Both the position numbers and the translations under genes were made by a program. Source: Terriglobus aquaticus (GTDB lineage Bacteria > Acidobacteriota > Terriglobia > Terriglobales > Acidobacteriaceae). Taken from it: a stretch of 64,000 nucleotides of DNA. The stretch lies in contig NZ_JAGSYB010000001.1 in assembly GCF_025685415.1 (NCBI RefSeq), positions 3,906,001 to 3,970,000 of the forward strand. The letters are read 5' to 3'. The notes below the pieces were generated by a model. The model was not told the origin of the DNA and searched no databases. It was given only the letters and a program-made list of their open reading frames with translations. Of this stretch, positions 1 to 64,000 are shown in pieces; the first letter of the stretch is position 1, and the number at the start of each line of letters is the position of its first letter.

Positions 1-115
1 CATCCGATGCGATCAGTGCCTCCGAGAAAGTACCGAAATCGCTAAGAGCAACTGGGGCAATCTTCACTTCAGCTACGACCTTGGCAAGGCTGCGCGCTAA
101 ATCTGTCAAGCCCAC
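1..115 (-). CDS. Possible N-terminal fragment of a protein, cut by window start
   Basis: Reading the minus strand from a GTG at 115 gives 38 codons without a stop up to the window edge. The fragment begins VGLTDLARSLAKVVAEV and continues into an alternating hydrophobic/acidic stretch ending in SEALIASD, which reads like genuine amphipathic protein. A stop codon lies a few codons upstream of the GTG, so translation cannot start much earlier. Only a weak AGG precedes the start. I do not recognise the family. The stretch is less GC-rich than the rest of the window. It may equally be chance, because the plus strand also has a short open frame here. Confidence 0.3.
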   Translation of the reverse strand, partial: MGLTDLARSLAKVVAEVKIAPVALSDFGTFSEALIASD

Positions 116-204
116 TTTTAGCCTAAGTGCGGTGGGGTGAACAGCTTACGGCTGGCATGGTATTTCCTCAAACCTAGTAAACTGAAAGAGCACACAAGAA
201 CAGA

Positions 205-239
205 GCAACGGGCCAGCCCATCAAGGGCTGGCCCGTTGC
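205..239. terminator. Perfect 15-bp stem-loop between genes
   Basis: Arms 205-219 and 225-239 are perfectly complementary with a 5-base loop. Neither side has a clean T run, although the minus-strand side is moderately T-rich. It sits about 20 bases before the gene at 261 and may terminate a transcript from the left or act as a leader structure. Confidence 0.5.
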
Positions 240-260
240 CATTTCAGGAGAAAGAACCTC

Positions 261-740
261 ATGGGCCAGACCGTAGGATTCCCCAGTTGCCGCCACATCC
301 TCACCAACGGCGAGAAGTGCGAGTCGCCCGCCTGGAGCGGACGCCACTTCTGCTACTACCACACCCTCTACCGCCGCCGGAACAAGCCCAATAAGAAGAC
401 CACCCCGGCCCTCAACGTCGCCATCGTCGACAACGAAGACAAGTGGCACCGCGTCGAAGCCATCGAACCCTTCGCCAAGCGCTACACCCTCGGCCCGCTC
501 GAGGACGCCGCCTCCATCCAGGTCGCCATCTCCACCGTCCTCAACGCCCTCGCCGACCAGCGCATCGACCACGGCCGAGCCTCCACCCTCCTCTACGGCC
601 TCCAGCTCGCCAGCAACAACCTCCGAGCGCTCCAGACCGCCACGGACAGCACCCCAAAACCGCCCGTAACTCCCTGTCCCGCAGTAACTTACGCGCAAGT
701 TCCTGCCAGTCAAGAACTTACAGCCCCAATCCAACCCTAA
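261..740 (+). CDS. Small Cys/His-rich protein of unknown function
   Basis: The 159-residue product has an N-terminal Cys/His pattern C10-x9-C20-x10-C31-x2-H34, including a SGRHFCYYH segment, that looks like a small zinc-binding knuckle. A basic patch (YRRRNKPNKK) follows, then a helical region around residues 75-130, then a Thr/Pro-rich tail. From memory, proteins of this build are common and multi-copy in Acidobacteriota genomes, but I cannot name a characterised family. Codons end in C almost without exception, a much stronger bias than in neighbouring genes. An AGGAG sequence precedes the ATG. The putative zinc site plus basic patch suggests nucleic-acid binding, which is inference only. 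Confidence 0.75.
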   Translation: MGQTVGFPSCRHILTNGEKCESPAWSGRHFCYYHTLYRRRNKPNKKTTPALNVAIVDNEDKWHRVEAIEPFAKRYTLGPLEDAASIQVAISTVLNALADQRIDHGRASTLLYGLQLASNNLRALQTATDSTPKPPVTPCPAVTYAQVPASQELTAPIQP

Positions 741-764
741 CCCCAAGCAGGACAAGAACTTACA
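711..764 (+). repeat. Two copies of a 12-base direct repeat
   Basis: The sequence CAAGAACTTACA occurs at 711-722 and again at 753-764, the first inside the 3' end of the preceding gene. A related AACTTAC lies at 687-693. They are too few and short to be a CRISPR; they may be remnants of duplication or binding sites. Confidence 0.5.
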
Positions 765-872
765 AAATCACCCACCCCAGGGGACACACCCCACCCAACC
801 GATCGCCAAAAACTTTACCGCTCCCCACTTTTCGACGATGATGAAGCAGTCCAAGGAGCATCCAACCAAGGC

Positions 873-2384
873 ATGCCGGAACCCAACCAACGAATGAACA
901 CCGGCGTCCCCGGTCTGGACGACATCCTCCAAGGCGGCCTGCCCGGCGGCGAAATGTACCTGCTCGAAGGCGACCCAGGCACTGGCAAGACCACAATCGC
1001 CATGCAGTTCCTGCTGGAAGGCATCCGCCGCAACGAACCCGTTCTCTATCTCAGCTTGTCCGAACCCGAACAGGAACTGCGCAGATCCGCTGACTCACAC
1101 GGCTGGGACTTCTCCGTCGTTCCTGTCGTCGAGTTCATCCCGGACGAAGCTTCCCTCGGTTCCGATGAGCAATACACCGTCTTCCATCCGACCGACGTAG
1201 AGCTGTCCAGCACCATCGACCGCATGTCCGCCGAGGTCGAGAAGGCGAAGCCAACCCGCCTCGTCATCGACTCACTCTCTGAACTCCGCCTGCTTGCCGT
1301 CGACAACATCCGCTATCGCCGCCAGTTGCTCGCCCTCAAGCGCTTCTTCGCGGGCCGCAGAACAACCGTGCTCATGCTTGACGATCGCACCTCCGATGGC
1401 CACGATCGCCAGCTCCAGAGCATCGCTCACGGCGTGATTCGCTTGGAAAAGCTGGCGCGCACCTTTGGCGTCACGCGCCGGCAGATCGAAATCCTCAAGC
1501 TTCGCGGATCCACCTTCCGCGAAGGCTTCCACGACTACAACATCCACTACGAAGGCGTGATCGTCTACCCGCGCCTGGTCGCCGCAGAGCACAGCACGAC
1601 CTTCGAGCACACCGTCGTTCAGAGCGGTCTGCCGCAACTGGACAAGCTGTTCGGCGGCGGCATCCCCCGTGGCTCCAGCACGCTGATCATCGGACCCACA
1701 GGAAGTGGCAAAAGCTCCATCGCCATGCAGTACGCCTATACGGCAGCGAGCCAAGGCGAGCGCGCCATCATCTATGCGTTCGACGAAGTTCTGCGCACCG
1801 CGCAGGAGCGTGCCGAAGGTCTGGGCCTCGACGTCCGCCCCCTGATCGACGCCGGCACCCTTGCCATGTCACAGGTCGACCCCGCGGAGCTTTCGCCCGG
1901 CGAGTTCATCTGGCAGATCCGTCGCGATGTAGAAGACCGGCATACCAAGCTTGTCGTGATCGATAGTCTCAACGGCTTCCTCAATTCCATGCCGGGTGAA
2001 ACGGACCTGCTTCTGCATCTGCATGAACTGCTCGCCTTTCTGAATCAGAAAGGCGTGGTCAGCCTGCTCATCATGACGCAGCACGGACTTGTCGGAACGA
2101 TGCAGGCACAGGTGGACGTCAGCTATCTGTCCGACACCGTTCTGCTTCTCCGCTACTTCGAAGCCTCCGGCCGCATTCGCCAAAGCCTTGCCGTGCTCAA
2201 GAAGCGCGTCGGGAACCACGAGCGCACGTTGCGAGAGCTAACGTTTCAGGACAACCGCATCCAGGTGGGCGAGGCGCTGGAAGATTTTCAGGGCGTGCTG
2301 ACGGGTGTTCCTACCTATCTCGGCAACAGACCGCCGGACTCTGCGGTGGGCAGCAGCCAGCGAGAAACCTTCCTTGGCAATTGA
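873..2384 (+). CDS. KaiC-like tandem RecA-fold ATPase
   Basis: The 503-residue protein has the two-lobed KaiC architecture. Lobe 1 (about 8-235) carries Walker A GDPGTGKT at 33-40 and a Walker B segment RLVID near 129-133. Lobe 2 (about 245-485) carries GPTGSGKS at 274-281 and KLVVID at 359-364. The length matches KaiC. At the place of the cyanobacterial phosphorylation pair Ser431-Thr432, this protein reads Ser417-Tyr418 before SDT. No kaiA or kaiB is nearby, so it is a KaiC homologue rather than a proven clock protein. AAGGAG precedes the ATG. The gene overlaps the next by 11 bases if that kinase starts at TTG 2374, so the two are probably cotranslated and functionally linked. Such ATPases usually work as hexameric signalling ATPases in the cytoplasm. 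Confidence 0.9.
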   Translation: MPEPNQRMNTGVPGLDDILQGGLPGGEMYLLEGDPGTGKTTIAMQFLLEGIRRNEPVLYLSLSEPEQELRRSADSHGWDFSVVPVVEFIPDEASLGSDEQYTVFHPTDVELSSTIDRMSAEVEKAKPTRLVIDSLSELRLLAVDNIRYRRQLLALKRFFAGRRTTVLMLDDRTSDGHDRQLQSIAHGVIRLEKLARTFGVTRRQIEILKLRGSTFREGFHDYNIHYEGVIVYPRLVAAEHSTTFEHTVVQSGLPQLDKLFGGGIPRGSSTLIIGPTGSGKSSIAMQYAYTAASQGERAIIYAFDEVLRTAQERAEGLGLDVRPLIDAGTLAMSQVDPAELSPGEFIWQIRRDVEDRHTKLVVIDSLNGFLNSMPGETDLLLHLHELLAFLNQKGVVSLLIMTQHGLVGTMQAQVDVSYLSDTVLLLRYFEASGRIRQSLAVLKKRVGNHERTLRELTFQDNRIQVGEALEDFQGVLTGVPTYLGNRPPDSAVGSSQRETFLGN

Positions 2385-3531
2385 GCACACACTTCTGGTG
2401 CTCGCCCCGGTCGGCCGTGATGCATCCTTGCTCGAAACCGCGTTTACTCAGGCGGGCATGGCGGCGGAGGTCGTTCCAAACCTCTCGGTTGCATCGAAAG
2501 CGGTCAGCAGCGGAGAAGTGGGCGCGCTTGTGATCGCTGCGGAAACGCTGGGCGACGGTGGCATCTCCCAATTGCGACAAGCCATCCAGGCGCAGCCGCA
2601 CTGGTCCGACGTTCCGCTTCTTCTTCTGCTGCCGGGACACGCCAAGGCTACGGCCAGCGCGCACCTGGAGGCTCTTCTGCAACACCTGCCGTCTGCCACA
2701 CTGGTCGAGCGACCCATTCGCCCTGCCACACTGCTCAGTCTGGCTCGAGCGGCGCTCAAAAGCCGCATGCGCCAGTATGAAGTGCGCAGTGCCATCGAGC
2801 AGCGCGACAAAGCCGCGGCAAAGCTCGTCGAAAGTGAGAAACTCGCCGCCGTCGGCCGCCTTGCCGCCTCCATCTCGCACGAGATCAACAATCCGCTCGA
2901 GTCCCTCACCAACCTGCTGTATCTTGCCCAGCAGGATGCGAATCTCTCGCTCGAAACGCGCGGCTACCTTGAAGCTGCGGACAAAGAGCTGGCCCGTGCC
3001 GCCCACATCACCCAGCAAAGCCTGCGTTTTCATCGCCAAAGCACACGGCCTCAACGCCTGGGTGCTGCCGATCTACTGGCACCCGTGCTCGCCATCTACG
3101 CGGGCCGGTTGTCCAACAACCACGTACGCCTGATCACCGACTTCCGCGACAACACACAGGTGGTTTGCCGCGAAGGAGAGATTCGCCAGGTGCTCAGCAA
3201 CCTGGTAAGCAATGCCATCGATGCGATGCGCCTCGGGGGTGTCCTGCAGATCTACTCCCACCGCGCCGTCCACCCCACCTCAGGCGAACCCGGCTTGGCC
3301 ATCCTGCTGTCCGATACGGGCCATGGCATGCCAGACCATGTTGCCCAGCGGATCTTTGAGGCTTTCTACACGACGAAGGGCATCAACGGAACGGGCCTCG
3401 GCCTCTGGATCTCCGCAGACATCGCACGCAAGCACGGTGGGTCCTTGCAGGTGCGCAGCCGTCAAGCGGGAAATCGTGCCGGGACCCTCTTTCGGCTGTT
3501 CCTGCCGTGTGAGCTTTCCACTTCGGTTTGA
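2374..3531 (+). CDS. Histidine kinase with degenerate receiver-like N-terminus
   Basis: The product is a cytoplasmic sensor kinase with no membrane segment. Residues 1-130 look like a CheY-type alpha/beta fold, but the strand that should end in the phospho-acceptor Asp reads GALVIAAETL, so phosphorylation there is unlikely. A short coiled linker leads to the dimerisation H-box ISHEINNP (His169 in this numbering). The ATP-binding lobe has the N-box NLVSNAID, DTGHGM, FEAFYTTK and GTGLGL. No response regulator lies in the window. The start is uncertain: TTG 2374 overlaps the KaiC-like gene by 11 bases, while GTG 2305 would add 23 residues. The overlap suggests the KaiC-like ATPase is input or output partner. 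Confidence 0.88.
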   Translation: MAIEHTLLVLAPVGRDASLLETAFTQAGMAAEVVPNLSVASKAVSSGEVGALVIAAETLGDGGISQLRQAIQAQPHWSDVPLLLLLPGHAKATASAHLEALLQHLPSATLVERPIRPATLLSLARAALKSRMRQYEVRSAIEQRDKAAAKLVESEKLAAVGRLAASISHEINNPLESLTNLLYLAQQDANLSLETRGYLEAADKELARAAHITQQSLRFHRQSTRPQRLGAADLLAPVLAIYAGRLSNNHVRLITDFRDNTQVVCREGEIRQVLSNLVSNAIDAMRLGGVLQIYSHRAVHPTSGEPGLAILLSDTGHGMPDHVAQRIFEAFYTTKGINGTGLGLWISADIARKHGGSLQVRSRQAGNRAGTLFRLFLPCELSTSV

Positions 3532-3671
3532 TCGGCTCGTTCGTTCAGGAGCGGCTGCCACAGCATACGCCGTTCGCTCGACACAACCGTGTCAAGCTCG
3601 CTCACTGGAACTTGCGCGACCCGAACCGTTGAATCGAGCGAAATAGACTTACCGAGAAAGCAAAGTGGCGC

Positions 3672-4367
3672 CTACCGGAACAGGTTGTCCCGCATCGACC
3701 GCAACACCCAGTAGCACTCGCACGCTGCACTCTCCAGCAGATCGCGCCGCTCGACCCGAATCATCCCTCGGTGGTACTCGATCATGCCCATCCGTTGCAG
3801 GTAGCCGGCACTCACCGAAATCGACGGCCGCCGAATCCCAAGCAGCTCGCTTAGATACTCGTGCGTCAGCGGCAGCTCCGCTTCCTCTGTCCGGTCGTTC
3901 ACCATCAGCAGCCACCGAGCCAGCCGCGCATTCACGCCGTGCAGACCGTTGCATGCTGCAATCTGCGCCGCAGCCAGGCTTTCCATCTGCGCAACCTTCA
4001 GCACCAGATCGCGAATGGCAGAGTTGCGGCAGAACTCCCGCTCGAACCGCGAAAAGTCCATGCGGTACGCGCTTCCGGTCACCTGCACGACAGAACTCTT
4101 CTGCCCGCGCAGCGGGCCAAGCAAGTGAGTCGCTTCGGCGAAGCCTTCGCAGCCAAACATGCCGACTTCGATGGAAACGCCGGAAGCCATGGTGTTCACG
4201 ACGGACGCAACGCCCGACGTAAGAAATCGAACACAGTCCGGCCGGGAATCAGCCCGGTACAGCACCGTCCGGTTCGGAAGCGACACGTGCTCGCAATGTT
4301 TTGCAAGATCAATGCCTGTTGCGTTGTGAACCGCCTCAACGAAGCGATTGCGGAATCGATCTGCCAA
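3672..4367 (-). CDS. Crp/Fnr-family transcription regulator
   Basis: This is a 231-residue protein with an N-terminal cyclic-nucleotide-binding-like beta-roll (LPNRTVLYRADSRPDCVRFL and onward), a long dimerisation helix around VLKVAQMESLAAAQIAACN, and a C-terminal winged helix-turn-helix (YLSELLGIRRPSISVSAGYL). It lacks the Fnr cysteine cluster, and I see no clear cAMP-binding arginine motif, so the ligand is unknown. I chose TTG 4367 because GAGGG lies 7 bases upstream; TTG 4385 is the other option. It is transcribed toward the histidine kinase (convergent) and away from the ECF sigma gene, so it could control the 320-base divergent region. Confidence 0.85.
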   Translation of the reverse strand: MADRFRNRFVEAVHNATGIDLAKHCEHVSLPNRTVLYRADSRPDCVRFLTSGVASVVNTMASGVSIEVGMFGCEGFAEATHLLGPLRGQKSSVVQVTGSAYRMDFSRFEREFCRNSAIRDLVLKVAQMESLAAAQIAACNGLHGVNARLARWLLMVNDRTEEAELPLTHEYLSELLGIRRPSISVSAGYLQRMGMIEYHRGMIRVERRDLLESAACECYWVLRSMRDNLFR

Positions 4368-4688
4368 ATACCAACCCTCTTCCAAACGGCATCGGAACGA
4401 CCCTGTGTCGCACGAAACACGCGGCTATCTCGATGAGCGTAAGAAGAGGCTTTGCAACTTGTCTGTTCGCTGCCGGACACGGCGCAGGAAAAACATCACT
4501 GGATCCGGTTGCTGCGGCGCCCGAAACCCCGCGTTATGAACTAGTAAGGGTCCCCGCCCCTCGTGAATGCGTGTCGAGTCAGCGGGTCTGGTCAACTACT
4601 ATTGCGCGGGGTGTGTCACCTGTACCGCCGCCTTCCGGCGACTTTTCTGTCGCTATTTGACGTACTTCGCATACACTGCGAATCACCG
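4368..4688. other. Divergent intergenic region between Crp-like and ECF genes
   Basis: No convincing gene is present. The stretch must hold promoters for both the Crp-like gene and the ECF operon. A TTGACG at 4657-4662 and a TACACT at 4672-4677 resemble promoter elements but are not at canonical spacing to one another. Short GC-rich inverted repeats occur near 4630. Confidence 0.5.
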
Positions 4689-5261
4689 ATGGACCAGCCT
4701 GGGGAGATCACACAACTGCTGCGTGAGTGGGGCGGTGGCAAGCCTGTCGACTCTGACCACCTGTTTCAACTGGTGTACCCGCAACTGCGGGCCCTGGCTG
4801 CTTCGCTGATGCAGCGCGAACGCCGCGGGCACTTGCTGCAGCCAACCGGCGTGGTCAACGAGCTGTTTCTGAAGCTGGTGCAACAGCGCAAGCTGGAATT
4901 CAACAACCGCGAGCATTTCTATAGCTTCGCGGCGCGGCTCATGCGCCGCATCCTGGTGGACTTCGCCCGCGGCCAGGGTCGTGCCAAGCGCGACGGCGGG
5001 CAGGCGATTCCGCTGACCGATGAAATCCTCTGGGCTGACGCGGCGCCTGAGAACATCCTGGACCTCGACAACGCGCTGTCCGACCTGGACGCGGTGGACC
5101 CGCGCAAGTGCCGCATGGTGGAATTGCGGTTCATCCTGGGGTTTACGGCCGAAGAGACCGCCGACCTGATGGGCCTTTCCAAGGCCAGCGTGGACCGCGA
5201 TCTGCGCTTCGCAAGGTCCTGGTTGCAAACCCGCTTAGCTCCCTCTGTCATTCGGGCCTGA
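4689..5261 (+). CDS. ECF-type sigma factor of the acidobacterial/planctomycete kinase-linked class
   Basis: This 190-residue sigma factor has sigma-2 (about 25-95) and sigma-4 (about 125-185) regions; the latter contains the helix-turn-helix FTAEETADLMGLSKASVDRD. At the sigma-2.2 position, where most ECF factors carry the acidic DAED motif that contacts the polymerase clamp, it reads QPTG (Thr53) followed by VVNELFLKL. In the described kinase-activated ECF43 class (EcfP/PknT of Vibrio), a phospho-threonine supplies the missing charge. The Ser/Thr kinase gene starts 12 bases downstream, which fits that mechanism. No zinc-finger anti-sigma gene is adjacent. ATG 4689 is chosen because translation before it is not family-like. 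Confidence 0.9.
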   Translation: MDQPGEITQLLREWGGGKPVDSDHLFQLVYPQLRALAASLMQRERRGHLLQPTGVVNELFLKLVQQRKLEFNNREHFYSFAARLMRRILVDFARGQGRAKRDGGQAIPLTDEILWADAAPENILDLDNALSDLDAVDPRKCRMVELRFILGFTAEETADLMGLSKASVDRDLRFARSWLQTRLAPSVIRA

Positions 5262-5273
5262 CACAACACCTCT

Positions 5274-7790
5274 ATGTTTCGCGCCAACAGCAGTGAGGTC
5301 CTGAAACAGGAGCGCATGCCGGACGAGACAGAACTCCCAAGCTCGCTTTCGAGCACTTCACCACGAGAGTGGGAGGCCGCGCATTGGGCCGATTTGCAGA
5401 AGCTGTACCACATGGCTGCGGCGGCCGAGCCTGGTGAACGCACCCGCATCCTGCGTGCCGCTACCCAGGATGCGGAGCTGGTAACGCGGGTGCTGGAACT
5501 GTTAGAAGCCGATGCGGAAAGTGAGGTGGACCCGGCGTCCACTGCGCCTTCCGGTCCAGCATCCCCGGGCCGAGTCGGACCTTACAAACTGCTGCGGCTT
5601 ATTGGGAGCGGTGGCCTGGGAGCGGTGTACCTGGCGCAGCGCGTGCTGGGCGGAGCGGTGCAGCGCTGTGCTGTGAAGGTGCTGAGCCTGCACGCTGCCG
5701 GGCTCGCCATGGAAGCGCGGTTTCTGCGCGAACAGCAGATTATCGCCACGCTCGACCACCCGCACATCACGCGCATGCTCGACGCAGGCTTTTCCGACGA
5801 AGGCCAGCCGTTCCTCGCGATGGAGTTTGTTGACGGTGACACGTTGACCGGCACGTGCGACACGCAACGCATGCCCATTCGAGATCGCATCCAGCTCTTC
5901 TTGCAGGTATGCGATGCCGTCTCCTATGCCCACCGCATGCTCGTGGTGCACCTTGACCTAAAGCCCAGCAACATCCTCGTCTCGCGTAGCGGCGAAGCGA
6001 AGTTGCTGGACTTTGGCACGAGCAAGCTGGTTGACCCGGACTCCGCGCTCACCACCACCGTGCTTGCTACCCCGGCGTACGCCAGCCCGGAGCAGATGCG
6101 CGGCCAGCCGGTCAGCACCGCGTGTGACGTGTATGGCCTCGGTGCCGTGCTCTATGAGTTGTTGTCCGGAGAACGTCCTTGGGGCGCGGCGTCCGGAGTT
6201 CTGGTCATGGAGCATGCACTGCGCGAGCAGGAGCCGCCAGCCATCACTGAAACGGTGAGTGAGGACGCGGCGAGCTTGCGGGCCGAAGGCTCGGCGGCAG
6301 CACTGCGGCAACGTTTGCGCGGCGATCTGGCAAGTATCGTGGCCAGATGCCTGCGCAGCCGCCCCGGTGACCGGTACGTCTCAGTAGACCGGCTCGCGGA
6401 CGACTTGCGGCGGTACCTGCAAGGGCGACCGGTTGCGGCCAGGAAACGGACGCTTCGCTACCGTTCCGGAAAGTTTCTGCGCCGCAACTGGAAGCCGGTC
6501 GTTTCCGTCGCAGCCGTGCTGCTGGCGTTGGTTACAGCGGCTACGTTTGGGTATGTTCGCCAGCAGCAGGCTCTGCGACAGGGCGAGCGCGCGGAACGCA
6601 TGCAGAACTTCCTCTACAGCGTCTTGCGCCTGGCGAACACGAACTATACGGGCCGCCCCGCAACTACGATTTCTGAGTTTCTCCAGCTTGGGGTGACGGC
6701 TCTGCCGGAGTTCATCCACGATGCCGCCGATCAACGGTCGGCCCGGCTCAGCCTCGGTGAGTCCATGTTCGACAACTCGGATTTCGATCACGCGCTGCCG
6801 GTGCTGATAGCCGTTCGAAGCGAAGCAACACAGGCCGGCGACATACCAATGGCTGCAGAAGCCACCGGTTTCGCGGGCATGGTGCAGTCGGAGCTGGGCC
6901 ACTATGACGAGGCAGCGCGGCTGCTGGACGAAGCCATGCATCTGCAGGATCGCAAGGGCGTAACTGCGGCGCAACGGCTATGGATTGTCAACTTCTATGT
7001 CTCCAATCGCTACAACAGCGGCGTACGGCTGGCGTCTGACGCCGCGCTGCTGCAACGAACTCTAGACGAAAGCCGTAAGTCTGCGATCCCGGACCGGGAG
7101 CTTTCCTGGGCTCTCGGCAACCTGGCGACCTTGTACTCGCGAACAAACGAGTTGGACCGCGCCAGGCGTGCCATTGAGGAGTCGCTTGCCATCCAACGCC
7201 GCCAGCCGTACACCTCGTGCGATCAGTCATTTGGTTTGGATCTGCTGGGTGATCTGGACATGAACCAGGGGAAGGACGAGTCCGCCCTGCGCAACTACCA
7301 GGCTGGCTACTCGAGCATCGTGGCCTGCAAAGGGCCGAGCGACCTCGGCAGCCTGGAATTACAGGTTCCGCTGGCGCGCCTCCTGGTCAAAGAGCACCGT
7401 GCTGGCGAAGCGATTCAGTTGCTGGAACCGGCGATCCCGGTCTGGCGTAAGTCACTGCCCGGCAACCCTGAAGTTGGCTACACTTTGACCACTCTGGCGC
7501 AGGCTCGCATGCAGCAGGGCGATGCGGGGCAGGCGGTCTCGCTGGCGCGCGAGGCACTCGCCGCGCAGTCGGGGAAGATGAAACACAATAGTGCCGCCAT
7601 GGCACTCACCTACAGCGTGCTGGCGAAAGGTCTGGCCGGGCAAGGTAAGTCGCGCGAAGCTCTGGAGGCCTCGCGCGAGGCGGATACGATTTTCGCGAGC
7701 CTCTCGTCGCTGTCCATCATGAGCCGGCAGATCCAGACGGACAATCACGCCTTGCTCGCTCGGCTGTCCGCCCAAACGCCGCATGCGTAG
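5274..7790 (+). CDS. Membrane Ser/Thr protein kinase with TPR-rich sensor domain
   Basis: The kinase has 838 residues. Residues 104-385 form a Hanks-type kinase: glycine loop GSGGLGAV at 111-118, Lys135, catalytic loop HLDLKPSN at 226-233 (HLD in place of the usual HRD, so a non-RD kinase), DFG at 246-248, and ATPAYASPEQ. One transmembrane helix spans about 408-428. The rest, outside the membrane, is TPR-like helical repeats to the C-terminus. It lies 12 bases after the ECF sigma gene and 67 before a giant secreted protein, so the three are probably one operon. Likely role (inference): sense an envelope signal and phosphorylate the sigma factor. ATG 5316, with AGGAG just before it, is an alternative start. 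Confidence 0.9.
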   Translation: MFRANSSEVLKQERMPDETELPSSLSSTSPREWEAAHWADLQKLYHMAAAAEPGERTRILRAATQDAELVTRVLELLEADAESEVDPASTAPSGPASPGRVGPYKLLRLIGSGGLGAVYLAQRVLGGAVQRCAVKVLSLHAAGLAMEARFLREQQIIATLDHPHITRMLDAGFSDEGQPFLAMEFVDGDTLTGTCDTQRMPIRDRIQLFLQVCDAVSYAHRMLVVHLDLKPSNILVSRSGEAKLLDFGTSKLVDPDSALTTTVLATPAYASPEQMRGQPVSTACDVYGLGAVLYELLSGERPWGAASGVLVMEHALREQEPPAITETVSEDAASLRAEGSAAALRQRLRGDLASIVARCLRSRPGDRYVSVDRLADDLRRYLQGRPVAARKRTLRYRSGKFLRRNWKPVVSVAAVLLALVTAATFGYVRQQQALRQGERAERMQNFLYSVLRLANTNYTGRPATTISEFLQLGVTALPEFIHDAADQRSARLSLGESMFDNSDFDHALPVLIAVRSEATQAGDIPMAAEATGFAGMVQSELGHYDEAARLLDEAMHLQDRKGVTAAQRLWIVNFYVSNRYNSGVRLASDAALLQRTLDESRKSAIPDRELSWALGNLATLYSRTNELDRARRAIEESLAIQRRQPYTSCDQSFGLDLLGDLDMNQGKDESALRNYQAGYSSIVACKGPSDLGSLELQVPLARLLVKEHRAGEAIQLLEPAIPVWRKSLPGNPEVGYTLTTLAQARMQQGDAGQAVSLAREALAAQSGKMKHNSAAMALTYSVLAKGLAGQGKSREALEASREADTIFASLSSLSIMSRQIQTDNHALLARLSAQTPHA

Positions 7791-7857
7791 ATTTTGCGGT
7801 TAGGGGATGACACAACCCGCCGCGATCTGACGCCGTAGGGGACAGAGGTTTCCTCCG

Positions 7858-10800
7858 ATGTCTATTCGATCCACCTTGCGTGGCTTCGCCACCGCATTGC
7901 TGCCGCTGTTGGCTGGTAGCTGCGCGCTTGCGCAGATTCGACCGGTCTCTGTCACGCCTTCTTCCAACCCAACGCAGCAGCGCAACGCGGTCAGCGCGTT
8001 CGGGCACCTGCCGCTCGGCTTTCAACCCAACCGCGGCCAGTCCGACCCTGCGGTTCAGTTCGTCGCGCGCACGCCCGAGTCCACGGTTTACCTGACCGGT
8101 GCCGATGCTGTGCTCGAAACCGCAACCTTCGGCAAGGACGCCCACGGCCAGGCACGGTTGAAAACCGACATGGCTGTGCGCATGCACCTGGTGGGCGGAA
8201 ATGCGACTCCGTCAGCGAGTACCGGCGATGTGCTGCCCGGCACGGTCAACTACCTGCGCGGCAATGACCACAGCCAATGGCACACCGGCCTGCCGCAGTA
8301 CAACAGTGTCAGCCTGGCTGAGGTATACCCGGGCGTCGACCTGAAGTACTACGGCCACGGATCGACACTCGAATACGACTTCGTGGTGGCAGCAAATGCA
8401 GATCCCACGCAGATTCAACTGCAGTTCCAAGGCACCAAGGCGCATGCAAACCAGGACGGTGGACTTGTGCTGCCCACCGCAAACGGAAGCGAGCTTCGCT
8501 TCGACAAGCCAGTCGCCTATCAGCAGATAGACGGTAAGCGCGTGCCCGTTGCCGCGGAGTTCCAGATTGCCGACGGACGTGTCGGCTTCAAGCTCGGCAG
8601 CTATGATCACAGCCGCGATCTGGTCATCGATCCCACGCTTGTCTACACCGGAACTCTCGGTACCGGCGTGCAACAGACCAACTTGAGCCAGATCGCTGTG
8701 GCCAGCTCGGGCGAGCTTTACATGCTCGGCACCACCAACGACTCCACGTTTCCTGTCACGGCCAACGCCTACCAGGGCACCTGCGGGCCGGCCGCGCCGA
8801 ACTATGGTCAGTACTGCAGCGGCAGCGGGCAGACGGCGGCATTCGTCGCCAAGTTGAGCGCGGATGGCACCAGTCTGGTCTACGCCACCTACCTCTCCGG
8901 CACACAGTCCTACGAGTACGGCGACGCCCTCACGGTGGACTCCGCCGGCGTGGCCTACCTGTTCGGCCGCACCGGGTCAGATACATTCCCGGTGACGCCG
9001 GACGCGTTTCAAGCTCATTGCATTGCAGGTGTCCCAAACTTTCCCGGCGGGGTCCAGGCCCAGTGCGACGGCTACTACGCCCGTGGCGGCGGTGCCGGCT
9101 ACCAGTCGCTGAATACGCCCGCTTACTTCGCCAAGCTCAGCGCCGATGGCAGCCGGCTGCTTTACTCCAGCTATCTTGGCGGCACCACCCCCGTGTATCC
9201 GAACTCGATTCAGCTGGATGCAACGGGCAACATTTACCTGTCCGGTCAGGTCAACGTCTTCAGCACCGCCGACCTCACCCCAGGACAACTGCCGACCAGC
9301 AACTCCCAGTTTCCCGGCATTACATCCAGCGGATACTTGACCGTAGCCAGCGCGGCAAATGGCCACGGCAACGATCAGGGTATCGGCATCGCGGCGTTCC
9401 TCAGTAAATTCTCCAACGACGGTCACACGCTGCTGTACGGCACCTTTTTCGGTGACAACACCACCGGTGCAGACACCTACCCAACGACCATGACGGTCGG
9501 CGCCAACGGGGTGGCCTTCCTCGGCGGCTACACCGACGCGACGAATCTGCCAGTCACCGCCGGAGCGATCAAGGCTGCCTGCACCTCGCCCGGCACAAAC
9601 TATGGCGGCATGTACTGCAACACGATCGACGGCTATGTTGCCGCGATCGACACCACCAAGTCCGGTTCAGCCTCACTGGTTTACTCCACGCGTCTGGGGG
9701 GCACCGCCACCTCGCAGGGCAGCAATATTCCCGACCAGCAGGTACTAGGCCTGGTGGCCGACAGCAGCAACAACGTCTACGTGACCGGCTACACGTTCGA
9801 GTCCACCTTTCCCGTCGGCACTGGCGGGTTCCAGGCGACCTGCCCCAACAACACTGGAAACATCGATCCCACTGCATCCGGCTACATCGATCGCTGTGAT
9901 TCGACGTTTGTTGTCAAGCTCAACACCAAAGGAACCCAGATCCTCGCAGGCACATTCCTAGGCGGTCCGCACCTGCGATCGGCAGAGTCCAAGGGCTACC
10001 AGGTTCGACTGGACAGCAAGGGCCAGGTTTACGTCTACGGCTACTCCTCGGACGGCGGCGGCGACTTCCCACAGGTCAATCCGCTGCAGGCGTATCACAG
10101 CGGCAACAATCTCGCGATCAGCACCTTCACCGCAGACCTGAGCAAGCTGCTCTTCTCTACTCGTTTCACGAATCCGAGTTACCAGGACCACAGCGTCTCG
10201 GTCGCGGGCGGCCTCGCTCTCGACGGCGCGGACAACATCTACTTCACCGGCGCTACGACGGACACGATGTTTGCCGCAACAACAGGCACCTATCAGACCG
10301 CGGCAACCACCGGAGCAGGGAATCACCCCTTCTTCGTGAAGCTGAGCAAGGTGCTGCAGCCCACCCAAGTGACTGCAAGCGCCACCCCGAACCCGGCAAG
10401 CCAAGGTGCGAATGTTACTTATAAGGCGGTGGTCGCCGGACTTTATCAGACCACGCCGGCGCTGACGGGTACCGTGACCTTCCAGTTCACTAACACCACA
10501 CCCGCGACCAAGATCGGCACCGGAACTGTGGACAGCACGGGCACCGCAACCTTCACGGGCACGGCACCCGCGGCCGGCACCTACACGCTCACCGCAAGCT
10601 ACGGTGGCGACACCAACTACGACGTCAGCACCTCGTCCGCTGTTACGTTCACCGCAAACAGCACGGCGACCACCAGCACCACCGTGCTCAGTTCAACACC
10701 GACCGCGCCGGTAGGGAGCAGCGTTAGCTTCACAGCGGCGGTTACCTCCACGGCCAGCGGGACACCGACGGGAACGGTGACGTTCTACGATGGCAATCCA

Positions 10801-11769
10801 ACTGCGGGCGGAACCCAGCTTGGCACGGGATCGGTAACTGGCGCTCATGCGACGTTCGCGACGAACTCACTTGCGGTCGGTACCCACACCATCTACGCGG
10901 TGTATGGAGGCGATACCAACTTCGCCGCATCCACCGGGTCGGTAACACAGGTGATCGTTCAGAAGGTGGCGACGACCACTCAACTTACCTCGTCGGCTGC
11001 AACCGCGGCCACTGGCGCGGCGGTTACGTTGACCGCGACTGTCACCGCAGCTACCACGGGCGTCCCCACGGGAACGGTCACCTTCCTGCAGGGCACCACC
11101 ACGCTCGGAACGGGAACGCTGAACAGCAGCGGCGTCGCGACACTGCAGATCTCCACGCTACCCGTGGGTTCGAACAGCATCGTGGCGAGTTACGGGGGCG
11201 ATAGCAACTTCCTCGCGTCGAACTCTGCCGCCTACACGCAAACCATCACCGCTGCCACGATCGCCATCTCGGTCAGCCCGACCACGCTGACGGTGACGCA
11301 CGGCTCCAGCGGCACCGCCACCATCACCGCCACGCCTACGGGCGCGTACTCGGGAGCGCTCTCGTTCAGTTGCGGCACGCTTCCCAGTAACGCTTCCTGC
11401 TCTTTCCAACCCGCCACGCTCACGTTCAGCAGTTCGAGCACGGCGCAAACCACCACGCTCACCTTCAGCACGCAGGCGGCAACGCAAGCGCTGCTGCGGC
11501 GCGATTCGCTCGGTATGCGACTGACCCAGGTTGTGGCAGCTACGTTGTTCCTGCCACTTGGGCTCGCCGGCTTCGCCTTCCGCCGCCATCGCCTGGGTCT
11601 GCTGCTCATGCTGGTAGTGCTTACCACTGCGGTGGCGGGCATCTCCGGCTGTGGTGGCAGCAGTACACCCAGCACTCCAACGACGCCGGTGGGCACCTAC
11701 ACGGTCCCGCTGGTAGTTACGGTGAACGGAACCACCAGTACCACCCCGCTTACGGTGGTGGTGCAGTAA
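7858..11769 (+). CDS. Giant secreted SBBP beta-propeller / Ig-repeat protein
   Basis: This 1303-residue exported protein starts with a signal peptide (to about Ala25). An N-terminal domain includes GFQPNRGQ and YPGVDLKYYG, hallmarks of SBBP-repeat proteins. Repeated blades of the form AFVAKLSADGTSLVYATYL, each followed by DS.G..Y..G and FPVT, run from about residue 280 to 830. After that come three Thr-rich Ig-like repeats (each near TGTVTF and SYGGD) and a last beta domain. At about 1231-1265 a hydrophobic, Arg-rich segment ends in GCGG, and a further beta strand tail follows. This tail is frequent in Terriglobia surface proteins. Adhesion or envelope structure is plausible, but no enzymatic motif is visible. 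It is probably transcribed with the sigma factor and kinase. Confidence 0.88.
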   Translation: MSIRSTLRGFATALLPLLAGSCALAQIRPVSVTPSSNPTQQRNAVSAFGHLPLGFQPNRGQSDPAVQFVARTPESTVYLTGADAVLETATFGKDAHGQARLKTDMAVRMHLVGGNATPSASTGDVLPGTVNYLRGNDHSQWHTGLPQYNSVSLAEVYPGVDLKYYGHGSTLEYDFVVAANADPTQIQLQFQGTKAHANQDGGLVLPTANGSELRFDKPVAYQQIDGKRVPVAAEFQIADGRVGFKLGSYDHSRDLVIDPTLVYTGTLGTGVQQTNLSQIAVASSGELYMLGTTNDSTFPVTANAYQGTCGPAAPNYGQYCSGSGQTAAFVAKLSADGTSLVYATYLSGTQSYEYGDALTVDSAGVAYLFGRTGSDTFPVTPDAFQAHCIAGVPNFPGGVQAQCDGYYARGGGAGYQSLNTPAYFAKLSADGSRLLYSSYLGGTTPVYPNSIQLDATGNIYLSGQVNVFSTADLTPGQLPTSNSQFPGITSSGYLTVASAANGHGNDQGIGIAAFLSKFSNDGHTLLYGTFFGDNTTGADTYPTTMTVGANGVAFLGGYTDATNLPVTAGAIKAACTSPGTNYGGMYCNTIDGYVAAIDTTKSGSASLVYSTRLGGTATSQGSNIPDQQVLGLVADSSNNVYVTGYTFESTFPVGTGGFQATCPNNTGNIDPTASGYIDRCDSTFVVKLNTKGTQILAGTFLGGPHLRSAESKGYQVRLDSKGQVYVYGYSSDGGGDFPQVNPLQAYHSGNNLAISTFTADLSKLLFSTRFTNPSYQDHSVSVAGGLALDGADNIYFTGATTDTMFAATTGTYQTAATTGAGNHPFFVKLSKVLQPTQVTASATPNPASQGANVTYKAVVAGLYQTTPALTGTVTFQFTNTTPATKIGTGTVDSTGTATFTGTAPAAGTYTLTASYGGDTNYDVSTSSAVTFTANSTATTSTTVLSSTPTAPVGSSVSFTAAVTSTASGTPTGTVTFYDGNPTAGGTQLGTGSVTGAHATFATNSLAVGTHTIYAVYGGDTNFAASTGSVTQVIVQKVATTTQLTSSAATAATGAAVTLTATVTAATTGVPTGTVTFLQGTTTLGTGTLNSSGVATLQISTLPVGSNSIVASYGGDSNFLASNSAAYTQTITAATIAISVSPTTLTVTHGSSGTATITATPTGAYSGALSFSCGTLPSNASCSFQPATLTFSSSSTAQTTTLTFSTQAATQALLRRDSLGMRLTQVVAATLFLPLGLAGFAFRRHRLGLLLMLVVLTTAVAGISGCGGSSTPSTPTTPVGTYTVPLVVTVNGTTSTTPLTVVVQ

Positions 11770-11803
11770 CAAGACTGCGGCCGGGAACCCGGCGGCTTGG
11801 ACG

Positions 11804-11837
11804 GCGGGCACACCCTCTGGGTGTGCCCGCTTTTCTT
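11804..11837 (+). terminator. Rho-independent terminator
   Basis: A perfect 12-bp GC-rich stem (11804-11815 with 11819-11830) with a 3-base loop is followed by TTTTCTT. It ends the transcript of the giant secreted protein gene. Confidence 0.9.
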
Positions 11838-11944
11838 GACCCCTGCAAAGGTTGCCGCGCATAGCGACGCCGACCGGAGAGCATGCCTTGGGGGGGGTGG
11901 CTACATTTCCCGCATTGTGGCGGCTGAACGGACGCCAGAAAGGC

Positions 11945-11972
11945 GAAGAGCCCTCAGATCCGAGGGCTCTTC
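11945..11972. terminator. Stem-loop, likely terminator for the XRE gene or bidirectional
   Basis: An 11-bp perfect stem (11945-11955 with 11962-11972). On the minus strand it is followed by GCCTTTC, a modest T-rich tail, in the right direction for the XRE regulator transcript. Confidence 0.6.
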
Positions 11973-12117
11973 CAAACTCAGTTAGGCGCAAGAAAACCGT
12001 GGCAAGCAACAACGTACGGCTAAGGTGAGGAAAGCAACTGTTCGCGAAGTCCGCTCAACACTGTGCAGGAGTTGCTGCGGTTGCGGGCGTCTTTCGGTTT
12101 TCGAACAGTTCTATGGT

Positions 12118-12450
12118 TTACAGGTCGCGCAGCAGGTCGGACAGCGAAACACGCATGCCCAAGGCGATGACTTCCAGCATGGGCAGGGAGATCGACTTGC
12201 GGCCGCGCTCCACGTCGCTGATGAAGCTGCGATCGATTCCGAAATCGGTTGCCATGCGCAACTGGGTCATGTTGCGTTCACGGCGCAGTTCACGGAGGCG
12301 GTTCCCGAAGCGAGTGCTCACATCCTTCGGCAACGTTCTCTCGGTTGGGGCCGGCCGCATGGCTCCGTAGCTGCCCGAAAGGGTCGCTGGAGGCATATTC
12401 GCGGGACGGCTGGTGGGAGCGTAAGACAGTCTGGGAATGGAATACGACAT
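12118..12450 (-). CDS. XRE-family helix-turn-helix regulator
   Basis: The 110-residue protein has a 45-residue Pro/Ser-rich N-terminal leader and then a compact lambda-repressor-type HTH: NRLRELRRERNMTQLRMATDF followed by RSFISDVERGRKSISLPMLEVIALGMRVSLSDLL. The length leaves no room for a ligand domain. The start is set by AGGAG at 12456-12460 on the minus strand, 5 bases before ATG 12450; an ATG at 12468 lacks this support. It stands alone with a 600-base gene-free region upstream, so it may autoregulate from there. No toxin or phage gene is next to it. Confidence 0.88.
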   Translation of the reverse strand: MSYSIPRLSYAPTSRPANMPPATLSGSYGAMRPAPTERTLPKDVSTRFGNRLRELRRERNMTQLRMATDFGIDRSFISDVERGRKSISLPMLEVIALGMRVSLSDLLRDL

Positions 12451-13059
12451 GAAATCTCCTGTGTTCACTCAGCGCGACGGTGTTTTGATTTGTCTAAGTA
12501 ATTTCCGTCGTTCGCCGATATAGCGTTCAGGTAAAGCTTGTTCCTTCACGGGATGCCGTCTCAATGCTCCGGCTTTCCATGACTAGGAAGATGCTACCTG
12601 AAATCAATAGATGCGCGACGGCTATTGACAACAACTGCGTCAAAAAACGCCACATGGTGGCGTTGCTGCACCAAAATTGAGGCGCTGCGGCAGCTAGTGT
12701 CCGTTCCGGCCTATTTCGGCACTTGGCAGGAGAACCTGGTCCGAAGAGGCTGCGGCGTTTCCGTGCAGCATCTCCCGGTAGGAGCCAGGAACGCCGCACC
12801 CTTTGAACTATGCCGCAGTCGGCGCGAAGCTTTGTCGGAGATAAGCGGCAACATCGGATGCTGCCGACAATTGGGGACCATTCCCGACAGCTTTTCGGTA
12901 AAACGAGCTCGGACCTACAGCTCAAAAACATGAGTTGCGTTCACTGATCGCGTGAAACTCCCCTGGGAAGAACAGAGCTACAGCTGCATCCATAACGGAC
13001 GCAGTTCCGGACCGAACCGGAGCGATCTCCGCACCAGAGGACATGCGATCGAAGGTCGC
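12451..13059. other. Gene-free region upstream of the XRE regulator
   Basis: About 600 bases of less GC-rich sequence with no convincing gene. Open frames at 12527-12931 (minus) and 12625-12933 (plus) have atypical composition, with many Cys and Trp and no family resemblance. There is no tRNA-like or strong hairpin structure. It contains the XRE promoter and possibly decayed coding sequence. Confidence 0.5.
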
Positions 13060-15654
13060 CTACTGAGGGTCAGGAGGTGCGCTCTGCCGATCCCTGCGAT
13101 CGTCGCCGCCCCCGCCAAAGAGCTTTTGAAAGAAGTTGCGATGCTTGCGATCCTGCGGCTCGCCGGGAGTGCCATCCGGGAGCGAGTTGGGCGGGTTGGG
13201 AGACGGCGCCCCGTCCGGCGCCCGGGTGCCGCCGCCCGCGCCGTCGAAGCTCCCCAGCAAGTCTCCGAGATTGTTTGTATTTCCGCCCATGCGGCTGCAA
13301 GTGCTTTGCGGCTGCGTTCCCTCTAAAAAGGCGGCGACGTAGTCGTTGGGGCAGGTTTCGTCTGCTAGCAGGTTGGTGACCTTGTCCAGCTTCACGCTGG
13401 TGATGCCGTCTGGTGCCGTGAACGACTGCATATCGCTGTACTGCGGCAGCCGGGCGGCGCGGTTCATGAACTCCGCCCAGATCGGCGCGGCGGCAACTGC
13501 ACCGGTCAGCTTGATGTCTGTGTAATCGTCGTTGCCCACCCAGACTACGCAAAGCAGGTTGCTGGAGTAGGCGGCGAACCAGGCGTCGTGGCTGGTGCCG
13601 GTTTTGCCTGCGGCTGGCGCCTTGAAACCTCTCTGCCGAACGGCTACGCCGTAGCCGAAATCCATGACGCCCTGCAGTAGTGACTGCGTCAGGTAGGCCG
13701 CCTTGGGGTCCATCACCTGCGACGCTTCCGGCGTGAAGTCGGCCACAATGTCGGCCTTATCGTTGCGTACGGCCTTGAGCATCCACGGGGTGATGTGGAC
13801 TCCGCCGTTGGCGAAGACGGTGTACGCGCCCGCCATGTCCAGCGGCGTGGCATCGTACGCGCCCAAGGCAACGGCTGGTGTGCCTTTGGCAGTCACCACA
13901 CCGCTGGCCCTGCCCAGTGCCGCCACGTTTTCGAAGCCCACCTGCTGGCCCAGCGACACTGTCGCATTGTTCAGCGAGTGCGCCAGCGCATAGATTGCCG
14001 TCACCGTGCCGTGGAAGGCGCCCTTGAAATTACGCGGGGTATAGGTCGAGCGGCCGTTGTCGTAAGTGAAGGTGGTGGGCACATCGCTGAGCGGGGTGAC
14101 GGCGGTAAACATGCCGCCGCCGGTCTGGTTGCCCTCGTCGTCCACGGTAGAGCCGATCTGCTGGCCGCGCACCGTGTCCATCTCGGCGGTGGCATACACA
14201 AACGGCTTGAAGATGGAGCCTGTAGGCCGCTTGCTGGTGGCGTGGTTCAACTGGGACTGGCCGTAGTTGCGGCCGCCCACCAGCGCCAGCACCTGGCCGG
14301 TGTGCGGGTTCAGCGCAACCAGCGCCACCTGTGGCATGGGGAAGTTCGCCTCGCCATGGTGCAGGCGCCGGACTTCCTCGTCTACCTGCCGCATGCCCAC
14401 ATCGACGGCTTCACTGGCCGCACGCTGCAGGTCGGGATCGAGGGAGGTGTAGATCCGCAGAGTTCCGCTCTGGGTGGTGTCGCCCAGCCGCGAGTTGAGC
14501 TGATCGTGCACCAGGTCGACGAAGTAGGGCGCTTCGTTTGCGTCAATGTTCTGTGGCACCAGGTGCAGCGGTTCGGCCTGCGCCGCTTCGGACTGCGCCT
14601 CCGTAAGCGCGCCGGTCTCGATCATCGACTTCAGCACCACGTTGCGCCGCTCCAGCATGCGCTCCGGGTGGCGGAAGGGGTTGAAGTAGTTTGGGCGCTG
14701 GATGAGCCCGGCCAGCATCGCCGCCTCTGCCACGTTCAGCCGGGTTACGTCTTTGCCGAAATACGCCTGCGCCGCCTCGCCGAAGCCGTTGATCGCAAAC
14801 GATCCGCGCTGCCCCAGGTTGATCTGGTTGGCGTACATCTCAAAGATCTGCTCTTTGCTGAAGCGCGATTCAAGCTGCAACGTGATCATGATCTCGCGCA
14901 GCTTGCGGGTGATGTCCTTCTTGGGAGACAGGAAGAACCCGCGCGCCAACTGCATGGTCAGCGTCGATCCGCCACATTCCTTCTTGCCGCTGACCGCGTC
15001 TTCCACGGCGCAGCCGGCCAGCCGGTAGAAGTTAACGCCGCCATGCTCAAAGAAGCGACGGTCCTCGATCGCCGTCACGGCCTGCACCAGCACCTTGGGT
15101 ATTTGCGAGTAGGTGATGAGGCGGCGCTTGGTGCGGTTTTTGTCTTCGCTCAGGCCTGTGATCAGTTGCGGCTCCAGCTCATAGCTGCGCAACTCTACAC
15201 CGTTGTCGGCGGTGATCTTGGCGATGCTGGTTCCATCGTCGGTGATGGTGGCGCCGTCAGGCGAGTGAAACGACGCCGGGCCCGGCTTGATGCTGATGCT
15301 GCCCGCCAGCAACTGGTAGGTACCCATGCGCTGGTTCACGTTGTAGCCAGCCTTGCGGAGGTCCTGCGCGATCTGTTCTACGGTGAAGTGCTGACCGGGG
15401 CGGATCTCGCGCGGCGCGGCGTAGATCTGCGATGTGGACACAAACAGCGGGCCCGCCGCCAGGCGCTCGTCCACAATCTGTTCGTACTGGTGGTAGTAGT
15501 AGGCGTAGATCACGCCGCCGATCACGGCGAAGACGAGCGCAACCGCGCCCAGAAAGAGCATGGCCCGCTGCCACAACGGACGGCCCCGCCGCACGCCGCG
15601 CATCGATCCCTGGTCGTACCGGCCGCTGTTCCCGAGCCTTACCTTCACTGCCAT
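13060..15654 (-). CDS. Class A penicillin-binding protein (PBP1-type)
   Basis: This bifunctional peptidoglycan synthase has 864 residues. It has a basic cytoplasmic N-terminus, one membrane anchor at about 32-54, then a small domain (about 75-160) like that of PBP1b. The glycosyltransferase domain has EDRRFFEHGG (catalytic Glu197), GGSTLTMQLARG and a KEQIFEMYANQINLG motif. The transpeptidase has SIFK at 480-483 (nucleophile Ser480), SLN at 560-562 and KTGTS at 684-688. The C-terminus is a Gly/Pro/Asp-rich tail. It polymerises and cross-links glycan strands at the periplasmic face. AAGGA precedes the ATG. It follows proS by 48 bases on the same strand, so cotranscription is possible. Confidence 0.95.
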   Translation of the reverse strand: MAVKVRLGNSGRYDQGSMRGVRRGRPLWQRAMLFLGAVALVFAVIGGVIYAYYYHQYEQIVDERLAAGPLFVSTSQIYAAPREIRPGQHFTVEQIAQDLRKAGYNVNQRMGTYQLLAGSISIKPGPASFHSPDGATITDDGTSIAKITADNGVELRSYELEPQLITGLSEDKNRTKRRLITYSQIPKVLVQAVTAIEDRRFFEHGGVNFYRLAGCAVEDAVSGKKECGGSTLTMQLARGFFLSPKKDITRKLREIMITLQLESRFSKEQIFEMYANQINLGQRGSFAINGFGEAAQAYFGKDVTRLNVAEAAMLAGLIQRPNYFNPFRHPERMLERRNVVLKSMIETGALTEAQSEAAQAEPLHLVPQNIDANEAPYFVDLVHDQLNSRLGDTTQSGTLRIYTSLDPDLQRAASEAVDVGMRQVDEEVRRLHHGEANFPMPQVALVALNPHTGQVLALVGGRNYGQSQLNHATSKRPTGSIFKPFVYATAEMDTVRGQQIGSTVDDEGNQTGGGMFTAVTPLSDVPTTFTYDNGRSTYTPRNFKGAFHGTVTAIYALAHSLNNATVSLGQQVGFENVAALGRASGVVTAKGTPAVALGAYDATPLDMAGAYTVFANGGVHITPWMLKAVRNDKADIVADFTPEASQVMDPKAAYLTQSLLQGVMDFGYGVAVRQRGFKAPAAGKTGTSHDAWFAAYSSNLLCVVWVGNDDYTDIKLTGAVAAAPIWAEFMNRAARLPQYSDMQSFTAPDGITSVKLDKVTNLLADETCPNDYVAAFLEGTQPQSTCSRMGGNTNNLGDLLGSFDGAGGGTRAPDGAPSPNPPNSLPDGTPGEPQDRKHRNFFQKLFGGGGDDRRDRQSAPPDPQ

Positions 15655-15702
15655 CCGTTGGGTCCTTGTCTCCGTCGTGCCCGGCGGCGGTACGCGCGGG
15701 AG

Positions 15703-17595
15703 CTAAAGGTTCGACGCAGCCGCCAGCCGCTTGCGCACGGCCGGAACCACATCGTCCACTGCGACATCCAGCGTCTCGCCGCGCAGACGGTCCACCAGCT
15801 CCACTTGCCCGTCGGCCAGCTTTTTGCCGATGTTCACGCGGTAGGGCGCCCCGATGAGGTCGGCATCTTTGAACTTCACACCGGCAGAGCCGTCGCGGTC
15901 GTCCAGCAGAACGTCGACGCCCGCGGCGTGGAGAGCTGTGGCGATCTTCTCGCCGGCCTCGGCCAGCGCGGTATCGCTTTGCTTGGTGACGGTGACAACA
16001 ACCGGATACGGTGCGATGGCGGCGGGCAGGGCATAGCTCCATTCGCCGCGATCGTTCTTGCCGAACCTGGCCGCGCTCTGCTCGATCGCGGCGGTCAGGA
16101 TGCGCTCAATGCCGATGCCGTACGATCCCATGATCGGCGTGGTTTCCTTGCCGTTCCTGTCCAGAACGCGCGCGCCCATGGACTCCGAATATTTGTAGCC
16201 CAGCTTGAAGATGTGACCGATCTCGACCGCCTTGCCCAGCCGTAGCGGCAGGCCGGCGACGGGGTCGGGCTCGCCCGCGCTTACGTTGCGAATGTCCGCA
16301 GCGACGGTCCACTTGAAGTCGCGCCCGGGCGTCACGTTGCGGAAGTGATAGTCCTGCTTGTTGGCACCGGCGACCAGGTTCTTGCGGCCCTCCAGGGCGG
16401 AGTCGAGCACCACGGTTGCTGCGCGCTCGTTCTTGAAGATGCTGGCAACCTCCGCGCTCAACGACTTCGCTTTGCCCAGCGCTGCGGCGTCGTAAAAGCC
16501 GCGGTTGACTGCGAAGGCGTCGGCCGGCAGCACGGTAAGGCCGATGGGGCCTAGATAGCCGGCAGGGCCGTCAAAGTAGCGCTGAAGTTCGTCCGCCTGC
16601 ATCGGGCGCAGATCATCGCAGCGAGCGGCACCGGCCAGTTTCGTCTCGTTCACCTGGTGATCGCCACGCAGGAACGCAATCACCGGTTTTTCCAGCGTGG
16701 TGCCGTCCGGGCCGGGTGCCTGGCCCATGTAGGCGACGCACTTGATGTCCTGTGCGGCGGAGATGCCGAAGAACTCCGCCACATCCGCGATGGCTGCTTT
16801 GCCGGGCGTGTGGACGAGTTCGGGCAGGCCATCGCCAGTGGGCTCCAGGTCCTGAATGTCGTCGAGCTTGGACGTGGCTTTCTCGATGTTGGCGGCATAG
16901 ACCACGGTGCCGTTCTCGTCGCGCGCGCTCGCGATCCAGTCCTCACCGGCCTCGGTGTACACCATGAACTCCTGCGACTGCGATCCGCCCATCGCGCCCG
17001 AGTCGGCGTCCACTCCCACAAACTCCAGGCCGCAGCGCGTGAAGATGCGGCGGTACGCAGCGTCGTGCAGGTCGTAGCTCTTGTCCAGACCGGCCTGGTC
17101 GATGTCGAACGAATACGAATCCTTCATCGTGAACTGGCGCACACGCAACAGACCGCTCTTGGGCCGTGGCTCGTCGCGGAACTTGGTCTGGATCTGGTAC
17201 CAGATCTGCGGCAGTTGCTTGTAGCTGCGCAGTTCGTTGCGAGCGATGCTGGTCATCACCTCTTCGTGGGTCATGCCCAGGGCCAGGTCCGCGCCCTTGC
17301 GATCTTTCAGGCGAAACATGTTGTCGCCCATGCCGGTCCATCGGCCGCTCTCTTCCCACACCTCGCGCGGGTTCAGTGCGGGCAAGTAGAACTCCTGCGC
17401 GATCTTGTCCATCTCTTCGCGGACGATGCCGACGATCTTGTTCACCGCGCGCCAGCCAAGCGGCAGATAGCTGTAAATGCCCGCGCCCAACTGTCGGATG
17501 TAGCCCGCGCGCAACAGCAGTTGATGGCTGGCGACCTCGGCATCGGCAGGAGCTTCGCGCAGGGTGGGGATGAACAGGGTGGACCAGCGTTGCAT
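15703..17595 (-). CDS. proS: Prolyl-tRNA synthetase
   Basis: The 630-residue class II synthetase charges tRNA-Pro. It begins with [20 protein letters not shown], typical of bacterial ProS. Motif 2 appears as [13 protein letters not shown] and MKDSYSFD near residues 140-160, and motif 3 as [10 protein letters not shown] near 475. The long stretch between them (about 230-410) matches the inserted cis-editing domain that clears Ala-tRNA-Pro. A C-terminal anticodon-binding domain begins around [12 protein letters not shown]. Length and order are normal for the bacterial type. GAGGA lies upstream of the ATG. Confidence 0.97.
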
Positions 17596-17761
17596 AAGTT
17601 GGGCGTTCCTCGGCGTTTGTTCTGCTCATTTTACGGGTCCGCACACGTCGAACCGCCAGCGAAGTCATCCCAGAGGCTGATCCGCCCGAGGAGACGGCAT
17701 CGTAATCTGTCGATGCAGCATCTGCTCACGCAGGGCTGGTTGGAAGAGGTACAGGACAGAG

Positions 17762-18388
17762 ATGCGGAACGCGCTGGTAGGTGGATTGATCGTGGTCGTG
17801 GTTGCGCTGCTGGTAGTGTCTGGCATTCGCAGCAACCAGAGGCGCAAAGCCGAAGAGGCCAAGCAGCCGCAGATTCAGGCGATGCAGGTGGACAAGCCGG
17901 GAGCGACCGCCTCCATCAGCGAGGCCGCATCGCAGTTCGGTTCCGCACCCGATCTTCGCGGCAAGCCCGCACCTGTATTCACCTTGACCAGCATGGACGG
18001 CAAGCGGGTGAGCCTGAACGACCTGAAGGGCAAGCCCGTGCTTCTGAACTTCTGGGCGACATGGTGCGCCCCATGCAAGGTGGAAATGCCCTGGTTCGAG
18101 GAGTTTAATAAAAAATATGCCGGGCAGGGTCTGCAGGTGGTCGGCGTCGATGAAGACGACGAGGTGAAACCCGACAAGCTGAAGAGCGAAGTGGCCGACA
18201 CGGTGAAGCGCCTGAACGTGTCGTACTCGATCCTGCTGAGCGATCACAAGATCGGCGATGCATACGGCGGCTTAGACATGCTGCCGGCGACGTTCTACAT
18301 CGACAAGAATGGCGTGGTTCGTGCGGAAGCGATCGGCTTGGCCAGCAAGGACGAAGCCGAAGCCAACGTCCAGAAGATCCTGCAGTAG
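17762..18388 (+). CDS. TlpA-like membrane-anchored thioredoxin
   Basis: The product has 208 residues. A single N-terminal membrane anchor (about 5-22) places the rest in the periplasm. From about residue 70 it is a TlpA/ResA-type thioredoxin fold: PVFTLTSMDGKRVSL, then NFWATWCAPCKVEMPWF with the redox pair Cys102-Cys105, and a cis-Pro region near MLPATFYIDKNG. Proteins of this class keep cysteines of cytochrome-maturation or other exported substrates reduced. The next gene, 8 bases downstream, encodes a DsbD alpha domain that normally hands electrons to such thioredoxins, so the two look like a functional pair. Confidence 0.9.
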   Translation: MRNALVGGLIVVVVALLVVSGIRSNQRRKAEEAKQPQIQAMQVDKPGATASISEAASQFGSAPDLRGKPAPVFTLTSMDGKRVSLNDLKGKPVLLNFWATWCAPCKVEMPWFEEFNKKYAGQGLQVVGVDEDDEVKPDKLKSEVADTVKRLNVSYSILLSDHKIGDAYGGLDMLPATFYIDKNGVVRAEAIGLASKDEAEANVQKILQ

Positions 18389-18396
18389 GAGTGACG

Positions 18397-18936
18397 ATGC
18401 AAGCTGTTTCCACACGGACCCGCATCACCTACGCTGTTTGCTTTGCACTCGTGCTGGTCGTGGCGTTTGCCGCGCTTTTCTTTGTGGCCCGGCGAGTAGG
18501 CGCGCAGGCGATCGACCTCGGTCAATCCACCAGGCCCGCCGCGAAAGGCCACGTGCAGTTCGCCGCGGAGCCGCAGACGATTGCAGCAAACAAGCCGGCG
18601 ACCGTCCTGCTGCACTTCCACGTGGATCCCGGTTTCCACATCAACTCGCACACGCCGAAGAGCGAAATGCTAATCCCGACCAAGATCGCCATCGGCGAAG
18701 GCGACGGGATCAAGGTGCAGACGGTTGATTTTCCGGCAGGCCAGCCGTACAGCTTCAGCTTCGAACCGCAGACCAAGCTGGATGTTTACACCAACGAGGT
18801 GGTGCTCACTGCTCACGTCGTCGCGCAACCGGGCCAGCGTAGCCTCATCGGCGTTCTGCGTTACCAGGCCTGCGACCAGGCCGCGTGCTACCCGCCCAAG
18901 ACGCTGCCAGTGGAGCAGCCATTCACCGCGCGCTAG
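18397..18936 (+). CDS. Stand-alone DsbD N-terminal (alpha) domain protein
   Basis: The product has 179 residues: a signal/anchor segment (about 10-30) followed by an immunoglobulin-like domain matching the DsbD alpha domain, with the characteristic HVDPGFHINSHTP segment and the active-site pair Cys159/Cys164 in CDQAACYPPK. Full DsbD has an eight-helix membrane domain and a C-terminal thioredoxin domain; both are missing here, and the preceding gene supplies a separate thioredoxin. The electron source across the membrane is not visible. AGGAG lies 5 bases before ATG 18397, better placed than GTG 18391. Confidence 0.85.
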   Translation: MQAVSTRTRITYAVCFALVLVVAFAALFFVARRVGAQAIDLGQSTRPAAKGHVQFAAEPQTIAANKPATVLLHFHVDPGFHINSHTPKSEMLIPTKIAIGEGDGIKVQTVDFPAGQPYSFSFEPQTKLDVYTNEVVLTAHVVAQPGQRSLIGVLRYQACDQAACYPPKTLPVEQPFTAR

Positions 18937-18938
18937 CC

Positions 18939-19349
18939 GTGCGATCCGGCGCAAGGCGTGCTCGCCGCTGGCCCGCCCTCGTCGCCCTGCTTGCCTCGGG
19001 TGCAGCTTTGTTTGGTAGCTTTCTGCCGATCAGCAAGCGTTCGCTTCTCCACTCTTCCGGGCCCTTGCATCCGCTGGTTCACCTGATCGTGTTCGGGGGC
19101 ATCGCCCTGCTGGCGGCTTGGGGGACCGACTCACCCAATGTGCGCGCCGGCCTGTGTGCGGCGATCGCCGCGCTGGGATGCGTGACGGAGCTGGTGGAAT
19201 GGCGGCTCTATGCCAATCCGCTGGAATACACGGACATGGTGGTGGATGCAATTGGCGCAGTCGTGGGTACGAGCGTGGGAGCTGTGACTGCGCCGCTGCT
19301 GGATGCCGCACGGCATCGCAGAGGTCTGCGGGAGACGGGTCAAGACTGA
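18939..19349 (+). CDS. VanZ-like small membrane protein
   Basis: The 136-residue product has four hydrophobic segments and VanZ-type features: LPISKRSLLHS, then PLHPLVHLIVFGGIALLA, then TELVEWRLYAN preceding YTDMVVDAIGAVVG. Its function is unknown; VanZ itself gives low-level teicoplanin resistance. GTG 18939 begins two bases after the stop of the DsbD-alpha gene, so it is probably the third gene of that operon. A hairpin terminator overlaps its stop codon. Confidence 0.7.
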   Translation: MRSGARRARRWPALVALLASGAALFGSFLPISKRSLLHSSGPLHPLVHLIVFGGIALLAAWGTDSPNVRAGLCAAIAALGCVTELVEWRLYANPLEYTDMVVDAIGAVVGTSVGAVTAPLLDAARHRRGLRETGQD

Positions 19350-19374
19350 AGGGCTCACGCTGACGTGAGCCCTT
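19349..19374 (+). terminator. Terminator hairpin after VanZ-like gene
   Basis: A perfect 11-bp stem (19349-19359 with 19364-19374) and 4-base loop, followed by GTTC. The first base is the last base of the stop codon. It may serve gltX in the opposite direction too. Confidence 0.75.
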
Positions 19375-19397
19375 GTTCACCTCGCGTGATTGCTGCG

Positions 19398-20957
19398 TTA
19401 CTTGCCGCGGCCGGCTAGAGCCAGCGCTTTCTTCTGGGCGTCGAGGAAGCGGCGCATGCGGTCGAGTGAGCGTGCCTTGCCCAGTACGATCAGCGACTCC
19501 AACAGCGGCGGCGACGCGGTCTTGCCGGTGATGATCGCGCGCAAGAGCATGAAGGCTTCCTTGACGCTCCACTGCTTGTCCGTCAGCAGCGTGCGCATGG
19601 CTGCGTCAATTGCAGTGGTCTCCCACGCAGCGGCTTCGAGCACCGTCAACAGGTCGCCAGCGAAAGCAAGCGTTTCTTCCAACGTGCGCTTCTTCGGAAC
19701 GAAGACGTCGGGCGAGGGCTGCACGTCGTCCTTGAAAAAGAAGTCGGCCATGTCGCCGAACTGAGCTAGCGTCTCCATGCGCGTCTGCACCAGCGGTGCG
19801 ATCTCGCGCAGGTAGCTGTCGCTGAAGATCGTCTGGCGCAGCGCATCGAAGAACGCGTCCGGGTTCATAGCGCGCAGGTACTCGCCGTTCATCCACTTCA
19901 GCTTGGTCAGGTCAAATACTGGTCCGCCGAGCGAAATGCGATGGAAGTCGTAGCGCTCCAGCATGTCCTCGAGCGAGAAGACGTCGGCCAGCTTGGTATC
20001 AAGGCCCTTGCTGACGATCTCCTGCTCGGTCGGCTGCGCCATGCCGCCGCCCATCAGGCCCAGGAAGTTCAGCAGCGCCTGCGGCAGGTACCCAGCCTGG
20101 CGGTAGTAGATGAGCGAGACGGGATTTTTGCGTTTCGAGATTTTCGACTTGTCGACGTTGCGAAGCAGCGGCATATGCCAGAAACGCGGCAGGTCCCATC
20201 CAAACGCCTGGTACAGCAGCACGTGCTTCGGCGTGGAACTGATCCACTCTTCGGCGCGGATCACGTCGGTGATGCCCATCAGGTGGTCGTCGACAACGTT
20301 CGCCAGGTGGTAAGTCGGGTAGCCGTCGGACTTCAGCAGCACCTGGTCGTCCACGTTCACGTGATCGAAGGTGATGTCGCCACGCAGTTCGTCGCGGAAG
20401 GTGGTGCTGGCGGTTCCTGCCGGCTTGTCGCCGTCGGGCACGCGCAGGCGAACCGTGTAGGGCTTGCCCTCGGCCACGGCGGCCTCGGCCTGCTGGGGCG
20501 TGTAGTTGCGCGACGGCCCGTTGTACTTGGGCGGTAGCTTGGCCGCCATTTGCTGCTTGCGTTCGGCTTCCAGTTCTTCCGGCGTTTCAAACGCGCGATA
20601 GGCGTGGCCGCTGGCGATGAGCTTGTCGCAGTACTCGCGGTAGATTTCGGTGCGCTCGCTCTGGCGGTAAGGGCCGTAGGGGCCGCCGACATCCGGGCCC
20701 TCGTCCCAGGTGAGGCCGACCCAGCGCAGCGCGTCAAAGATCATCTGCTCGCTGGTGGCGACGAAGCGGGTACGGTCGGTGTCCTCGATGCGCAGAACGA
20801 ACGCGCCGCCGCGCTGCTTGGCGAAGAGGTAGTTCAGCAGCCCGATGTAGGCAGTGCCCACGTGCGGGTCGCCGGTGGGTGACGGTGCGATGCGCACGCG
20901 CACCGTGCCGGCCTGTTTTGGGTTGCGGGAGGGAAGTGCAAACTGCTCGGAAATCAT
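19398..20957 (-). CDS. gltX: Glutamyl-tRNA synthetase
   Basis: The 519-residue class I synthetase has the HIGH-type motif HVGT at 32-35 within RIAPSPTGDPHVGTAY and the KMSKS-type loop KISKR at 272-276. The family signature GLTWDEGPDVGGPYGPYRQSE is present. In the connecting region the usual zinc CxC is replaced by YRAF, so no zinc site is expected, as in many bacterial GltX. The C-terminal helical anticodon-binding domain is complete. It charges tRNA-Glu (and perhaps tRNA-Gln by the indirect route). It stands alone, convergent with the redox operon. Confidence 0.96.
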   Translation of the reverse strand: MISEQFALPSRNPKQAGTVRVRIAPSPTGDPHVGTAYIGLLNYLFAKQRGGAFVLRIEDTDRTRFVATSEQMIFDALRWVGLTWDEGPDVGGPYGPYRQSERTEIYREYCDKLIASGHAYRAFETPEELEAERKQQMAAKLPPKYNGPSRNYTPQQAEAAVAEGKPYTVRLRVPDGDKPAGTASTTFRDELRGDITFDHVNVDDQVLLKSDGYPTYHLANVVDDHLMGITDVIRAEEWISSTPKHVLLYQAFGWDLPRFWHMPLLRNVDKSKISKRKNPVSLIYYRQAGYLPQALLNFLGLMGGGMAQPTEQEIVSKGLDTKLADVFSLEDMLERYDFHRISLGGPVFDLTKLKWMNGEYLRAMNPDAFFDALRQTIFSDSYLREIAPLVQTRMETLAQFGDMADFFFKDDVQPSPDVFVPKKRTLEETLAFAGDLLTVLEAAAWETTAIDAAMRTLLTDKQWSVKEAFMLLRAIITGKTASPPLLESLIVLGKARSLDRMRRFLDAQKKALALAGRGK

Positions 20958-21088
20958 TCAGGTTCAAGGGTAGCAGCGGCTCCGCGGGAGGTGAACAGCG
21001 GCCGTACCGGTCTGAAGAGTCGGAAGCTGGCGCAAACCGGACCTTGAACGTGTCAAGCCGGCCGGCAGGGATGAAAGCGGAGCGTCGC

Positions 21089-21118
21089 CTGACCGCCGCA
21101 CCCGCGAACGCATAGAAT
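21089..21118 (+). promoter_or_regulatory. Candidate sigma-70-type promoter
   Basis: CTGACC (21089-21094) and TAGAAT (21113-21118) are separated by 18 bases, about 80 bases upstream of the SurA-like gene. Spacing and the -10 are reasonable; the -35 is a 4/6 match. Confidence 0.35.
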
Positions 21119-21201
21119 ATGCACAGCGCCTACCGCCTTGCCGCCGGGTTCGTCCAACCGGGGAAGCGCCGCTGCGCTGCAGCTTCTGAATGCAGGTACG
21201 C

Positions 21202-23379
21202 ATGACCCGTTTTTCCTTTTTCTCGCGTGCATTGGTCCTGGCCGGTGTAGGTTCGGGGCTGGCGCTCGCGGCCGTAACCGTTTCCGCCCAGCAGGCGCCG
21301 CAAACCATGCCCACGCCGCGGTATCAGACGCCGGGCATCGCCGCTCCGGCCGGTCCGGTTCCCGCGCCCGTATTCCCGACCACCCCTGCCATCACGCCCA
21401 ACGGCGAAGTGGCCGAAGAGGTGATCGCACGCGTAAACGACCAGATCATCTCCCGTTCGGACTTGATGCGTGGCGAAGACCTGCTGCAGCAGGAGATTGC
21501 GCAGGGCGGCGCGCAGGCCGGGGATGCCGCCGATCGGCAGCGCAACCTGTTGCGCGACCTGATCGACCAGCAGCTGCTGATCAGCAAGGCCAAGGAACTG
21601 AACATCAATCCAGATGCCGAACTGACGCGCCGGCTGGATGAGATCCGCAAGCAGAACAATCTGCCCACGATGGAAGCCCTGGAACAGGCGGCACGTCGCC
21701 AGGGCGTCAGCTATGAGGACTTCAAGTCCAACATTCGCAACCAGATCATGACGCAGAGCGTGGTCCGGGATGAGGTGGGCCGCAACATCCACATGACCCA
21801 TGCGGATGAGGAACGGTTCTACGAGGCGCACAAGGCCGAATTCGCGATGCCCGAGCAGGTGAAGCTCTCGGAGATCCTGGTTCCGGTAAGCGCCACGGCG
21901 ACCGACGCGGAGATCGAGCAGGCGAAGACCAAGGCCGATGCGATCTATAACAAGTTGAAGGGTGGAGCGGACTTCGCCGCGACCGCGAAGGCTGAATCCG
22001 GAGGCCCCACGGCAGCGCAGGGCGGCGACCTGGGCGTGTTCAAGCGCGGCCAGCTTGCCAAGGTGCTGGAGGATCGCACCTTTGCGCAGCAGACGGGCGA
22101 GTTCACGGACCCGATCCGCACCCGCCAGGGCTTTGTGATCCTGAAGACGGTGGACCACGTGCAGGCGGGAACACCTTCGCTGGACAAGATCGAATCGGAC
22201 GTACAGAACGCGATGTACCAGGACCAGATCCAGCCAGCGCTGCGCGCCTACCTGACCAAGCTGCGCGAGGACAGCTATGTGGACGTGCGGCCCGGGTTTG
22301 TCGACTCCGGCGCAAGCCCGAAGCAGACCAAGCCTGTGTTCACGGCGTACACCGCTCCCGTTCCGAAGAAGAAGACGGAAAACAAGCGTCGTCTGATCGC
22401 CGCTCGCGATCGTGCCCGGCTGCAGGACGCGGGCCTGACCGCCAAGGGGAACACCGTGCAGCCGCTGGCCAACGTCCAGCTAGACAAGCACGGCAAGCCC
22501 AAGAAGGTGAAGCGCGAAAAGGTGCGTTTCGGCCAGGCTCCGCGTGAGGCTTTGCCGGACGAGATTAGTGATGCCGCCACCACGACGACGACTGGAACGC
22601 GCGAGCCGAGCGCGTCCGGCCAGGATGCGCTGGGAATGCCCGGCACCAACCCGGCCGTAGCCGCAACCGGCGTGAACGCAGGCGCCTTCGGCAGCGGCAG
22701 CGGCGCCGGTACGGCCGCAGCATCCGGCAGCGGCAACGGTGCTCCGGGCACTGCGCTCGCTCCCGTTTCGACCAACAACACGGTCAACGTGGCAAGCGAG
22801 AGCGATCCGCTGACCCCGCTTGCGCCCGCGCGCAAGAAGACGCGCTTTTCCGACCGCGAACCCGAGGTCAAGGAAAAGAAAAAGGAAGTCAAGGTCGATA
22901 AGACCATCGCCCGTGTCACCGCGAAGCCGGACCCTGCAACGACGGCTGAGAAGCAGGACGCCGCCCAGCAGCAAACTGCGCTCGGTTTAGCTGGTGACAC
23001 GAGCAAGAAGAAAAAGAAGCGGCAGAAGGGCGAGGACAAGCAGCGGCTGCAGCAGACTACTCCGGAGAAGAAGCCTGATCTGGTCGATAACGGCTTGCCG
23101 GATCGGCTGCACCAGCAGAATGGACCGCAGCAGACTACGGGAACGCCATCGGCTTCGTCCGCGACGGGGAACCTGCCGGCCGAGAACAGCAAGGAAGAGG
23201 ACAAGCAGCGTCGCGGGCGTCAGCCTGTGACGGACCCTGCGAAGGATGCTTCGCCGCTGCCCACCGACGCACAGCCGCCCGCCGGGACCACGCTGCCGGC
23301 CGGTACGCCCACGCAGAACGGGACGACCACTCCTGGTCCAGGCACGCTGACTCCTAACCCGACCGCGCCTCCGCAGTAG
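21202..23379 (+). CDS. SurA-like periplasmic peptidyl-prolyl isomerase with long disordered tail
   Basis: The product has 725 residues. A signal peptide (to about 30) and a Pro-rich linker precede a SurA-type N-terminal chaperone domain (about 70-210) starting EVIARVNDQIISRSDLMRG. One parvulin domain follows (about 216-318), recognisable by EILVPVSATA, GGDLGVFKRGQL and TRQGFVILKTVDHV. Residues from about 350 to the end are low-complexity, rich in Lys, Gln, Thr, Pro and Gly, and probably disordered. SurA assists folding of outer-membrane proteins; the tail is not part of known SurA. AGG lies 5 bases before ATG 21202; ATG 21190 is the alternative. A strong hairpin follows the gene. Confidence 0.9.
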   Translation: MTRFSFFSRALVLAGVGSGLALAAVTVSAQQAPQTMPTPRYQTPGIAAPAGPVPAPVFPTTPAITPNGEVAEEVIARVNDQIISRSDLMRGEDLLQQEIAQGGAQAGDAADRQRNLLRDLIDQQLLISKAKELNINPDAELTRRLDEIRKQNNLPTMEALEQAARRQGVSYEDFKSNIRNQIMTQSVVRDEVGRNIHMTHADEERFYEAHKAEFAMPEQVKLSEILVPVSATATDAEIEQAKTKADAIYNKLKGGADFAATAKAESGGPTAAQGGDLGVFKRGQLAKVLEDRTFAQQTGEFTDPIRTRQGFVILKTVDHVQAGTPSLDKIESDVQNAMYQDQIQPALRAYLTKLREDSYVDVRPGFVDSGASPKQTKPVFTAYTAPVPKKKTENKRRLIAARDRARLQDAGLTAKGNTVQPLANVQLDKHGKPKKVKREKVRFGQAPREALPDEISDAATTTTTGTREPSASGQDALGMPGTNPAVAATGVNAGAFGSGSGAGTAAASGSGNGAPGTALAPVSTNNTVNVASESDPLTPLAPARKKTRFSDREPEVKEKKKEVKVDKTIARVTAKPDPATTAEKQDAAQQQTALGLAGDTSKKKKKRQKGEDKQRLQQTTPEKKPDLVDNGLPDRLHQQNGPQQTTGTPSASSATGNLPAENSKEEDKQRRGRQPVTDPAKDASPLPTDAQPPAGTTLPAGTPTQNGTTTPGPGTLTPNPTAPPQ

Positions 23380-23396
23380 GCATCACTTACCGCAGC

Positions 23397-23432
23397 AAAG
23401 CATAGCCGCTCCCATGGAGCGGCTATGCTTTT
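23397..23432 (+). terminator. 16-bp terminator hairpin overlapping the next promoter
   Basis: A perfect 16-bp stem (23397-23412 with 23416-23431), 3-base loop and TTTT end lies after the SurA-like gene. The right arm contains TATGCT (23424-23429), which sits exactly 6 bases before the ATG of the next gene and may be its -10 element. Confidence 0.85.
23424..23429 (+). promoter_or_regulatory. Candidate leaderless-type -10 (TATGCT, 6 bases before ATG)
   Basis: TATGCT ends 6 bases before ATG 23436, and no Shine-Dalgarno sequence fits between the hairpin and the start. Transcription starting near the A of ATG would give a leaderless mRNA. Confidence 0.5.
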
Positions 23433-23435
23433 GCT

Positions 23436-24650
23436 ATGAAGGACTTCTTCATTCACGACGCCGCGCGGCATGAGAACGCGGTCATCACCTCATACTTCCT
23501 GCTCGCTTCGCTCTCTGCCCGGGAGAAGAAAGGTGGCGGCCAGTACCTGGCGCTGACGCTAGCGGATCGCACCGGCAGCTTCGACGCGCGCATGTGGGAA
23601 GACTTCGCAGAGGTGCTGGATAACTGCAGCGCGGGCTGCTATGTGAAGGTGCAGGGCAGGGTGGAGCGGTACAACGGACGCTTCCAACTGAGCCTGCAAC
23701 GGATGCGGAACGCGGCCGAAAGCGAAGTGGATGCGGGCGACTTCCAGCCCACCTCGCAGTATGACGTGGATGTGCTGTGGGAGGAGTTGACCGGCTATGT
23801 GGACGCTTTCGCGAACCCGTATTTGCAAGCCCTCGTCCGAGCATTCCTGAATGACCCAGAACTTGGCCCCGCATTTCGCGAGGCACCTGCAGCCAAGATG
23901 CTGCATCATGCATGGCTCGGCGGCCTCCTGGAGCACGTGGTGTTCCTGGTGCGGCTGTGTCTGCGTGTTGCGCCGCAGTACCCCGACGAGGTTGATCCCG
24001 ACCTGCTGGTGACCGCGGCCATTCTGCACGACATGGGCAAGGTGCGGGAGCTGGCGTGGAAGCGCTCGTTCACCTACACCACGGAAGGTCAATTACTGGG
24101 GCACATCACCATCGGCATCGGCCTGGTTCGGGATAAGGCTGCCGCGATCCCGGGCTTCCCCGACCGGCTTCGTGTGCTGGTGGAGCACCTGATCCTGTCG
24201 CATCACGGCCGTTTCGAGTTCGGATCGCCCAAGCTGCCCATGACTCCCGAGGCTGTCGTCTTCAGCGCGCTAGATGACCTCGAAGCGAAGATGCAAAATA
24301 TGCGAGCGGAGTTCGCGAAGGCGGTGGAGGCCGGGCGCGCCGCTGACGAGGTCACCGACTACTCGCGGTCTATGGAGCGCGCCCTGCTGAACTCGCGCGC
24401 CTACCTGGCGGGCGATCCAGCCGCGCGTACCGCGCCGGCTGTGGAGCCGGAGCTCGAAGCTGCGCAGGAGGGCCAGGTTCAGCCGATCGAGGAAGAGCCT
24501 GCGCCCTGTGCTGAGGAAGGTGCTGCGCCGCCGCTGGACGAGTTGCCGACACCGGTGCACGAGGGCACAGCCGTTGCGGACAGTACAACGGAGGACCCGC
24601 TGCAGGCCGCGACCTCCGAGGAACTGATTACGTTGTTCGGAGCTCGCTAG
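23436..24650 (+). CDS. YhaM-like OB-fold / HD-domain nuclease
   Basis: The 404-residue protein opens with MKDFFIHDAARHENAVITSY, the family start. An OB-fold nucleic-acid binding domain spans about 10-100 (LALTLADRTGSFDARMWED, VKVQGRVERYNGRFQLSL). The HD domain follows: HHAWLGGLLEHV near 155, the metal pair in AAILHDMGKV near 198, and ILSHHGRFEFG near 253. The Bacillus homologue YhaM is a 3'-5' exoribonuclease. An acidic, Pro/Glu-rich tail of about 80 residues follows the HD domain and is unlike YhaM. It converges on holA with only 9 bases between stops. Confidence 0.9.
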   Translation: MKDFFIHDAARHENAVITSYFLLASLSAREKKGGGQYLALTLADRTGSFDARMWEDFAEVLDNCSAGCYVKVQGRVERYNGRFQLSLQRMRNAAESEVDAGDFQPTSQYDVDVLWEELTGYVDAFANPYLQALVRAFLNDPELGPAFREAPAAKMLHHAWLGGLLEHVVFLVRLCLRVAPQYPDEVDPDLLVTAAILHDMGKVRELAWKRSFTYTTEGQLLGHITIGIGLVRDKAAAIPGFPDRLRVLVEHLILSHHGRFEFGSPKLPMTPEAVVFSALDDLEAKMQNMRAEFAKAVEAGRAADEVTDYSRSMERALLNSRAYLAGDPAARTAPAVEPELEAAQEGQVQPIEEEPAPCAEEGAAPPLDELPTPVHEGTAVADSTTEDPLQAATSEELITLFGAR

Positions 24651-24659
24651 CGGGGTAGG

Positions 24660-25823
24660 TCAGGCGTGCGCCGCCAGCTCCTGCTGAACCGCTTTGCCTG
24701 GCGACGCCAGATCGAGCACCAGCCGTTCCAGCACGAGCGACTTGTCCACGGGGCTGGACCGAATCTCCTGGTCGGCCCGGGCGATCAGGCGAAGCGCTCC
24801 GGACAGATCTCCCCGTGACTTGTAGCGGCGAGCCTGTGCAATCAGGTCGTCGGCCGCAAAGGGCGGCATGCGGAATCCGGGCCAGAGCACGCTCCACATC
24901 GAGCGGCTGTCGCGCACATTGTTCTCCTGTAGCACGAGCATCTGGCGGAACGTGCGGGCCAGCATGTACAGGTGGCCGATGGCGGAATCCTCGCCGCCGT
25001 CGCTGGCGTTCAGCAGACCGCGCAGCAGCAGAAGAGCCTGCGGCCGGTCGCGGCGGCTGATCGCATCCGTCAGCTCATAGAGCGAGCGCTGCTTGGCCGC
25101 GAGGACCATCGTCTCGACGTCAGACAAGGTGATCGTGTTCGGCTTCGCGGTGACGCTTGTTTCGGCGCGGGCAGGCTGGCTTACATAGAGGATCAGCTTC
25201 TCCAGCTCCTGCGCTACGGTCATCATCTGACCCGCGAGTGCGTCCACCAGTTCGCGTGCGGCGTCCGGCTCGATGGCAACGCTTCGTTCCTGCGCGGTCT
25301 GCTGGACCCACTCCATGGCGTCGGGCTCAGCTACGGCCTGCAGCTCGACAATGCCGCAATGGTCCCCAAGCGTCTCGCGGATGCGGTCGTATCGGTCTTT
25401 GTCTTCGCGGTCTAACCGGCGCAGGTCAGCGGGCAGGCTCAGGTGGTCCGCGACGAAGATCAGCAGGGCCTGAGGGTTGGGTGCGCGGAAGTAGCGATCG
25501 AGCGCGGCAAACTCGTCCTTCTTGACGCCGCGGCCGTACAGCGTCTTCAGGCCGCGAACGAACAGGACCTGGAAAGGAGCCATGAGCGATGGTGTCTGCG
25601 CCAGGTCCAGCGCGTCGAAGATCGTCGTCTCGCTGCCCAGCTCAAGGTCATGCAGGCAGAAGTCCCGCAGATCGGGCGGCACGAGCTTTTCCAAAACACC
25701 CGCGCGAGCGCGCTGATACAGAAACGGCTCCTGACCGAGCAGAACGTAGCCGGGCCGCATTGCGGGCGTGCCCAGCTCCGCCAGGAAACGATCGACAGCG
25801 GCGAAGGAGCGAAGCGGAGGCAT
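24660..25823 (-). CDS. holA: DNA polymerase III delta subunit
   Basis: The 387-residue clamp-loader subunit has the AAA+-like architecture of HolA: an N-terminal segment PGYVLLGQEPFLYQRAR, then FDALDLAQTPSLMAPFQVLFVRG, then LLIFVADHLSLPADLR, a helical lid containing AGQMMTVAQELEKLILYVS, and a C-terminal collar domain (QALLLLRGLLNASD, IGHLYMLARTFRQML). It opens the sliding clamp with the gamma/tau and delta-prime subunits. It follows the LptE-like gene by 23 bases, the common lptE-holA order. No Shine-Dalgarno is seen, but TAAACT lies exactly 6 bases before the ATG, so it may also be transcribed separately as a leaderless mRNA. Confidence 0.92.
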   Translation of the reverse strand: MPPLRSFAAVDRFLAELGTPAMRPGYVLLGQEPFLYQRARAGVLEKLVPPDLRDFCLHDLELGSETTIFDALDLAQTPSLMAPFQVLFVRGLKTLYGRGVKKDEFAALDRYFRAPNPQALLIFVADHLSLPADLRRLDREDKDRYDRIRETLGDHCGIVELQAVAEPDAMEWVQQTAQERSVAIEPDAARELVDALAGQMMTVAQELEKLILYVSQPARAETSVTAKPNTITLSDVETMVLAAKQRSLYELTDAISRRDRPQALLLLRGLLNASDGGEDSAIGHLYMLARTFRQMLVLQENNVRDSRSMWSVLWPGFRMPPFAADDLIAQARRYKSRGDLSGALRLIARADQEIRSSPVDKSLVLERLVLDLASPGKAVQQELAAHA

Positions 25824-25829
25824 ACGGCG

Positions 25830-25835
25830 AGTTTA
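25830..25835 (-). promoter_or_regulatory. Candidate leaderless-type -10 (TAAACT, 6 bases before ATG)
   Basis: On the minus strand TAAACT occupies 25835-25830 and ends 6 bases before the holA ATG at 25823, with no Shine-Dalgarno sequence. Confidence 0.5.
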
Positions 25836-25846
25836 CTTGGCTCAGG

Positions 25847-26374
25847 TTAGAAGGAATTCAGCAGATCACTCACCGCAGCCTGCGCAAAATCCCGTGCCAA
25901 CCGGCGCACTGCCGGGCTATCTTCCTGAATGAAGGCGCTCAGGTCCTGCGTGGACTGGAACTGCTCCCGGAACAGGAACTTGTCGTTGCTATAGAGAACG
26001 TGGCCGTCGCCGCCGACCAGGGTCATCTGCGCCTGCACCGTGACCAGGTAGGACGAGGTGGCGCCGCTCGCTGCGTCATAGGTCAGCGGAGCGATGTTTT
26101 CGCTCAGGATCGTGCCTTTCAGCACTGCGTCGCTCTTGTCCGCGTCCGATGTGTTCACGATGCGGTAGCGCGTGCGCGTGTTCAGCTCGTGGATCACGGC
26201 CTCCGTGAACACGACTTCCGTCCGGTACTGCTGGGCACGTGTCGCAAAGACCGGCACGGCCAGTGTTCGCACGTTTCCAGGAATGTGATTCGCGTTGCCA
26301 GCAGCGTGGTACCCGCACCCGGCCAGTAGCAGCAGAAAGACACCGGGAACCGCAGCGAACGCACGCAACCTCAT
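25847..26374 (-). CDS. lptE: LptE-like LPS-assembly lipoprotein
   Basis: The 175-residue lipoprotein precursor has a lipobox LLLLAGC followed by GYHAAG, the sequence typical of LptE/RlpB. The mature part contains VRTLAVPVF, then FTEAVIHELNTRTRYRIVN, then a DAVLKGTI strand and VTVQAQMTL, matching the LptE alpha/beta fold. LptE plugs the LptD barrel that inserts LPS in the outer membrane. ATG 26374 is chosen because it gives the signal peptide directly; the longer frame to 26491 overlaps the divergent ATPase gene. It is followed by holA, as in many bacteria. The symbol rests on family resemblance and context. Confidence 0.82.
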   Translation of the reverse strand: MRLRAFAAVPGVFLLLLAGCGYHAAGNANHIPGNVRTLAVPVFATRAQQYRTEVVFTEAVIHELNTRTRYRIVNTSDADKSDAVLKGTILSENIAPLTYDAASGATSSYLVTVQAQMTLVGGDGHVLYSNDKFLFREQFQSTQDLSAFIQEDSPAVRRLARDFAQAAVSDLLNSF

Positions 26375-26456
26375 GCAAGTATCATCGCAGACCGGTCGCC
26401 ACCGCCCCTTTCGGCCGCGCCGGCCCCAGCACAGCCGCGATACACTAGGCAGGCCC

Positions 26457-27182
26457 ATGCCGCCCATCATCGTCGCCGAAAACCTGAGCAAAACCTACCG
26501 CACCGGCAAGGTGGAAACGCAAGCCCTGCGCAGCGCCACGTTCCAGGTGGACCGCGGTGAGTTCATCGCGATCGTGGGCCCGTCCGGCTCAGGCAAGAGC
26601 ACGTTGTTTTATCTCCTGGGTGGCCTCACCAGCGCCAGCAGCGGCAAGGTGTTGATCGATGGTGTCGACTTCGCCAGCCTGACGGATGCGGAGCGCACTC
26701 GCCAGAGAGGCGAGAAGATCGGCTTTGTCTTTCAGCGCTTCAATCTGCTACCCACGCTCACCGCGCGCGGCAACATCGAATTGGCGCACGAGATTGCGGG
26801 CACGCGAAAGCCGCTGGACGAATCGCTGCTGCAGCACTTGAGCGAGTTGCTGCGGATTGACGGCCGGCTGAACAAGCGCCCGAACGAGTTGAGCGGTGGC
26901 GAGCAGCAGCGCGTTGCGATCGCGCGAGCGCTGATCAGTCAGCCGGCGATCATCCTTGCGGACGAGCCGACCGGCAACCTGGACACGGACAACAGCGATG
27001 CTGTGTTGGAGATGCTGCGCCGCGCGTCCAAAGAAACCGGCCAGACGGTCTTGATGATCACGCACAACCCGGAAGCAGCCGCTATCGCCGACCGCATCCT
27101 CTACGTGCGCGATGGTCAGCTAAGCACCACACCGCCGCCGCCGCGGGTTTCGCGGCTGGCAGCGATGAAGCAGACCGTCTAG
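26457..27182 (+). CDS. LolD/MacB-type ABC transporter ATPase
   Basis: The 241-residue ATPase has Walker A GPSGSGKS at 41-48, the Q-loop FVFQRFNLLP, signature LSGGEQQR at 145-152, Walker B IILADEP at 165-171 and switch His203. FVFQRFNLLPTLTARGN and ADEPTGNLDT place it in the LolD/MacB/FtsE class, which works with FtsX-like permeases in lipoprotein release or mechanotransmission. No permease gene is next to it. A TACACT sequence ends 10 bases before the ATG. It is divergent from the lptE-like gene. Confidence 0.9.
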   Translation: MPPIIVAENLSKTYRTGKVETQALRSATFQVDRGEFIAIVGPSGSGKSTLFYLLGGLTSASSGKVLIDGVDFASLTDAERTRQRGEKIGFVFQRFNLLPTLTARGNIELAHEIAGTRKPLDESLLQHLSELLRIDGRLNKRPNELSGGEQQRVAIARALISQPAIILADEPTGNLDTDNSDAVLEMLRRASKETGQTVLMITHNPEAAAIADRILYVRDGQLSTTPPPPRVSRLAAMKQTV

Positions 27183-27204
27183 CGAACGCGCCTTTCCGGC
27201 GCGC

Positions 27205-28119
27205 TTACCAGAGCACTCCCGCAACCGGTTGGATCGGCTCAGGCAGGTGCCGTTCGCCGATCGCCTGGCGCAGGTTGATCTCCATCCCCCGTGACATGTT
27301 CGACAGCGGGATGTCGTAGATGGTGTTGTCGAACGGGCTCTCCAGATCGCGCCCGATTTTATCGAGTGCGAGAAAGATGAAGCCCACCAGCGTGGATCCA
27401 AGCGGTGTGAACCAGCCCATGTTTTGCACCAGTGCCAAAGGCAGCAGCAGGCAAAAGATCTGCACAAACAGTTGCGGATAGAACGTGTACTGCTTGGGCA
27501 TGGGCGTGTTCTTGATGCGCTCTGATGCGCCCTGCGCGTCTGCGAAGTCGTTCAGCGTTGCGTCCAGTGCCGACCATTGCAAGCTGTCCACCCAGTCGCG
27601 CTCCAGTGCAATCCGCAGCAGATCGCCCTGCCGAATCTGGATGGCAAACGGGATATTTTTCTGCTTCGCCAGATCCACCAGCACATCTTCCGGCAACAGA
27701 CCGTGCAACTCGTCCAATGGGGGCAAGCCACGCAGGTGCTGACGCAGGGCGTTTGTAAACGCAATCTGGTGATAGATCAGGTCGCGCTGCATCATGCGAG
27801 CAGCTTCCTCTTCGCCGTCCTTTTGCCACCGGATATTGGTCACCACCTGGCGCCCATACGACCGCGTGTTGTTGACGATGGCGCCCCAGATGGTGCGTGC
27901 TTCCCACCAGCGGGCGTAAGCACTGTTGTTGCGGAAGCTGACGATGATGCCGATCGCCGAGCCAAGCAGGGCGACAGGAATGTGCGGCAGGGCAATCCAT
28001 TCCTTGTGCGCGACCTTGTAGATCAGCACAACGGCGACGTCGTACAAGAACAACAACAACAGTGGCTGGCCGACATACGCGATGAGTCGCCGGATATCCG
28101 GCCCCTTGGGAACGATCAC
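27205..28119 (-). CDS. Bestrophin-like anion channel
   Basis: The 304-residue membrane protein belongs to the bestrophin/UPF0187 family: two N-terminal hydrophobic helices, then the hallmark SFRNNSAYARWWEAR at 61-75, WGAIVNNTRSYGRQV, and later ERDWVDSLQWSALDATLNDF and TPLGSTLVGFIFLALDKIGRDLESPF. Bacterial bestrophins form pentameric channels; algal and cyanobacterial members are linked to bicarbonate movement. The GTG start at 28119 overlaps the carbonic anhydrase stop as GTGA, so the two are almost certainly translated together. That context suggests bicarbonate as the ion, which is inference. Confidence 0.88.
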   Translation of the reverse strand: MIVPKGPDIRRLIAYVGQPLLLLFLYDVAVVLIYKVAHKEWIALPHIPVALLGSAIGIIVSFRNNSAYARWWEARTIWGAIVNNTRSYGRQVVTNIRWQKDGEEEAARMMQRDLIYHQIAFTNALRQHLRGLPPLDELHGLLPEDVLVDLAKQKNIPFAIQIRQGDLLRIALERDWVDSLQWSALDATLNDFADAQGASERIKNTPMPKQYTFYPQLFVQIFCLLLPLALVQNMGWFTPLGSTLVGFIFLALDKIGRDLESPFDNTIYDIPLSNMSRGMEINLRQAIGERHLPEPIQPVAGVLW

Positions 28120-28751
28120 GCGGCCGTCGCTCCCTTGCCTTGCAGAGTGGCTTCGAACTTGCCGGACTGCGAGGTGTGCACGCGCACGTCGCCGGTGGCG
28201 ATGTCGTATACCCAACCCGAAAGCTCCAGCGTGCCTTCCGCCAATCCTTTCTTGACCGCGGGATGCGTCTGCAGGTGCTCCAGCTGCAGCAGCACATTCT
28301 TTTCAGTCAACGCTGGCAATTCCGGGTTGCTGTCTCCAGCAGAGGCACCATTTGCAAGCCAGTTCGTCACTGCGGGCAGGCCGTCCGGCTTGCCACCAGC
28401 TTTTAGCGCCTTCATGGCTCCGCAGTCACTGTGACCGCAAACCACCACATGCTTCACCTTGAGTGCAGTAATTGCGTACTCCACCACCGCTGCAATCCCA
28501 TCGCCGCTGGTGCCATACTCCGGCACAATATTGCCTACGTTGCGCGCGACGAAGATCTCACCTGGCTTGCTCCCCGTGACCGTTTCGATGTCGATGCGGG
28601 AATCCGAGCAGGTGATCACCAGCGAGTGGGGTGTCTGCGGGTGTGTCGCAGCGTATTCATACTCGGAGCTGTGCTGCGGGTACACCTCTGTTTGAAAGCG
28701 ACGGATTCCATCTTTCAAGCGATCAAGGCTGTTTTGTTCCGTGTTGCTCAT
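28116..28751 (-). CDS. Beta-class carbonic anhydrase
   Basis: The 211-residue enzyme interconverts CO2 and bicarbonate. The zinc ligands are Cys48 in ITCSDSRID (with Asp50 and Arg52 of the catalytic dyad) and His107 and Cys110 in GHSDCGAMKAL. The fold order and the G-T-SGDGIAAVVEYAI segment are standard. No signal peptide is present, so it is cytoplasmic. GAGG lies 8 bases before ATG 28751, preferred to a start at 28772. Its stop codon overlaps the start of the bestrophin-like gene, giving a two-gene bicarbonate module. Confidence 0.95.
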   Translation of the reverse strand: MSNTEQNSLDRLKDGIRRFQTEVYPQHSSEYEYAATHPQTPHSLVITCSDSRIDIETVTGSKPGEIFVARNVGNIVPEYGTSGDGIAAVVEYAITALKVKHVVVCGHSDCGAMKALKAGGKPDGLPAVTNWLANGASAGDSNPELPALTEKNVLLQLEHLQTHPAVKKGLAEGTLELSGWVYDIATGDVRVHTSQSGKFEATLQGKGATAA

Positions 28752-28994
28752 CTTTCGATCCTCACTTCCCAAGGTAGACGGGCGAGATCGAAAATGGCAC
28801 TAGGACACTGAAACTTTTCTGCGCCGGTTTCCGTCTGTGCGCCGCGGGTTGCCCAGAGCGTGTGCCGGAGGCGACCAAACAACATCTGCCACAACTTTGT
28901 TCTCTAAAGAAGAACGCGTTGTTGTGTTTGGAAGCACGAGGGCCCGCTGTCGTCCGCGGCGTCGCCTCTCTTCCGCAGCGGCGGAGGAGTGTGC

Positions 28995-29903
28995 ATGCCG
29001 GAAGATGTATCTGTGAACGAGACCGCGATGAAACAACCGCGCTGGAGCCGCCGGAGTTTTCTGGCCGGCACGGGTGTAGGCGTCGCCAGTGCCCTCGCCT
29101 CCGGGGCTGCGGTCATGGGCTGCGGGTCTACGGCACCATACGTCGACGCCGCTGGGCAAAGCGATGCAAACATCCTGAATTTTGCGCTCAATCTGGAGTA
29201 CCTGGAAGCCACCTTCTACAGCTATCTGGTCACCGGGAAAGACATCGATGGCGGCCAAACCGGAGGCGGCCCGACTCCGCAGAATCCTCCGCCACAGATC
29301 ACGTTTCCGAATCAGCAAACGGCGGACCTGTTTGCGGAGATCGCGTTTGACGAATTCTCGCATGTGCAGGCGTTACGCAGCGTGTTGAACTCGCTCGCCA
29401 TTCAGCGGCCTTTGATCAACTTTGCTGCGCTGGCCGCCGTCTCGCAGAGCAACTACCTGCAGATCGCGCGTCTGTTTGAAGATGTGGGCGTCACAGCCTA
29501 CGCCGGGGCCGCGGGCGCGCTGACTTCCGTCAACGTTACTGCCGCGTCGCAGATCCTGGCGGTGGAAGGCTTCCATGCGGGAGCGCTGCGCCTGCTCGCC
29601 ATTCAACAGAACCTGCCGTATCCGTCCACGCTCGCCGGTTATGTGCCTGCGGACGGCTACGACATCATCCCTGCAGACCCGGGCACAGTTGCTCTCGCCT
29701 CCGCGGGACCGACGGCGGCCAAAGGTGGCTTCTTCGCCACGCAGGCGCAGGGCACGCAGGGCCAGACCAACACCTACAACGGCTTCGCCTTCCAGCGCAG
29801 CACGTCGCAGGTGCTTGCGATCCTGTACGGCTCCGCGACCACCGGCACTGCCAAAGGTGGGTTCTTCCCCAACGGGGTCAACGGCGCCATTACCACCGTG
29901 TAG
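28995..29903 (+). CDS. Tat-exported ferritin-like (Ferritin_2) protein
   Basis: The 302-residue product has a twin-arginine signal, RRSFLAGTGVGVASALASG, followed by a Cys (GCGS) that could be lipidated. The mature part is helical and carries Glu/His motifs suited to a di-iron centre: NLEYLEATFYSYL, AFDEFSHVQALRSVL and VEGFHAGALRLL. The last 80 residues are Gly/Thr/Ala-rich, with two AKGGFF repeats. Proteins of this PF13668 type are widespread in soil bacteria, with no firm function; a role in desiccation or iron chemistry is guesswork. GGAGGAG lies 5 bases before ATG 28995. Confidence 0.85.
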   Translation: MPEDVSVNETAMKQPRWSRRSFLAGTGVGVASALASGAAVMGCGSTAPYVDAAGQSDANILNFALNLEYLEATFYSYLVTGKDIDGGQTGGGPTPQNPPPQITFPNQQTADLFAEIAFDEFSHVQALRSVLNSLAIQRPLINFAALAAVSQSNYLQIARLFEDVGVTAYAGAAGALTSVNVTAASQILAVEGFHAGALRLLAIQQNLPYPSTLAGYVPADGYDIIPADPGTVALASAGPTAAKGGFFATQAQGTQGQTNTYNGFAFQRSTSQVLAILYGSATTGTAKGGFFPNGVNGAITTV

Positions 29904-29947
29904 CGAATGCGCGGTTAGAGTCGGCAACAGGAGCACGCAGGAACTCG

Positions 29948-30568
29948 ATGGCACGCACAGAATCGAATCAGGAACTGCCGCTGGGGGCGGATTGCCCGGC
30001 ATTTGAACTGGTCAACGTGATCGACGAGCGCGCTGTCGGCCGTGATGACGTGTTCGGCGGCGTCGATGACGCAGACGGTCGCAAAGGTCTGCTGGTGGCA
30101 TTCGTGTGCGTTCATTGCCCGTTCGTGAAGCACATGGAGCAGGCCTTTGCCGCGCTTGCCGCGGAGTACGCGGATCGCATCGCGTTCGTAGCGATCTCCT
30201 CCAACGATGTTGACGAGTACCCAGAGGACGCTCCCGAGCACATGCGAGAACAGGCCGCGCGGCTTGGCTGGAAGTTCCCCTATCTAGTCGACGAGTCACA
30301 GGAAACGGCAAAGGTCTTTCACGCCGCCTGCACACCGGATCTTTACCTGTTCGACCGCGAGTTCAATCTGGTCTACCACGGCCAGTTCGACGAAACGCGG
30401 CCGTACCGCCAGAGCGACGCAGCCGCCGGCGTGGTGAAGGACGAACGCATCCACCAGGCCGCACACGGCGGCGACTTGCGCCGCGCTCTCGGAGCCCTGC
30501 TTGCCGGCGAACCTCCACTCCAGGACCAGCGCCCCGGGCTCGGCTGCAACATCAAGTGGCGCGACTAG
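29948..30568 (+). CDS. Thioredoxin-fold (AhpC/TSA-like) protein
   Basis: The cytoplasmic protein has 206 residues and no signal. It has a peroxiredoxin/TlpA-like core: LLVAFVCVHCPFVKH with redox pair Cys54-Cys57, then AFVAISSNDVDEYPEDAPE, FPYLVDESQETAKVFHAACTP and LYLFDREFNLVYHG. This arrangement is the family often annotated as thioredoxin family protein with conserved VxCxHCPFVK. The partner substrate is unknown. AGGA precedes the ATG, and it follows the ferritin-like gene by 44 bases, so both may share a transcript. Confidence 0.85.
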   Translation: MARTESNQELPLGADCPAFELVNVIDERAVGRDDVFGGVDDADGRKGLLVAFVCVHCPFVKHMEQAFAALAAEYADRIAFVAISSNDVDEYPEDAPEHMREQAARLGWKFPYLVDESQETAKVFHAACTPDLYLFDREFNLVYHGQFDETRPYRQSDAAAGVVKDERIHQAAHGGDLRRALGALLAGEPPLQDQRPGLGCNIKWRD

Positions 30569-30769
30569 AACACCTCTGATCTGCGATATGCGGCCCTATC
30601 GCTAAGTCCCGTTTCCTTTCGCGGACACCCGTTCTGAGTTGGTGACCGCAGGTCCTGGCGACGTGGCCCACAGGCGAACGCCACTCGACATTGCGGCGTT
30701 GGACGACGAGCCTCCTTTGAGCGGAGTGATATACAGGCCCGGTCTGGCGATCCAGCAGAAAGGGACTCC

Positions 30770-31582
30770 GTGAATCCGAACAAGGCATTGTGGGAGAAAG
30801 GCGACTTCACCGCCATTGCCGCGACCATGCGCGAGGCGGGTGAGAGCTTCGTAGGTACATTGGGCGTTGTGCCCGGCATGAAAGTCCTTGACCTGGGATG
30901 CGGAGATGGCACGACAGCCGTCCCGCTTGCGCACTTGGGTGCGGACGTCACGGGCATAGACATCGCCAGCAATCTGGTGGCCGCAGGCAATCGGCGGGCT
31001 GCCGACCTCGGCCTCCGAAACCTGAGTTTTCAGGAGGGCGATGCCTGCCACCTGGACGGTGTCGCGGACCACACGTTTGATCTATCGTTGTCTGTCTTTG
31101 GCGCCATGTTTGCGCCGAAGCCGGTGGATGTAGCCAAAGAGCTGGTGCGCGTCACCAAGCCGGGCGGACGCATCGTGATGGGAAACTGGATACCAAATGA
31201 CCCGACCTTTGTCGCGCAAGTGCTCAAGATCAGTTCGGCATTCACACCGCCGCCGCCCGAAGGCTTCATCAGCCCGATGACCTGGGGCGTCGAGGCGAAC
31301 GTTGTCGATCGCTTTGAGCAGGCCGGAGTAGCGAGGGCGGCGATCTCGATGCAGAAGAACACCTTCGTCTTTCGCTCCTGGCAGATGAGCCCTGCAGAAC
31401 TGGTCCAGGTGTTCCGGAAGTTCTACGGTCCTACGATGAACGCTTTTGAAGCAGCGGAAAAGAATGGCAGGACGGAGGAGTTGAACGATCAGCTAGTCGC
31501 CCTGGCCGAAGCGCAGAACGTGAAAGCAGGGGGCGGAACGGAGATTCAAGCGACCTTCTTGCAGGTCACAGTGCAGGTCTAG
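30770..31582 (+). CDS. Class I SAM-dependent methyltransferase
   Basis: The 270-residue product has the Rossmann-type motif I VLDLGCGDGTTAVPLA at 39-54, an acidic motif II (VTGIDIASN), and motif IV in FDLSLSVFGAMFAPKPVDVAKE. It looks like UbiE/type-11 methyltransferases, but substrate residues cannot be read. A C-terminal helical domain (MSPAELVQVFRKFYGPTMNAF) is shared with many uncharacterised bacterial homologues. The start is GTG with GAAAGGGA upstream. It stands alone, convergent with the next gene. Confidence 0.85.
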   Translation: MNPNKALWEKGDFTAIAATMREAGESFVGTLGVVPGMKVLDLGCGDGTTAVPLAHLGADVTGIDIASNLVAAGNRRAADLGLRNLSFQEGDACHLDGVADHTFDLSLSVFGAMFAPKPVDVAKELVRVTKPGGRIVMGNWIPNDPTFVAQVLKISSAFTPPPPEGFISPMTWGVEANVVDRFEQAGVARAAISMQKNTFVFRSWQMSPAELVQVFRKFYGPTMNAFEAAEKNGRTEELNDQLVALAEAQNVKAGGGTEIQATFLQVTVQV

Positions 31583-31628
31583 GCTTGCCGTACCGGGCTC
31601 GGGATGCACTTGGATCCCCCGAAGCTGA

Positions 31629-32486
31629 CTACTTGTGCTTGCCAATCCGGGTGTTGTCGAACAGCGCCGGGTCGACCGGTTCGAACTGAATCTTGGTCAC
31701 AAAACGCTGACTGACCATGTCGCCGTTCATGTAGCGCGTAGTCGCGTAGGGCACAGGCGTTCCGCTTTCCGAGTGCCAGTCACTGTACTCTTCGCTGTCC
31801 TCGTCGAAGTCTTTGTACTTGGGATTGCGGACCTTGAAGGTGCGGCGGATCGGCAAGTGCGTTTCTGCCTCGATGTCAATCGTGACGCTCTCGTTCTGCG
31901 CGTTGATGATCGTGACCGTGTCGGCTTCGCGACGGGAGACGAGGTTGCGGCCGCTGTACACAACCAGCGCGTTGGGATCATTGACCCACGTGGTAACCAG
32001 GGCATCCAGGTTGTACTGTTGGCGCCGGAAGTATGCGTCGCGGTCCTCTTTCGGCAGGTCCTTGCGGCCCTTGTAGGTCAGCTCGTAGCCCTCGGTCGGT
32101 GTCCAGATCTGCACGATGTCGCGCTTCTTGGTCAGCTCGACGCGGTCCTCAAATCCGGAGCCGGCAAGAGGGTGGTGGTACAGCACAAACTCGGTGGAGC
32201 CTGTGGGATTGTTCTTGAAGAACGTGGAAGTGCGGCCTTCCATGCGGTAGTCCTGCCGCTGCATGCGCTTCTGGTCGCCCAGCGCGGCTTTCATCTGCTG
32301 CAGCACGCGTCGGCCTGCCTCATCGCCCGCGGTCGGGTTTGAGGACGGCTGCGTCACCACGATGCGCTCTTCCGGCTTTTGCGACGGTGCGGGCGCGTCA
32401 CGCACCTGGCTTATAGCCGCAGTGCAGGCAGAGGCACCAAGCAGAATTATCGCGCCCAGGCGCGCAAGCACAACCAGTCTCATCAT
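31629..32486 (-). CDS. Exported protein of unknown function (LolA/LppX-like outer-membrane lipoprotein carrier resemblance)
   Basis: The product has 285 residues. An N-terminal signal, MMRLVVLARLGAIILLGASAC, ends at a Cys that could be lipidated, although the lipobox is imperfect. The mature region starts with a helix rich in Gln/Lys, then long beta strands with alternating charged residues (EFVLYHHP, RVELTKKRDIVQIWTPTEGYELTYKG), then a conserved acidic stretch DFDEDSEEYSDWH. The pattern resembles a periplasmic half-barrel lipoprotein-carrier-like fold, but I cannot assign a family. It follows the SDR gene by 14 bases. Confidence 0.7.
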   Translation of the reverse strand: MMRLVVLARLGAIILLGASACTAAISQVRDAPAPSQKPEERIVVTQPSSNPTAGDEAGRRVLQQMKAALGDQKRMQRQDYRMEGRTSTFFKNNPTGSTEFVLYHHPLAGSGFEDRVELTKKRDIVQIWTPTEGYELTYKGRKDLPKEDRDAYFRRQQYNLDALVTTWVNDPNALVVYSGRNLVSRREADTVTIINAQNESVTIDIEAETHLPIRRTFKVRNPKYKDFDEDSEEYSDWHSESGTPVPYATTRYMNGDMVSQRFVTKIQFEPVDPALFDNTRIGKHK

Positions 32487-32500
32487 CCGATTCCTATGGC

Positions 32501-33325
32501 CTAGCCGACCAGAACGGCGCCGCCATTCACGTTGAAGATCTCGCCCTGCACAAAGCCGGCCCAAGGCGTGCACAGGAACAGAATGGGACCGGCGATCTCA
32601 TCGGGCGTGCCCACCCTGCCCAGCGGGATGGTGCTGCCTATCTTCTTGGACGCAAGCGGGTCGGCCAGGGTCTCGGCACTCATGTCGGTGTGGACCCAGC
32701 CTGGCGCGACGCAGTTGACCGCGATGCCCTGCGCCGCCAACTCGGTCGACAGACCTTTGGTCATGCTGATTAGCGCGCCCTTGCTTGCTGCATAGTCGGT
32801 GTGAAATGCTTCTCCGCGCTGGCCAGCGGTGGAGCTGACCAGCACTATCTTTCCCCGGGTGCCCTCAGCGTGCACGGGCTGCCGCTGCATCTGGGCCACA
32901 CCGGCGCGCAACAGGCCAAACACACTATCCAGGTTGGTGCCCAGCGTCTCGCGCCACTGCTCGTCGGCCATGCTGCCGATGGGCGCATCGTGCGAGGGCC
33001 AGATGCCGTGATTAATCACCAGGCAGTCCAGCCGGCCCAGCGCCGCAACGCTCGCGGCGATCAGCGCCTCGCCGTCCGCGGGCGTAAGCAGATCCTGCTG
33101 AATCGCGTGGCAAACGCCGGCGCCCCCGCACTCGGTGGCCAGCGTTTCTGCCTGCTGTGCCGCTGCGCGATAGCTGAACGCCACGCGAGCGCCTGCGCGT
33201 CGAAACAACCGCAATGTGGCGGCACCAATGCCGCGCGAGCCGCCTGTGATCAGCGCACACTTGTCTTGAAGCGAAAGCTCTACGCCAGCTCCGATATTTC
33301 CTGTCCCGGGCTCAATCTGTGCCAT
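32501..33325 (-). CDS. Short-chain dehydrogenase/reductase (FabG-like)
   Basis: The 274-residue NAD(P)-dependent oxidoreductase has the dinucleotide motif TGGSRGIG at 27-34 and the catalytic set Ser164/165, Tyr178 and Lys182 in TDYAASK. The sequence INHGIWP at 104-110 sits where NNAG normally occurs, a modest deviation. The C-terminal region (GWVHTDMSAETL, EIAGPILFLCTPWAGFVQGE) is like 3-oxoacyl-ACP reductases. The substrate is unknown. TACCAT lies exactly 6 bases before the ATG, and the lipoprotein-like gene follows directly. Confidence 0.9.
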   Translation of the reverse strand: MAQIEPGTGNIGAGVELSLQDKCALITGGSRGIGAATLRLFRRAGARVAFSYRAAAQQAETLATECGGAGVCHAIQQDLLTPADGEALIAASVAALGRLDCLVINHGIWPSHDAPIGSMADEQWRETLGTNLDSVFGLLRAGVAQMQRQPVHAEGTRGKIVLVSSTAGQRGEAFHTDYAASKGALISMTKGLSTELAAQGIAVNCVAPGWVHTDMSAETLADPLASKKIGSTIPLGRVGTPDEIAGPILFLCTPWAGFVQGEIFNVNGGAVLVG

Positions 33326-33331
33326 GCCTTC

Positions 33332-33337
33332 ATGGTA
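33332..33337 (-). promoter_or_regulatory. Candidate leaderless-type -10 (TACCAT, 6 bases before ATG)
   Basis: On the minus strand TACCAT ends 6 bases before the SDR gene's ATG at 33325. GAAGG partly overlaps the spacer, so this case is weaker than others. Confidence 0.35.
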
Positions 33338-33381
33338 CGGTGCGGCTGCACACGGCTTGCAAGATCGGTCGCAGGAAGGGC

Positions 33382-33831
33382 CTACCGCTTCCGGCCGGTC
33401 GGAAGCGCGGCTCGGCTTTCGCGCACCAGGGCTCTATATTCTTTCGTCGGAAGTTCGTACACGCGCTGCACCCGGGCGGGCATGCGGCTACCCACGTATT
33501 CGTAGGCGGCGCGCAGTTCCAGCAGCAATTGTGAAAGCGGCAAAGCCTGCCAGGAGTCGCAGGCCACCCAGTGCGCGCGGGCCAGGTAGGGTGCTGGGCG
33601 TATGCCGTCGATCTCAAGCAGGTGTGATGCGCGTTGCGGGCCCGCGGCGAAGGCCAGCACCGGACGCTCCACGGCATCCAGATCGATGAGTGCGAACATC
33701 TTGCCGCCGACCGCCTTGTCCATCGTCCAGAAGACGAGATTGCTGCCCCACTGCATGGTCTCGGCCACGCGTGGCAGCTCCAGCAGAGCAGCACGCACCG
33801 TGTCCAGCAGGTGAGCGGAAGCGTTGGCCAT
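33382..33831 (-). CDS. MmcQ/YjbR-family protein
   Basis: This 149-residue protein has the family features LELPRVAETMQWGSNLVFW, KMFALIDLDAVERPVLAFAA and APYLARAHWVAC. YjbR-type proteins have a double-wing DNA-binding-like fold, but no established role. It lies between the SDR and YciF-like genes on the same strand. There is no Shine-Dalgarno sequence. A strong TATACT lies 8 bases before the ATG with GTGACC 17 bases further upstream, so the mRNA is probably leaderless or nearly so. Confidence 0.82.
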   Translation of the reverse strand: MANASAHLLDTVRAALLELPRVAETMQWGSNLVFWTMDKAVGGKMFALIDLDAVERPVLAFAAGPQRASHLLEIDGIRPAPYLARAHWVACDSWQALPLSQLLLELRAAYEYVGSRMPARVQRVYELPTKEYRALVRESRAALPTGRKR

Positions 33832-33839
33832 GGTGGGCC

Positions 33840-33868
33840 AGTATAGCTTCCGCTCACCTCGCGGTCAC
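33840..33868 (-). promoter_or_regulatory. Promoter abutting the YjbR-like start codon
   Basis: Minus strand: -35-like GTGACC at 33868-33863, a 17-base spacer, and -10 TATACT at 33845-33840, ending 8 bases before ATG 33831. Transcription would begin at or within two bases of the start codon. Confidence 0.5.
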
Positions 33869-33881
33869 AGCCGCTCGGGCG

Positions 33882-34556
33882 TTACTTCTTGCTGCTCTTG
33901 GCTGCAGACTTCTTCGCGGGCGTCTTGCGACCGCTGGACTTGGCGGGCTTCTCTTCCTCTTCTTCGTCCTCTTCGTCTTCCTCGTCTTCGGAATCGTCCT
34001 CATCCTCCGAGTCGTCCTCAGCTTCGGAGTCGTCCTCTTCCTCGTCGTCCTCCTCTTCTTCGGCATCTCCAGAGATGGCTTCGTGGTTCACGTCACGCGC
34101 TACGCCGGTCAGCCTTTCGTCGGTTTGCTTCTCTTCGTCCAGGGTCTGCTGCAATAGCTGTTGGATTTCGTCCTGCTCCATCGCTTCCGCAAAGGCGATT
34201 GCGGTGCCGTACGAGGCGATCTCGTAATGCTCCATCTTCTGCAGAGCACCAATGATGGCGGCGTCGAGCACAGGTCCCTGCTCGATCTCGTCCAGAAGTT
34301 CTCCCGCCTCTTCGATCAGGCCCTTCATGGCCTCGCAGGTCTTGCTGCCGGACTTCTTGCCCAGCGTTTCGAAGACCTGATCCAACCGCTCGACCTGCGC
34401 CTTGGTCTGCTCCAGGTGCTGCTCCACAGCTTCGCGCAGATCGTCGGACGTAATCTTCTTCGTGACCCGCGGGTATGCGCGGATCGACTGCTTCTCGGCG
34501 GAATAGATGTCTTTCAACTCATTCAGAAAAAGTTCTTCGGCGGTTTGAATCGGCAT
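33882..34556 (-). CDS. YciF-like (DUF892) ferritin-like protein with charged tail
   Basis: The product has 224 residues. Residues 1-160 match the DUF892/YciE-YciF family of helical ferritin-like proteins: AEELFLNELKDIYSAEKQ, HLEQTKAQVERLDQVFE, and MEHYEIASYGTAIAFAE with candidate metal-binding Glu/His. Residues about 165-203 are almost only Glu, Asp and Ser. The final 20 are Lys/Ala/Ser with an AKKSAAKSSKK end resembling histone-H1-like tails. YciF proteins are associated with osmotic and oxidative stress. The tail is not part of the standard family and could bind DNA or metal ions; that is inference. Confidence 0.88.
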   Translation of the reverse strand: MPIQTAEELFLNELKDIYSAEKQSIRAYPRVTKKITSDDLREAVEQHLEQTKAQVERLDQVFETLGKKSGSKTCEAMKGLIEEAGELLDEIEQGPVLDAAIIGALQKMEHYEIASYGTAIAFAEAMEQDEIQQLLQQTLDEEKQTDERLTGVARDVNHEAISGDAEEEEDDEEEDDSEAEDDSEDEDDSEDEEDEEDEEEEEKPAKSSGRKTPAKKSAAKSSKK

Positions 34557-34732
34557 GGTGATTTGCTCTCCATGCCGTTAGAAGCCGCCTTGCTGCGCAG
34601 TTGGGAGCTTTGTCTTGATCTGTCGGTAGGGGAGCGCACAATGTCGCACCGGATAGATCACCCCGCCCTCGAACGAATTGACCGCTGCCCACGCTACACT
34701 TGGCACACCGCTGCGGCGGAAGAGGTGCTTCC

Positions 34733-35131
34733 ATGAAGTACGCCGTCCTGATTGCCCGAATCCTGCTTGGTCTCGCCTTTGTCGCGGCGGGCGTCATGAA
34801 CATCCTGCACCTGAAACAGAAACCAATGCCGGGCGACGGCGGTCTGTTTCTGAGCATCCTGAGCACCCACGGCTACATGACGGTTGTGGCACTGGTGATG
34901 CTGGTCGGCGGCCTGCTGCTACTGGTGGGGCGCTTCGTGCCGCTGGGCCTCACCCTGCTCGGCCCGGTTATCGTGAACATCCTGCTGTTCCATATCTTCT
35001 TTGCGCCTTCCGGGCTGGTGGAAGCGGCTGTGATTCTTGCACTCGATATCTTTCTAGTCGTTGTTTACCGGCGCGCGTTCCTCGGCATCTTTGCCGCCGG
35101 ACCTGAAGTGCTGGGTAGCCCGAAGCTGTAA
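34733..35131 (+). CDS. DoxX-like small membrane protein
   Basis: The 132-residue product has four hydrophobic helices. Its pattern (IARILLGLAFVAAGVMNI, then VALVMLVGGLLLLVGRFVPLGLTLLGPVIVNILLFH) is typical of DoxX/DUF6041-type proteins. Members have been linked to redox or sulfur chemistry, but no cofactor residue is visible here. AGAGG lies just upstream of ATG 34733. The next membrane protein gene follows 19 bases later, so they form a pair. Confidence 0.8.
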   Translation: MKYAVLIARILLGLAFVAAGVMNILHLKQKPMPGDGGLFLSILSTHGYMTVVALVMLVGGLLLLVGRFVPLGLTLLGPVIVNILLFHIFFAPSGLVEAAVILALDIFLVVVYRRAFLGIFAAGPEVLGSPKL

Positions 35132-35150
35132 CGAGGGACTGACTGCGGCT

Positions 35151-35528
35151 ATGGATGAGGCGCTGATTCCGACCGAGGCAAAGGCGCGCAAGGCTGTGAT
35201 GGGCGGCATCCTGCTGCTGGGCCTGGGCGCAGTTATGACGTACTTCTTCGCGGTGCGGCCGCTGCAGGAACTGGTGGCCACCAATCACGCGACGTACTAC
35301 TTGAAAGGTGTCTTGATCGGGCCACTGTGCTTGTACATGGGCGCGCTCGCCCTTACGGGTAAATTCGGCGATGGCGAGATCCGCAAGCTGAATGCGAAAG
35401 GTAAGCCGACGTTTACGCGGAAGGGCTGGTTCGCGGTGGGCGGAGCCATCGTGGTCATCGCGCTGACGCTGGTGGCCTGGTATGGCTACCTGCACGCGTT
35501 GGGGTTCCGCGAAACGAACGGCATCTAA
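35151..35528 (+). CDS. Small membrane protein of unknown function
   Basis: The 125-residue product has three or four hydrophobic segments (VMGGILLLGLGAVMTYFFAV, VLIGPLCLYMGALALTG and AVGGAIVVIALTLVAWYGYL) separated by a basic loop GEIRKLNAKGKPTFTRKG. I do not recognise the family. ATG 35151 is preceded by GAGGG at a rather long distance. It ends 33 bases before a strong terminator shared with the rplT transcript on the other strand. Confidence 0.75.
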   Translation: MDEALIPTEAKARKAVMGGILLLGLGAVMTYFFAVRPLQELVATNHATYYLKGVLIGPLCLYMGALALTGKFGDGEIRKLNAKGKPTFTRKGWFAVGGAIVVIALTLVAWYGYLHALGFRETNGI

Positions 35529-35560
35529 CCCCGCCTAGCCCTGGTGCGCAGTGGAAACAG

Positions 35561-35586
35561 AAAGCCCGGCCGGAGCCGGGCTTTCT
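35561..35586. terminator. Bidirectional terminator
   Basis: A perfect 11-bp GC-rich stem (35561-35571 with 35576-35586) starts with GAAAG and ends with CTTTC, so it carries a T-rich 3' side in both directions. It lies between the convergent membrane-protein and rplT transcripts. Confidence 0.85.
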
Positions 35587-35605
35587 TGCAACAGAGGAGT
35601 CGCGC

Positions 35606-35983
35606 TTAGGCGGCAGCAGTCTTTGCCGCGCCGTTGGCCGACTTTGCCTGGGTCGCCAGAGCAGCGAAGCCGGCGGCGTCATGAACGGCAATGTCTGCAA
35701 GGATCTTGCGATCCAGGCCGACGCCAGCCTTCTTCAGGCCGCTGATGAAGGTCGAGTAGCTCATGCCGTTCAGGCGAGCAGCGGCGCCGATGCGGACGAT
35801 CCACAGCGAGCGGAACTGGCGCTTCTTCTGCTTGCGGCCGATGTAGGCAAACTTCAGGCCGCGCTCAACGGCTTCCTGCGCTGCCTGGTAGAGCTTGGAT
35901 TTTGTGAGGAAGTATCCAGAAGCGCGCTTCAGGATCTTTTTGCGGCGGTCATTCCGCTTTGTGCCACGTTTTACGCGAGGCAT
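35606..35983 (-). CDS. rplT: Ribosomal protein L20
   Basis: The 125-residue protein is the standard bacterial L20: [19 protein letters not shown], then [20 protein letters not shown], then [19 protein letters not shown] and [21 protein letters not shown]. It binds 23S rRNA early in large-subunit assembly and in several bacteria represses its own operon. A GGAGAA sequence precedes ATG 35983. It follows rpmI but after a long 228-base spacer, wide enough for a leader structure or separate promoter. infC, the usual third member, is not upstream. Confidence 0.98.
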
Positions 35984-36201
35984 AGTGTTCTCCTTTATCC
36001 CGGCCGGTTTGGCGCGGGCTGCGTAGTTCATACCGCGGCTGGAGGCAGGAGGACCGGCTCAGGAGCCGTTCCAGGACCTCTTCACACGCGTTCACTCTTC
36101 CAATCTCATGTCGGTCGGTATGACCGAGGGTCCAACTACGCGTTTCCGGACCGTTGCAGCGGGCTTGCGCTCAACTGCGGCTGGATGGAAGTTCGTTCAA
36201 A

Positions 36202-36218
36202 CGCCTGAAAATCAGGCG
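36202..36218 (-). terminator. Small hairpin containing the rpmI stop codon
   Basis: A 7-bp stem (36202-36208 with 36212-36218) on the minus strand includes the TGA of rpmI in one arm. It may attenuate readthrough into rplT or stabilise the rpmI mRNA end. Confidence 0.4.
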
Positions 36219-36409
36219 TACGGGATCATCCGGCTGACCTTGGCGTGATCGCCGTCAGAGACGTAGGCGTTGGCGGTCAACTTCCGCTTCACCTTGGTGC
36301 TCTTGGAGGTCAGGATGTGACGCTTCTTCGTCTGGCCGCGCTTGATCTTGCCGGTCGCGGTCTTCGTGAAGCGCTTGGACGCACCCGAGTGGGTCTTCAG
36401 CTTCGGCAT
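36212..36409 (-). CDS. rpmI: Ribosomal protein L35
   Basis: This 65-residue basic protein is a typical L35: [39 protein letters not shown] and [23 protein letters not shown]. It is part of the large ribosomal subunit. AGGAAA lies upstream of ATG 36409. A promoter-like sequence and GC-rich hairpins lie in the 80 bases upstream. The usual order infC-rpmI-rplT is broken, because a glycosyltransferase-like gene lies upstream instead of infC. Confidence 0.97.
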
Positions 36410-36488
36410 TGTCTTTTCCTGTGTGGTGCTTGCTCGCGCCGTCTCCGCAGACACGGCGCAGCATCGCCCCGTTTGGGGCAACCTGATG

Positions 36489-36517
36489 AGTATACCGTAC
36501 CTGCTCCGGATTGTGTC
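36489..36517 (-). promoter_or_regulatory. Likely rpmI promoter and leader
   Basis: Minus strand: GACACA at 36517-36512, 17-base spacer, TATACT at 36494-36489. The predicted leader of about 73 bases contains a 5-bp GCCCC/GGGGC stem (36466-36479) and a second imperfect hairpin before the L35 start, candidates for ribosomal-protein feedback control. Confidence 0.5.
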
Positions 36518-36551
36518 CCTCTTTGCTCGCGAGCCGCTCACGGCAGAGCTT

Positions 36552-37868
36552 TCAGGCTCCAAGCCCCTCTGAAGCAGCTCGGAAGTGCGCCGCAGACGTG
36601 CTTTCCTCGCGAAAAGGGATAAGGAACAACAGCAGCAGCAGCGCCAAGAGGCTGACGCATTTGACCTGCCCTTCGATCGTCGACCCGAACGCGAAAAAGC
36701 AGTTCACCACGCCGAGGGGGACTCCAAGGCAGACGCCAAGCGCAACGGTCCTTCCACGGGACAGTGCTGACAGCCCGTGCTCCTGCAGGTGACAAGCGAG
36801 CAGGGCAAGCACGGTGTACACGTGCAGCAGGGTGTATTCGAACGAGATCGGCGGTACGAGGATGGTAAGAAGAACCAATATCCCGATCTGATTGATCTGG
36901 GGCATCCGGATGATCTTGCCGAAGTAGAGCGCCAGGCATCCCAGCGCAGCGCTCAGCATGTAGGCGCGGTACAGCCGCGGCCCAGGCCCCCTGTGCAGCA
37001 GCGCCCTGTTTACAAGTTTGATCGTTCCGAAAATGGAGTGGTCCCATCCCCACGCCGGTTGGAAGCCGCGGATGTAGTCATTCCCAAGACTGCTGAAGCT
37101 GTTCGCCGTTCCATGCCACGAGAGTATCAGCGAACCAGTCTCTCCCCAGAGTCCTGCGAGCGTTGCCAGCCCCGCGACCCCAAGCGCGAGGGCGATGTGG
37201 GCCCACTTCTTTCGGGAAAACAACAGGGCTAACAACATCACGGGGTAAAGCTTGAGCGCGATTGCCAAACCCAAGAGCACGCTGCACGCGATCAGCCAGT
37301 TCTTGCGCAAGCAGTAGATCGCAGACGCCACGATCGCGAAGATCACAATCTCGGTATTCAGCCGGTTGTACTCAAACGCAAGTGGCGCCGAAAACAAGGC
37401 CAGGACTGCTGCAGAGATGAGCGCGGTACGGAGTTTCAGCCCACGGGCACGCATGGCAAAGGCGAAGCCCACAGTTGCAACCAGGGCCACGATGGTGATG
37501 AAGGCCTGGAACAGCCAGTCGGGATGTTGTCCGGGCAGAAAGCACCGTAGCAGCAGGGCATTGGCTGGCGGGTAAGCGAAGCCGCCAGCTTCTGTGAAGA
37601 AACCCGGCCGATGCCAATGCTGAAAGTTCAGCCAGAAATACCAAAGATCAAGATGGCGGTCGGAGTGGCCGTCGGCCATCAGCACGAAGTAGTAGGGGCG
37701 TACTGACGGCCCACGCAACCCTGCGAGACGCGATCCCAGCGCGACCAGCCAGGAGAGCAGCGTTTCGCCCACGTTGACGAGCAGAGCAATCCAAAGAACC
37801 TGGGTGAGTCGACCATCGTAGGGCAAGGTGCGATCTCTCGACCCCACGCCTGGCTGCACTGATTGCAT
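36552..37868 (-). CDS. Polytopic GT87-like glycosyltransferase (DUF2029)
   Basis: This 438-residue integral membrane protein has about 10-12 hydrophobic helices and GT-C features: an acidic/aromatic first loop ([20 protein letters not shown]), [32 protein letters not shown], and [22 protein letters not shown]. The KLYPV and [10 protein letters not shown] motifs recur in the DUF2029/GT87 mannosyltransferase family, which uses polyprenyl-phosphate sugars outside the membrane. The acceptor is unknown. There is no Shine-Dalgarno; TAAACT lies exactly 6 bases before ATG 37868. A diverged paralogue sits divergently at 38074. Confidence 0.82.
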
Positions 37869-37874
37869 GCCGAG

Positions 37875-37880
37875 AGTTTA
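37875..37880 (-). promoter_or_regulatory. Candidate leaderless-type -10 (TAAACT, 6 bases before ATG)
   Basis: On the minus strand TAAACT at 37880-37875 ends 6 bases before ATG 37868, identical in sequence and spacing to the element before holA. Confidence 0.55.
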
Positions 37881-38073
37881 CCAAGCACCTCTCCATGAAA
37901 TTGCCAGCTTGGCCATCTCTCTATGCGAGCATGGAGGCTATGGTCGGTTCACGCTTCGCGAGCAGACGATTTCTCATATGTCGCGCCTTGGCCAGCACCC
38001 GCGCAACGAGCCCCGTTGAGGGTGAGCGTTATGGATACAACGACGTCGCATCCGCAATGGCGTGGAACCCGGC

Positions 38074-39330
38074 ATGGTGACTGGGTCGCGCAAGTTGTCG
38101 CTGAGCCGGCTTCTCGTCTTCTATATGGCCGCACTCGGGGTCCTAGCCGTCATTGGCTGGATGCCCAAGGTTCTTCCCTACAGCGTGGCCAGCCCCATGC
38201 TGCCCCCGAACGTCCGCCTCACCGATCTGCTGTATTACAAGGCAAAGATCGATCACATGAGCGGGCCCGTGATGGGCGGCCCTGGCCCAACGTTCAACTA
38301 TCCCGCGCCTGCTGCTTACGTGTTTGCGTTCTTCCTTCGAAGCGCAACTCCGGTGAAGAAGTTCTATGCCTGTGCAGGCCTTGCGATGCTTCTGTTTGTC
38401 GCAGCGGCGTGGCACATTTTGCAGAGTAGTCGGGACCGCAGCAAATGGATCGCAGCCGCTTTCTTCGGGACGATCGCTGTCAGCACGCCGTTCTACTTTG
38501 CTCTGGATCGCGGAAATCTCGAGTGGGTGAGCTGGATCTTTGTCGTGCTTGCGCTCTCTTGTTTTCTGTCGCGGCGGTATCTCGCCACGGCACTGCTGCT
38601 GGGGCTGGCAGTATGTATGAAACCGTTTCCGATTCTTTTCTTTCTGCTGTTACTGCACCGCAAACGCTATCGAGAGACGCTGGTCGGGCTGGCTGTAGCG
38701 GGTGGGATCACGGCATTCTGTATCGACCGCCTCGGGCCGTCTTTCCTCGCTTCGTACCGAGGGCTGAGCAAGGGATTCGCCACTTACTTCAGCAGCTACG
38801 TGACCGCGCTGCATCCCCGGTTGGAGTCTCGCTTCGATCATGCTTTGATGGGGCTGCTCCGGAAGGCGATGAGCATCCACTTTATTGTGGGCGACGACCC
38901 TATGTCCCTGAGCGGTCCGGCTGTCCCACTCTGGGCTCGGCTTGATCTCTGGTATTACTTCTTCGTCTTGGTCGCGCTCGCCACCGTGCTTTTCATCGCG
39001 GTCTGGTACCGCAGACGGCCCGTCACGAACACGATTCTTGCGATCAGCGTGGCCTGTTCTGTTCTGCCGTTTGCGTCAGCGGAATACACGTTGCTGAATC
39101 TGTTCTTCCCGCTGCTGCTGGTGCTCATCGCGTTGCAGCAACAAGGTTCCAGGGTAGACCTGTGGCAGGCAGCGACGCTGGGTCTGCTCGGGCTCGCTCT
39201 GCTTCCGCTGGGGCCGGAGCTGAGAAGCTATGTCGGAGCAGCGAAATGCTGCATCCTGATTGCGCTGTTCATCTGTTCCATCAAGTCACGCTTCGTAATC
39301 AGCGAATTCGATCGCTATGCACAGGCGTAA
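38074..39330 (+). CDS. Polytopic GT87-like glycosyltransferase, paralogue
   Basis: The 418-residue membrane protein has the same plan as its divergent neighbour: a first periplasmic loop with YYKAKIDHMSGPVMGGPGPTFNYPAPAAYVFAF (both read here in part), then FYFALDRGNLEWVSWIF, then LLLGLAVCMKPFPILFFLLLLHRKR and SAEYTLLNLFFPLLL. The paired motifs GNLEW/RLNTE, MKPFP/LKLYP and SAEYTLL/SFEYTLL show common ancestry. It is probably a polyprenyl-phosphate-dependent sugar transferase; substrate unknown. ATG 38074 or GTG 38062 may be the start, and neither has a strong Shine-Dalgarno. Confidence 0.8.
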   Translation: MVTGSRKLSLSRLLVFYMAALGVLAVIGWMPKVLPYSVASPMLPPNVRLTDLLYYKAKIDHMSGPVMGGPGPTFNYPAPAAYVFAFFLRSATPVKKFYACAGLAMLLFVAAAWHILQSSRDRSKWIAAAFFGTIAVSTPFYFALDRGNLEWVSWIFVVLALSCFLSRRYLATALLLGLAVCMKPFPILFFLLLLHRKRYRETLVGLAVAGGITAFCIDRLGPSFLASYRGLSKGFATYFSSYVTALHPRLESRFDHALMGLLRKAMSIHFIVGDDPMSLSGPAVPLWARLDLWYYFFVLVALATVLFIAVWYRRRPVTNTILAISVACSVLPFASAEYTLLNLFFPLLLVLIALQQQGSRVDLWQAATLGLLGLALLPLGPELRSYVGAAKCCILIALFICSIKSRFVISEFDRYAQA

Positions 39331-39400
39331 GTCTGTGGGTATCCAGATGGGCGAGAGTCACCGGATAGCTGCCTTCCGCTGACTAACTGACCTCTCGACT

Positions 39401-41302
39401 CTAAAGGTCGGGGCGGCATACGCCGCCTTTCGGGTCGAACCTGGAACGCAAACCGTTCTCTGCGTCTGGAACGCGCAAGGTTTCGATGAGTACCCACTCG
39501 GACATGCGGGAACATGTGTGCTGCCGCAATGTCCATTCCCCGGATTCGATCTTGTGGACGACCAGGTCCTTCAACTCGCGGTGCGCCATGGGTTTGCCCT
39601 GGTGGTAGGTGATCTCGTGGCCGGTAACGGCGACAGGATCGTATTCGTACGCGATCCAGTGTGGAGGCGCGGTCTGCAACTGGCCGATGAGGGTGTGAAT
39701 CGTGGCAGCGCTGGAGGTGTCGTACCAGGTCTGCACATACCCTCGCCACGGCGCAATGCCGCAGAAATAGTTGGCGTAGGGAAACGGCATGGAGAGCAGA
39801 TCGTGCGGCGCGGGCCCGGTGTTGACGCGGGCACAGAGCTCCGACATCAGGGCGAGCTGCTGCGACTCGATGTACATGGGGCCAAGCTGCGGATGGTGGT
39901 ACCAGACCCGGTCGCGGTAGACCGGCCCGTCATCGTACGTCCACCAGAAATAGGGATTCCGTAGTTTCCCGGCCGCGATGATGGAGCCCACCAGCACAAG
40001 GTTCGCCAGCACTGGGATCACGAGCGCCTGTGCCTGTGTCACCGTGACCAGCAGCGGCAGCAGGAACACCAGCATGGAAAGTGAAAGATAGGGGTCCGGC
40101 AAAGCGTTGGACGCCGTGAGCGCGCCGCCCAGCAAATGCCATAGTGGCAGCAGCAACAGGGCAAAGGTAGGCCGTGGCAGAGCCGGCCGGCCGCGAAGCA
40201 GCCAGAGCACGCACCAGACCACGACACCTACCGCCGCCACTAGCCCGACAAACACGGTCACGCGTACTACCAGCTCCAGCGGCGTTTGCACCTGGGTGTG
40301 GTAAACCAGCGGAGCACAAAGGGCCAGCAGAACCGCGGCCCACACCGCCGCATAGGTTAGCCAAGCGACGCCGCTGCGGTACCGCCGCTGCACCTCGCGC
40401 GTCGCGACAAACAGGCCGGCCACAATCGCGAACGCAACGGGCGTCTTCCACGACAGGCTATTCAGCAGCAGGTGATACGGCAGAAGCACCGGTGTGTACA
40501 GAATGTTGCCAGTGCCGCCTTTGATCTGGCTTGCGGCGCGAATGGAATACTGCCACCAATCCGCCGGTGTTTCGCGAGCCAGCAGCAGCACTGCGCCCCA
40601 CGCGACCACCACGCCCGCGACAACAGAGCTAAGTGCCGCAATGGCCCTCCTGGGATAGAGCAGCAGAAGGGCAAGGCTGACGCCCACACCAAGTGCTGCG
40701 CCGTCGTTCAGCCGGGTCATGGCCGCCAGACCCGCGCCGACACCCATAAAGAAGCTGAAGCGCGCAACCGTAGTGGATGTTCGCGGACGCGAGCCGAGCA
40801 GCAGAAGAAGCAATAGGCTCGTCAGGGTGAAAACATCGGACGTGACGTGATAATCGTCGAAGCGGTACGTACTGGGCTGCAGGATCAGCAGAAAGGCAAT
40901 CGTGGTGAGCAGAGCGCGCTGCCACGCGGCAAAAGGCAGACAACGGCCGAGGCGCACCAGCACAAACGTCAGCGCAAGGAGCTGGACCAGCGGAAAGACC
41001 TTGGACGCGAGCCAACTAACGCCGAAGACGCTCTGGAAGGCCGCCGTGCACAGCACATAGAGCGGCTGCAATGCCAGGTGCAAATCGCGATATAGCCGCA
41101 CGCCGTGCCGCAGGTCCACCGCATACCAGAACCACATGCCATCCCCGATGGGATGGATGTTCAGGATGAGAGTGACACCCAGCAGAACGCAGGCTGCTGC
41201 AGCCAGCCACTCCCAAATAGAGTGCGCAGCCGGTTCCAGACTCCACCGCGCAGGCGAGGTGCCAGGGCTCCTCACGATCGGTTGTTCCTGCTGGATGGGC
41301 AT
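39401..41302 (-). CDS. Large polytopic GT39-like membrane protein
   Basis: The 633-residue product has about 12 hydrophobic helices followed by a soluble C-terminal domain of about 190 residues (from LRNPYFWWTYDDGPVYRDR). The first loop IHPIGDGMWFWYAVDLRHGVRLYRDLHL carries acidic residues as in GT-C glycosyltransferases, and RFDDYHVTSDV follows helix 3-4. The C-terminal domain has LLSMPFPYANYFCGIAPWRGY, common in uncharacterised dolichyl-phosphate-mannose-type transferases. It diverges from another protein of the same kind 74 bases away. Function and acceptor are unknown. Confidence 0.75.
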   Translation of the reverse strand: MPIQQEQPIVRSPGTSPARWSLEPAAHSIWEWLAAAACVLLGVTLILNIHPIGDGMWFWYAVDLRHGVRLYRDLHLALQPLYVLCTAAFQSVFGVSWLASKVFPLVQLLALTFVLVRLGRCLPFAAWQRALLTTIAFLLILQPSTYRFDDYHVTSDVFTLTSLLLLLLLGSRPRTSTTVARFSFFMGVGAGLAAMTRLNDGAALGVGVSLALLLLYPRRAIAALSSVVAGVVVAWGAVLLLARETPADWWQYSIRAASQIKGGTGNILYTPVLLPYHLLLNSLSWKTPVAFAIVAGLFVATREVQRRYRSGVAWLTYAAVWAAVLLALCAPLVYHTQVQTPLELVVRVTVFVGLVAAVGVVVWCVLWLLRGRPALPRPTFALLLLPLWHLLGGALTASNALPDPYLSLSMLVFLLPLLVTVTQAQALVIPVLANLVLVGSIIAAGKLRNPYFWWTYDDGPVYRDRVWYHHPQLGPMYIESQQLALMSELCARVNTGPAPHDLLSMPFPYANYFCGIAPWRGYVQTWYDTSSAATIHTLIGQLQTAPPHWIAYEYDPVAVTGHEITYHQGKPMAHRELKDLVVHKIESGEWTLRQHTCSRMSEWVLIETLRVPDAENGLRSRFDPKGGVCRPDL

Positions 41303-41376
41303 AGGTCCGGAATAGATTCGAGTTTACTTGACTGCTGCTGCGGGGCGGCGCAGCTGCGCGCGGATATGCTGGGGGC
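41303..41376. other. Divergent promoter region between two large membrane-protein genes
   Basis: This 74-base gap holds a minus-strand TAAACT (41326-41321, 18 bases before ATG 41302) and a plus-strand TATGCT (41365-41370) placed exactly 6 bases before ATG 41377, so both promoters appear to be packed here. Confidence 0.45.
41365..41370 (+). promoter_or_regulatory. Candidate leaderless-type -10 (TATGCT, 6 bases before ATG)
   Basis: TATGCT ends 6 bases before ATG 41377. The spacer GGGGGC is G-rich, so weak ribosome binding cannot be excluded. Confidence 0.45.
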
Positions 41377-43146
41377 ATGCGGGGTGACATCGGCCGTTGC
41401 GCCGTCTTTCTGTTGTGTGTTGGTGCCGTGCTCGGTGTGCCGTACCTCTTTCCGCCGCACAGTGGCATCTCGGTTTCGACGATGGCAGGGTTCAGCAATC
41501 GCGCGGCAGAGGTGCTGCTGCTCGTGCTGGGCCTTGGCTTTGCGCTGTGGACACGCGGCTGGGGATTGCGGCTGCAAGAGGCCACTGGCGAAGTTCGCGG
41601 CCGCTCGTGGTGGATCGTGCCTGCGGTCGCAGTGTGTCTTGCAATCGCGGCCAGCCTGTATCTCTGGTATTGGGCCAGCAACATGGGGCCCTACGACGAG
41701 GCGATCTACTTCTTAGACCGCTTCAGCAATCAGATCGCGGGCGGTCGCGTCTATCGCGACTTCCTGTTCGACTACGGTCCGCTGATGTACTGGCCGTCCT
41801 GGTGGCTGGCCAAGCTGCTGCGCATTCCGGTGGGGCATGCGTATTACCTGTTCTGCCTGCTGGAGTGGGCCGCCGGTGTGCTCCTGCTGTGGCGCGTGAT
41901 CTCTGCGTTGCGCGCGCGAGCGGTAGACCGCGCGATCGTCTTCACGGCTTTGACGCTGGCGTGGTTCGCGTCCATCACCGATCAGGGCGCGCAGTACACG
42001 CCACTGCGATTTGTGCTTGCCAGCGCGTGCGCGCTTTGGGTGCACCGGCTGTGGGAGCTTCGCGCGGAGCCGGTGAAGACGGCGCGGTCCATGGTCCCGG
42101 CGATGGTCGCGGCTGCCGGGTCATTCGCCGGCTTGCTGCTGTACTCGCCGGAGCAGGGGATTGGCTTTGCCGTGGCGACAGTGTTGTTTTTCATGGTCTC
42201 GGTGCGGCGCTCTTACGTGGCACTGCCGCTGGTCGCGTTCCTCGTCTGGTGCGGTGCGGTGTTCGCCGTGGCGGCGCGTATGGGATGGATGGGTGTCCTG
42301 TTCACCTTTGCCGGTGGATCGTTCAACCTGCCGCTGCTGCCCGGGTATGAAACGGTCTTTTTGGTTGCCATGCTGGTCGCTGCGGCGTGCGTGGTCGTGT
42401 GTGCGTTCTATGAAGGGGAATCCACGCGGCCGGAGCTGTACCTGATCGCGCTGGCGCTGGCGGCAGTGCCGGCGGCGTTTGGCCGGGCAGACCCCGGGCA
42501 CATCTTCATCAACTCCCTACCGGCCCTTTTGGTGGTCACGCTGGCGTTGTTGCGCTTGCCGCGTCGACGCATGCCGGTTGTGGTGGCCTGGGGAGTATAC
42601 GTGTGCCTGGCCGCGCTCAGTCACACGCGGCAGCAGGTGAACGTGCTGATGCACTCCGCTCCCAGGCTGGAGAAGATGCCATCTGCAGCGGAACTACCGC
42701 CGGCCGGGGTGGGCCTGCGCGCGCCAATCCGTTACTTCTCCTACCTGGACGGGCAGTTCGGCCCCAAGGTGATCACCGGGCGCTACTACAGCTTCGACCT
42801 TGCATTTCCGGGCCTGGCGGAAGAAAAGATCGCGGAGCTGCAGCAGCATCCTCGCGACCTGATCGTGGTGCCGGTGGAGTACCGGTCGGCCTGCGAGGGT
42901 CTGTCGCCCGAGACGCTACAGCGCAGCTTGCGCGGAGATGTTTCGAACCTGTTTGTGCCCAGGGTGCGACCGGTGCCAAACGTCAAACAGCCGCTGTGTG
43001 ACTACATCTCGAGCCACTATGTTGGTAGCCCCTATCGCGTACCGCGGGAAGAGTACCGCGTGATGCAGCCGCGTGCGTTTCGCGTGAGCCCTCTGACGGG
43101 CAGCGCCGCTGCATGGTTGCAGCAAAGCGCGCCGCAGCCGATGTGA
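41377..43146 (+). CDS. Large polytopic membrane protein (GT-C-like)
   Basis: The 589-residue product has about 12 hydrophobic helices and a soluble C-terminal domain from about residue 430. The acidic loop NMGPYDEAIYFLDRFSNQIAGGRVYRDFLFDYGPLMYWPSWW (shown in part) resembles the substrate loop of GT39-like transferases: the first DE pair, then GRVYRDF and DYGPL. GRADPGHIFINSLPALLV sits in the last membrane part. The C-terminal domain contains GRYYSFDLAFPG. It is a distant counterpart of the divergent gene at 39401-41302. Likely roles are glycan or lipid-linked sugar transfer; no direct evidence. Confidence 0.72.
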   Translation: MRGDIGRCAVFLLCVGAVLGVPYLFPPHSGISVSTMAGFSNRAAEVLLLVLGLGFALWTRGWGLRLQEATGEVRGRSWWIVPAVAVCLAIAASLYLWYWASNMGPYDEAIYFLDRFSNQIAGGRVYRDFLFDYGPLMYWPSWWLAKLLRIPVGHAYYLFCLLEWAAGVLLLWRVISALRARAVDRAIVFTALTLAWFASITDQGAQYTPLRFVLASACALWVHRLWELRAEPVKTARSMVPAMVAAAGSFAGLLLYSPEQGIGFAVATVLFFMVSVRRSYVALPLVAFLVWCGAVFAVAARMGWMGVLFTFAGGSFNLPLLPGYETVFLVAMLVAAACVVVCAFYEGESTRPELYLIALALAAVPAAFGRADPGHIFINSLPALLVVTLALLRLPRRRMPVVVAWGVYVCLAALSHTRQQVNVLMHSAPRLEKMPSAAELPPAGVGLRAPIRYFSYLDGQFGPKVITGRYYSFDLAFPGLAEEKIAELQQHPRDLIVVPVEYRSACEGLSPETLQRSLRGDVSNLFVPRVRPVPNVKQPLCDYISSHYVGSPYRVPREEYRVMQPRAFRVSPLTGSAAAWLQQSAPQPM

Positions 43147-43188
43147 CGTCTGCGGCGCGCTGCCCTGATCAACGCAGCGGCTGTGCGG

Positions 43189-44721
43189 CTAGTCCATGTC
43201 CGGGATCTTCGCACCGACCAACTGTCCATCCATGTCCGCGAGCACAAAGGTCGTCACCGCAAGCAGGCCGATGTCTTTGCGGAAATCGGCAAGGTTGACC
43301 TTGTCGAGCGTGTCGGCCTCGGTGTGGTGCCAGTCGAAGTAATGCTCCGCAACGGTGATGGGCGCCAGCGAAGGCACGCCGAGCGCAACGATCGGACCGA
43401 TGTCGGATCCGCCGCCGGCCGGGAAGACCTTGTCCGCGCCGATGGGCTGCAGCAACGCTGCGATCTGCTGCACCGTGTTGAAGGCCTGCTTCTGCTCAGG
43501 TGTGAGCGCGTCCATGTTGAACGGGGGCGGCCCCTGGCGCATCATCTGCTGCATGCTGGGCGCGCGGCGGCCGGGTGTGCGCGCGATCACGGTGTAGCCG
43601 ATGCCCAAAGGAGCTTCGGCACCGTCGTCCATTTCCATGGCCGCCACCTGGTCCTTGATGTTCTTCGCGACCGAATCGCGGTACGCGCGTCCACCGGCAC
43701 CGCCATTCTCTTCATTCACCCAGAACGCGAGGCGCAGGGTGCGCTTTGGCTTCAGACCGAGGTCGTGGATGAGTTTCACCGCAGCGTAGGCGGCCATGAT
43801 GCCCGAGCCGTCATCCTGCGCGCCCTGTCCCACGTCCCACGAATCGATGTGGCCACCGAGTACGACGACCTCGTTCGGCTTCTCGGAGCCGCGGATTTCG
43901 CCGACCACGTTGCCGCTCTGCACGTCAGCTTCCTGGTGCGCGTCCATCTGCAGGTGAACGGAGACGGTGCCGTCTTTGGCGAGGCGCTCGATCAGCAGCG
44001 CGTCTTCCGGTGAGATGGCCGCCGCGGGAATCTTGGGCTGCTTTTCGTCGTAGCGCAGCGTGCCCGTGTGCGGCGTCTGCTCCACCAGCCCGGTCGCGGA
44101 GCGAACGAGCATGGCTACCGCGCCCTTGGCTGCCGCGCGCGACGCCCCGGTGGTGCGATACAGCGAGCCGACGCCATAGCCGTGCCAGCCGGGGTTGTAG
44201 ACAACGATCTTGCCCTTGATGCTGTCGGGCGGCAGAGCGTCCAGCTCGTCGAAAGTATGCACAAAAATGACCGGCGCGGTGATGCCTTGCGCGGGGGTTC
44301 CGACGCTCATGCCCAGGCCCAACATGTGCAGCTTGCGCGGCATGCCGTGCAGATCGGGTGAGAGGATCTCCGCAGACTCATGCCCGCGCACCCAGTGCGG
44401 CACCATGGCGGGCTGCACGGTCACGTTTTCCAGGCCGGCCTTTCGCATCAGCTCTGCACCCCACTGCACGGCGGTGTTCAACTGCGGCGTGCCGCTGTTG
44501 CGATTGCCAATATGGTCGCAAAGATAGGTAAGCGCGGTATAGCCGTCGTTGTCGGCCGCGGCGGCAGCGAGAATCTTGCTGGCGTCGGCCTGGTACTTTG
44601 CCGTGATTGGTCCGGAGACTGCGGGCTGTGCGCTGCCTTCACGCTGCGCGCTCGCCGGCAGGGCGAGCACCGCGGCGGTCGCGACAGACAATAGAGACAA
44701 CAGGACCTTGGGCGATGGCAT
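43189..44721 (-). CDS. Secreted M28 metallopeptidase (carboxypeptidase Q-like)
   Basis: This 510-residue zinc peptidase has a signal peptide (cleavage near SAQ26). A PA-insert domain (about 140-240, with SIKGKIVVYNPGW) interrupts the catalytic fold. The zinc site appears as GGHIDSWDVGQGAQDDGSG (His291, Asp303), catalytic Glu in FWVNEENGG (about 337-338), GGSDIGPI and DWHHTEADTLD. It should release amino acids from peptides in the periplasm or outside. GAGGAG precedes the ATG. It is the last gene of a minus-strand series after the MFS exporter. Confidence 0.92.
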   Translation of the reverse strand: MPSPKVLLSLLSVATAAVLALPASAQREGSAQPAVSGPITAKYQADASKILAAAAADNDGYTALTYLCDHIGNRNSGTPQLNTAVQWGAELMRKAGLENVTVQPAMVPHWVRGHESAEILSPDLHGMPRKLHMLGLGMSVGTPAQGITAPVIFVHTFDELDALPPDSIKGKIVVYNPGWHGYGVGSLYRTTGASRAAAKGAVAMLVRSATGLVEQTPHTGTLRYDEKQPKIPAAAISPEDALLIERLAKDGTVSVHLQMDAHQEADVQSGNVVGEIRGSEKPNEVVVLGGHIDSWDVGQGAQDDGSGIMAAYAAVKLIHDLGLKPKRTLRLAFWVNEENGGAGGRAYRDSVAKNIKDQVAAMEMDDGAEAPLGIGYTVIARTPGRRAPSMQQMMRQGPPPFNMDALTPEQKQAFNTVQQIAALLQPIGADKVFPAGGGSDIGPIVALGVPSLAPITVAEHYFDWHHTEADTLDKVNLADFRKDIGLLAVTTFVLADMDGQLVGAKIPDMD

Positions 44722-44812
44722 GAGAGCGCTCTCCTCGTGTGGGTGCTGGGATGTGGTTTGTTCTGTTATACGGCGTTTGAGTGGGAAAAGCCGCGCAAGA
44801 ACAGTGGGCCGC

Positions 44813-46165
44813 TTACGCCTGCTTCGGTTCTCTGCCAGTCACGATGCCCAGCAGAACGCTGAGCAGCATGAAGCCGGCAGCCGTGTAGTAAGGCAGGCCG
44901 GGCATGTGGAAGCCGCTGCCGTTTGAGATCGCACGGGCGAAGATCCAGGTGAAGAGGCTGGGGCCGGCGATGCCCGCGATGCCGCGCAGGCTGTTGATCG
45001 CGCCTTGCAATTGCCCCTGTTCATTCGGCCCGATGGCGCGGCTCATAATGCTTTGCGTGGCAGGCCAGGCAATCGACGTCAGGTTCAGCAGGGGCATGCC
45101 AGCCACGAACTGCAGACCGGTATGTGCGGCGCCGAAGATGATGTAGCCCAGGCCCCCGCCCGCCAGCCCGTACACCGTGGCACGCTGATCGCCAAGCCTC
45201 TGGCTGGCCCGGCGCACCAGGAAGAATCCGTACAGGATCGTCAGCCCGCCTAGCACCGCCAGCGAGTTGCCGATCTGGTGAACCGACCAGTGATAGCGGT
45301 ACTCCACGTACACCACGTACACGTTGAGCAGCGAGTTCTGCGCCAGGTAGCCCAGCAGCAAAACACCGGACAGAGCCAGCAGGTTCCGAGAGCGGGACAG
45401 CAGCCGAATAGAGCCGATGGGGTTGGCGCGCTTCCACGAGAACGGACTGCGGTACTGCATCGCGAGCGACTCCGGCAGCACAAACAGGCCATACACAAAG
45501 TTCAGCAGCGACAGCGCCGCCGAAACCCAGAATGGCAGACGCGGCGAGATGGAACCAAGCCATCCCCCAAGCGCCGGACCCACGATGAAGCCGAACCCGA
45601 ACGCCGCCTGCAACATGCCGAAGGCCGCGGCTCGTTTCTCGCGCGGTGTCACATCGCTCATGTACGCCTGGGCGGTCGGCACGCTGCTTGCAGTAATGCC
45701 CGCAAGCACTCGCCCGATCAGCAGAAAGCGTAGCGACGGCGCAAGCGCCATCAGGATGTAATCCAGACCGAGGCCGAAGTTCGACAGGAGAACGACCGGC
45801 CTGCGCCCGTACCGATCGGAGAGCGATCCGAGCACGGGTGAGAAGACGTACTGCATCAGCGCGAAGACGGTTCCGAACAGGCCGATCGTCTCTGCGGTGC
45901 GCGCCGCCGAGCCGCCCACAAAGCCGCTAATCAGGTCCGGCAGCACGGGCGCGATCATGCCCAGCGCCAGCATGTCCAGCGTGACCGTGAGAAAGATGAA
46001 CGTGACAGCCGCACGTCGGGCTGGCTGCACGTGGACGGGCGATGGCGCGTCGTCGCTGGCCGGGAAATCCGTGGGGTCTCCGACCCCACGCGACGAGGTG
46101 TCGTCCTCCGCGCGATGCGATGGTGGGTTCGCCCCTGCGGCGAGATCGTCCTGGAGATCGCTCAT
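44813..46165 (-). CDS. MFS exporter of the TCR/Tet type
   Basis: The 450-residue transporter has twelve hydrophobic helices. The MFS motif A is GSLSDRYGRRPVVLLSNFG, and VLAGITASSVPTAQAYMSDVTPREKRAAAFGMLQAAFGFGFIVGPALGG (in part) matches tetracycline-efflux-like proteins (motif C included). The N-terminus has an unusually long acidic cytoplasmic tail of about 50 residues. The substrate is unknown; many chromosomal members are not resistance genes. The gene starts only 6 bases after the ispD stop, so it is probably cotranscribed with ispD. Confidence 0.88.
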   Translation of the reverse strand: MSDLQDDLAAGANPPSHRAEDDTSSRGVGDPTDFPASDDAPSPVHVQPARRAAVTFIFLTVTLDMLALGMIAPVLPDLISGFVGGSAARTAETIGLFGTVFALMQYVFSPVLGSLSDRYGRRPVVLLSNFGLGLDYILMALAPSLRFLLIGRVLAGITASSVPTAQAYMSDVTPREKRAAAFGMLQAAFGFGFIVGPALGGWLGSISPRLPFWVSAALSLLNFVYGLFVLPESLAMQYRSPFSWKRANPIGSIRLLSRSRNLLALSGVLLLGYLAQNSLLNVYVVYVEYRYHWSVHQIGNSLAVLGGLTILYGFFLVRRASQRLGDQRATVYGLAGGGLGYIIFGAAHTGLQFVAGMPLLNLTSIAWPATQSIMSRAIGPNEQGQLQGAINSLRGIAGIAGPSLFTWIFARAISNGSGFHMPGLPYYTAAGFMLLSVLLGIVTGREPKQA

Positions 46166-46171
46166 CGCGAC

Positions 46172-46885
46172 TCAGGCTGCCGTGGCGCGCCCGCGCAGAT
46201 AGAACTCCGCCAGCTCAAGGTCGCCGGGCTGCGTGATCTTGAAGTTGGCAGCGGAGCCCGGAACCACGGCGACCGTCAGGCCGGCGCGTTCCAGCAGGCT
46301 GGACTCATCGGTTCCCTGGAATCCGTCTGCCTCGGCCTCGGCAAAGGCGCGCTGCAGGTCGGCAAAGCGGGCACCCTGCGGCGTTTGCGCCTGCACGATG
46401 CGTTCGCGCGGCACGGTCGCGGTGATGATGGCGCCGTTCGCGGTGCGCTCCACCTGCTTGATGGTGTCCACGGCAGGCAGACCGACGATGGCAGCGCCCT
46501 GTTTGACGATGGCGTCAATGGTGCGGTCGATCGTGCCGGGATCGATCAGGGGGCGAACCGCGTCGTGTACCAGAACAACGTCGTCGGGTTCCGCAGTGAT
46601 GCTGTGCAGCGCGTTTGACACGGAGTCTTGCCGGTGTTCGCCGCCGGTGGTGATGCGGACCCGGTCAGCCAGTCCGTGCTCGCTCAGCAGGGCCTGCACC
46701 TGGTCCTGTTCGCTGGAGCGTAGGGCCAGGGTGATGGTGCTGACCCGCTCCACGGATGCGAACGCCTGCACGCTACGCAACAGAACTGGTACGCCGCCGA
46801 GGGAAAGAAACTGCTTTGCCGAAACACCCGGGACGGCCATGCGTGTGCCCAGGCCTGCAGCCGGAAGAATAACGTGCACCTTCAT
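46172..46885 (-). CDS. ispD: 2-C-methyl-D-erythritol 4-phosphate cytidylyltransferase
   Basis: The 237-residue MEP-pathway enzyme has the nucleotidyltransferase start ILPAAGLGTRM with Lys24 in AKQFLSLGG. VLVHDAVRPLID is the IspD hallmark, and AQTPQGARFADLQRAF and GTDESSLLERAG complete the set. It converts MEP and CTP to CDP-ME in the cytoplasm. ispF, which acts two steps later, is divergent 160 bases away rather than in the common ispD-ispF tandem. A TAAACT lies 9 bases before the ATG and there is no clear Shine-Dalgarno. Confidence 0.94.
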   Translation of the reverse strand: MKVHVILPAAGLGTRMAVPGVSAKQFLSLGGVPVLLRSVQAFASVERVSTITLALRSSEQDQVQALLSEHGLADRVRITTGGEHRQDSVSNALHSITAEPDDVVLVHDAVRPLIDPGTIDRTIDAIVKQGAAIVGLPAVDTIKQVERTANGAIITATVPRERIVQAQTPQGARFADLQRAFAEAEADGFQGTDESSLLERAGLTVAVVPGSAANFKITQPGDLELAEFYLRGRATAA

Positions 46886-47045
46886 AGACCAATGAGTTTA
46901 GACCGTTTCGCCGGTGCGCGGCGTCGTTGCGCCGGTTCAGGGCCCGTACCGGCCCAGGCTCCGCTATTCTGAAGACCGACCGCTTCTGCGACAAGCGGAA
47001 CCGCGCCGGCTTGCCGGTGATCTGGTTATCGGTGAGGGTGCAACA

Positions 47046-47663
47046 TTGGCAGGATTGCGGATCGGGTACGGCTTTGATTCACACGCGTTCAAACCGGGCG
47101 TACCGCTAATCCTGGGCGGCCTGCCCGTGCCACACACAGAAGGCCTGGCCGGACACTCCGACGGCGACGTCCTTCTGCACGCGATTACGGATGCCCTGTT
47201 GGGCGCAGTGTCGGCCGGCGACATCGGCACCTTCTTTCCACCCACCGACGACCGCTGGAAGGGCGCAGACTCCGCTCTGTTTGTGCGTACCGCCCTGGAA
47301 GAGATCGCGACCGCGGGCTATCGCATCGTGAACCTCGATTCGGTACTCATCCTGCACCGTCCCAAGATCGTGCCGATCGCGGGCGAGATCCGCGCCAGCG
47401 TTGCCGATATCCTCGGCATTCCGTCCCGAAACGTAGGCATTAAGGCCAAGACGCCGGAAGGCCTGAACCAGGACGGCGTGGCGGTCGCGCATGTAACCGT
47501 TCTGCTGGAAGAGATCGGTGAACCGGAGCCGCTGAAAACCATGACAGCCGAGATAGAAGATCCGGCCGAACTGGAGGTGGTGGTGCGATCCCTCGTGGAT
47601 GAACCGCACGACATGCGCCGCCTGGGCCGCAAGCCTCCTTTCGACACGGACGATCTGACGTAG
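47046..47663 (+). CDS. ispF: 2-C-methyl-D-erythritol 2,4-cyclodiphosphate synthase with C-terminal extension
   Basis: Residues 1-156 are a complete IspF: RIGYGFDSHAF with metal ligands Asp11 and His13, GGLPVPHTEGLAGHSDGDVLLHAITDALLG with His45, GDIGTFFPPTDDRWKGADS, and the C-terminal KAKTPEGL. The enzyme cyclises CDP-ME-2-phosphate in the plastid-type isoprenoid pathway. A further 49 residues follow (EEIGEPEPLKTM and an acidic helix ending DMRRLGRKPPFD); usual IspF proteins stop near 160. The TTG start at 47046 has GAGGG 8 bases upstream and gives the normal N-terminus. Confidence 0.92.
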   Translation: MAGLRIGYGFDSHAFKPGVPLILGGLPVPHTEGLAGHSDGDVLLHAITDALLGAVSAGDIGTFFPPTDDRWKGADSALFVRTALEEIATAGYRIVNLDSVLILHRPKIVPIAGEIRASVADILGIPSRNVGIKAKTPEGLNQDGVAVAHVTVLLEEIGEPEPLKTMTAEIEDPAELEVVVRSLVDEPHDMRRLGRKPPFDTDDLT

Positions 47664-47760
47664 CCGTCGCAAATATTCCAGCAGCCGTTGCAACTCCGGC
47701 CCGCGCTTGCGCGTACATTCGTGGTACGCGCGGCAGGGATCGCGCGATGAGGAGCTCAGC

Positions 47761-48180
47761 GTGGACGCTCAGAATCCGGATCCGACCCAGGTAGCGCACA
47801 TCATGGCGGCAGTCATGCCGATCATGGGATTGTTCTTCCTTCTGTTCCAGGCGCTCATTATTGTGCCGCTCTGGGTTGCTTTCAAGAAGGCGGGACTGGC
47901 TCCGGCGCTGTCATTGATTTCGCTTGTTCCACTTGGCCTGTTTGTCGTGCTCTTCATTCTTGCGTTCTCCACGTGGAAGGTGACACCGGCCCCGCAGTAC
48001 ACCGGAACCTACCCGGGGCAGATTCCGCCTCCGGCTTACCCACCTGTGTACCCGCAGGGTGGCTCCGTGCCGCCCTCCGCAACGAGCTTCAGCGCTCCCG
48101 GGGCATACACTCCCCAGCCGCCCGCTGCGCCGCCCTCGGCGTATCCGCCGCCGCCAACCGACCCGCAGAACCGGTATTAG
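47761..48180 (+). CDS. Small membrane protein with Pro-rich tail
   Basis: The 139-residue product has two hydrophobic helices (MPIMGLFFLLFQALIIVPLW and LISLVPLGLFVVLFILAFSTW) followed by a proline/tyrosine-rich tail with repeated PPAYPPVYPQGG-like units. I do not know a function. The GTG start at 47761 has AGGAG 6 bases upstream. It lies between ispF and ctpA in the same direction, with gaps of 97 and 189 bases. Confidence 0.72.
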   Translation: MDAQNPDPTQVAHIMAAVMPIMGLFFLLFQALIIVPLWVAFKKAGLAPALSLISLVPLGLFVVLFILAFSTWKVTPAPQYTGTYPGQIPPPAYPPVYPQGGSVPPSATSFSAPGAYTPQPPAAPPSAYPPPPTDPQNRY

Positions 48181-48284
48181 CCCAGATCAACCGCGCTACG
48201 AAGCGCAGCGCGAACGGCGGTGATCGGCCCCACCGGGCTGACAGGTGGCGCCCAGGCGGGGCGGGTCCGCTACCGCAGCGGTGC

Positions 48285-48290
48285 TATACT
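48285..48290 (+). promoter_or_regulatory. Candidate -10 for the CtpA gene
   Basis: TATACT at 48285-48290 lies about 80 bases before the CtpA start, in a GC-rich setting where such a hexamer stands out. No good -35 is visible at normal spacing. Confidence 0.3.
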
Positions 48291-48369
48291 CCGTCTACTT
48301 CTCAGCACCGCCGCCCGCCTGCCAGGCGCGGCCCCGGCGCATCGACCGCAGTTTTGAAGGACTTGCCTG

Positions 48370-49992
48370 ATGCCCTCACGAACCCGCCGCGCCGCCCTGT
48401 CACTTACCGTCTTTTTGGCCACCTGCGCGGTTGGAGGCCAGTTCCTGAATGGCCGAGTCAACGCCCAGACCGCAAGTGACGAGAGCAGCCTCCGCGACAA
48501 CCTGCACCAGTTCACGGACGTGTATTCCGTAGTCGAGCAGAACTACGCCGAGCCGCTCAACGGCGAAACGGTGGACAAGGTCATCTACGACGGCGCCATT
48601 CCTGGCATGCTGCACGTTCTGGACCCGCATTCCAACTTCTACGATCCAAAGGCTTACGCGCAGATGCGCGAGGACCAGCGCGGCCACTACTACGGCGTGG
48701 GCATGCACATCCAGTCGCAGCCCGACAAGGCTGGCGTAATACACACCATGGTCGCGGATACCTTCGAGAACTCGCCCGCGCACAAAGCCGGCATCCGTCC
48801 CGGCGACATCATCGTCAGCATCAACGGCGCCTCGATGGAAGGCAAGGATTCGCTTGCCATCTCCAATATTCTGAAGGGACCCAAGGGTACCCACGCCAGC
48901 ATCGCCGTGCAGCGCGAGGGCCATGATCAGCCGATCGTTTTTGATGTGGTTCGCGACGACATCCCGCGTCCGTCGGTCGACCTGGCGTACTTCATCAAGC
49001 CCGGCATCGGCTACATCCACGTGACGCAGTTCATGGAGACCACCTCGAAAGAGGTGCAGGACGCGTTGACGAAGTTCGGCCCTGACCTGAACGGCCTCTT
49101 GATCGATCTGCGCGGCAACCCCGGCGGTCTGCTGACCGAGGCGGTTGGCATGAGTGACAAGTTCCTAAAGAAGGGCGACATCGTTGTCTCGCAGAAGGGA
49201 CGAGCCTTCCCGGACCAGGTCTACCGTGCCAGCCACGGCGAGCAGGACGACCGTCACTTCCCGATTGTGGTGCTGGTGAATCGCAACACCGCTTCGGCGG
49301 CTGAGATCGTGAGCGGCGCCCTGCAGGACCACGACCGTGCCCTGATCGTCGGCGAAACCACCTTTGGCAAAGGCCTGGTGCAGACTGTTTTCCAGATTGC
49401 CGACAACACCGGCCTGGCGCTAACGACGTACCACTACTACACGCCGTCCGGACGCTTGATTCAGCGCGACTACAACGGAGTTTCGCTGTACGACTACTAC
49501 TACGTGCGTGCCGATGCCAAGCCGGCCGACAAGACCAATACCGAGGTCAAGCTGACCGAAGCCGGTCGCACGGTTTATGGCGGCGGCGGCATCACGCCGG
49601 ACGAGAAGATCGAGCAGCCGCGCTCCAACCCCTTTGAGTTGAACCTGCTGCAGCACACGGCGTTCTTCAACTTCACCAAGCACTACCTGGCACATCGGGA
49701 CATTCCGCAGAACTTTGTAGTCGATGACGCCGTTCTGAACGACTTCAAGGCATACCTGAAGTCCGAAAAGATCGACTACACCGATGCTGACTTCAACACC
49801 AACCTGGACTGGATCAAATCCAACATCAAGGGCAGCCTCTTCATCTCGCAGTTCGGCACCAATGAAGGCCTGCACGCCATGATGGACTCCGACCCGCAGG
49901 TCGCCAAGGCACTCACCTACATGCCGGAGGCGCAGGCGCTGGAGCAGAACGCGCTGAAGAAACAGCAACAGCAGCAGGCCTCGCTGCGGTAG
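48370..49992 (+). CDS. Carboxy-terminal processing protease (S41, CtpA-like)
   Basis: The product has 540 residues. A signal peptide (to about 35) exports the protein. A PDZ domain spans about 105-200 (KAGIRPGDIIVSINGASMEG). The S41 core follows: VDLAYFIKPGIGYIHVTQF, LLIDLRGNPGGLL, and NRNTASAAEIVSGALQDHDRALIVGETTFGKGLVQ (in part) with nucleophile Ser and general-base Lys about 25 residues apart near 308 and 333. It should cleave C-terminal tails of periplasmic proteins. A helical C-terminal domain of about 120 residues ends in a Gln/Lys-rich stretch. GAAGG precedes the ATG. Confidence 0.93.
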   Translation: MPSRTRRAALSLTVFLATCAVGGQFLNGRVNAQTASDESSLRDNLHQFTDVYSVVEQNYAEPLNGETVDKVIYDGAIPGMLHVLDPHSNFYDPKAYAQMREDQRGHYYGVGMHIQSQPDKAGVIHTMVADTFENSPAHKAGIRPGDIIVSINGASMEGKDSLAISNILKGPKGTHASIAVQREGHDQPIVFDVVRDDIPRPSVDLAYFIKPGIGYIHVTQFMETTSKEVQDALTKFGPDLNGLLIDLRGNPGGLLTEAVGMSDKFLKKGDIVVSQKGRAFPDQVYRASHGEQDDRHFPIVVLVNRNTASAAEIVSGALQDHDRALIVGETTFGKGLVQTVFQIADNTGLALTTYHYYTPSGRLIQRDYNGVSLYDYYYVRADAKPADKTNTEVKLTEAGRTVYGGGGITPDEKIEQPRSNPFELNLLQHTAFFNFTKHYLAHRDIPQNFVVDDAVLNDFKAYLKSEKIDYTDADFNTNLDWIKSNIKGSLFISQFGTNEGLHAMMDSDPQVAKALTYMPEAQALEQNALKKQQQQQASLR

Positions 49993-50010
49993 GCGAGCGC
50001 GGTTCGCTTT

Positions 50011-50041
50011 GAAAGGGGCACAGCGAAAGCTGTGCCCTTTG
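50011..50041 (+). terminator. Terminator hairpin after the CtpA gene
   Basis: A stem of about 12 bp with a single G bulge (around 50012-50024 with 50029-50040) and a GAAA loop, followed by CTTTGT. It separates the protease from the M24 gene. Confidence 0.7.
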
Positions 50042-50078
50042 TCCGTTCTGGTGACGGCCGACCTCCCGAGCCGCCGTC

Positions 50079-50084
50079 TACACT
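50079..50084 (+). promoter_or_regulatory. Candidate leaderless-type -10 (TACACT, 7 bases before ATG)
   Basis: TACACT ends 7 bases before ATG 50092; a GAAGG lies within the spacer, so leadered translation remains possible. Confidence 0.35.
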
Positions 50085-50091
50085 GAAGGCC

Positions 50092-51270
50092 ATGAATCTC
50101 GACGCCATCCAGAGCGCTCTGCGCGACGCCAGCCTCGACGGGTGGCTCTTCTATGACCACCACGGCCGCGACCGGCTCAGCTATCGCATCCTGGGCCTGC
50201 CGGCCAACGCCCATGTGACGCGCCGCTGGTGGTACTTCGTTCCGGCGCAGGGCACGCCGCGCAAGCTGGTGCATCGCATCGAATCCGGCCGGCTGGACAC
50301 CCTGCCCGGCGACAAGACCAGCTACTCAACCTGGCAGGAGATGGAGGCAGGCGTGCAAGCCATGCTGCAGGGTGCGACGCGCATTGCGATGCAGTACTCG
50401 CCGCGCAACGCGGTCATGTACATCGGCCTGCTCGACGCCGGAACCCACGAGATGCTCACGAGCTTGGGTAAGCAGATCGTCAGCTCTGCCGACCTGGTCA
50501 GCCGCTTTGAGGCGGTGCTGACGCCGCAGCAGATCGCCTCGCACTACCGGGCGCAGCAAGCCATCGACGCGATCCTCGAAGAGGGTTGGCAGGAGATCGG
50601 TCGTCGCGTCCGCGCCGGCTCGCCCGAGGCGGACGAGGTCAGCATGGTCCAGTTCCTGCAGGCACGCATAGCCGAAGCCGGCCTGGTCACGGAGCATGGC
50701 CCCAACGTTTCCGTCGGGCCCAACGCCGCGGACTCGCACTACGAGCCCACGCCGGCATCGTCCCGCCGCATCGAGCGCGGCTCGTTTGTGCTGATCGACA
50801 TCTGGGGTAAGGTCGCGGACGACCCCTCGGCCGTCTGGTACGACATCACCTGGTGCGGCGTGGTCGACCGCGAGCCGACCCCGCGCGAAACCGAGATCTT
50901 CGAAGCAGTCCGCGACGCGCGGGACGCGGCGATTGCTCTGGTTCAGCAGCGGTTCGCCGCAGGCGAGCCGATCGCGGGCTGGGAAGCCGACCGCGCCGCG
51001 CGCGCAGTCATACAACAGCGCGGTTTTGGCGAATGGTTCACTCACCGCACCGGCCACAACATCGGCACAGAGCTGCACGGCGCCGGCGCGCATCTGGACG
51101 ACTTCGAGTCGCACGACGAACGCCGCATCCTGCCGGACACCTGCTTCTCCGTGGAGCCCGGCATCTACCTGCCCGGCGAGTTCGGCGTTCGCCTGGAAGT
51201 CGACATGATCCCGTCTGCGGGTGAGGCTCGGGTGACCGGCCGTGTGCAGCGGGAACTCGTGCGCATTTAG
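50092..51270 (+). CDS. M24-family metallopeptidase (Xaa-Pro peptidase-like)
   Basis: The 392-residue enzyme has a creatinase-like N-terminal domain (1-150) and the pita-bread catalytic domain. All five metal ligands are present: Asp236, Asp251, His322 (in HRTGHNIGTELHG), Glu355 and Glu369. It should be a di-metal aminopeptidase acting on peptides with Pro in the second position, or a related hydrolase. No signal peptide is seen, so it is cytoplasmic. The gene starts after the CtpA terminator. The N-terminal domain WYFVPAQGTPRKLVHRIE is conserved among related proteins that I know only as M24 family. Confidence 0.9.
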   Translation: MNLDAIQSALRDASLDGWLFYDHHGRDRLSYRILGLPANAHVTRRWWYFVPAQGTPRKLVHRIESGRLDTLPGDKTSYSTWQEMEAGVQAMLQGATRIAMQYSPRNAVMYIGLLDAGTHEMLTSLGKQIVSSADLVSRFEAVLTPQQIASHYRAQQAIDAILEEGWQEIGRRVRAGSPEADEVSMVQFLQARIAEAGLVTEHGPNVSVGPNAADSHYEPTPASSRRIERGSFVLIDIWGKVADDPSAVWYDITWCGVVDREPTPRETEIFEAVRDARDAAIALVQQRFAAGEPIAGWEADRAARAVIQQRGFGEWFTHRTGHNIGTELHGAGAHLDDFESHDERRILPDTCFSVEPGIYLPGEFGVRLEVDMIPSAGEARVTGRVQRELVRI

Positions 51271-51320
51271 CTGCGGGCGAACTCTTCACAGCCGAGCGGC
51301 GCTGGTAGACTCAATTCGGA

Positions 51321-51731
51321 ATGGCAACCAAGGCAGTCATCGTTCCGGTCAAGCGGACCGGGCTCTCTCCGGACCTCGTGCTTCTGGCCGGCTGGCTCGT
51401 CCCCGGCCTGGGTCACGTGATGATCCGCAAGGGAATCCGCGGTCTGCTGCTGTTTGTTTCCATCGTCGCCATGTTCGCGATTGGCCTCCTGATGCACGGC
51501 AAGGTGTACACGCCGAGCACGGGCGACCCGCTGGACATCCTTGGCTTTGTCGGCGACGCCGGCGCCATCGGCCTATGGGCGGTGGCTAAGCTGGGCGACC
51601 TGGGCGCAACGCAGCTCAGCGATGCGTTCTCCGACTACGGGTCCAAGTTCATCGTGGTCGCGGGCCTGTTGAACGTGATGGCCGCAGTGGACGCGCAATC
51701 CATCGCCAACGGCAGAAAGCTGGACCGCTAA
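51321..51731 (+). CDS. Small membrane protein (DUF6677-like)
   Basis: The 136-residue product has a hydrophobic N-terminal half with WLVPGLGHVMIRKGIRGLLLFVSIVAMFAIG, a pattern common in small Terriglobia proteins annotated as DUF6677 (assignment from memory). A loop with TPSTGDPLDILGFVGDAG follows, then a final helix IVVAGLLNVMAAVDAQSIANG. Function unknown. TAGACT ends 9 bases before the ATG and there is little Shine-Dalgarno signal. The next small gene begins 2 bases after its stop. Confidence 0.75.
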   Translation: MATKAVIVPVKRTGLSPDLVLLAGWLVPGLGHVMIRKGIRGLLLFVSIVAMFAIGLLMHGKVYTPSTGDPLDILGFVGDAGAIGLWAVAKLGDLGATQLSDAFSDYGSKFIVVAGLLNVMAAVDAQSIANGRKLDR

Positions 51732-51733
51732 CC

Positions 51734-51904
51734 ATGTCGCACTTCACCGCGCTCCTGCTTTACGCCTTCTTTGCGTCGATCGTCTTCGGTATCACCCAGC
51801 GGTCCACGCCGCGCTCCATGGTGCGCTTCGGCGCGCTGTGCTTCGGCGGCTTTCTGGCCGCCGCCATCGTCGTGAGCTGGGGCATGTACTTCATCAAGCA
51901 TTAG
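51734..51904 (+). CDS. Very small membrane protein, 56 residues
   Basis: A 56-residue open frame starts MSHFTALLLYAFFASIVFG and has two hydrophobic helices separated by a basic loop (QRSTPRSMVRFG), ending SWGMYFIKH. Codon use is similar to its neighbours, and it begins 2 bases after the preceding small membrane protein, so the two look translationally coupled. It lies just before the DUF899 gene. No family is known to me. Short size alone makes annotation uncertain, but the composition and coupling argue that it is real. Confidence 0.7.
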   Translation: MSHFTALLLYAFFASIVFGITQRSTPRSMVRFGALCFGGFLAAAIVVSWGMYFIKH

Positions 51905-51944
51905 GGGCTATGCTTCTTGCGCCACCGCAAGGAGATCGTTTCGC

Positions 51945-52667
51945 GTGCCTGATCCTGTCCTCGCTCCCGCCGCTGACCTCGCGCAAAAGAACACAGCGCA
52001 CCTTCCTAACGAAAGCCCGGAGTACCGGGCCGCCCGTCAGCGCCTGCTAGTTGCGGAGATTGAGCTGCGCCGCAAGATTGAAGAAGTCGCCGCGCTGCGA
52101 CGTGCTCTGCCGGCCGGCGGCCAGGTTCCGCAGAACTACACGTTCGAAGGGTCGGATGGGCCCGTCACGCTCGAACAGCTTTTCGGCGAGAAGGACACGC
52201 TCATCCTGTACAGCTACATGTTCGGCCCGCAGCGCGAGGCGCCGTGTCCCATGTGCACCTCCACCCTGGCGACGTGGCAGACTAAGGCGCAGGACCTGCA
52301 GCAGCGCGTCGCGTTCGCCGTGATCGCGCGCTCGCCCTACCCGCGGCTGGCGGATTGGAAGCGTCAGAGAGGCTGGGCGAATGTTCCGCTGTACTCCGAC
52401 CCATCCGGCGAGTACACCCGCGCTTACGTCAGCGCGGAGGATGGCGACGTCCCAGCGCTGAATGTGTTCACCCGGCGCGATGGTGTCGTGCGCCATTTCT
52501 GGGCCGCCGAGATGAACTTCGATATGGCGGATCCCGGCCAGGATCCACGCGGCCATGCCGACATCGACCCACTATGGACGTGGCTGGACCTGACGCCTGA
52601 AGGCCGCGGTGGCACTTGGTATCCGAGCCTGACGTATGCGGAGTCCGCAAGCTCCTGCTGCCACTAG
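51945..52667 (+). CDS. DUF899-family thioredoxin-like protein
   Basis: The 240-residue product has a charged helical N-terminus (RQRLLVAEIELRRKIEEVAALRRALP), then a thioredoxin-like domain with LILYSYMFGP and the redox-like pair Cys101-Cys104 in PCPMCTSTL. VIARSPYPRLADWKRQRGW and the C-terminal WTWLDLTPEGRGG are DUF899 features. Such proteins have a peroxiredoxin-like fold with unknown activity. The start GTG has AGGAG upstream. The final residues include SSCCH. Confidence 0.85.
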   Translation: MPDPVLAPAADLAQKNTAHLPNESPEYRAARQRLLVAEIELRRKIEEVAALRRALPAGGQVPQNYTFEGSDGPVTLEQLFGEKDTLILYSYMFGPQREAPCPMCTSTLATWQTKAQDLQQRVAFAVIARSPYPRLADWKRQRGWANVPLYSDPSGEYTRAYVSAEDGDVPALNVFTRRDGVVRHFWAAEMNFDMADPGQDPRGHADIDPLWTWLDLTPEGRGGTWYPSLTYAESASSCCH

Positions 52668-52677
52668 CGCGAGCCTG

Positions 52678-53661
52678 CTACTTCCACCAGACAGCCGCGT
52701 GAAAGCGGTGCCGCGGCGTAAAGCCAAGGTCACGGTACAGATGCATGGCGCTCGTGTTTGCCTCGGTTACGGTCAGCGTCACGGTGCGCTGCCCGGCACG
52801 CGCCAGCTCGGTTGCAGCGTGGCGCATCATCATCCGGCCCAGGCCGCGGCCACGGCGTCGCGGAGCAAGGCACAACTGCGGAATGTGAGTGGTGTTGGAC
52901 TCCACGCGCGTGGTCAGCAGCAGGCCGTCCAGTTCTCCTGAGCGTTCATCCACCAGCACCCAGGTGTGCTCCGGCGTAAAGGTGCCGCAGCCCGGGAAGC
53001 GGACGATGTTGTGCAGGAATCGCATGCACCCCTGCACGGTGCGGTACTGGTCGTTGATCTCCGTGTCACCGTGGCCCACGTAGGCGCGGTGAATCAGGTC
53101 TGCCGCGGGCTGGTACATGGGAGCGGTCCACCGCCGCAGGCGCAGGCTGCCCAGCTCCGGCGTTGGTTCCTCGTCTGATCGCACCAGGCTGCCGCTAGGA
53201 ATCAGTTCGCGCTGGTCCGGGAGCGCGGCCTGCATGAAGAGGCGGGGATAGCTGCGAAATCCAGCCTCGGTAAAGCCGGGTTGCAGATCCTCGGGGGTGA
53301 CCAGCAGTTGCGATTCCACGCGTTCCACGCCGGGCGTGTGCTGCAGCATGGGCAACAGGTGGCGCAGCAGGCCGCGCTGCAGCTCCAGGCGGCGCGGGCC
53401 GTAGGCGAACAGGTCGCCGACCACTGCCTTCTGCGACTCAAACACGGCAAAGGTGTAGCCATGCACCTGTCCCGTGCGCCGCTCGATCGCGACGAACCCT
53501 GGCAGAATGCGCTGGTCCAGGTAGCCCATCAGAAGCTCAATGGAGCCCGAGTAGTCCCACAGAAGGTCCCGGCGCCAGACCGCACTCTCTTCTGTCAGCA
53601 GGGTGCGCAGGTCGCGCCCCGGGTGCAGGCGCAGGTCTCGGATGTCGTATGCGTCGAGCAC
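52678..53661 (-). CDS. GNAT-family acetyltransferase
   Basis: The 327-residue protein has a C-terminal GNAT domain with the acetyl-CoA loop RRRGLGRMMMRHAATEL and the segment LTVTEANTSAMHLYRDLGF. The N-terminal half (GFVAIERRTGQVHGYTFAVF, VESQLLVTPEDLQPGF) is probably a second, degenerate GNAT domain. The substrate is unknown. The start is a GTG with no clear Shine-Dalgarno; TACCCT ends 10 bases before it. It is transcribed in the same direction as, and downstream of, the ArnT-like gene. Confidence 0.85.
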   Translation of the reverse strand: MLDAYDIRDLRLHPGRDLRTLLTEESAVWRRDLLWDYSGSIELLMGYLDQRILPGFVAIERRTGQVHGYTFAVFESQKAVVGDLFAYGPRRLELQRGLLRHLLPMLQHTPGVERVESQLLVTPEDLQPGFTEAGFRSYPRLFMQAALPDQRELIPSGSLVRSDEEPTPELGSLRLRRWTAPMYQPAADLIHRAYVGHGDTEINDQYRTVQGCMRFLHNIVRFPGCGTFTPEHTWVLVDERSGELDGLLLTTRVESNTTHIPQLCLAPRRRGRGLGRMMMRHAATELARAGQRTVTLTVTEANTSAMHLYRDLGFTPRHRFHAAVWWK

Positions 53662-53745
53662 TCTCGGTTTGAGGGTAGCGGGTTTCCCGCCCGGGGAAGG
53701 CCAGGGGAATCACATAGGGAACCGTTGTATCCCGGAACTGCGCGC

Positions 53746-55605
53746 CTACCTGCGTGCCGCAACCCGGTACACCGCCAGGCCCTGCCATTCGTTGATCAGC
53801 AGCGGTTCATAGGTGCGGCCGGGCAGCAGCTTGGGCAACGCCTGCAGGTCGTCATCGCGCAGGACCAGAATGTGCTCCTCGTTCGGAATGCCCGTGATGA
53901 CCCACTGCTTCTCCGTCACCGACGGCTGCGGAATGTAATGCCGCAGCGGCTGCTGCCGGTAAAAGCAAAGCCCGTAATCCATGTCGCGCCGGATGCGGTG
54001 CGACACCAGGATGTCCACGCCCGGAGCGCGCCGAGCAATCTCCTGCGCCATGGGCCGGGCGGAGTAGTTCGCATCCAGCAGCCAGCCATTCGTATGCAGG
54101 AGCCAGAACAGCATGGCGACCACCGGAATCAGCGTGACGCTGCGCAGGTATCGAAGGCCAAACCGTCGCACCGTAAAGACGATATTCCCCGCGAACAATG
54201 CCGCGATCAGCGCCGTGACAGTGATGGTCTTGGCAGGCGGTACCAGCTTCTGGAAGATCATGTACTGCGGCGACAGCATCAGCACAAACGCCATCGCACC
54301 CGCGGCTATGCCGTGCAGCACCAGCGTCGGCATGGAGAGGGGCCGTTTCCGAGCGCGAAACAGGTAGTCACCCGTAAGGATGGTGATCGGTGGAATGGCA
54401 GGCAGGATATAGCCCGGTAGCTTGGACCCCGAGAACGAAAAGAAGATCACCGGGAAGATCGCCCAAAGCACCAGGAATTCCGGGAAGGCATCCCCGGTGC
54501 GCTGGTGACCCAGGTAGCGCCCGGGCAGGTAGCGCACGCGCCACTCCGCGCGCGCGGTCTGGAATGCGTCCCACAGCGCCCGCAGCGAGACAACCGTCCA
54601 TGGCATCAGCGCCACCATCAACACCAGCACATAGAAGAAGGGGTTCTGGTGGTGCTGGTAGCGGTTGCTGGCGAACCGTTCCAGGTTCTGCTCAAACAGG
54701 AAGAAATGCCAGAAGTTCGGGTTCCGGAGCTGCACCGCGATGTACCACGGCAGCACCAGCAGGAGGAACAGGAGCATGCCCGGCCACCAGAACATGCGCC
54801 GCAGCACCTGCCACTCGCGCCTCAGGCCGACAAAGAGCACAATGATGCAGCCGCCCAGGAAGATGGCGACGGGCCCCTTCGCCAGCACGGCCAGCGCGCC
54901 GAAAAAGTACAGGTCAAACAGCCAGAACTTCTTGCCCGTCTCGTACCAGGCGTACCAGCCCAGCATGCCGATGGCGAAGGGCGCCGCCAGTTGCATGTCC
55001 GTGGAGGCGCCGCGCGCGAACGCCACGATTGCAACGGCCGACGCCGTGATTAGCGCCGCGTCCAGGTGCCCGCCCGGACGGAATCGCCGCATGTGCAGGA
55101 AGATCAGGAACACCATGGCAAAGGCGCCGGTGGCGCTGGGTAGCCGCGCGACCCAGTCGTGCACGCCGAACTCCTTGAAGAAGCTCATAGTGCGCCAGTA
55201 ATACAGCGCTGGCTTCTCCAGCCAGGGATGGCCGTACAGGATGGGTGTGACGAAGCCCGCCTCCAGGCACTTCGCGCTGGCCCTCAGGTCCTCAATGCGA
55301 AGCGAATGGGGGAAGACGCGGGCATGCACGGCGTGGCAGCCCGCAGAGTGCGCCTGCAGCATCTCTGCCGCAATCTGCGCGTAGCGCGGCTCGTCGGCGC
55401 CCACCAGGCCCATCTCTGCCCGCGAGATCTGCAGGCGCCCCACGCGCACCGGCACCAGCCCGTAAAACAGCAGCAGCGCCGTAAGCGAGCACAGAACCAG
55501 CAGCTCCCGTGTGGCAGTGGTTCCAGCGTGGTACACAATACGGCTGAAAAGACCGGGCCTGCCTGCCGGCTGTGCTGCGGGTTCGACTTGGGGCGGAAGA
55601 CTCAA
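53746..55605 (-). CDS. ArnT/PMT-like glycosyltransferase
   Basis: The 619-residue GT-C membrane protein has about 12 hydrophobic helices. The features are ArnT-like: DEPRYAQIAAEML (acidic catalytic loop), TPILYGHPWLEKPALYYWRT, ARGASTDMQLAAPF and FFLFEQNLERFASNRYQHHQNPFFYV (in part). ArnT transfers aminoarabinose from a polyprenyl carrier to lipid A; whether this homologue modifies lipid A, another glycan or protein is unknown. Start TTG 55605 lacks a Shine-Dalgarno sequence. A soluble C-terminal domain contains DILVSHRIRRDMDYGLCFYR. Confidence 0.85.
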   Translation of the reverse strand: MSLPPQVEPAAQPAGRPGLFSRIVYHAGTTATRELLVLCSLTALLLFYGLVPVRVGRLQISRAEMGLVGADEPRYAQIAAEMLQAHSAGCHAVHARVFPHSLRIEDLRASAKCLEAGFVTPILYGHPWLEKPALYYWRTMSFFKEFGVHDWVARLPSATGAFAMVFLIFLHMRRFRPGGHLDAALITASAVAIVAFARGASTDMQLAAPFAIGMLGWYAWYETGKKFWLFDLYFFGALAVLAKGPVAIFLGGCIIVLFVGLRREWQVLRRMFWWPGMLLFLLLVLPWYIAVQLRNPNFWHFFLFEQNLERFASNRYQHHQNPFFYVLVLMVALMPWTVVSLRALWDAFQTARAEWRVRYLPGRYLGHQRTGDAFPEFLVLWAIFPVIFFSFSGSKLPGYILPAIPPITILTGDYLFRARKRPLSMPTLVLHGIAAGAMAFVLMLSPQYMIFQKLVPPAKTITVTALIAALFAGNIVFTVRRFGLRYLRSVTLIPVVAMLFWLLHTNGWLLDANYSARPMAQEIARRAPGVDILVSHRIRRDMDYGLCFYRQQPLRHYIPQPSVTEKQWVITGIPNEEHILVLRDDDLQALPKLLPGRTYEPLLINEWQGLAVYRVAARR

Positions 55606-55788
55606 TGCGTTAAGACGTAACGGTGCCCGGACCGGCTTTTGCCCGGAACCGGTTTGAGGCTATCAGATTGTCTTTCACTTGCTGAGAAAGCACGCCCTGG
55701 TTACCTCCCATCTGCTGCGACCGCGCTTTGCTCCCCGGCGACCCATTTCTGCGTGAGACGAACCTCCCGCAGACTCATCCAAACAGAT

Positions 55789-56730
55789 GTGAACGTTCGT
55801 CCTCATCCCACCGTTCTTCGCAAGCTGCGCCAGCTCTATCGCGTGACCCGCGAGAGTTACCGCCAGCCGCTTGTCGGCGAGCCGCAACTGCCGGTCCTGG
55901 TCGAGCACGAGGAGCTCGGCATCACGTTCATCGGCCACTCCTCATTCCTGATCCAAATTGGTGGGCGCAACCTGCTGGTCGATCCGGTGTTTGCGCGAGC
56001 CCTGATCCTGTTGCGCCGGCAGCGCCGGCCCGGTCTTCGCGTGCGCGACCTGCCTCCGATCGACGCGGTGTTGCTCTCGCACGCCCACATGGATCACCTG
56101 CACCTGCGCTCGCTTCGGCAGGTAGTGCGCCACACGGTGCGCATCACGGGCTTCGCGCCAGAGGCGATCGTGCCCAGCGGGGTCGGTGACCTTGTGGAGA
56201 AGCTCGGGTTCCGCATGGTGTCAGAGCTGGAATGGTGGCAGGAGACCGACTTGCGCGCGTCCGACGGCACCAGTACGGGCGTCTCCGTGACCATGACCCC
56301 GGCCAAGCACTGGGGAGCGCGCCTGTTCAAGGACACGCACCGGCTTTTCGGAGGCTACGTGATCCGCAATGGCCGCCATTCGATCTACCACTCGGGCGAC
56401 ACGGCGTACTTTCGCGGATTCCGGGAGATCGGCGACCGGCTCTCGCCGCAGATCGCTCTCTTACCCATCGGAGCGTACTTTCCAGACAGTTACCGCGCCG
56501 TGCACACCAGCCCCGAAGAAGCGCTGCAGGCATTCATCGACCTGCGCTCAGCCCACACCATGATCCCCATGCACTTCGGGACGTTCCCACTAGGCCGTGA
56601 GCCGATTGAGGAGCCGCCCGTGCGCCTGGCGGAGGCGGCCCGACGTTCCGGTCTCAGCGGCCGGGTGCGCATCCTTGCGGAAGGCGAAACGCTCCGCGTT
56701 GCGGCGACGGACCGCAGCTTCGCTCGGTGA
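55789..56730 (+). CDS. MBL-fold metallohydrolase (UlaG/NAPE-PLD-like)
   Basis: The 313-residue enzyme has the metallo-beta-lactamase motif HAHMDH (His98, His100, Asp102, His103), plus TPAKHWGARL, YHSGDTAYF and MIPMHFGTF that complete a di-metal site. GITFIGHSSFLIQIGGRNLLVDPVF is the typical start of the UlaG/NAPE-PLD branch, which hydrolyses phosphodiesters or lactones. The substrate is unknown. The start is uncertain: GTG 55789 is preferred; a GTG at 55753 or TTG at 55639 would add sequence that is not family-like. Confidence 0.88.
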   Translation: MNVRPHPTVLRKLRQLYRVTRESYRQPLVGEPQLPVLVEHEELGITFIGHSSFLIQIGGRNLLVDPVFARALILLRRQRRPGLRVRDLPPIDAVLLSHAHMDHLHLRSLRQVVRHTVRITGFAPEAIVPSGVGDLVEKLGFRMVSELEWWQETDLRASDGTSTGVSVTMTPAKHWGARLFKDTHRLFGGYVIRNGRHSIYHSGDTAYFRGFREIGDRLSPQIALLPIGAYFPDSYRAVHTSPEEALQAFIDLRSAHTMIPMHFGTFPLGREPIEEPPVRLAEAARRSGLSGRVRILAEGETLRVAATDRSFAR

Positions 56731-56747
56731 CGAGCTACCCGCGCCAG

Positions 56748-57842
56748 CTACTTCGCGCCGCTGTTAAAGATTTGCTCGGCGAAGTAGTTTTCGACCTTGG
56801 CCTGGTCGCGCACCATTTCCAGGTATGCGTTCTTCAGCAACTGTGACCGGCTGCTGCGCAACTGGTCGCGAATGCTCTGCTGCACCACCGGGTTGGTCAG
56901 GTCGCGCTGGCCGGCGGACTCGCGCGCCAGCAGCTTCAGGATCACGTAGCCGATGACCTGCTTGTTCGGACCGTACACCGGCAGAATGTCGGTGGTCTCA
57001 CCCGCCTTGAGCTTGCTGATGGCCGCAAAGGTCTGCGGGTCCGAGCGGAGTTGCGACTCTGACGGGAAGCCCATGTCGCCGCCATTCGAGGCGGTCTGCG
57101 GGTTCTCGGAGTAGTTCGCCGCAAGCGTTCCGAAGTCTTCTCCAGCGTCGATGCGGTTCTTGATGGTTTGAATCTTCTTCCTGGCGTCGGCGTCGTTGGT
57201 GGCCTTGCTGCCCTGCAGGTTGGCCTGTCCGCCCTGGGCGGTGGTGGGGTCCAGCGGACCGCTCGTCACGATGATCTGCGCCAGGTGGTAGCGGTTCTCA
57301 ATCAGGTTGTAGTCCGCCTTGTGCGTGTTGAAGTAGTTCGTGACCTCGGCGTCGGTCACATTGATCTTGCTTTCAATCTCTTTGTTGAACAGCTTGGTCG
57401 ACGTGACAGACCGGCGTACGTTGCGGCGGAACTCATCCAGCGTCTGGTTCGACTGCTTCAGGTACTCGTTGAAGTCCTGGTCGGTGTAGTGCGATTTGAA
57501 CTCGTTGATCTTCGCATCCACCTCGTCGTTGGTCGCGGTCAGGTTCATCTTGGCCGCGCGCTGCTCTACGATCTCCTGATCGATCAGGCCGCGTACCATC
57601 TCCAGCTTTTCGCTGGTGGCCTGCTCCGGGCTTTCGGGAGTGGGGTCCTGCTTGCTTTTCTGCTGGGCGTCAAAAAGCCGGTCCAGGTCGGCCCGCGGTA
57701 TGGCATGGCCATTTACGCTGGCCACCACATCGTCGCCGTGCGTTTTCTTGCAGCCCACCGCAGTGAGAGCGGCGCACGAGATCGCAAGCGCCAGACTGGC
57801 GTTGCGGACCGTGCGAACGAGGTGTGCGTCGATCTTGAGCAT
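56748..57842 (-). CDS. Periplasmic lipoprotein foldase (PpiC/SurA-like)
   Basis: The product has 364 residues. A signal peptide ends with the lipobox LTAVGC. The SurA-like N-terminal chaperone helices begin VASVNGHAIPRADLDRLFDAQ. One parvulin domain follows (about 190-310): YHLAQIIVTSGPLD, GGDMGFPSESQL, LKAGETTDILPVYGP. The C-terminal helix ends LRSSRSQLLKNAYLEMVRDQAKVENYF. It is a second SurA/PpiD-type protein in this window, distinct from the one at 21202. The DsbA-like lipoprotein gene lies upstream on the same strand, 67 bases away. Confidence 0.9.
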   Translation of the reverse strand: MLKIDAHLVRTVRNASLALAISCAALTAVGCKKTHGDDVVASVNGHAIPRADLDRLFDAQQKSKQDPTPESPEQATSEKLEMVRGLIDQEIVEQRAAKMNLTATNDEVDAKINEFKSHYTDQDFNEYLKQSNQTLDEFRRNVRRSVTSTKLFNKEIESKINVTDAEVTNYFNTHKADYNLIENRYHLAQIIVTSGPLDPTTAQGGQANLQGSKATNDADARKKIQTIKNRIDAGEDFGTLAANYSENPQTASNGGDMGFPSESQLRSDPQTFAAISKLKAGETTDILPVYGPNKQVIGYVILKLLARESAGQRDLTNPVVQQSIRDQLRSSRSQLLKNAYLEMVRDQAKVENYFAEQIFNSGAK

Positions 57843-57909
57843 CACGGGGCTAATGGTATCGCGGAGCACTGATTGCTGCAGGGGAAGCGATCCGGGCCAA
57901 CTCTTCCGA

Positions 57910-58929
57910 CTACTTCGTTGGCTGCGGAGATCTTGCCGCGGGCGCGGCGGCTGCCGGCGCAGTCGGAGCAGGAGCTGGAGCATTCAGGTCGGGCAGCGGC
58001 ACCGCCGGCGGAGGCGTGACACCCTGCGCCAGCAGGGCGTCGTCCACCGCGCGATACACAAACTCGATCGGTGCCGCGCCGTTGATCGTCTGCCCGTTGA
58101 TGTAGAGGGCCGGAACTCCATTGATGTTCAGCGATTCACCTTCGCGCAGGCCAGCCGTGACGGGGCTCTCGTCCTGCTTGGCGATGCACGCCTGAAGCTT
58201 CTTCGTGTCTACCTTGTTGGCGTCACCGGTGTCTGTGGCCACCTTGTCCAACTGGATCTTGGCTGCCGTCAGGCTATGCTCCTGCCCGCCGATGTCCGGC
58301 GCGTGGGCGTGCATGTAATCCACATAGGTCCAGTACGCGGGCGTGCTCTGCTCGCCCAGGCAGTCCGCATCCACCGCAGCGTGGATGGCCCACGGGTGCT
58401 GCGACAGAGGAAAGTCCTTGTACACGATGCGCACCTGGTCGCCATAGCGCTGCAGAATGGCCGGAAACATCGCGGAGTGCATCCGGGCGCAGAACGGGCA
58501 TTCCAGGTCGTCGAACACCACGATGCGTACCGGCGCCTTCTCGCTGCCGCCGCGCGCCGGGCGTCCCGCATCGCTGACCAGGTCCTTCGGGTCCTTGGTC
58601 AGGTCAAACGTGGTCAACTGCGCCAACGTCTTGCCGTCTTTGCTCATCAGCAGGCTCAGTGGCTTGCCCGGTTTGCCGTACTCGCCCACGGTGATGGTCA
58701 CATCGTTGTAATTCGGCAACGTCGCGTCCGGGTGCATGTCCGTCACTAGCACCTGGTAGTTGAAGGGAATGTTGGCGCGGGTGCGGATGGTGACCTCGAT
58801 ACGACGGGCCAGTTCCGGCGACAGGCCGGCGACCACGGGCCGCTGCGCACGGCAGCCGGCAAGAGATCCGAACAAAACGAAAAACGATGCAGATGCTGCC
58901 TTGGGCAGCCGGCGGAAACGCTTCAGCAC
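57910..58929 (-). CDS. DsbA-like thioredoxin-fold lipoprotein
   Basis: The product has 339 residues. A lipobox LAGC at Cys26 implies membrane anchoring on the periplasmic side. An N-terminal domain of about 100 residues (IEVTIRTRANIPFNYQVLVTDM) precedes a DsbA/DsbG-type thioredoxin with active-site CPFC at 144-147 (DDLECPFCARMHSAMFP). KDFPLSQHPWAIHAAVDADC and NGVPALYINGQTI (cis-Pro region) complete the fold. The tail is Pro/Ala-rich. It likely oxidises or repairs exported cysteines. The neighbouring foldase gene suggests joint quality control of envelope proteins. Confidence 0.9.
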   Translation of the reverse strand: MLKRFRRLPKAASASFFVLFGSLAGCRAQRPVVAGLSPELARRIEVTIRTRANIPFNYQVLVTDMHPDATLPNYNDVTITVGEYGKPGKPLSLLMSKDGKTLAQLTTFDLTKDPKDLVSDAGRPARGGSEKAPVRIVVFDDLECPFCARMHSAMFPAILQRYGDQVRIVYKDFPLSQHPWAIHAAVDADCLGEQSTPAYWTYVDYMHAHAPDIGGQEHSLTAAKIQLDKVATDTGDANKVDTKKLQACIAKQDESPVTAGLREGESLNINGVPALYINGQTINGAAPIEFVYRAVDDALLAQGVTPPPAVPLPDLNAPAPAPTAPAAAAPAARSPQPTK

Positions 58930-58980
58930 AGTACTTGGATTATCGCAGCAGGCAAAGGTGAGCGCCTGCCGGGGCGGCGC

Positions 58981-59823
58981 TTACCGGGCCGCTGAGGAAC
59001 TGCCCGCCATTGCGTCTTCGCGCCGCCGAACGCCGTGCCGGCGCCGCGAGCTACCACGCGACCGGCCCGAACTCCGGCGCCGTACGCCCGCCTGCATCAG
59101 TTCATGCACTGTGCCAACCCGCAGGCCGCGAGCGCGCCACACGGGCAGCACAGCTTCCAGGGCAGCCAGCATCTCGCTCAGGTTCACTTCCTTGCGAATG
59201 TCGCGACCATCATGCAGGCACACAATGCCGCCCGGTTCGGTGTTGTGAATCAGGTGTTCTGCAATGCGGTGCCGGTCCCACTCCCAATCGTGCCCGATGA
59301 CGGACCAGGTCACGCCCTGCACACCCAGCTTGCGTTGCGCTCCGCGAAGCCCGAACCACCGCAAGCCATAGGGCGCGCGAAAGTACCTGGGCCACACACC
59401 GGTGTGGTGATGAATGCAGGTTTGCGCCCGGCGCATCTCCTCGACCATGTCGCTTTCTGAGAACAGGTTCACGTCCCAGCTCAGGCGCGGCGACAGACGG
59501 GCGTGGCCGTGCGTGTGGTTGCCGAGTTCGTGCCCGGCCTCCACGATCGCGCGAGCAATGTGTGGCAGCCGCTTTACGTTCTTGCCACAGACGAAGAAGG
59601 TGGCGCGGATGCGGTACTTCGCCAGCAGTTCCAGCAACGCCGGGGTTTCCTCGCTGGGTCCATCGTCGAAGGTCAGTGCGATCTGCCGGTAGCCGTTTGG
59701 CACCCGGGAGACGGAAGGCGCCAGTAGTTGCGAGGAAGGGGAGCGCATTCCGCGAAGCACGGCCAAACCCGCACCGGTCAGTGTTGCAGCGCCAAGCACG
59801 GCTGGAACCACGCTGGAGATCAT
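58981..59823 (-). CDS. Polysaccharide deacetylase (NodB fold)
   Basis: The 280-residue product has an N-terminal hydrophobic segment and the NodB motifs: ALTFDDGPSEETP (Asp53, Asp54), GNHTHGH (metal His103 and His107), FRAPYG, then WSVIGHDWEWD and CLHDGRD. It should deacetylate N-acetyl sugars of peptidoglycan or another glycan outside the membrane. The last 35 residues are Arg/Ser-rich (RRRSSGRSRGSSRRRHG), an unusual tail that may bind anionic polymer. It stands alone on the minus strand after the DUF4440-like gene. Confidence 0.88.
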   Translation of the reverse strand: MISSVVPAVLGAATLTGAGLAVLRGMRSPSSQLLAPSVSRVPNGYRQIALTFDDGPSEETPALLELLAKYRIRATFFVCGKNVKRLPHIARAIVEAGHELGNHTHGHARLSPRLSWDVNLFSESDMVEEMRRAQTCIHHHTGVWPRYFRAPYGLRWFGLRGAQRKLGVQGVTWSVIGHDWEWDRHRIAEHLIHNTEPGGIVCLHDGRDIRKEVNLSEMLAALEAVLPVWRARGLRVGTVHELMQAGVRRRSSGRSRGSSRRRHGVRRREDAMAGSSSAAR

Positions 59824-59911
59824 GGGTTCAGCATCGCAACGGCACCGACTGGTTGCGTCGGCTTACGACGGCCAACGGGTAAAACGACGGTGACAGCCGA
59901 CCGCGCCCCGG

Positions 59912-60379
59912 CTAACTTGTGTGATCCAGGATGATTTTCCAGCCCGACGCAGTATGTTCCAGCACCAGCGAGAAGACCCCGTCCGCTGTACCGCCCGACT
60001 TGCGCGGACGGTCCAGATGGAAGCGACCCGTGACCAGCGCGTAGTTGTCATCCAGCACGCGCGGCTGCAGATCGCTGAAGCTGAGCGTTCCCATGCTGTC
60101 CTTGTTGGGGTAGGTGGAGTGATAACGCTGGGCCAGGTTGTCGCTGCCGTGCTGCACCGTCTCGCCGACAAAGATGGTCTCCGGCGACTGCTTGTAGCCG
60201 GACAGAAAACCGGCCATGTCGCCGTTGTTCCAGGCGCGCTCCTGTGCGGTAAGTACTTTGACCACGTCCAGTTCGGCCTGCGGAAGCACACCCATCGCCG
60301 ATCCGTTCTGCGCACGGGCTGACGCAAACGGTACCAGCAGGGCAGTCGCCAAGAGCAGGGAAGAGCAGAACCGCATCAT
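59912..60379 (-). CDS. Exported NTF2-like (DUF4440/SnoaL-type) protein
   Basis: The 155-residue product has a signal peptide, MMRFCSSLLLATALLVPFASARAQNG. The mature part is a compact cone-shaped NTF2-like fold: LTAQERAWNNGDMAGFLSGY, TIFVGETVQHGSDNLAQRY, LSFSDLQPRVLDDNYALVTG and FSLVLEHTASGWKIILDHTS. Such domains serve in ligand binding or as weak enzymes; no catalytic residue can be named. AAGGAG lies 7 bases before ATG 60379, which decides the start. The gene is divergent from the oxidoreductase with a 56-base gap. Confidence 0.85.
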   Translation of the reverse strand: MMRFCSSLLLATALLVPFASARAQNGSAMGVLPQAELDVVKVLTAQERAWNNGDMAGFLSGYKQSPETIFVGETVQHGSDNLAQRYHSTYPNKDSMGTLSFSDLQPRVLDDNYALVTGRFHLDRPRKSGGTADGVFSLVLEHTASGWKIILDHTS

Positions 60380-60423
60380 GAGCAAACTCCTTCAAGGGGC
60401 TGAACGGTGGGCGCGACGGTAGC

Positions 60424-60429
60424 TAAAAT
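60424..60429 (+). promoter_or_regulatory. Candidate leaderless-type -10 (TAAAAT, 6 bases before ATG)
   Basis: TAAAAT ends 6 bases before ATG 60436. No Shine-Dalgarno sequence lies upstream, and an out-of-frame ATG sits in the spacer, so a leadered mRNA would be awkward to translate. Confidence 0.55.
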
Positions 60430-60435
60430 CATGCC

Positions 60436-62760
60436 ATGAACGTTCCGGCGGCAGTGAGCAGCGGTTTGGCCCCGGTTTCACCCGAGTACAAGGCCGACGA
60501 CAACGGCGCGAGTGGCTCCGCGACGGCGAGCGGCTTCCGGCTGCACCATGCCACCTGTTCCCTCGACTGCCCGGACAGTTGCCGGGTCATCGCGACCGAG
60601 GACCTTGCCACGGGCCGCCTCGTCAAGCTGCAGGGCGATCCTGCCCACCCGGTGACGCGTGGCTTTCTGTGCGGCAAGGTTGCGCGTTACCTCGACCATG
60701 TCTACGCTCCCGATCGCCTGCTCTACCCCATGCGTCGCCGCGCCGGAGTTCCCAAAGGTCCGCTGCAGCACGGCCGCGAAGCCGAGAGCTTCGAGCGCAT
60801 CTCCTGGGACGAGGCGCTGAGCGCTATCTGCGGACGGCTGCAAAGTGTGAGCGACGATCACGGCCCGGAAAGCATTCTGCCCTACAGCTATGCGGGCACT
60901 ATCGGCCAGCTCGGCTACGGCTCCATGGACCGCCGTTTCTTCCACCGCCTTGGCGCTTCACAGCTCGACCGTACTATTTGCGCTACAGCGGGCGCGGCCG
61001 CGCTGACGGACGTCTACGGTACCCGCCTCGGTATGGAGCCGCAGAGCTTTGCGAAGGCGAAGCTGATCATAGCGTGGGGCGCCAACGTCCATGGCAACAA
61101 CATCCACCTGTGGCCGTTCATTGAACAGGCCCGGCGCGACGGCGCCAGGCTGGTCGTCATTGACCCCTACCAGACGCGCACCGCCAAGCTGGCCGACGAA
61201 CACCTGCGCATCCGTCCGGGGACTGACGTCCTGCTGGCCATGTCGATCATGCGTGTGATCGTCGACGAATCGCTGTACGACAGCGCTTACGTGGAGAGTT
61301 GCACGCACGGCTTTGCGGAACTCCGCGAGCGCCTGCGCGCACCCGCGTACGCTCCGGAAGCCGCGGCTGCGGTCACCGGCATTGCTGCCGGCCAGATCGT
61401 CGCCCTAGCGCGCGAGTACGCGACCGCGAAGCCCGCCGCAATCCGCGTGAACTACGGCGTGCAGCGGTCGGAGACTGGCGGTACTGCTATGCGCGCTATC
61501 TGCATGTTGCCGTTGCTCACAGGAGCGTGGCAGCACCCCGGCGGCGGTCTCCTGCTGTCCACCTCCGGCGCGTTCGGCTTCAACTCCGCACGGTTGCACA
61601 TGCCGGAGCTGATGCAGGCTTCGCCCCTTCGCCGCGCTGCACGCACCGTCAACATGAGCCAGCTTGGCCACGCTCTGACCCAGCTCGGGTCAGAGCCGGC
61701 ACACGATCCGCCGGTTCACGCCCTGTTTGTCTACAACAGCAATCCGGCCGCGGTTGCGCCCAACCAGAACGCGGTGTTGCGCGGCATGCAGCGACCGGAC
61801 CTGTTCACGGTCGTCCACGACAGCTTCTTCACCGACACGGCCGATTACGCGGACATCCTTCTGCCCGCGCCAACCTGGCTGGAACAGACGGACCTGCAGG
61901 GTGCCTACGGACACCTTCATGTGCAGATCTCGCCCGCGGCCATCGCGCCGCTGGGCGAAGCGCGCCCCAACACCTGGGTGTTCGCGCAACTCGCTCAGCG
62001 CATGGGCTTCCCGGAGCCATGCTTCCGCGACACGGACCGTGACCTGATGGCGCAGGCGCTGGATTCGGGCCACCCCTGGTTTCAGGGGATCACGGTCGAA
62101 TCGCTCGAGGCCGCGTCCGGCGCGAGTTCCACCGGTGTAACGCGCGCCCGCGGCAACGGCTTTCTTGCGCTGGACGTTCCCCGCGATGCTGCAGGCAACT
62201 TCCTGCCGTTTGCGGACGCATCGTGGTTCCGAACACCCAGCGGTCGCGGCGAGTTCGCCTCGGAGTCGTTGCGCGCCCGTGGCGAAGACCCGCTGCCCGC
62301 TTACTACCCGGGCGAGGAAGGGTTTGCGGCGACCAGTCCTGAGTACCCGTTGCAACTGTTGCCGCGCAAAGGCGACAACTGGATGAACTCCACCTTTGCG
62401 AATCATCCGCGCCACCGCGCAATGCAGGGTGAAGTTGCCGAAGGTCTGGAGATGCACCCCGCCGATGCAGCCGCACGCGGCCTCCACGGCGGTGACGAAG
62501 CGGAGGTGCGCAGTGCGCGCGGTTCACTTCGCCTGCGCGTTTACCTGAGCGATCGCGTTCCGCCGGGCGTGGTGGCCTGCACCCTGGGATGGAACAAGCT
62601 GTCGCCTCAGGGAGAGGGTGTGAACCGGTTGACTAGCGAGCGCGTCACCGATTTGGGTGGGGGAGCGACCTTCTATAGCACCCTTGTGCAGGTGGAGCGC
62701 GTTCCGGTCCAGGCCTCTGCTACTGACGGGTTGCCTACGCTGGCGTTTGCCGCCGATTAG
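60436..62760 (+). CDS. Molybdopterin-dependent oxidoreductase (DMSO reductase family)
   Basis: The 774-residue enzyme has an N-terminal 4Fe-4S motif of four cysteines (Cys41, Cys45, Cys49, Cys79) in HHATCSLDCPDSC and GFLCGK. The molybdopterin guanine dinucleotide domains follow: YSYAGTIGQLGYGSMDRRFFH, IAWGANVHGNNIHLWPF, RIRPGTDVLLAMSIMRVI, and the C-terminal LLPRKGDNWMNSTFANHPRH and GGDEAEVRSARGSLRLRVYL. No electron-transfer or membrane subunit is adjacent. No signal peptide is apparent, so it is probably cytoplasmic. The substrate is unknown; it resembles cytoplasmic formate-dehydrogenase-like or assimilatory types. Confidence 0.9.
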   Translation: MNVPAAVSSGLAPVSPEYKADDNGASGSATASGFRLHHATCSLDCPDSCRVIATEDLATGRLVKLQGDPAHPVTRGFLCGKVARYLDHVYAPDRLLYPMRRRAGVPKGPLQHGREAESFERISWDEALSAICGRLQSVSDDHGPESILPYSYAGTIGQLGYGSMDRRFFHRLGASQLDRTICATAGAAALTDVYGTRLGMEPQSFAKAKLIIAWGANVHGNNIHLWPFIEQARRDGARLVVIDPYQTRTAKLADEHLRIRPGTDVLLAMSIMRVIVDESLYDSAYVESCTHGFAELRERLRAPAYAPEAAAAVTGIAAGQIVALAREYATAKPAAIRVNYGVQRSETGGTAMRAICMLPLLTGAWQHPGGGLLLSTSGAFGFNSARLHMPELMQASPLRRAARTVNMSQLGHALTQLGSEPAHDPPVHALFVYNSNPAAVAPNQNAVLRGMQRPDLFTVVHDSFFTDTADYADILLPAPTWLEQTDLQGAYGHLHVQISPAAIAPLGEARPNTWVFAQLAQRMGFPEPCFRDTDRDLMAQALDSGHPWFQGITVESLEAASGASSTGVTRARGNGFLALDVPRDAAGNFLPFADASWFRTPSGRGEFASESLRARGEDPLPAYYPGEEGFAATSPEYPLQLLPRKGDNWMNSTFANHPRHRAMQGEVAEGLEMHPADAAARGLHGGDEAEVRSARGSLRLRVYLSDRVPPGVVACTLGWNKLSPQGEGVNRLTSERVTDLGGGATFYSTLVQVERVPVQASATDGLPTLAFAAD

Positions 62761-62862
62761 CGTCCTCCGCGGAGCCGAGCCAAACCTTTGCGGTGCGCTG
62801 CATCCAAACGAGGGACGGGACAGACGAACCATTCGCTCCCGCACGGTTTGGAAAGGAACACA

Positions 62863-63390
62863 ATGGCAAAGGCAGAAGCAAAGGCACAGCCGAAGAGCAG
62901 GATGTACAAGAATCGCGTCGCACTGGCAGACGACGTCAAGCAGAAGGTTGTGGACGTGATGAACGTCACGCTGGGTGCCGCCCTGGACATGTACTCCCAG
63001 GCAAAGTACGCCCACTGGAACGTGAAGGGCATCAACTTCTACCAGCTTCACCTGGTGTTTGACGCCACGGCGAAGGTCATCTTTAAGCAGATCGATCCGA
63101 TCGCCGAGCGCATCACGCAACTGGGTGGCGTGGCCGCCGGCACGGTTCGGCAGTCTGCAGAGGGTTCGCCCATTCCGCCCTACAAGACCTCGGCAGTGGC
63201 TGGCCTGGAACACTTGAACGCGCTCGCCGATGCTCTGGGCACCTACTGCAAGGAGCTGCGCGAGGCCTCCGACAAGATTGACGAGATTGGTGACGGCCCG
63301 ACCTCGGACTTCTACAACCAGCTCATCGTGGACGCGGAAGAAGAGCTGTACTTCCTGGAGTCGCACCTGGAAGCCGGCGACGTTCAGTAA
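62863..63390 (+). CDS. dps: Dps-family DNA-protection ferritin
   Basis: The 175-residue protein has the ferroxidase residues in the same numbered positions as E. coli Dps: His51, His63, Asp67, Asp78 and Glu82, with AHWNVKGINFYQLHLVFD clearly visible. A Lys-rich N-terminal tail (MAKAEAKAQPKSRMYKN) could bind DNA as in E. coli Dps. It forms a 12-mer that oxidises iron with peroxide and compacts DNA. GAAAGGA precedes ATG 62863. A hairpin terminator follows. The YciF-like ferritin homologue and the Tat-exported ferritin-like protein are separate genes in this window. Confidence 0.95.
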   Translation: MAKAEAKAQPKSRMYKNRVALADDVKQKVVDVMNVTLGAALDMYSQAKYAHWNVKGINFYQLHLVFDATAKVIFKQIDPIAERITQLGGVAAGTVRQSAEGSPIPPYKTSAVAGLEHLNALADALGTYCKELREASDKIDEIGDGPTSDFYNQLIVDAEEELYFLESHLEAGDVQ

Positions 63391-63411
63391 GCAAGCGAAT
63401 ATCGAGCAAGC

Positions 63412-63448
63412 CAACGGTCCGGAGCCTCTCCGGGCCGTTGCTCGTTTT
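63412..63448 (+). terminator. Terminator after dps
   Basis: A 13-bp stem (63412-63424 with 63428-63440, one G-U wobble) and 3-base loop, followed by CTCGTTTT. Confidence 0.85.
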
Positions 63449-63502
63449 CGGCGCAAGTCTCTTCCGGACTACCTCTCCGCGATGAGGACACGCTGACTCT
63501 CG

Positions 63503-63508
63503 TATCCT
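63503..63508 (+). promoter_or_regulatory. Candidate leaderless-type -10 (TATCCT, 6 bases before ATG)
   Basis: TATCCT ends 6 bases before ATG 63515, with a T/A/C-rich spacer and no Shine-Dalgarno sequence. Confidence 0.5.
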
Positions 63509-63514
63509 TATCTC

Positions 63515-64000
63515 ATGCTGTTCAAGTGGTACGCGGACTGGATGATCCGCTGGGAAACCGCGCTGACCACGCGGGATACGAACCGGATTGTGCGTCCGCT
63601 GGAGTGGGGCTTCGACTGGCTGGCCGATTTCAGCCCGCTGGCCGCGGAGTGGGCCGCGAAGCCGGATGGCAGCTACACCGCTGCGGAGGCCACGCGCGCC
63701 ATGGCTGCCGTCAACGACGACATCGTCGCGCGAGCGAGCGACTTCTATGGCTACGCCGAGCCTACGGACTTCCGGCTGGAAGAGCGCTTCCCCGAGCTCT
63801 ACCCGACCAACGTGCGCCCGGAAACGCTGGAGCAGGACCGCTGGTTTCGCGAGCAGGCGGAGCAGGGCAAGCTGCCCCGAGCACAGTTCCTGCGGTTTAC
63901 CTCGCCGGTGCGCTCCAAATACCCCGAAAACGACATCGTCAACGCCCGCTGGTACCCGGAGCCGAAGCACGCGAACAGCAGCCGGCCGCGGCAGGCCATT
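63515..64000 (+). CDS. N-terminal part of an unidentified protein, cut by window end (possibly alpha/beta hydrolase)
   Basis: The open frame runs 162 codons from ATG 63515 to the window edge with no stop. It starts MLFKWYADWMIRWETALTT, continues RDTNRIVRPLEWGFDWL, and later reads FLRFTSPVRSKYPENDIVNARWYPEP. The Trp-rich opening and the R-x-NARWYPEP region remind me of acidobacterial alpha/beta hydrolases annotated ABHD18-like, but the catalytic Ser lies beyond the window, so this is only a suggestion. No signal peptide. A leaderless-type hexamer precedes it. Confidence 0.7.
   Translation, partial: MLFKWYADWMIRWETALTTRDTNRIVRPLEWGFDWLADFSPLAAEWAAKPDGSYTAAEATRAMAAVNDDIVARASDFYGYAEPTDFRLEERFPELYPTNVRPETLEQDRWFREQAEQGKLPRAQFLRFTSPVRSKYPENDIVNARWYPEPKHANSSRPRQAI

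Follow-up and report, generated by a model that had tools for sequence, protein, structure and literature searches.

A probable ECF43-type kinase-switched sigma factor linked to a giant downstream gene in Terriglobus aquaticus

Introduction

The closest described systems are the ECF43 sigma factors that are encoded next to Ser/Thr kinases. In the account proposed for EcfP and EcfK in two reviews, an uncharged sigma factor receives a phosphate from a kinase and binds RNA polymerase, with a single Thr phosphosite in EcfP (PMC8999054, PMC8103513). The FEBS J article on EcfK and PknS of Xanthomonas citri gives QTTA as the ECF43 consensus in place of the DAED motif and a Thr frequency of 88% at the phosphosite position (PMC13147305). 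According to the same article, EcfK is phosphorylated by PknS at T51 and in the linker, carries up to five phosphosites, and requires either T51 or T106; the T51A variant is still functional in X. citri, so that T51 alone is not always decisive. PknS, an 833 aa protein, combines an 83-aa N-terminal extension, a membrane helix and periplasmic TPRs, and its residues 1-364 constitute the structure 9EED (PMC13147305).

Here we analyze a locus of the acidobacterium Terriglobus aquaticus, contained in a stretch of 64,000 nucleotides (hereinafter the window; assembly GCF_025685415.1, contig NZ_JAGSYB010000001.1, positions 3,906,001 to 3,970,000), where a sigma factor of this kind is followed by a membrane kinase and a giant gene.

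Materials and methods

The family set was drawn from 61 relatives, phylum samples of 396 and 297 genomes, and 22 named loci; it consists of matches over the TIGR02999 cut-off together with a few below it, the best-match loci of the phylum samples, and the named loci. A further 80 stretches were hand-picked among the matches listed, which makes the set non-random. With identical sigma factors counted once, 201 distinct sequences were collected, of which 199 have a readable motif and 2 lack it. Loci carry L numbers: L001-L038 and L096 were dropped as duplicates or as replaced by longer stretches, L073 as the same locus as L134, L042-L044 were unused, and L177-L206 are DUF7948 loci that served as a control only. 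The tree comprises 197 rows, rows shorter than 150 residues being omitted.

Results

The sigma factor and its kinase

The sigma factor scores 187 bits against TIGR02999 (Sig-70_X6; curated cut-off 126.15) and 152 bits against PF07638 (Pfam cut-off 21), and is one of four TIGR02999 members in the genome, three of which have a kinase directly behind them. It shows the ECF architecture, with sigma2 and sigma4 only, modeled by AlphaFold2 as two helical domains with a disordered linker; the Foldseek matches of the model are ECF sigma factors (RpoE, SigW, SigH), at whole-chain TM-scores of just 0.3-0.45. The original prediction that QPTG, with Thr53, stands where ECF factors carry DAED is confirmed: the region reads QPTGVVNELFLKL, against the DxxDxxQE consensus quoted in PMC13147305. 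In the AlphaFold2 model, Thr53 is the second residue of a helix (residues 52-65). The residues that replace DAED are uncharged, and Thr53 corresponds in position to T51 of EcfK and to the phosphorylated Thr of EcfP. The features of the locus are collected in Table 1.

Table 1. Features of the sigma factor, kinase and giant gene locus in window coordinates
Feature	Position	Strand	Remarks
ECF sigma factor gene	4689-5261	+	190 aa; TIGR02999 / PF07638; AlphaFold2 mean pLDDT 81
QPTG for DAED, region 2.2, residues 51-54	4839-4850	+	read from sequence
Thr53 codon ACC, candidate phosphosite	4845-4847	+	T in 16/16 of the clade, T/S in 192/199 of the family
Thr110 in the linker between sigma2 and sigma4; may correspond to the second phosphosite region of EcfK	5016-5018	+	not conserved
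Ser/Thr kinase gene	5274-7790	+	838 aa from first ATG; start at ATG 5316 more plausible
Kinase domain, residues 104-382	5583-6419	+	Pfam Pkinase residues 104-368; PknS 9EED match spans residues 35-382
Catalytic loop HLDLKPSN (HLD, not HRD)	5949-5972	+	HLD in 16/16 clade kinases
Membrane helix, residues 409-428	6498-6557	+	hydrophobic stretch in sequence; within model helix 406-454
TPR-type helical domain, residues 466-834	6669-7775	+	Pfam and model (mean pLDDT 79.9, pTM 0.48)
TGACGC in kinase-giant gap, weak candidate regulatory element	7828-7833	+	5/8 pre-giant regions
Giant protein gene, likely output gene	7858-11769	+	1303 aa; DUF7948, SBBP beta-propeller repeat, Big_3_5 Ig-like domains (Pfam)
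Terminator-like hairpin, end of presumed operon	11803-11831	+	13 pairs, T-rich tail; behind giant gene

The kinase retains the Gly-rich loop, the Lys, and the HxD, DFG and SPE motifs, and its ORF has Pfam TPR matches besides Pkinase. The kinase matches 2557 PDB sequences, with 9EED at the top (2.5e-47) and PknB next (3e-38), and the alignment to 9EED takes in the N-terminal extension of PknS. The protein thus follows the plan of PknS-type receptor kinases, namely an N-terminal extension, a Hanks kinase, one membrane helix and C-terminal TPRs, and the topology of PknS suggests that the TPR-type domain is probably periplasmic. By the RD criterion, an HRD catalytic loop, the kinase is non-RD, HRD not being a defining feature of ECF43; what is generally known of RD and non-RD kinases suggests that such a kinase lacks the usual dependence on an activation-loop phosphate. 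The kinase, membrane helix and TPR domain of the original prediction all stand, whereas its distance of 12 bases from the sigma stop applies to the first ATG (5274). Given that ATG 5316 has AGGAG 3 bases in front of it, that ATG 5274 has no such site, and that residues 1-28 have pLDDT below 50 in the structure model, translation probably starts at 5316 and the actual gap is probably 54 bases.

In agreement with what had been proposed, the ORF lists show no anti-sigma gene next to the pair, some of the small ORFs there having been scanned against family libraries. Because DAED is replaced by QPTG, the kinase gene lies next door, no anti-sigma factor was seen, and the best solved relative of the kinase is PknS, the pair can be assigned to the ECF43/STPK type, as originally suggested, with the TIGR02999 score and the PknS match standing in for a grouping with EcfP and EcfK. 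ECF43-type control is accordingly the best-supported reading of the pair; the phosphorylation itself we infer.

A clade with non-RD kinases

The sigma factor of the window belongs to a clade of 16 rows (SH-aLRT 100) that spans two phyla, with 11 acidobacterial members and 5 from Pseudomonadota, the latter mostly labeled as Steroidobacteraceae or Gammaproteobacteria MAGs. QPT[GS]VVNE occurs in every one of the 16 sigma factors, and each of their genes is followed immediately by a kinase gene, with broken or overlapping ORF calls in L129 and L135; the genes flanking the pair vary. The HLDLKPSN and DFGTSK motifs are likewise present in all 16 kinases; the other 141 adjacent kinases of the family include 126 with HRD, 8 with other residues and 7 that are unreadable.

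Of the 199 family members, 155 have the kinase gene immediately downstream in the same orientation, on which grounds a chance or kinase-less pairing was rejected; counting both sides up to a distance of 3.5 kb, 170 have a kinase match. Twelve members have no kinase match, with at least 1.3 kb examined on each side; another 16 have none downstream and too short an upstream sequence, and one sequence is too short overall.

The giant gene as the likely output

The third gene of the locus encodes the only DUF7948 match in the genome and is one of 13 Big_3_5 ORFs, of which 12 are over the cut-off. The original prediction placed a giant secreted protein just downstream; the survey goes beyond that claim in that such a gene accompanies the pair in 8 of the 16 clade members, directly behind the kinase in 7 of the 11 acidobacterial ones (the window, L127, L128, L130, L132, L133 and L134) and in one of the 5 proteobacterial ones (L136). 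Locus L128 comes from the cultured relative Terracidiphilus gabretensis S55. For comparison, the window and loci L045-L095 contain 472 non-overlapping ORFs of 150 residues or more, and 34 of these have at least 950 residues. The clade giant proteins comprise 966-2248 residues and differ in domain composition: Pfam detects DUF7948 in the proteins of the window, L130 and L132, similarity reveals it also in those of L128 and L136, Big_3_5 is over the cut-off in the window, L127, L130, L132 and L134 and just under it in L133, and further domains are NHL, SBBP and MBG in L127 and He_PIG in L133 and L134. A hydrophobic N-terminal stretch, as read from the sequence, is present in 7 of the 8 proteins (the start of L130 is unsure), and the giant protein is probably secreted.

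Beyond the giant gene lies a long terminator-like hairpin, and no plus-strand terminator was found within the three genes before 11803, so that a single transcription unit is likely and the sigma factor, kinase and giant genes probably form one operon. Because 4 terminator-like sites were found against 6.1 expected, weight was given only to the long 13-pair stem. The sigma-70 promoter scan yielded one site, on the minus strand, against 1.0 expected, and Rfam gave no match in the window. Inspection by eye of the regions preceding the sigma genes revealed no consistent ECF-type promoter. Among the 8 pre-giant regions, TGACGC occurs in 5 and TGACG in 7; the best count was reached in 5 of 200 shuffles for 6-mers, 3 of 200 for 5-mers and 128 of 200 for 7-mers, the sequences being related to one another. 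In this test, L130 was omitted, L078 is from outside the clade, and L127 is represented by the 160 bases behind the kinase.

The main competitor to control of the giant gene by the sigma factor is that this gene is a mere neighbor with its own promoter, which we consider possible but the less probable reading. It would account for L129, L131, L140 and four of the five proteobacterial members, in which the kinase gene is not immediately followed by a giant gene (the 8 clade members with no visible giant gene include L126, the sequence of which ends too soon to judge), and the kinase-giant gaps of 68-278 bp could accommodate separate promoters. DUF7948 proteins also exist apart from such a pair: among 30 high-scoring DUF7948 loci sampled across the class, none has a kinase, TPR or sigma match in the flanks of about 1.5 kb. 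The same control indicates that the giant linkage is a property of the window's clade rather than of DUF7948 genes generally. Against the neighbor reading, the linkage holds in half of the clade although the giant proteins differ in domains, and it recurs behind the sister-lineage pair in L078 and L080.

Thr53 as the candidate phosphosite

An alignment of the family around residue 53, proposed as a check with the original prediction, has Thr in all 16 clade members and, among the 199 family sigma factors, T in 181, S in 11, A in 3, N in 2 and G in 2; the 192 T/S rows come near the 88% Thr given for ECF43 in PMC13147305, and Thr conservation may be overstated because the family set is non-random. 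The DAED motif is lost throughout the sampled family, with an acidic residue anywhere in positions 51-54 in 15 of the 199 rows.

An unlikely alternative is that the decisive phosphosite lies elsewhere, for example in the sigma2-sigma4 linker as T106 does in EcfK, and that Thr53 is mainly structural. It can draw on the alternative use of T51 and T106 and the multiple sites reported for EcfK in PMC13147305, and on the location of Thr53 at the start of a modeled helix. Furthermore, T or S is present at position 53 in all 12 family members without a nearby kinase, which argues against Thr being kept solely for the neighboring kinase; its conservation may come from a structural cause or from other kinases acting in trans. 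A conserved linker phosphosite is, however, ruled out, given that the Thr110 position is S or T in only 2 of the 16 clade members, against 16 of 16 for Thr53. Thr8, Thr153, Thr157 and Ser164 are just as invariant in the 16 clade sigma factors but lie outside region 2.2. Moreover, a purely structural role would not lead one to expect an acidic residue at position 51 upon the loss of T/S53.

Such a residue is indeed found. Glu51, at the place of the first D of DAED, is present in 8 of the 199 rows, namely in 4 of the 5 with A or N at position 53 (L121, L065, L057 and L064) vs 4 of the 192 T/S rows (three with Thr, one with Ser); the Fisher test gives 5.7e-6 with the two G rows dropped and 3.7e-5 with these rows in. 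Among the 29 rows with a residue other than Q at position 51, G rows dropped, the association of E51 with A/N53 is 4/8 vs 0/21 (p 0.003). On the motif-masked tree, in which many branches are weak, E51 requires 8 changes for 8 rows and so looks repeatedly gained; the strict independent-pairs test on well-supported branches has 4 usable pairs, too few for significance. In all three A53 rows, the kinase gene follows immediately and its motif is readable (HRD, HRD and HCD), and L064 has a divergent kinase. Glu51 in the A/N53 variants is possibly a natural charge swap.

We also considered whether an acidic motif compensates for a missing downstream kinase. The raw counts, 8 of 43 rows without vs 7 of 155 with a downstream kinase (Fisher 0.005), pointed in this direction, yet they found no backing in the independent-pairs test. 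Among rows for which both flanks are known, the motif is present in 1 of 12 kinase-less rows vs 11 of 170 (p 0.57), a loss of signal that is partly due to some kinases lying divergently upstream; the idea was rejected.

That the sigma factor is active unphosphorylated, while the kinase has other targets and their neighborhood is historical, is very improbable: the 12 members without a nearby kinase match and the several substrates common among STPKs (PMC13147305) would suit it, but the pair is kept across most of the family and the whole clade despite varying flanks, and the acidic motif has been lost throughout.

Discussion

The sequence, motif, gene order, family, conservation and third-gene linkage are direct observations on this locus. 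The reading that we prefer, and hold to be probable, is an ECF43-type kinase-switched sigma factor that would be phosphorylated on Thr53, with the giant gene as a likely target. Weighing against it are the activity that EcfK T51A retains in X. citri and the HRD arginine of PknS, which the window's kinase lacks. Under this model, the membrane kinase would use its TPR domain to sense a signal from beyond the cytoplasmic membrane and would then phosphorylate the sigma factor on Thr53, the phosphate providing the negative charge otherwise given by the missing DAED; the charged sigma factor could then engage the beta' clamp of RNA polymerase and drive transcription of its targets, which most likely would include the giant secreted protein of its own operon. 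Thr53 phosphorylation, the effect on polymerase binding and the direction of the switch are proposed by analogy to EcfP/PknT and EcfK/PknS.

More tentatively, and with clearly lower confidence, the clade can be viewed as an ECF43 sub-class that pairs a non-RD (HLD) TPR receptor kinase, not requiring the usual activation-loop phosphate, with a sigma factor switched by it and dedicated to one giant surface or secreted operon-mate with Ig-like or beta-propeller domains, within a family that would have repeatedly turned phosphomimetic via E51, with E51/A53 members that would be kinase-independent. If so, E51/A53 sigma factors should work without the kinase; the charge model could readily be tested on the E51 and non-Thr variants, and the kinases of the non-RD clade raise the question of how they are switched on. 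The mechanism of a kinase-switched sigma factor is already known, having been recently described, and the locus adds two unusual clade-wide features to it. In the literature on ECF43, acidobacteria, non-RD kinases with sigma factors and SBBP, subscription papers being outside the scope, neither the clade nor its third gene nor the E51 variants were found described. The acidobacterial case is a compact one, with signal, switch and likely output together in three genes that could be moved into a laboratory host.

Among the described systems, EcfK-PknS of X. citri (ECF43) resembles the pair studied here in the lack of a full DAED, the Thr at the same place and the neighboring Hanks-type kinase, and PknS shares with the window kinase the N-terminal extension, the membrane helix and the C-terminal TPRs. 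The two differ in that the EcfK motif, QATE, retains an acid beside the Thr whereas the window sigma factor has QPTG, in that EcfK has the linker phosphosite T106 whereas the window's clade lacks a conserved linker Thr, in the catalytic loop (HRD in PknS, HLD in the clade), and in the output, which for EcfK-PknS is a T6SS. EcfP-PknT of Vibrio parahaemolyticus (ECF43) is similar in its uncharged motif (STTA in EcfP), the nearby STPK gene and the absence of an anti-sigma factor (PMC8999054, PMC8103513); this system, which responds to polymyxin, is likened to the present pair by its published description. Finally, the window sigma factor is a member of the TIGR02999 (Sig-70_X6) sigma factors by the curated cut-off, and it differs from the others in belonging to a 16-row clade in which the sigma factors carry QPT[GS]VVNE, the kinases are non-RD and the third gene is often a giant one.

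Relatives of the sigma factor

The sigma factors L135-L139, which come from MAGs of Steroidobacteraceae and other proteobacteria, are 57-59% identical to the acidobacterial sigma factor of the window and are likewise accompanied by a kinase. This suggests horizontal transfer or a binning error. In some relatives, there are TIGR02999 sigma copies that are broken, being split or containing stop codons (see the table).

Features around the sigma factor, the kinase and the giant gene
Feature	Location	Remark
Tandem KaiC-like ATPase	window 873-2384	upstream of sigma-kinase pair
Histidine kinase ORF	window 2305-3531	upstream of sigma-kinase pair; overlaps KaiC-like ATPase ORF
Giant gene	window 7858-11766	
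Perfect hairpin	L128:3525-3627	immediately precedes giant gene of L128
Paralogous TIGR02999 sigma, L041	G000:C1:3555311-3555817	no kinase nearby
Broken TIGR02999 sigmas	L093, L094, L023-type loci G023:C138, G028:C26, G052:C232	

The giant protein and its gene

The C-terminal part of the giant protein contains two hydrophobic stretches and an SGCGG motif (around residue 1263) immediately before the last Ig-like tail, an odd position for a membrane or lipid anchor. The hairpin at the acidobacterial locus L128 consists of the arms CCTGTACC and GGTACAGG and the loop TGACGCGAAC; similar GCGAAC elements are also present in L127 and L132. Approximately 2 kb from the L041 sigma gene, there is a divergent ORF of 1512 aa with Big_3_5 domains, and 263 bp from its relative L091, an ORF of 1207 aa in the opposite orientation encodes a protein resembling the giant protein of the window.
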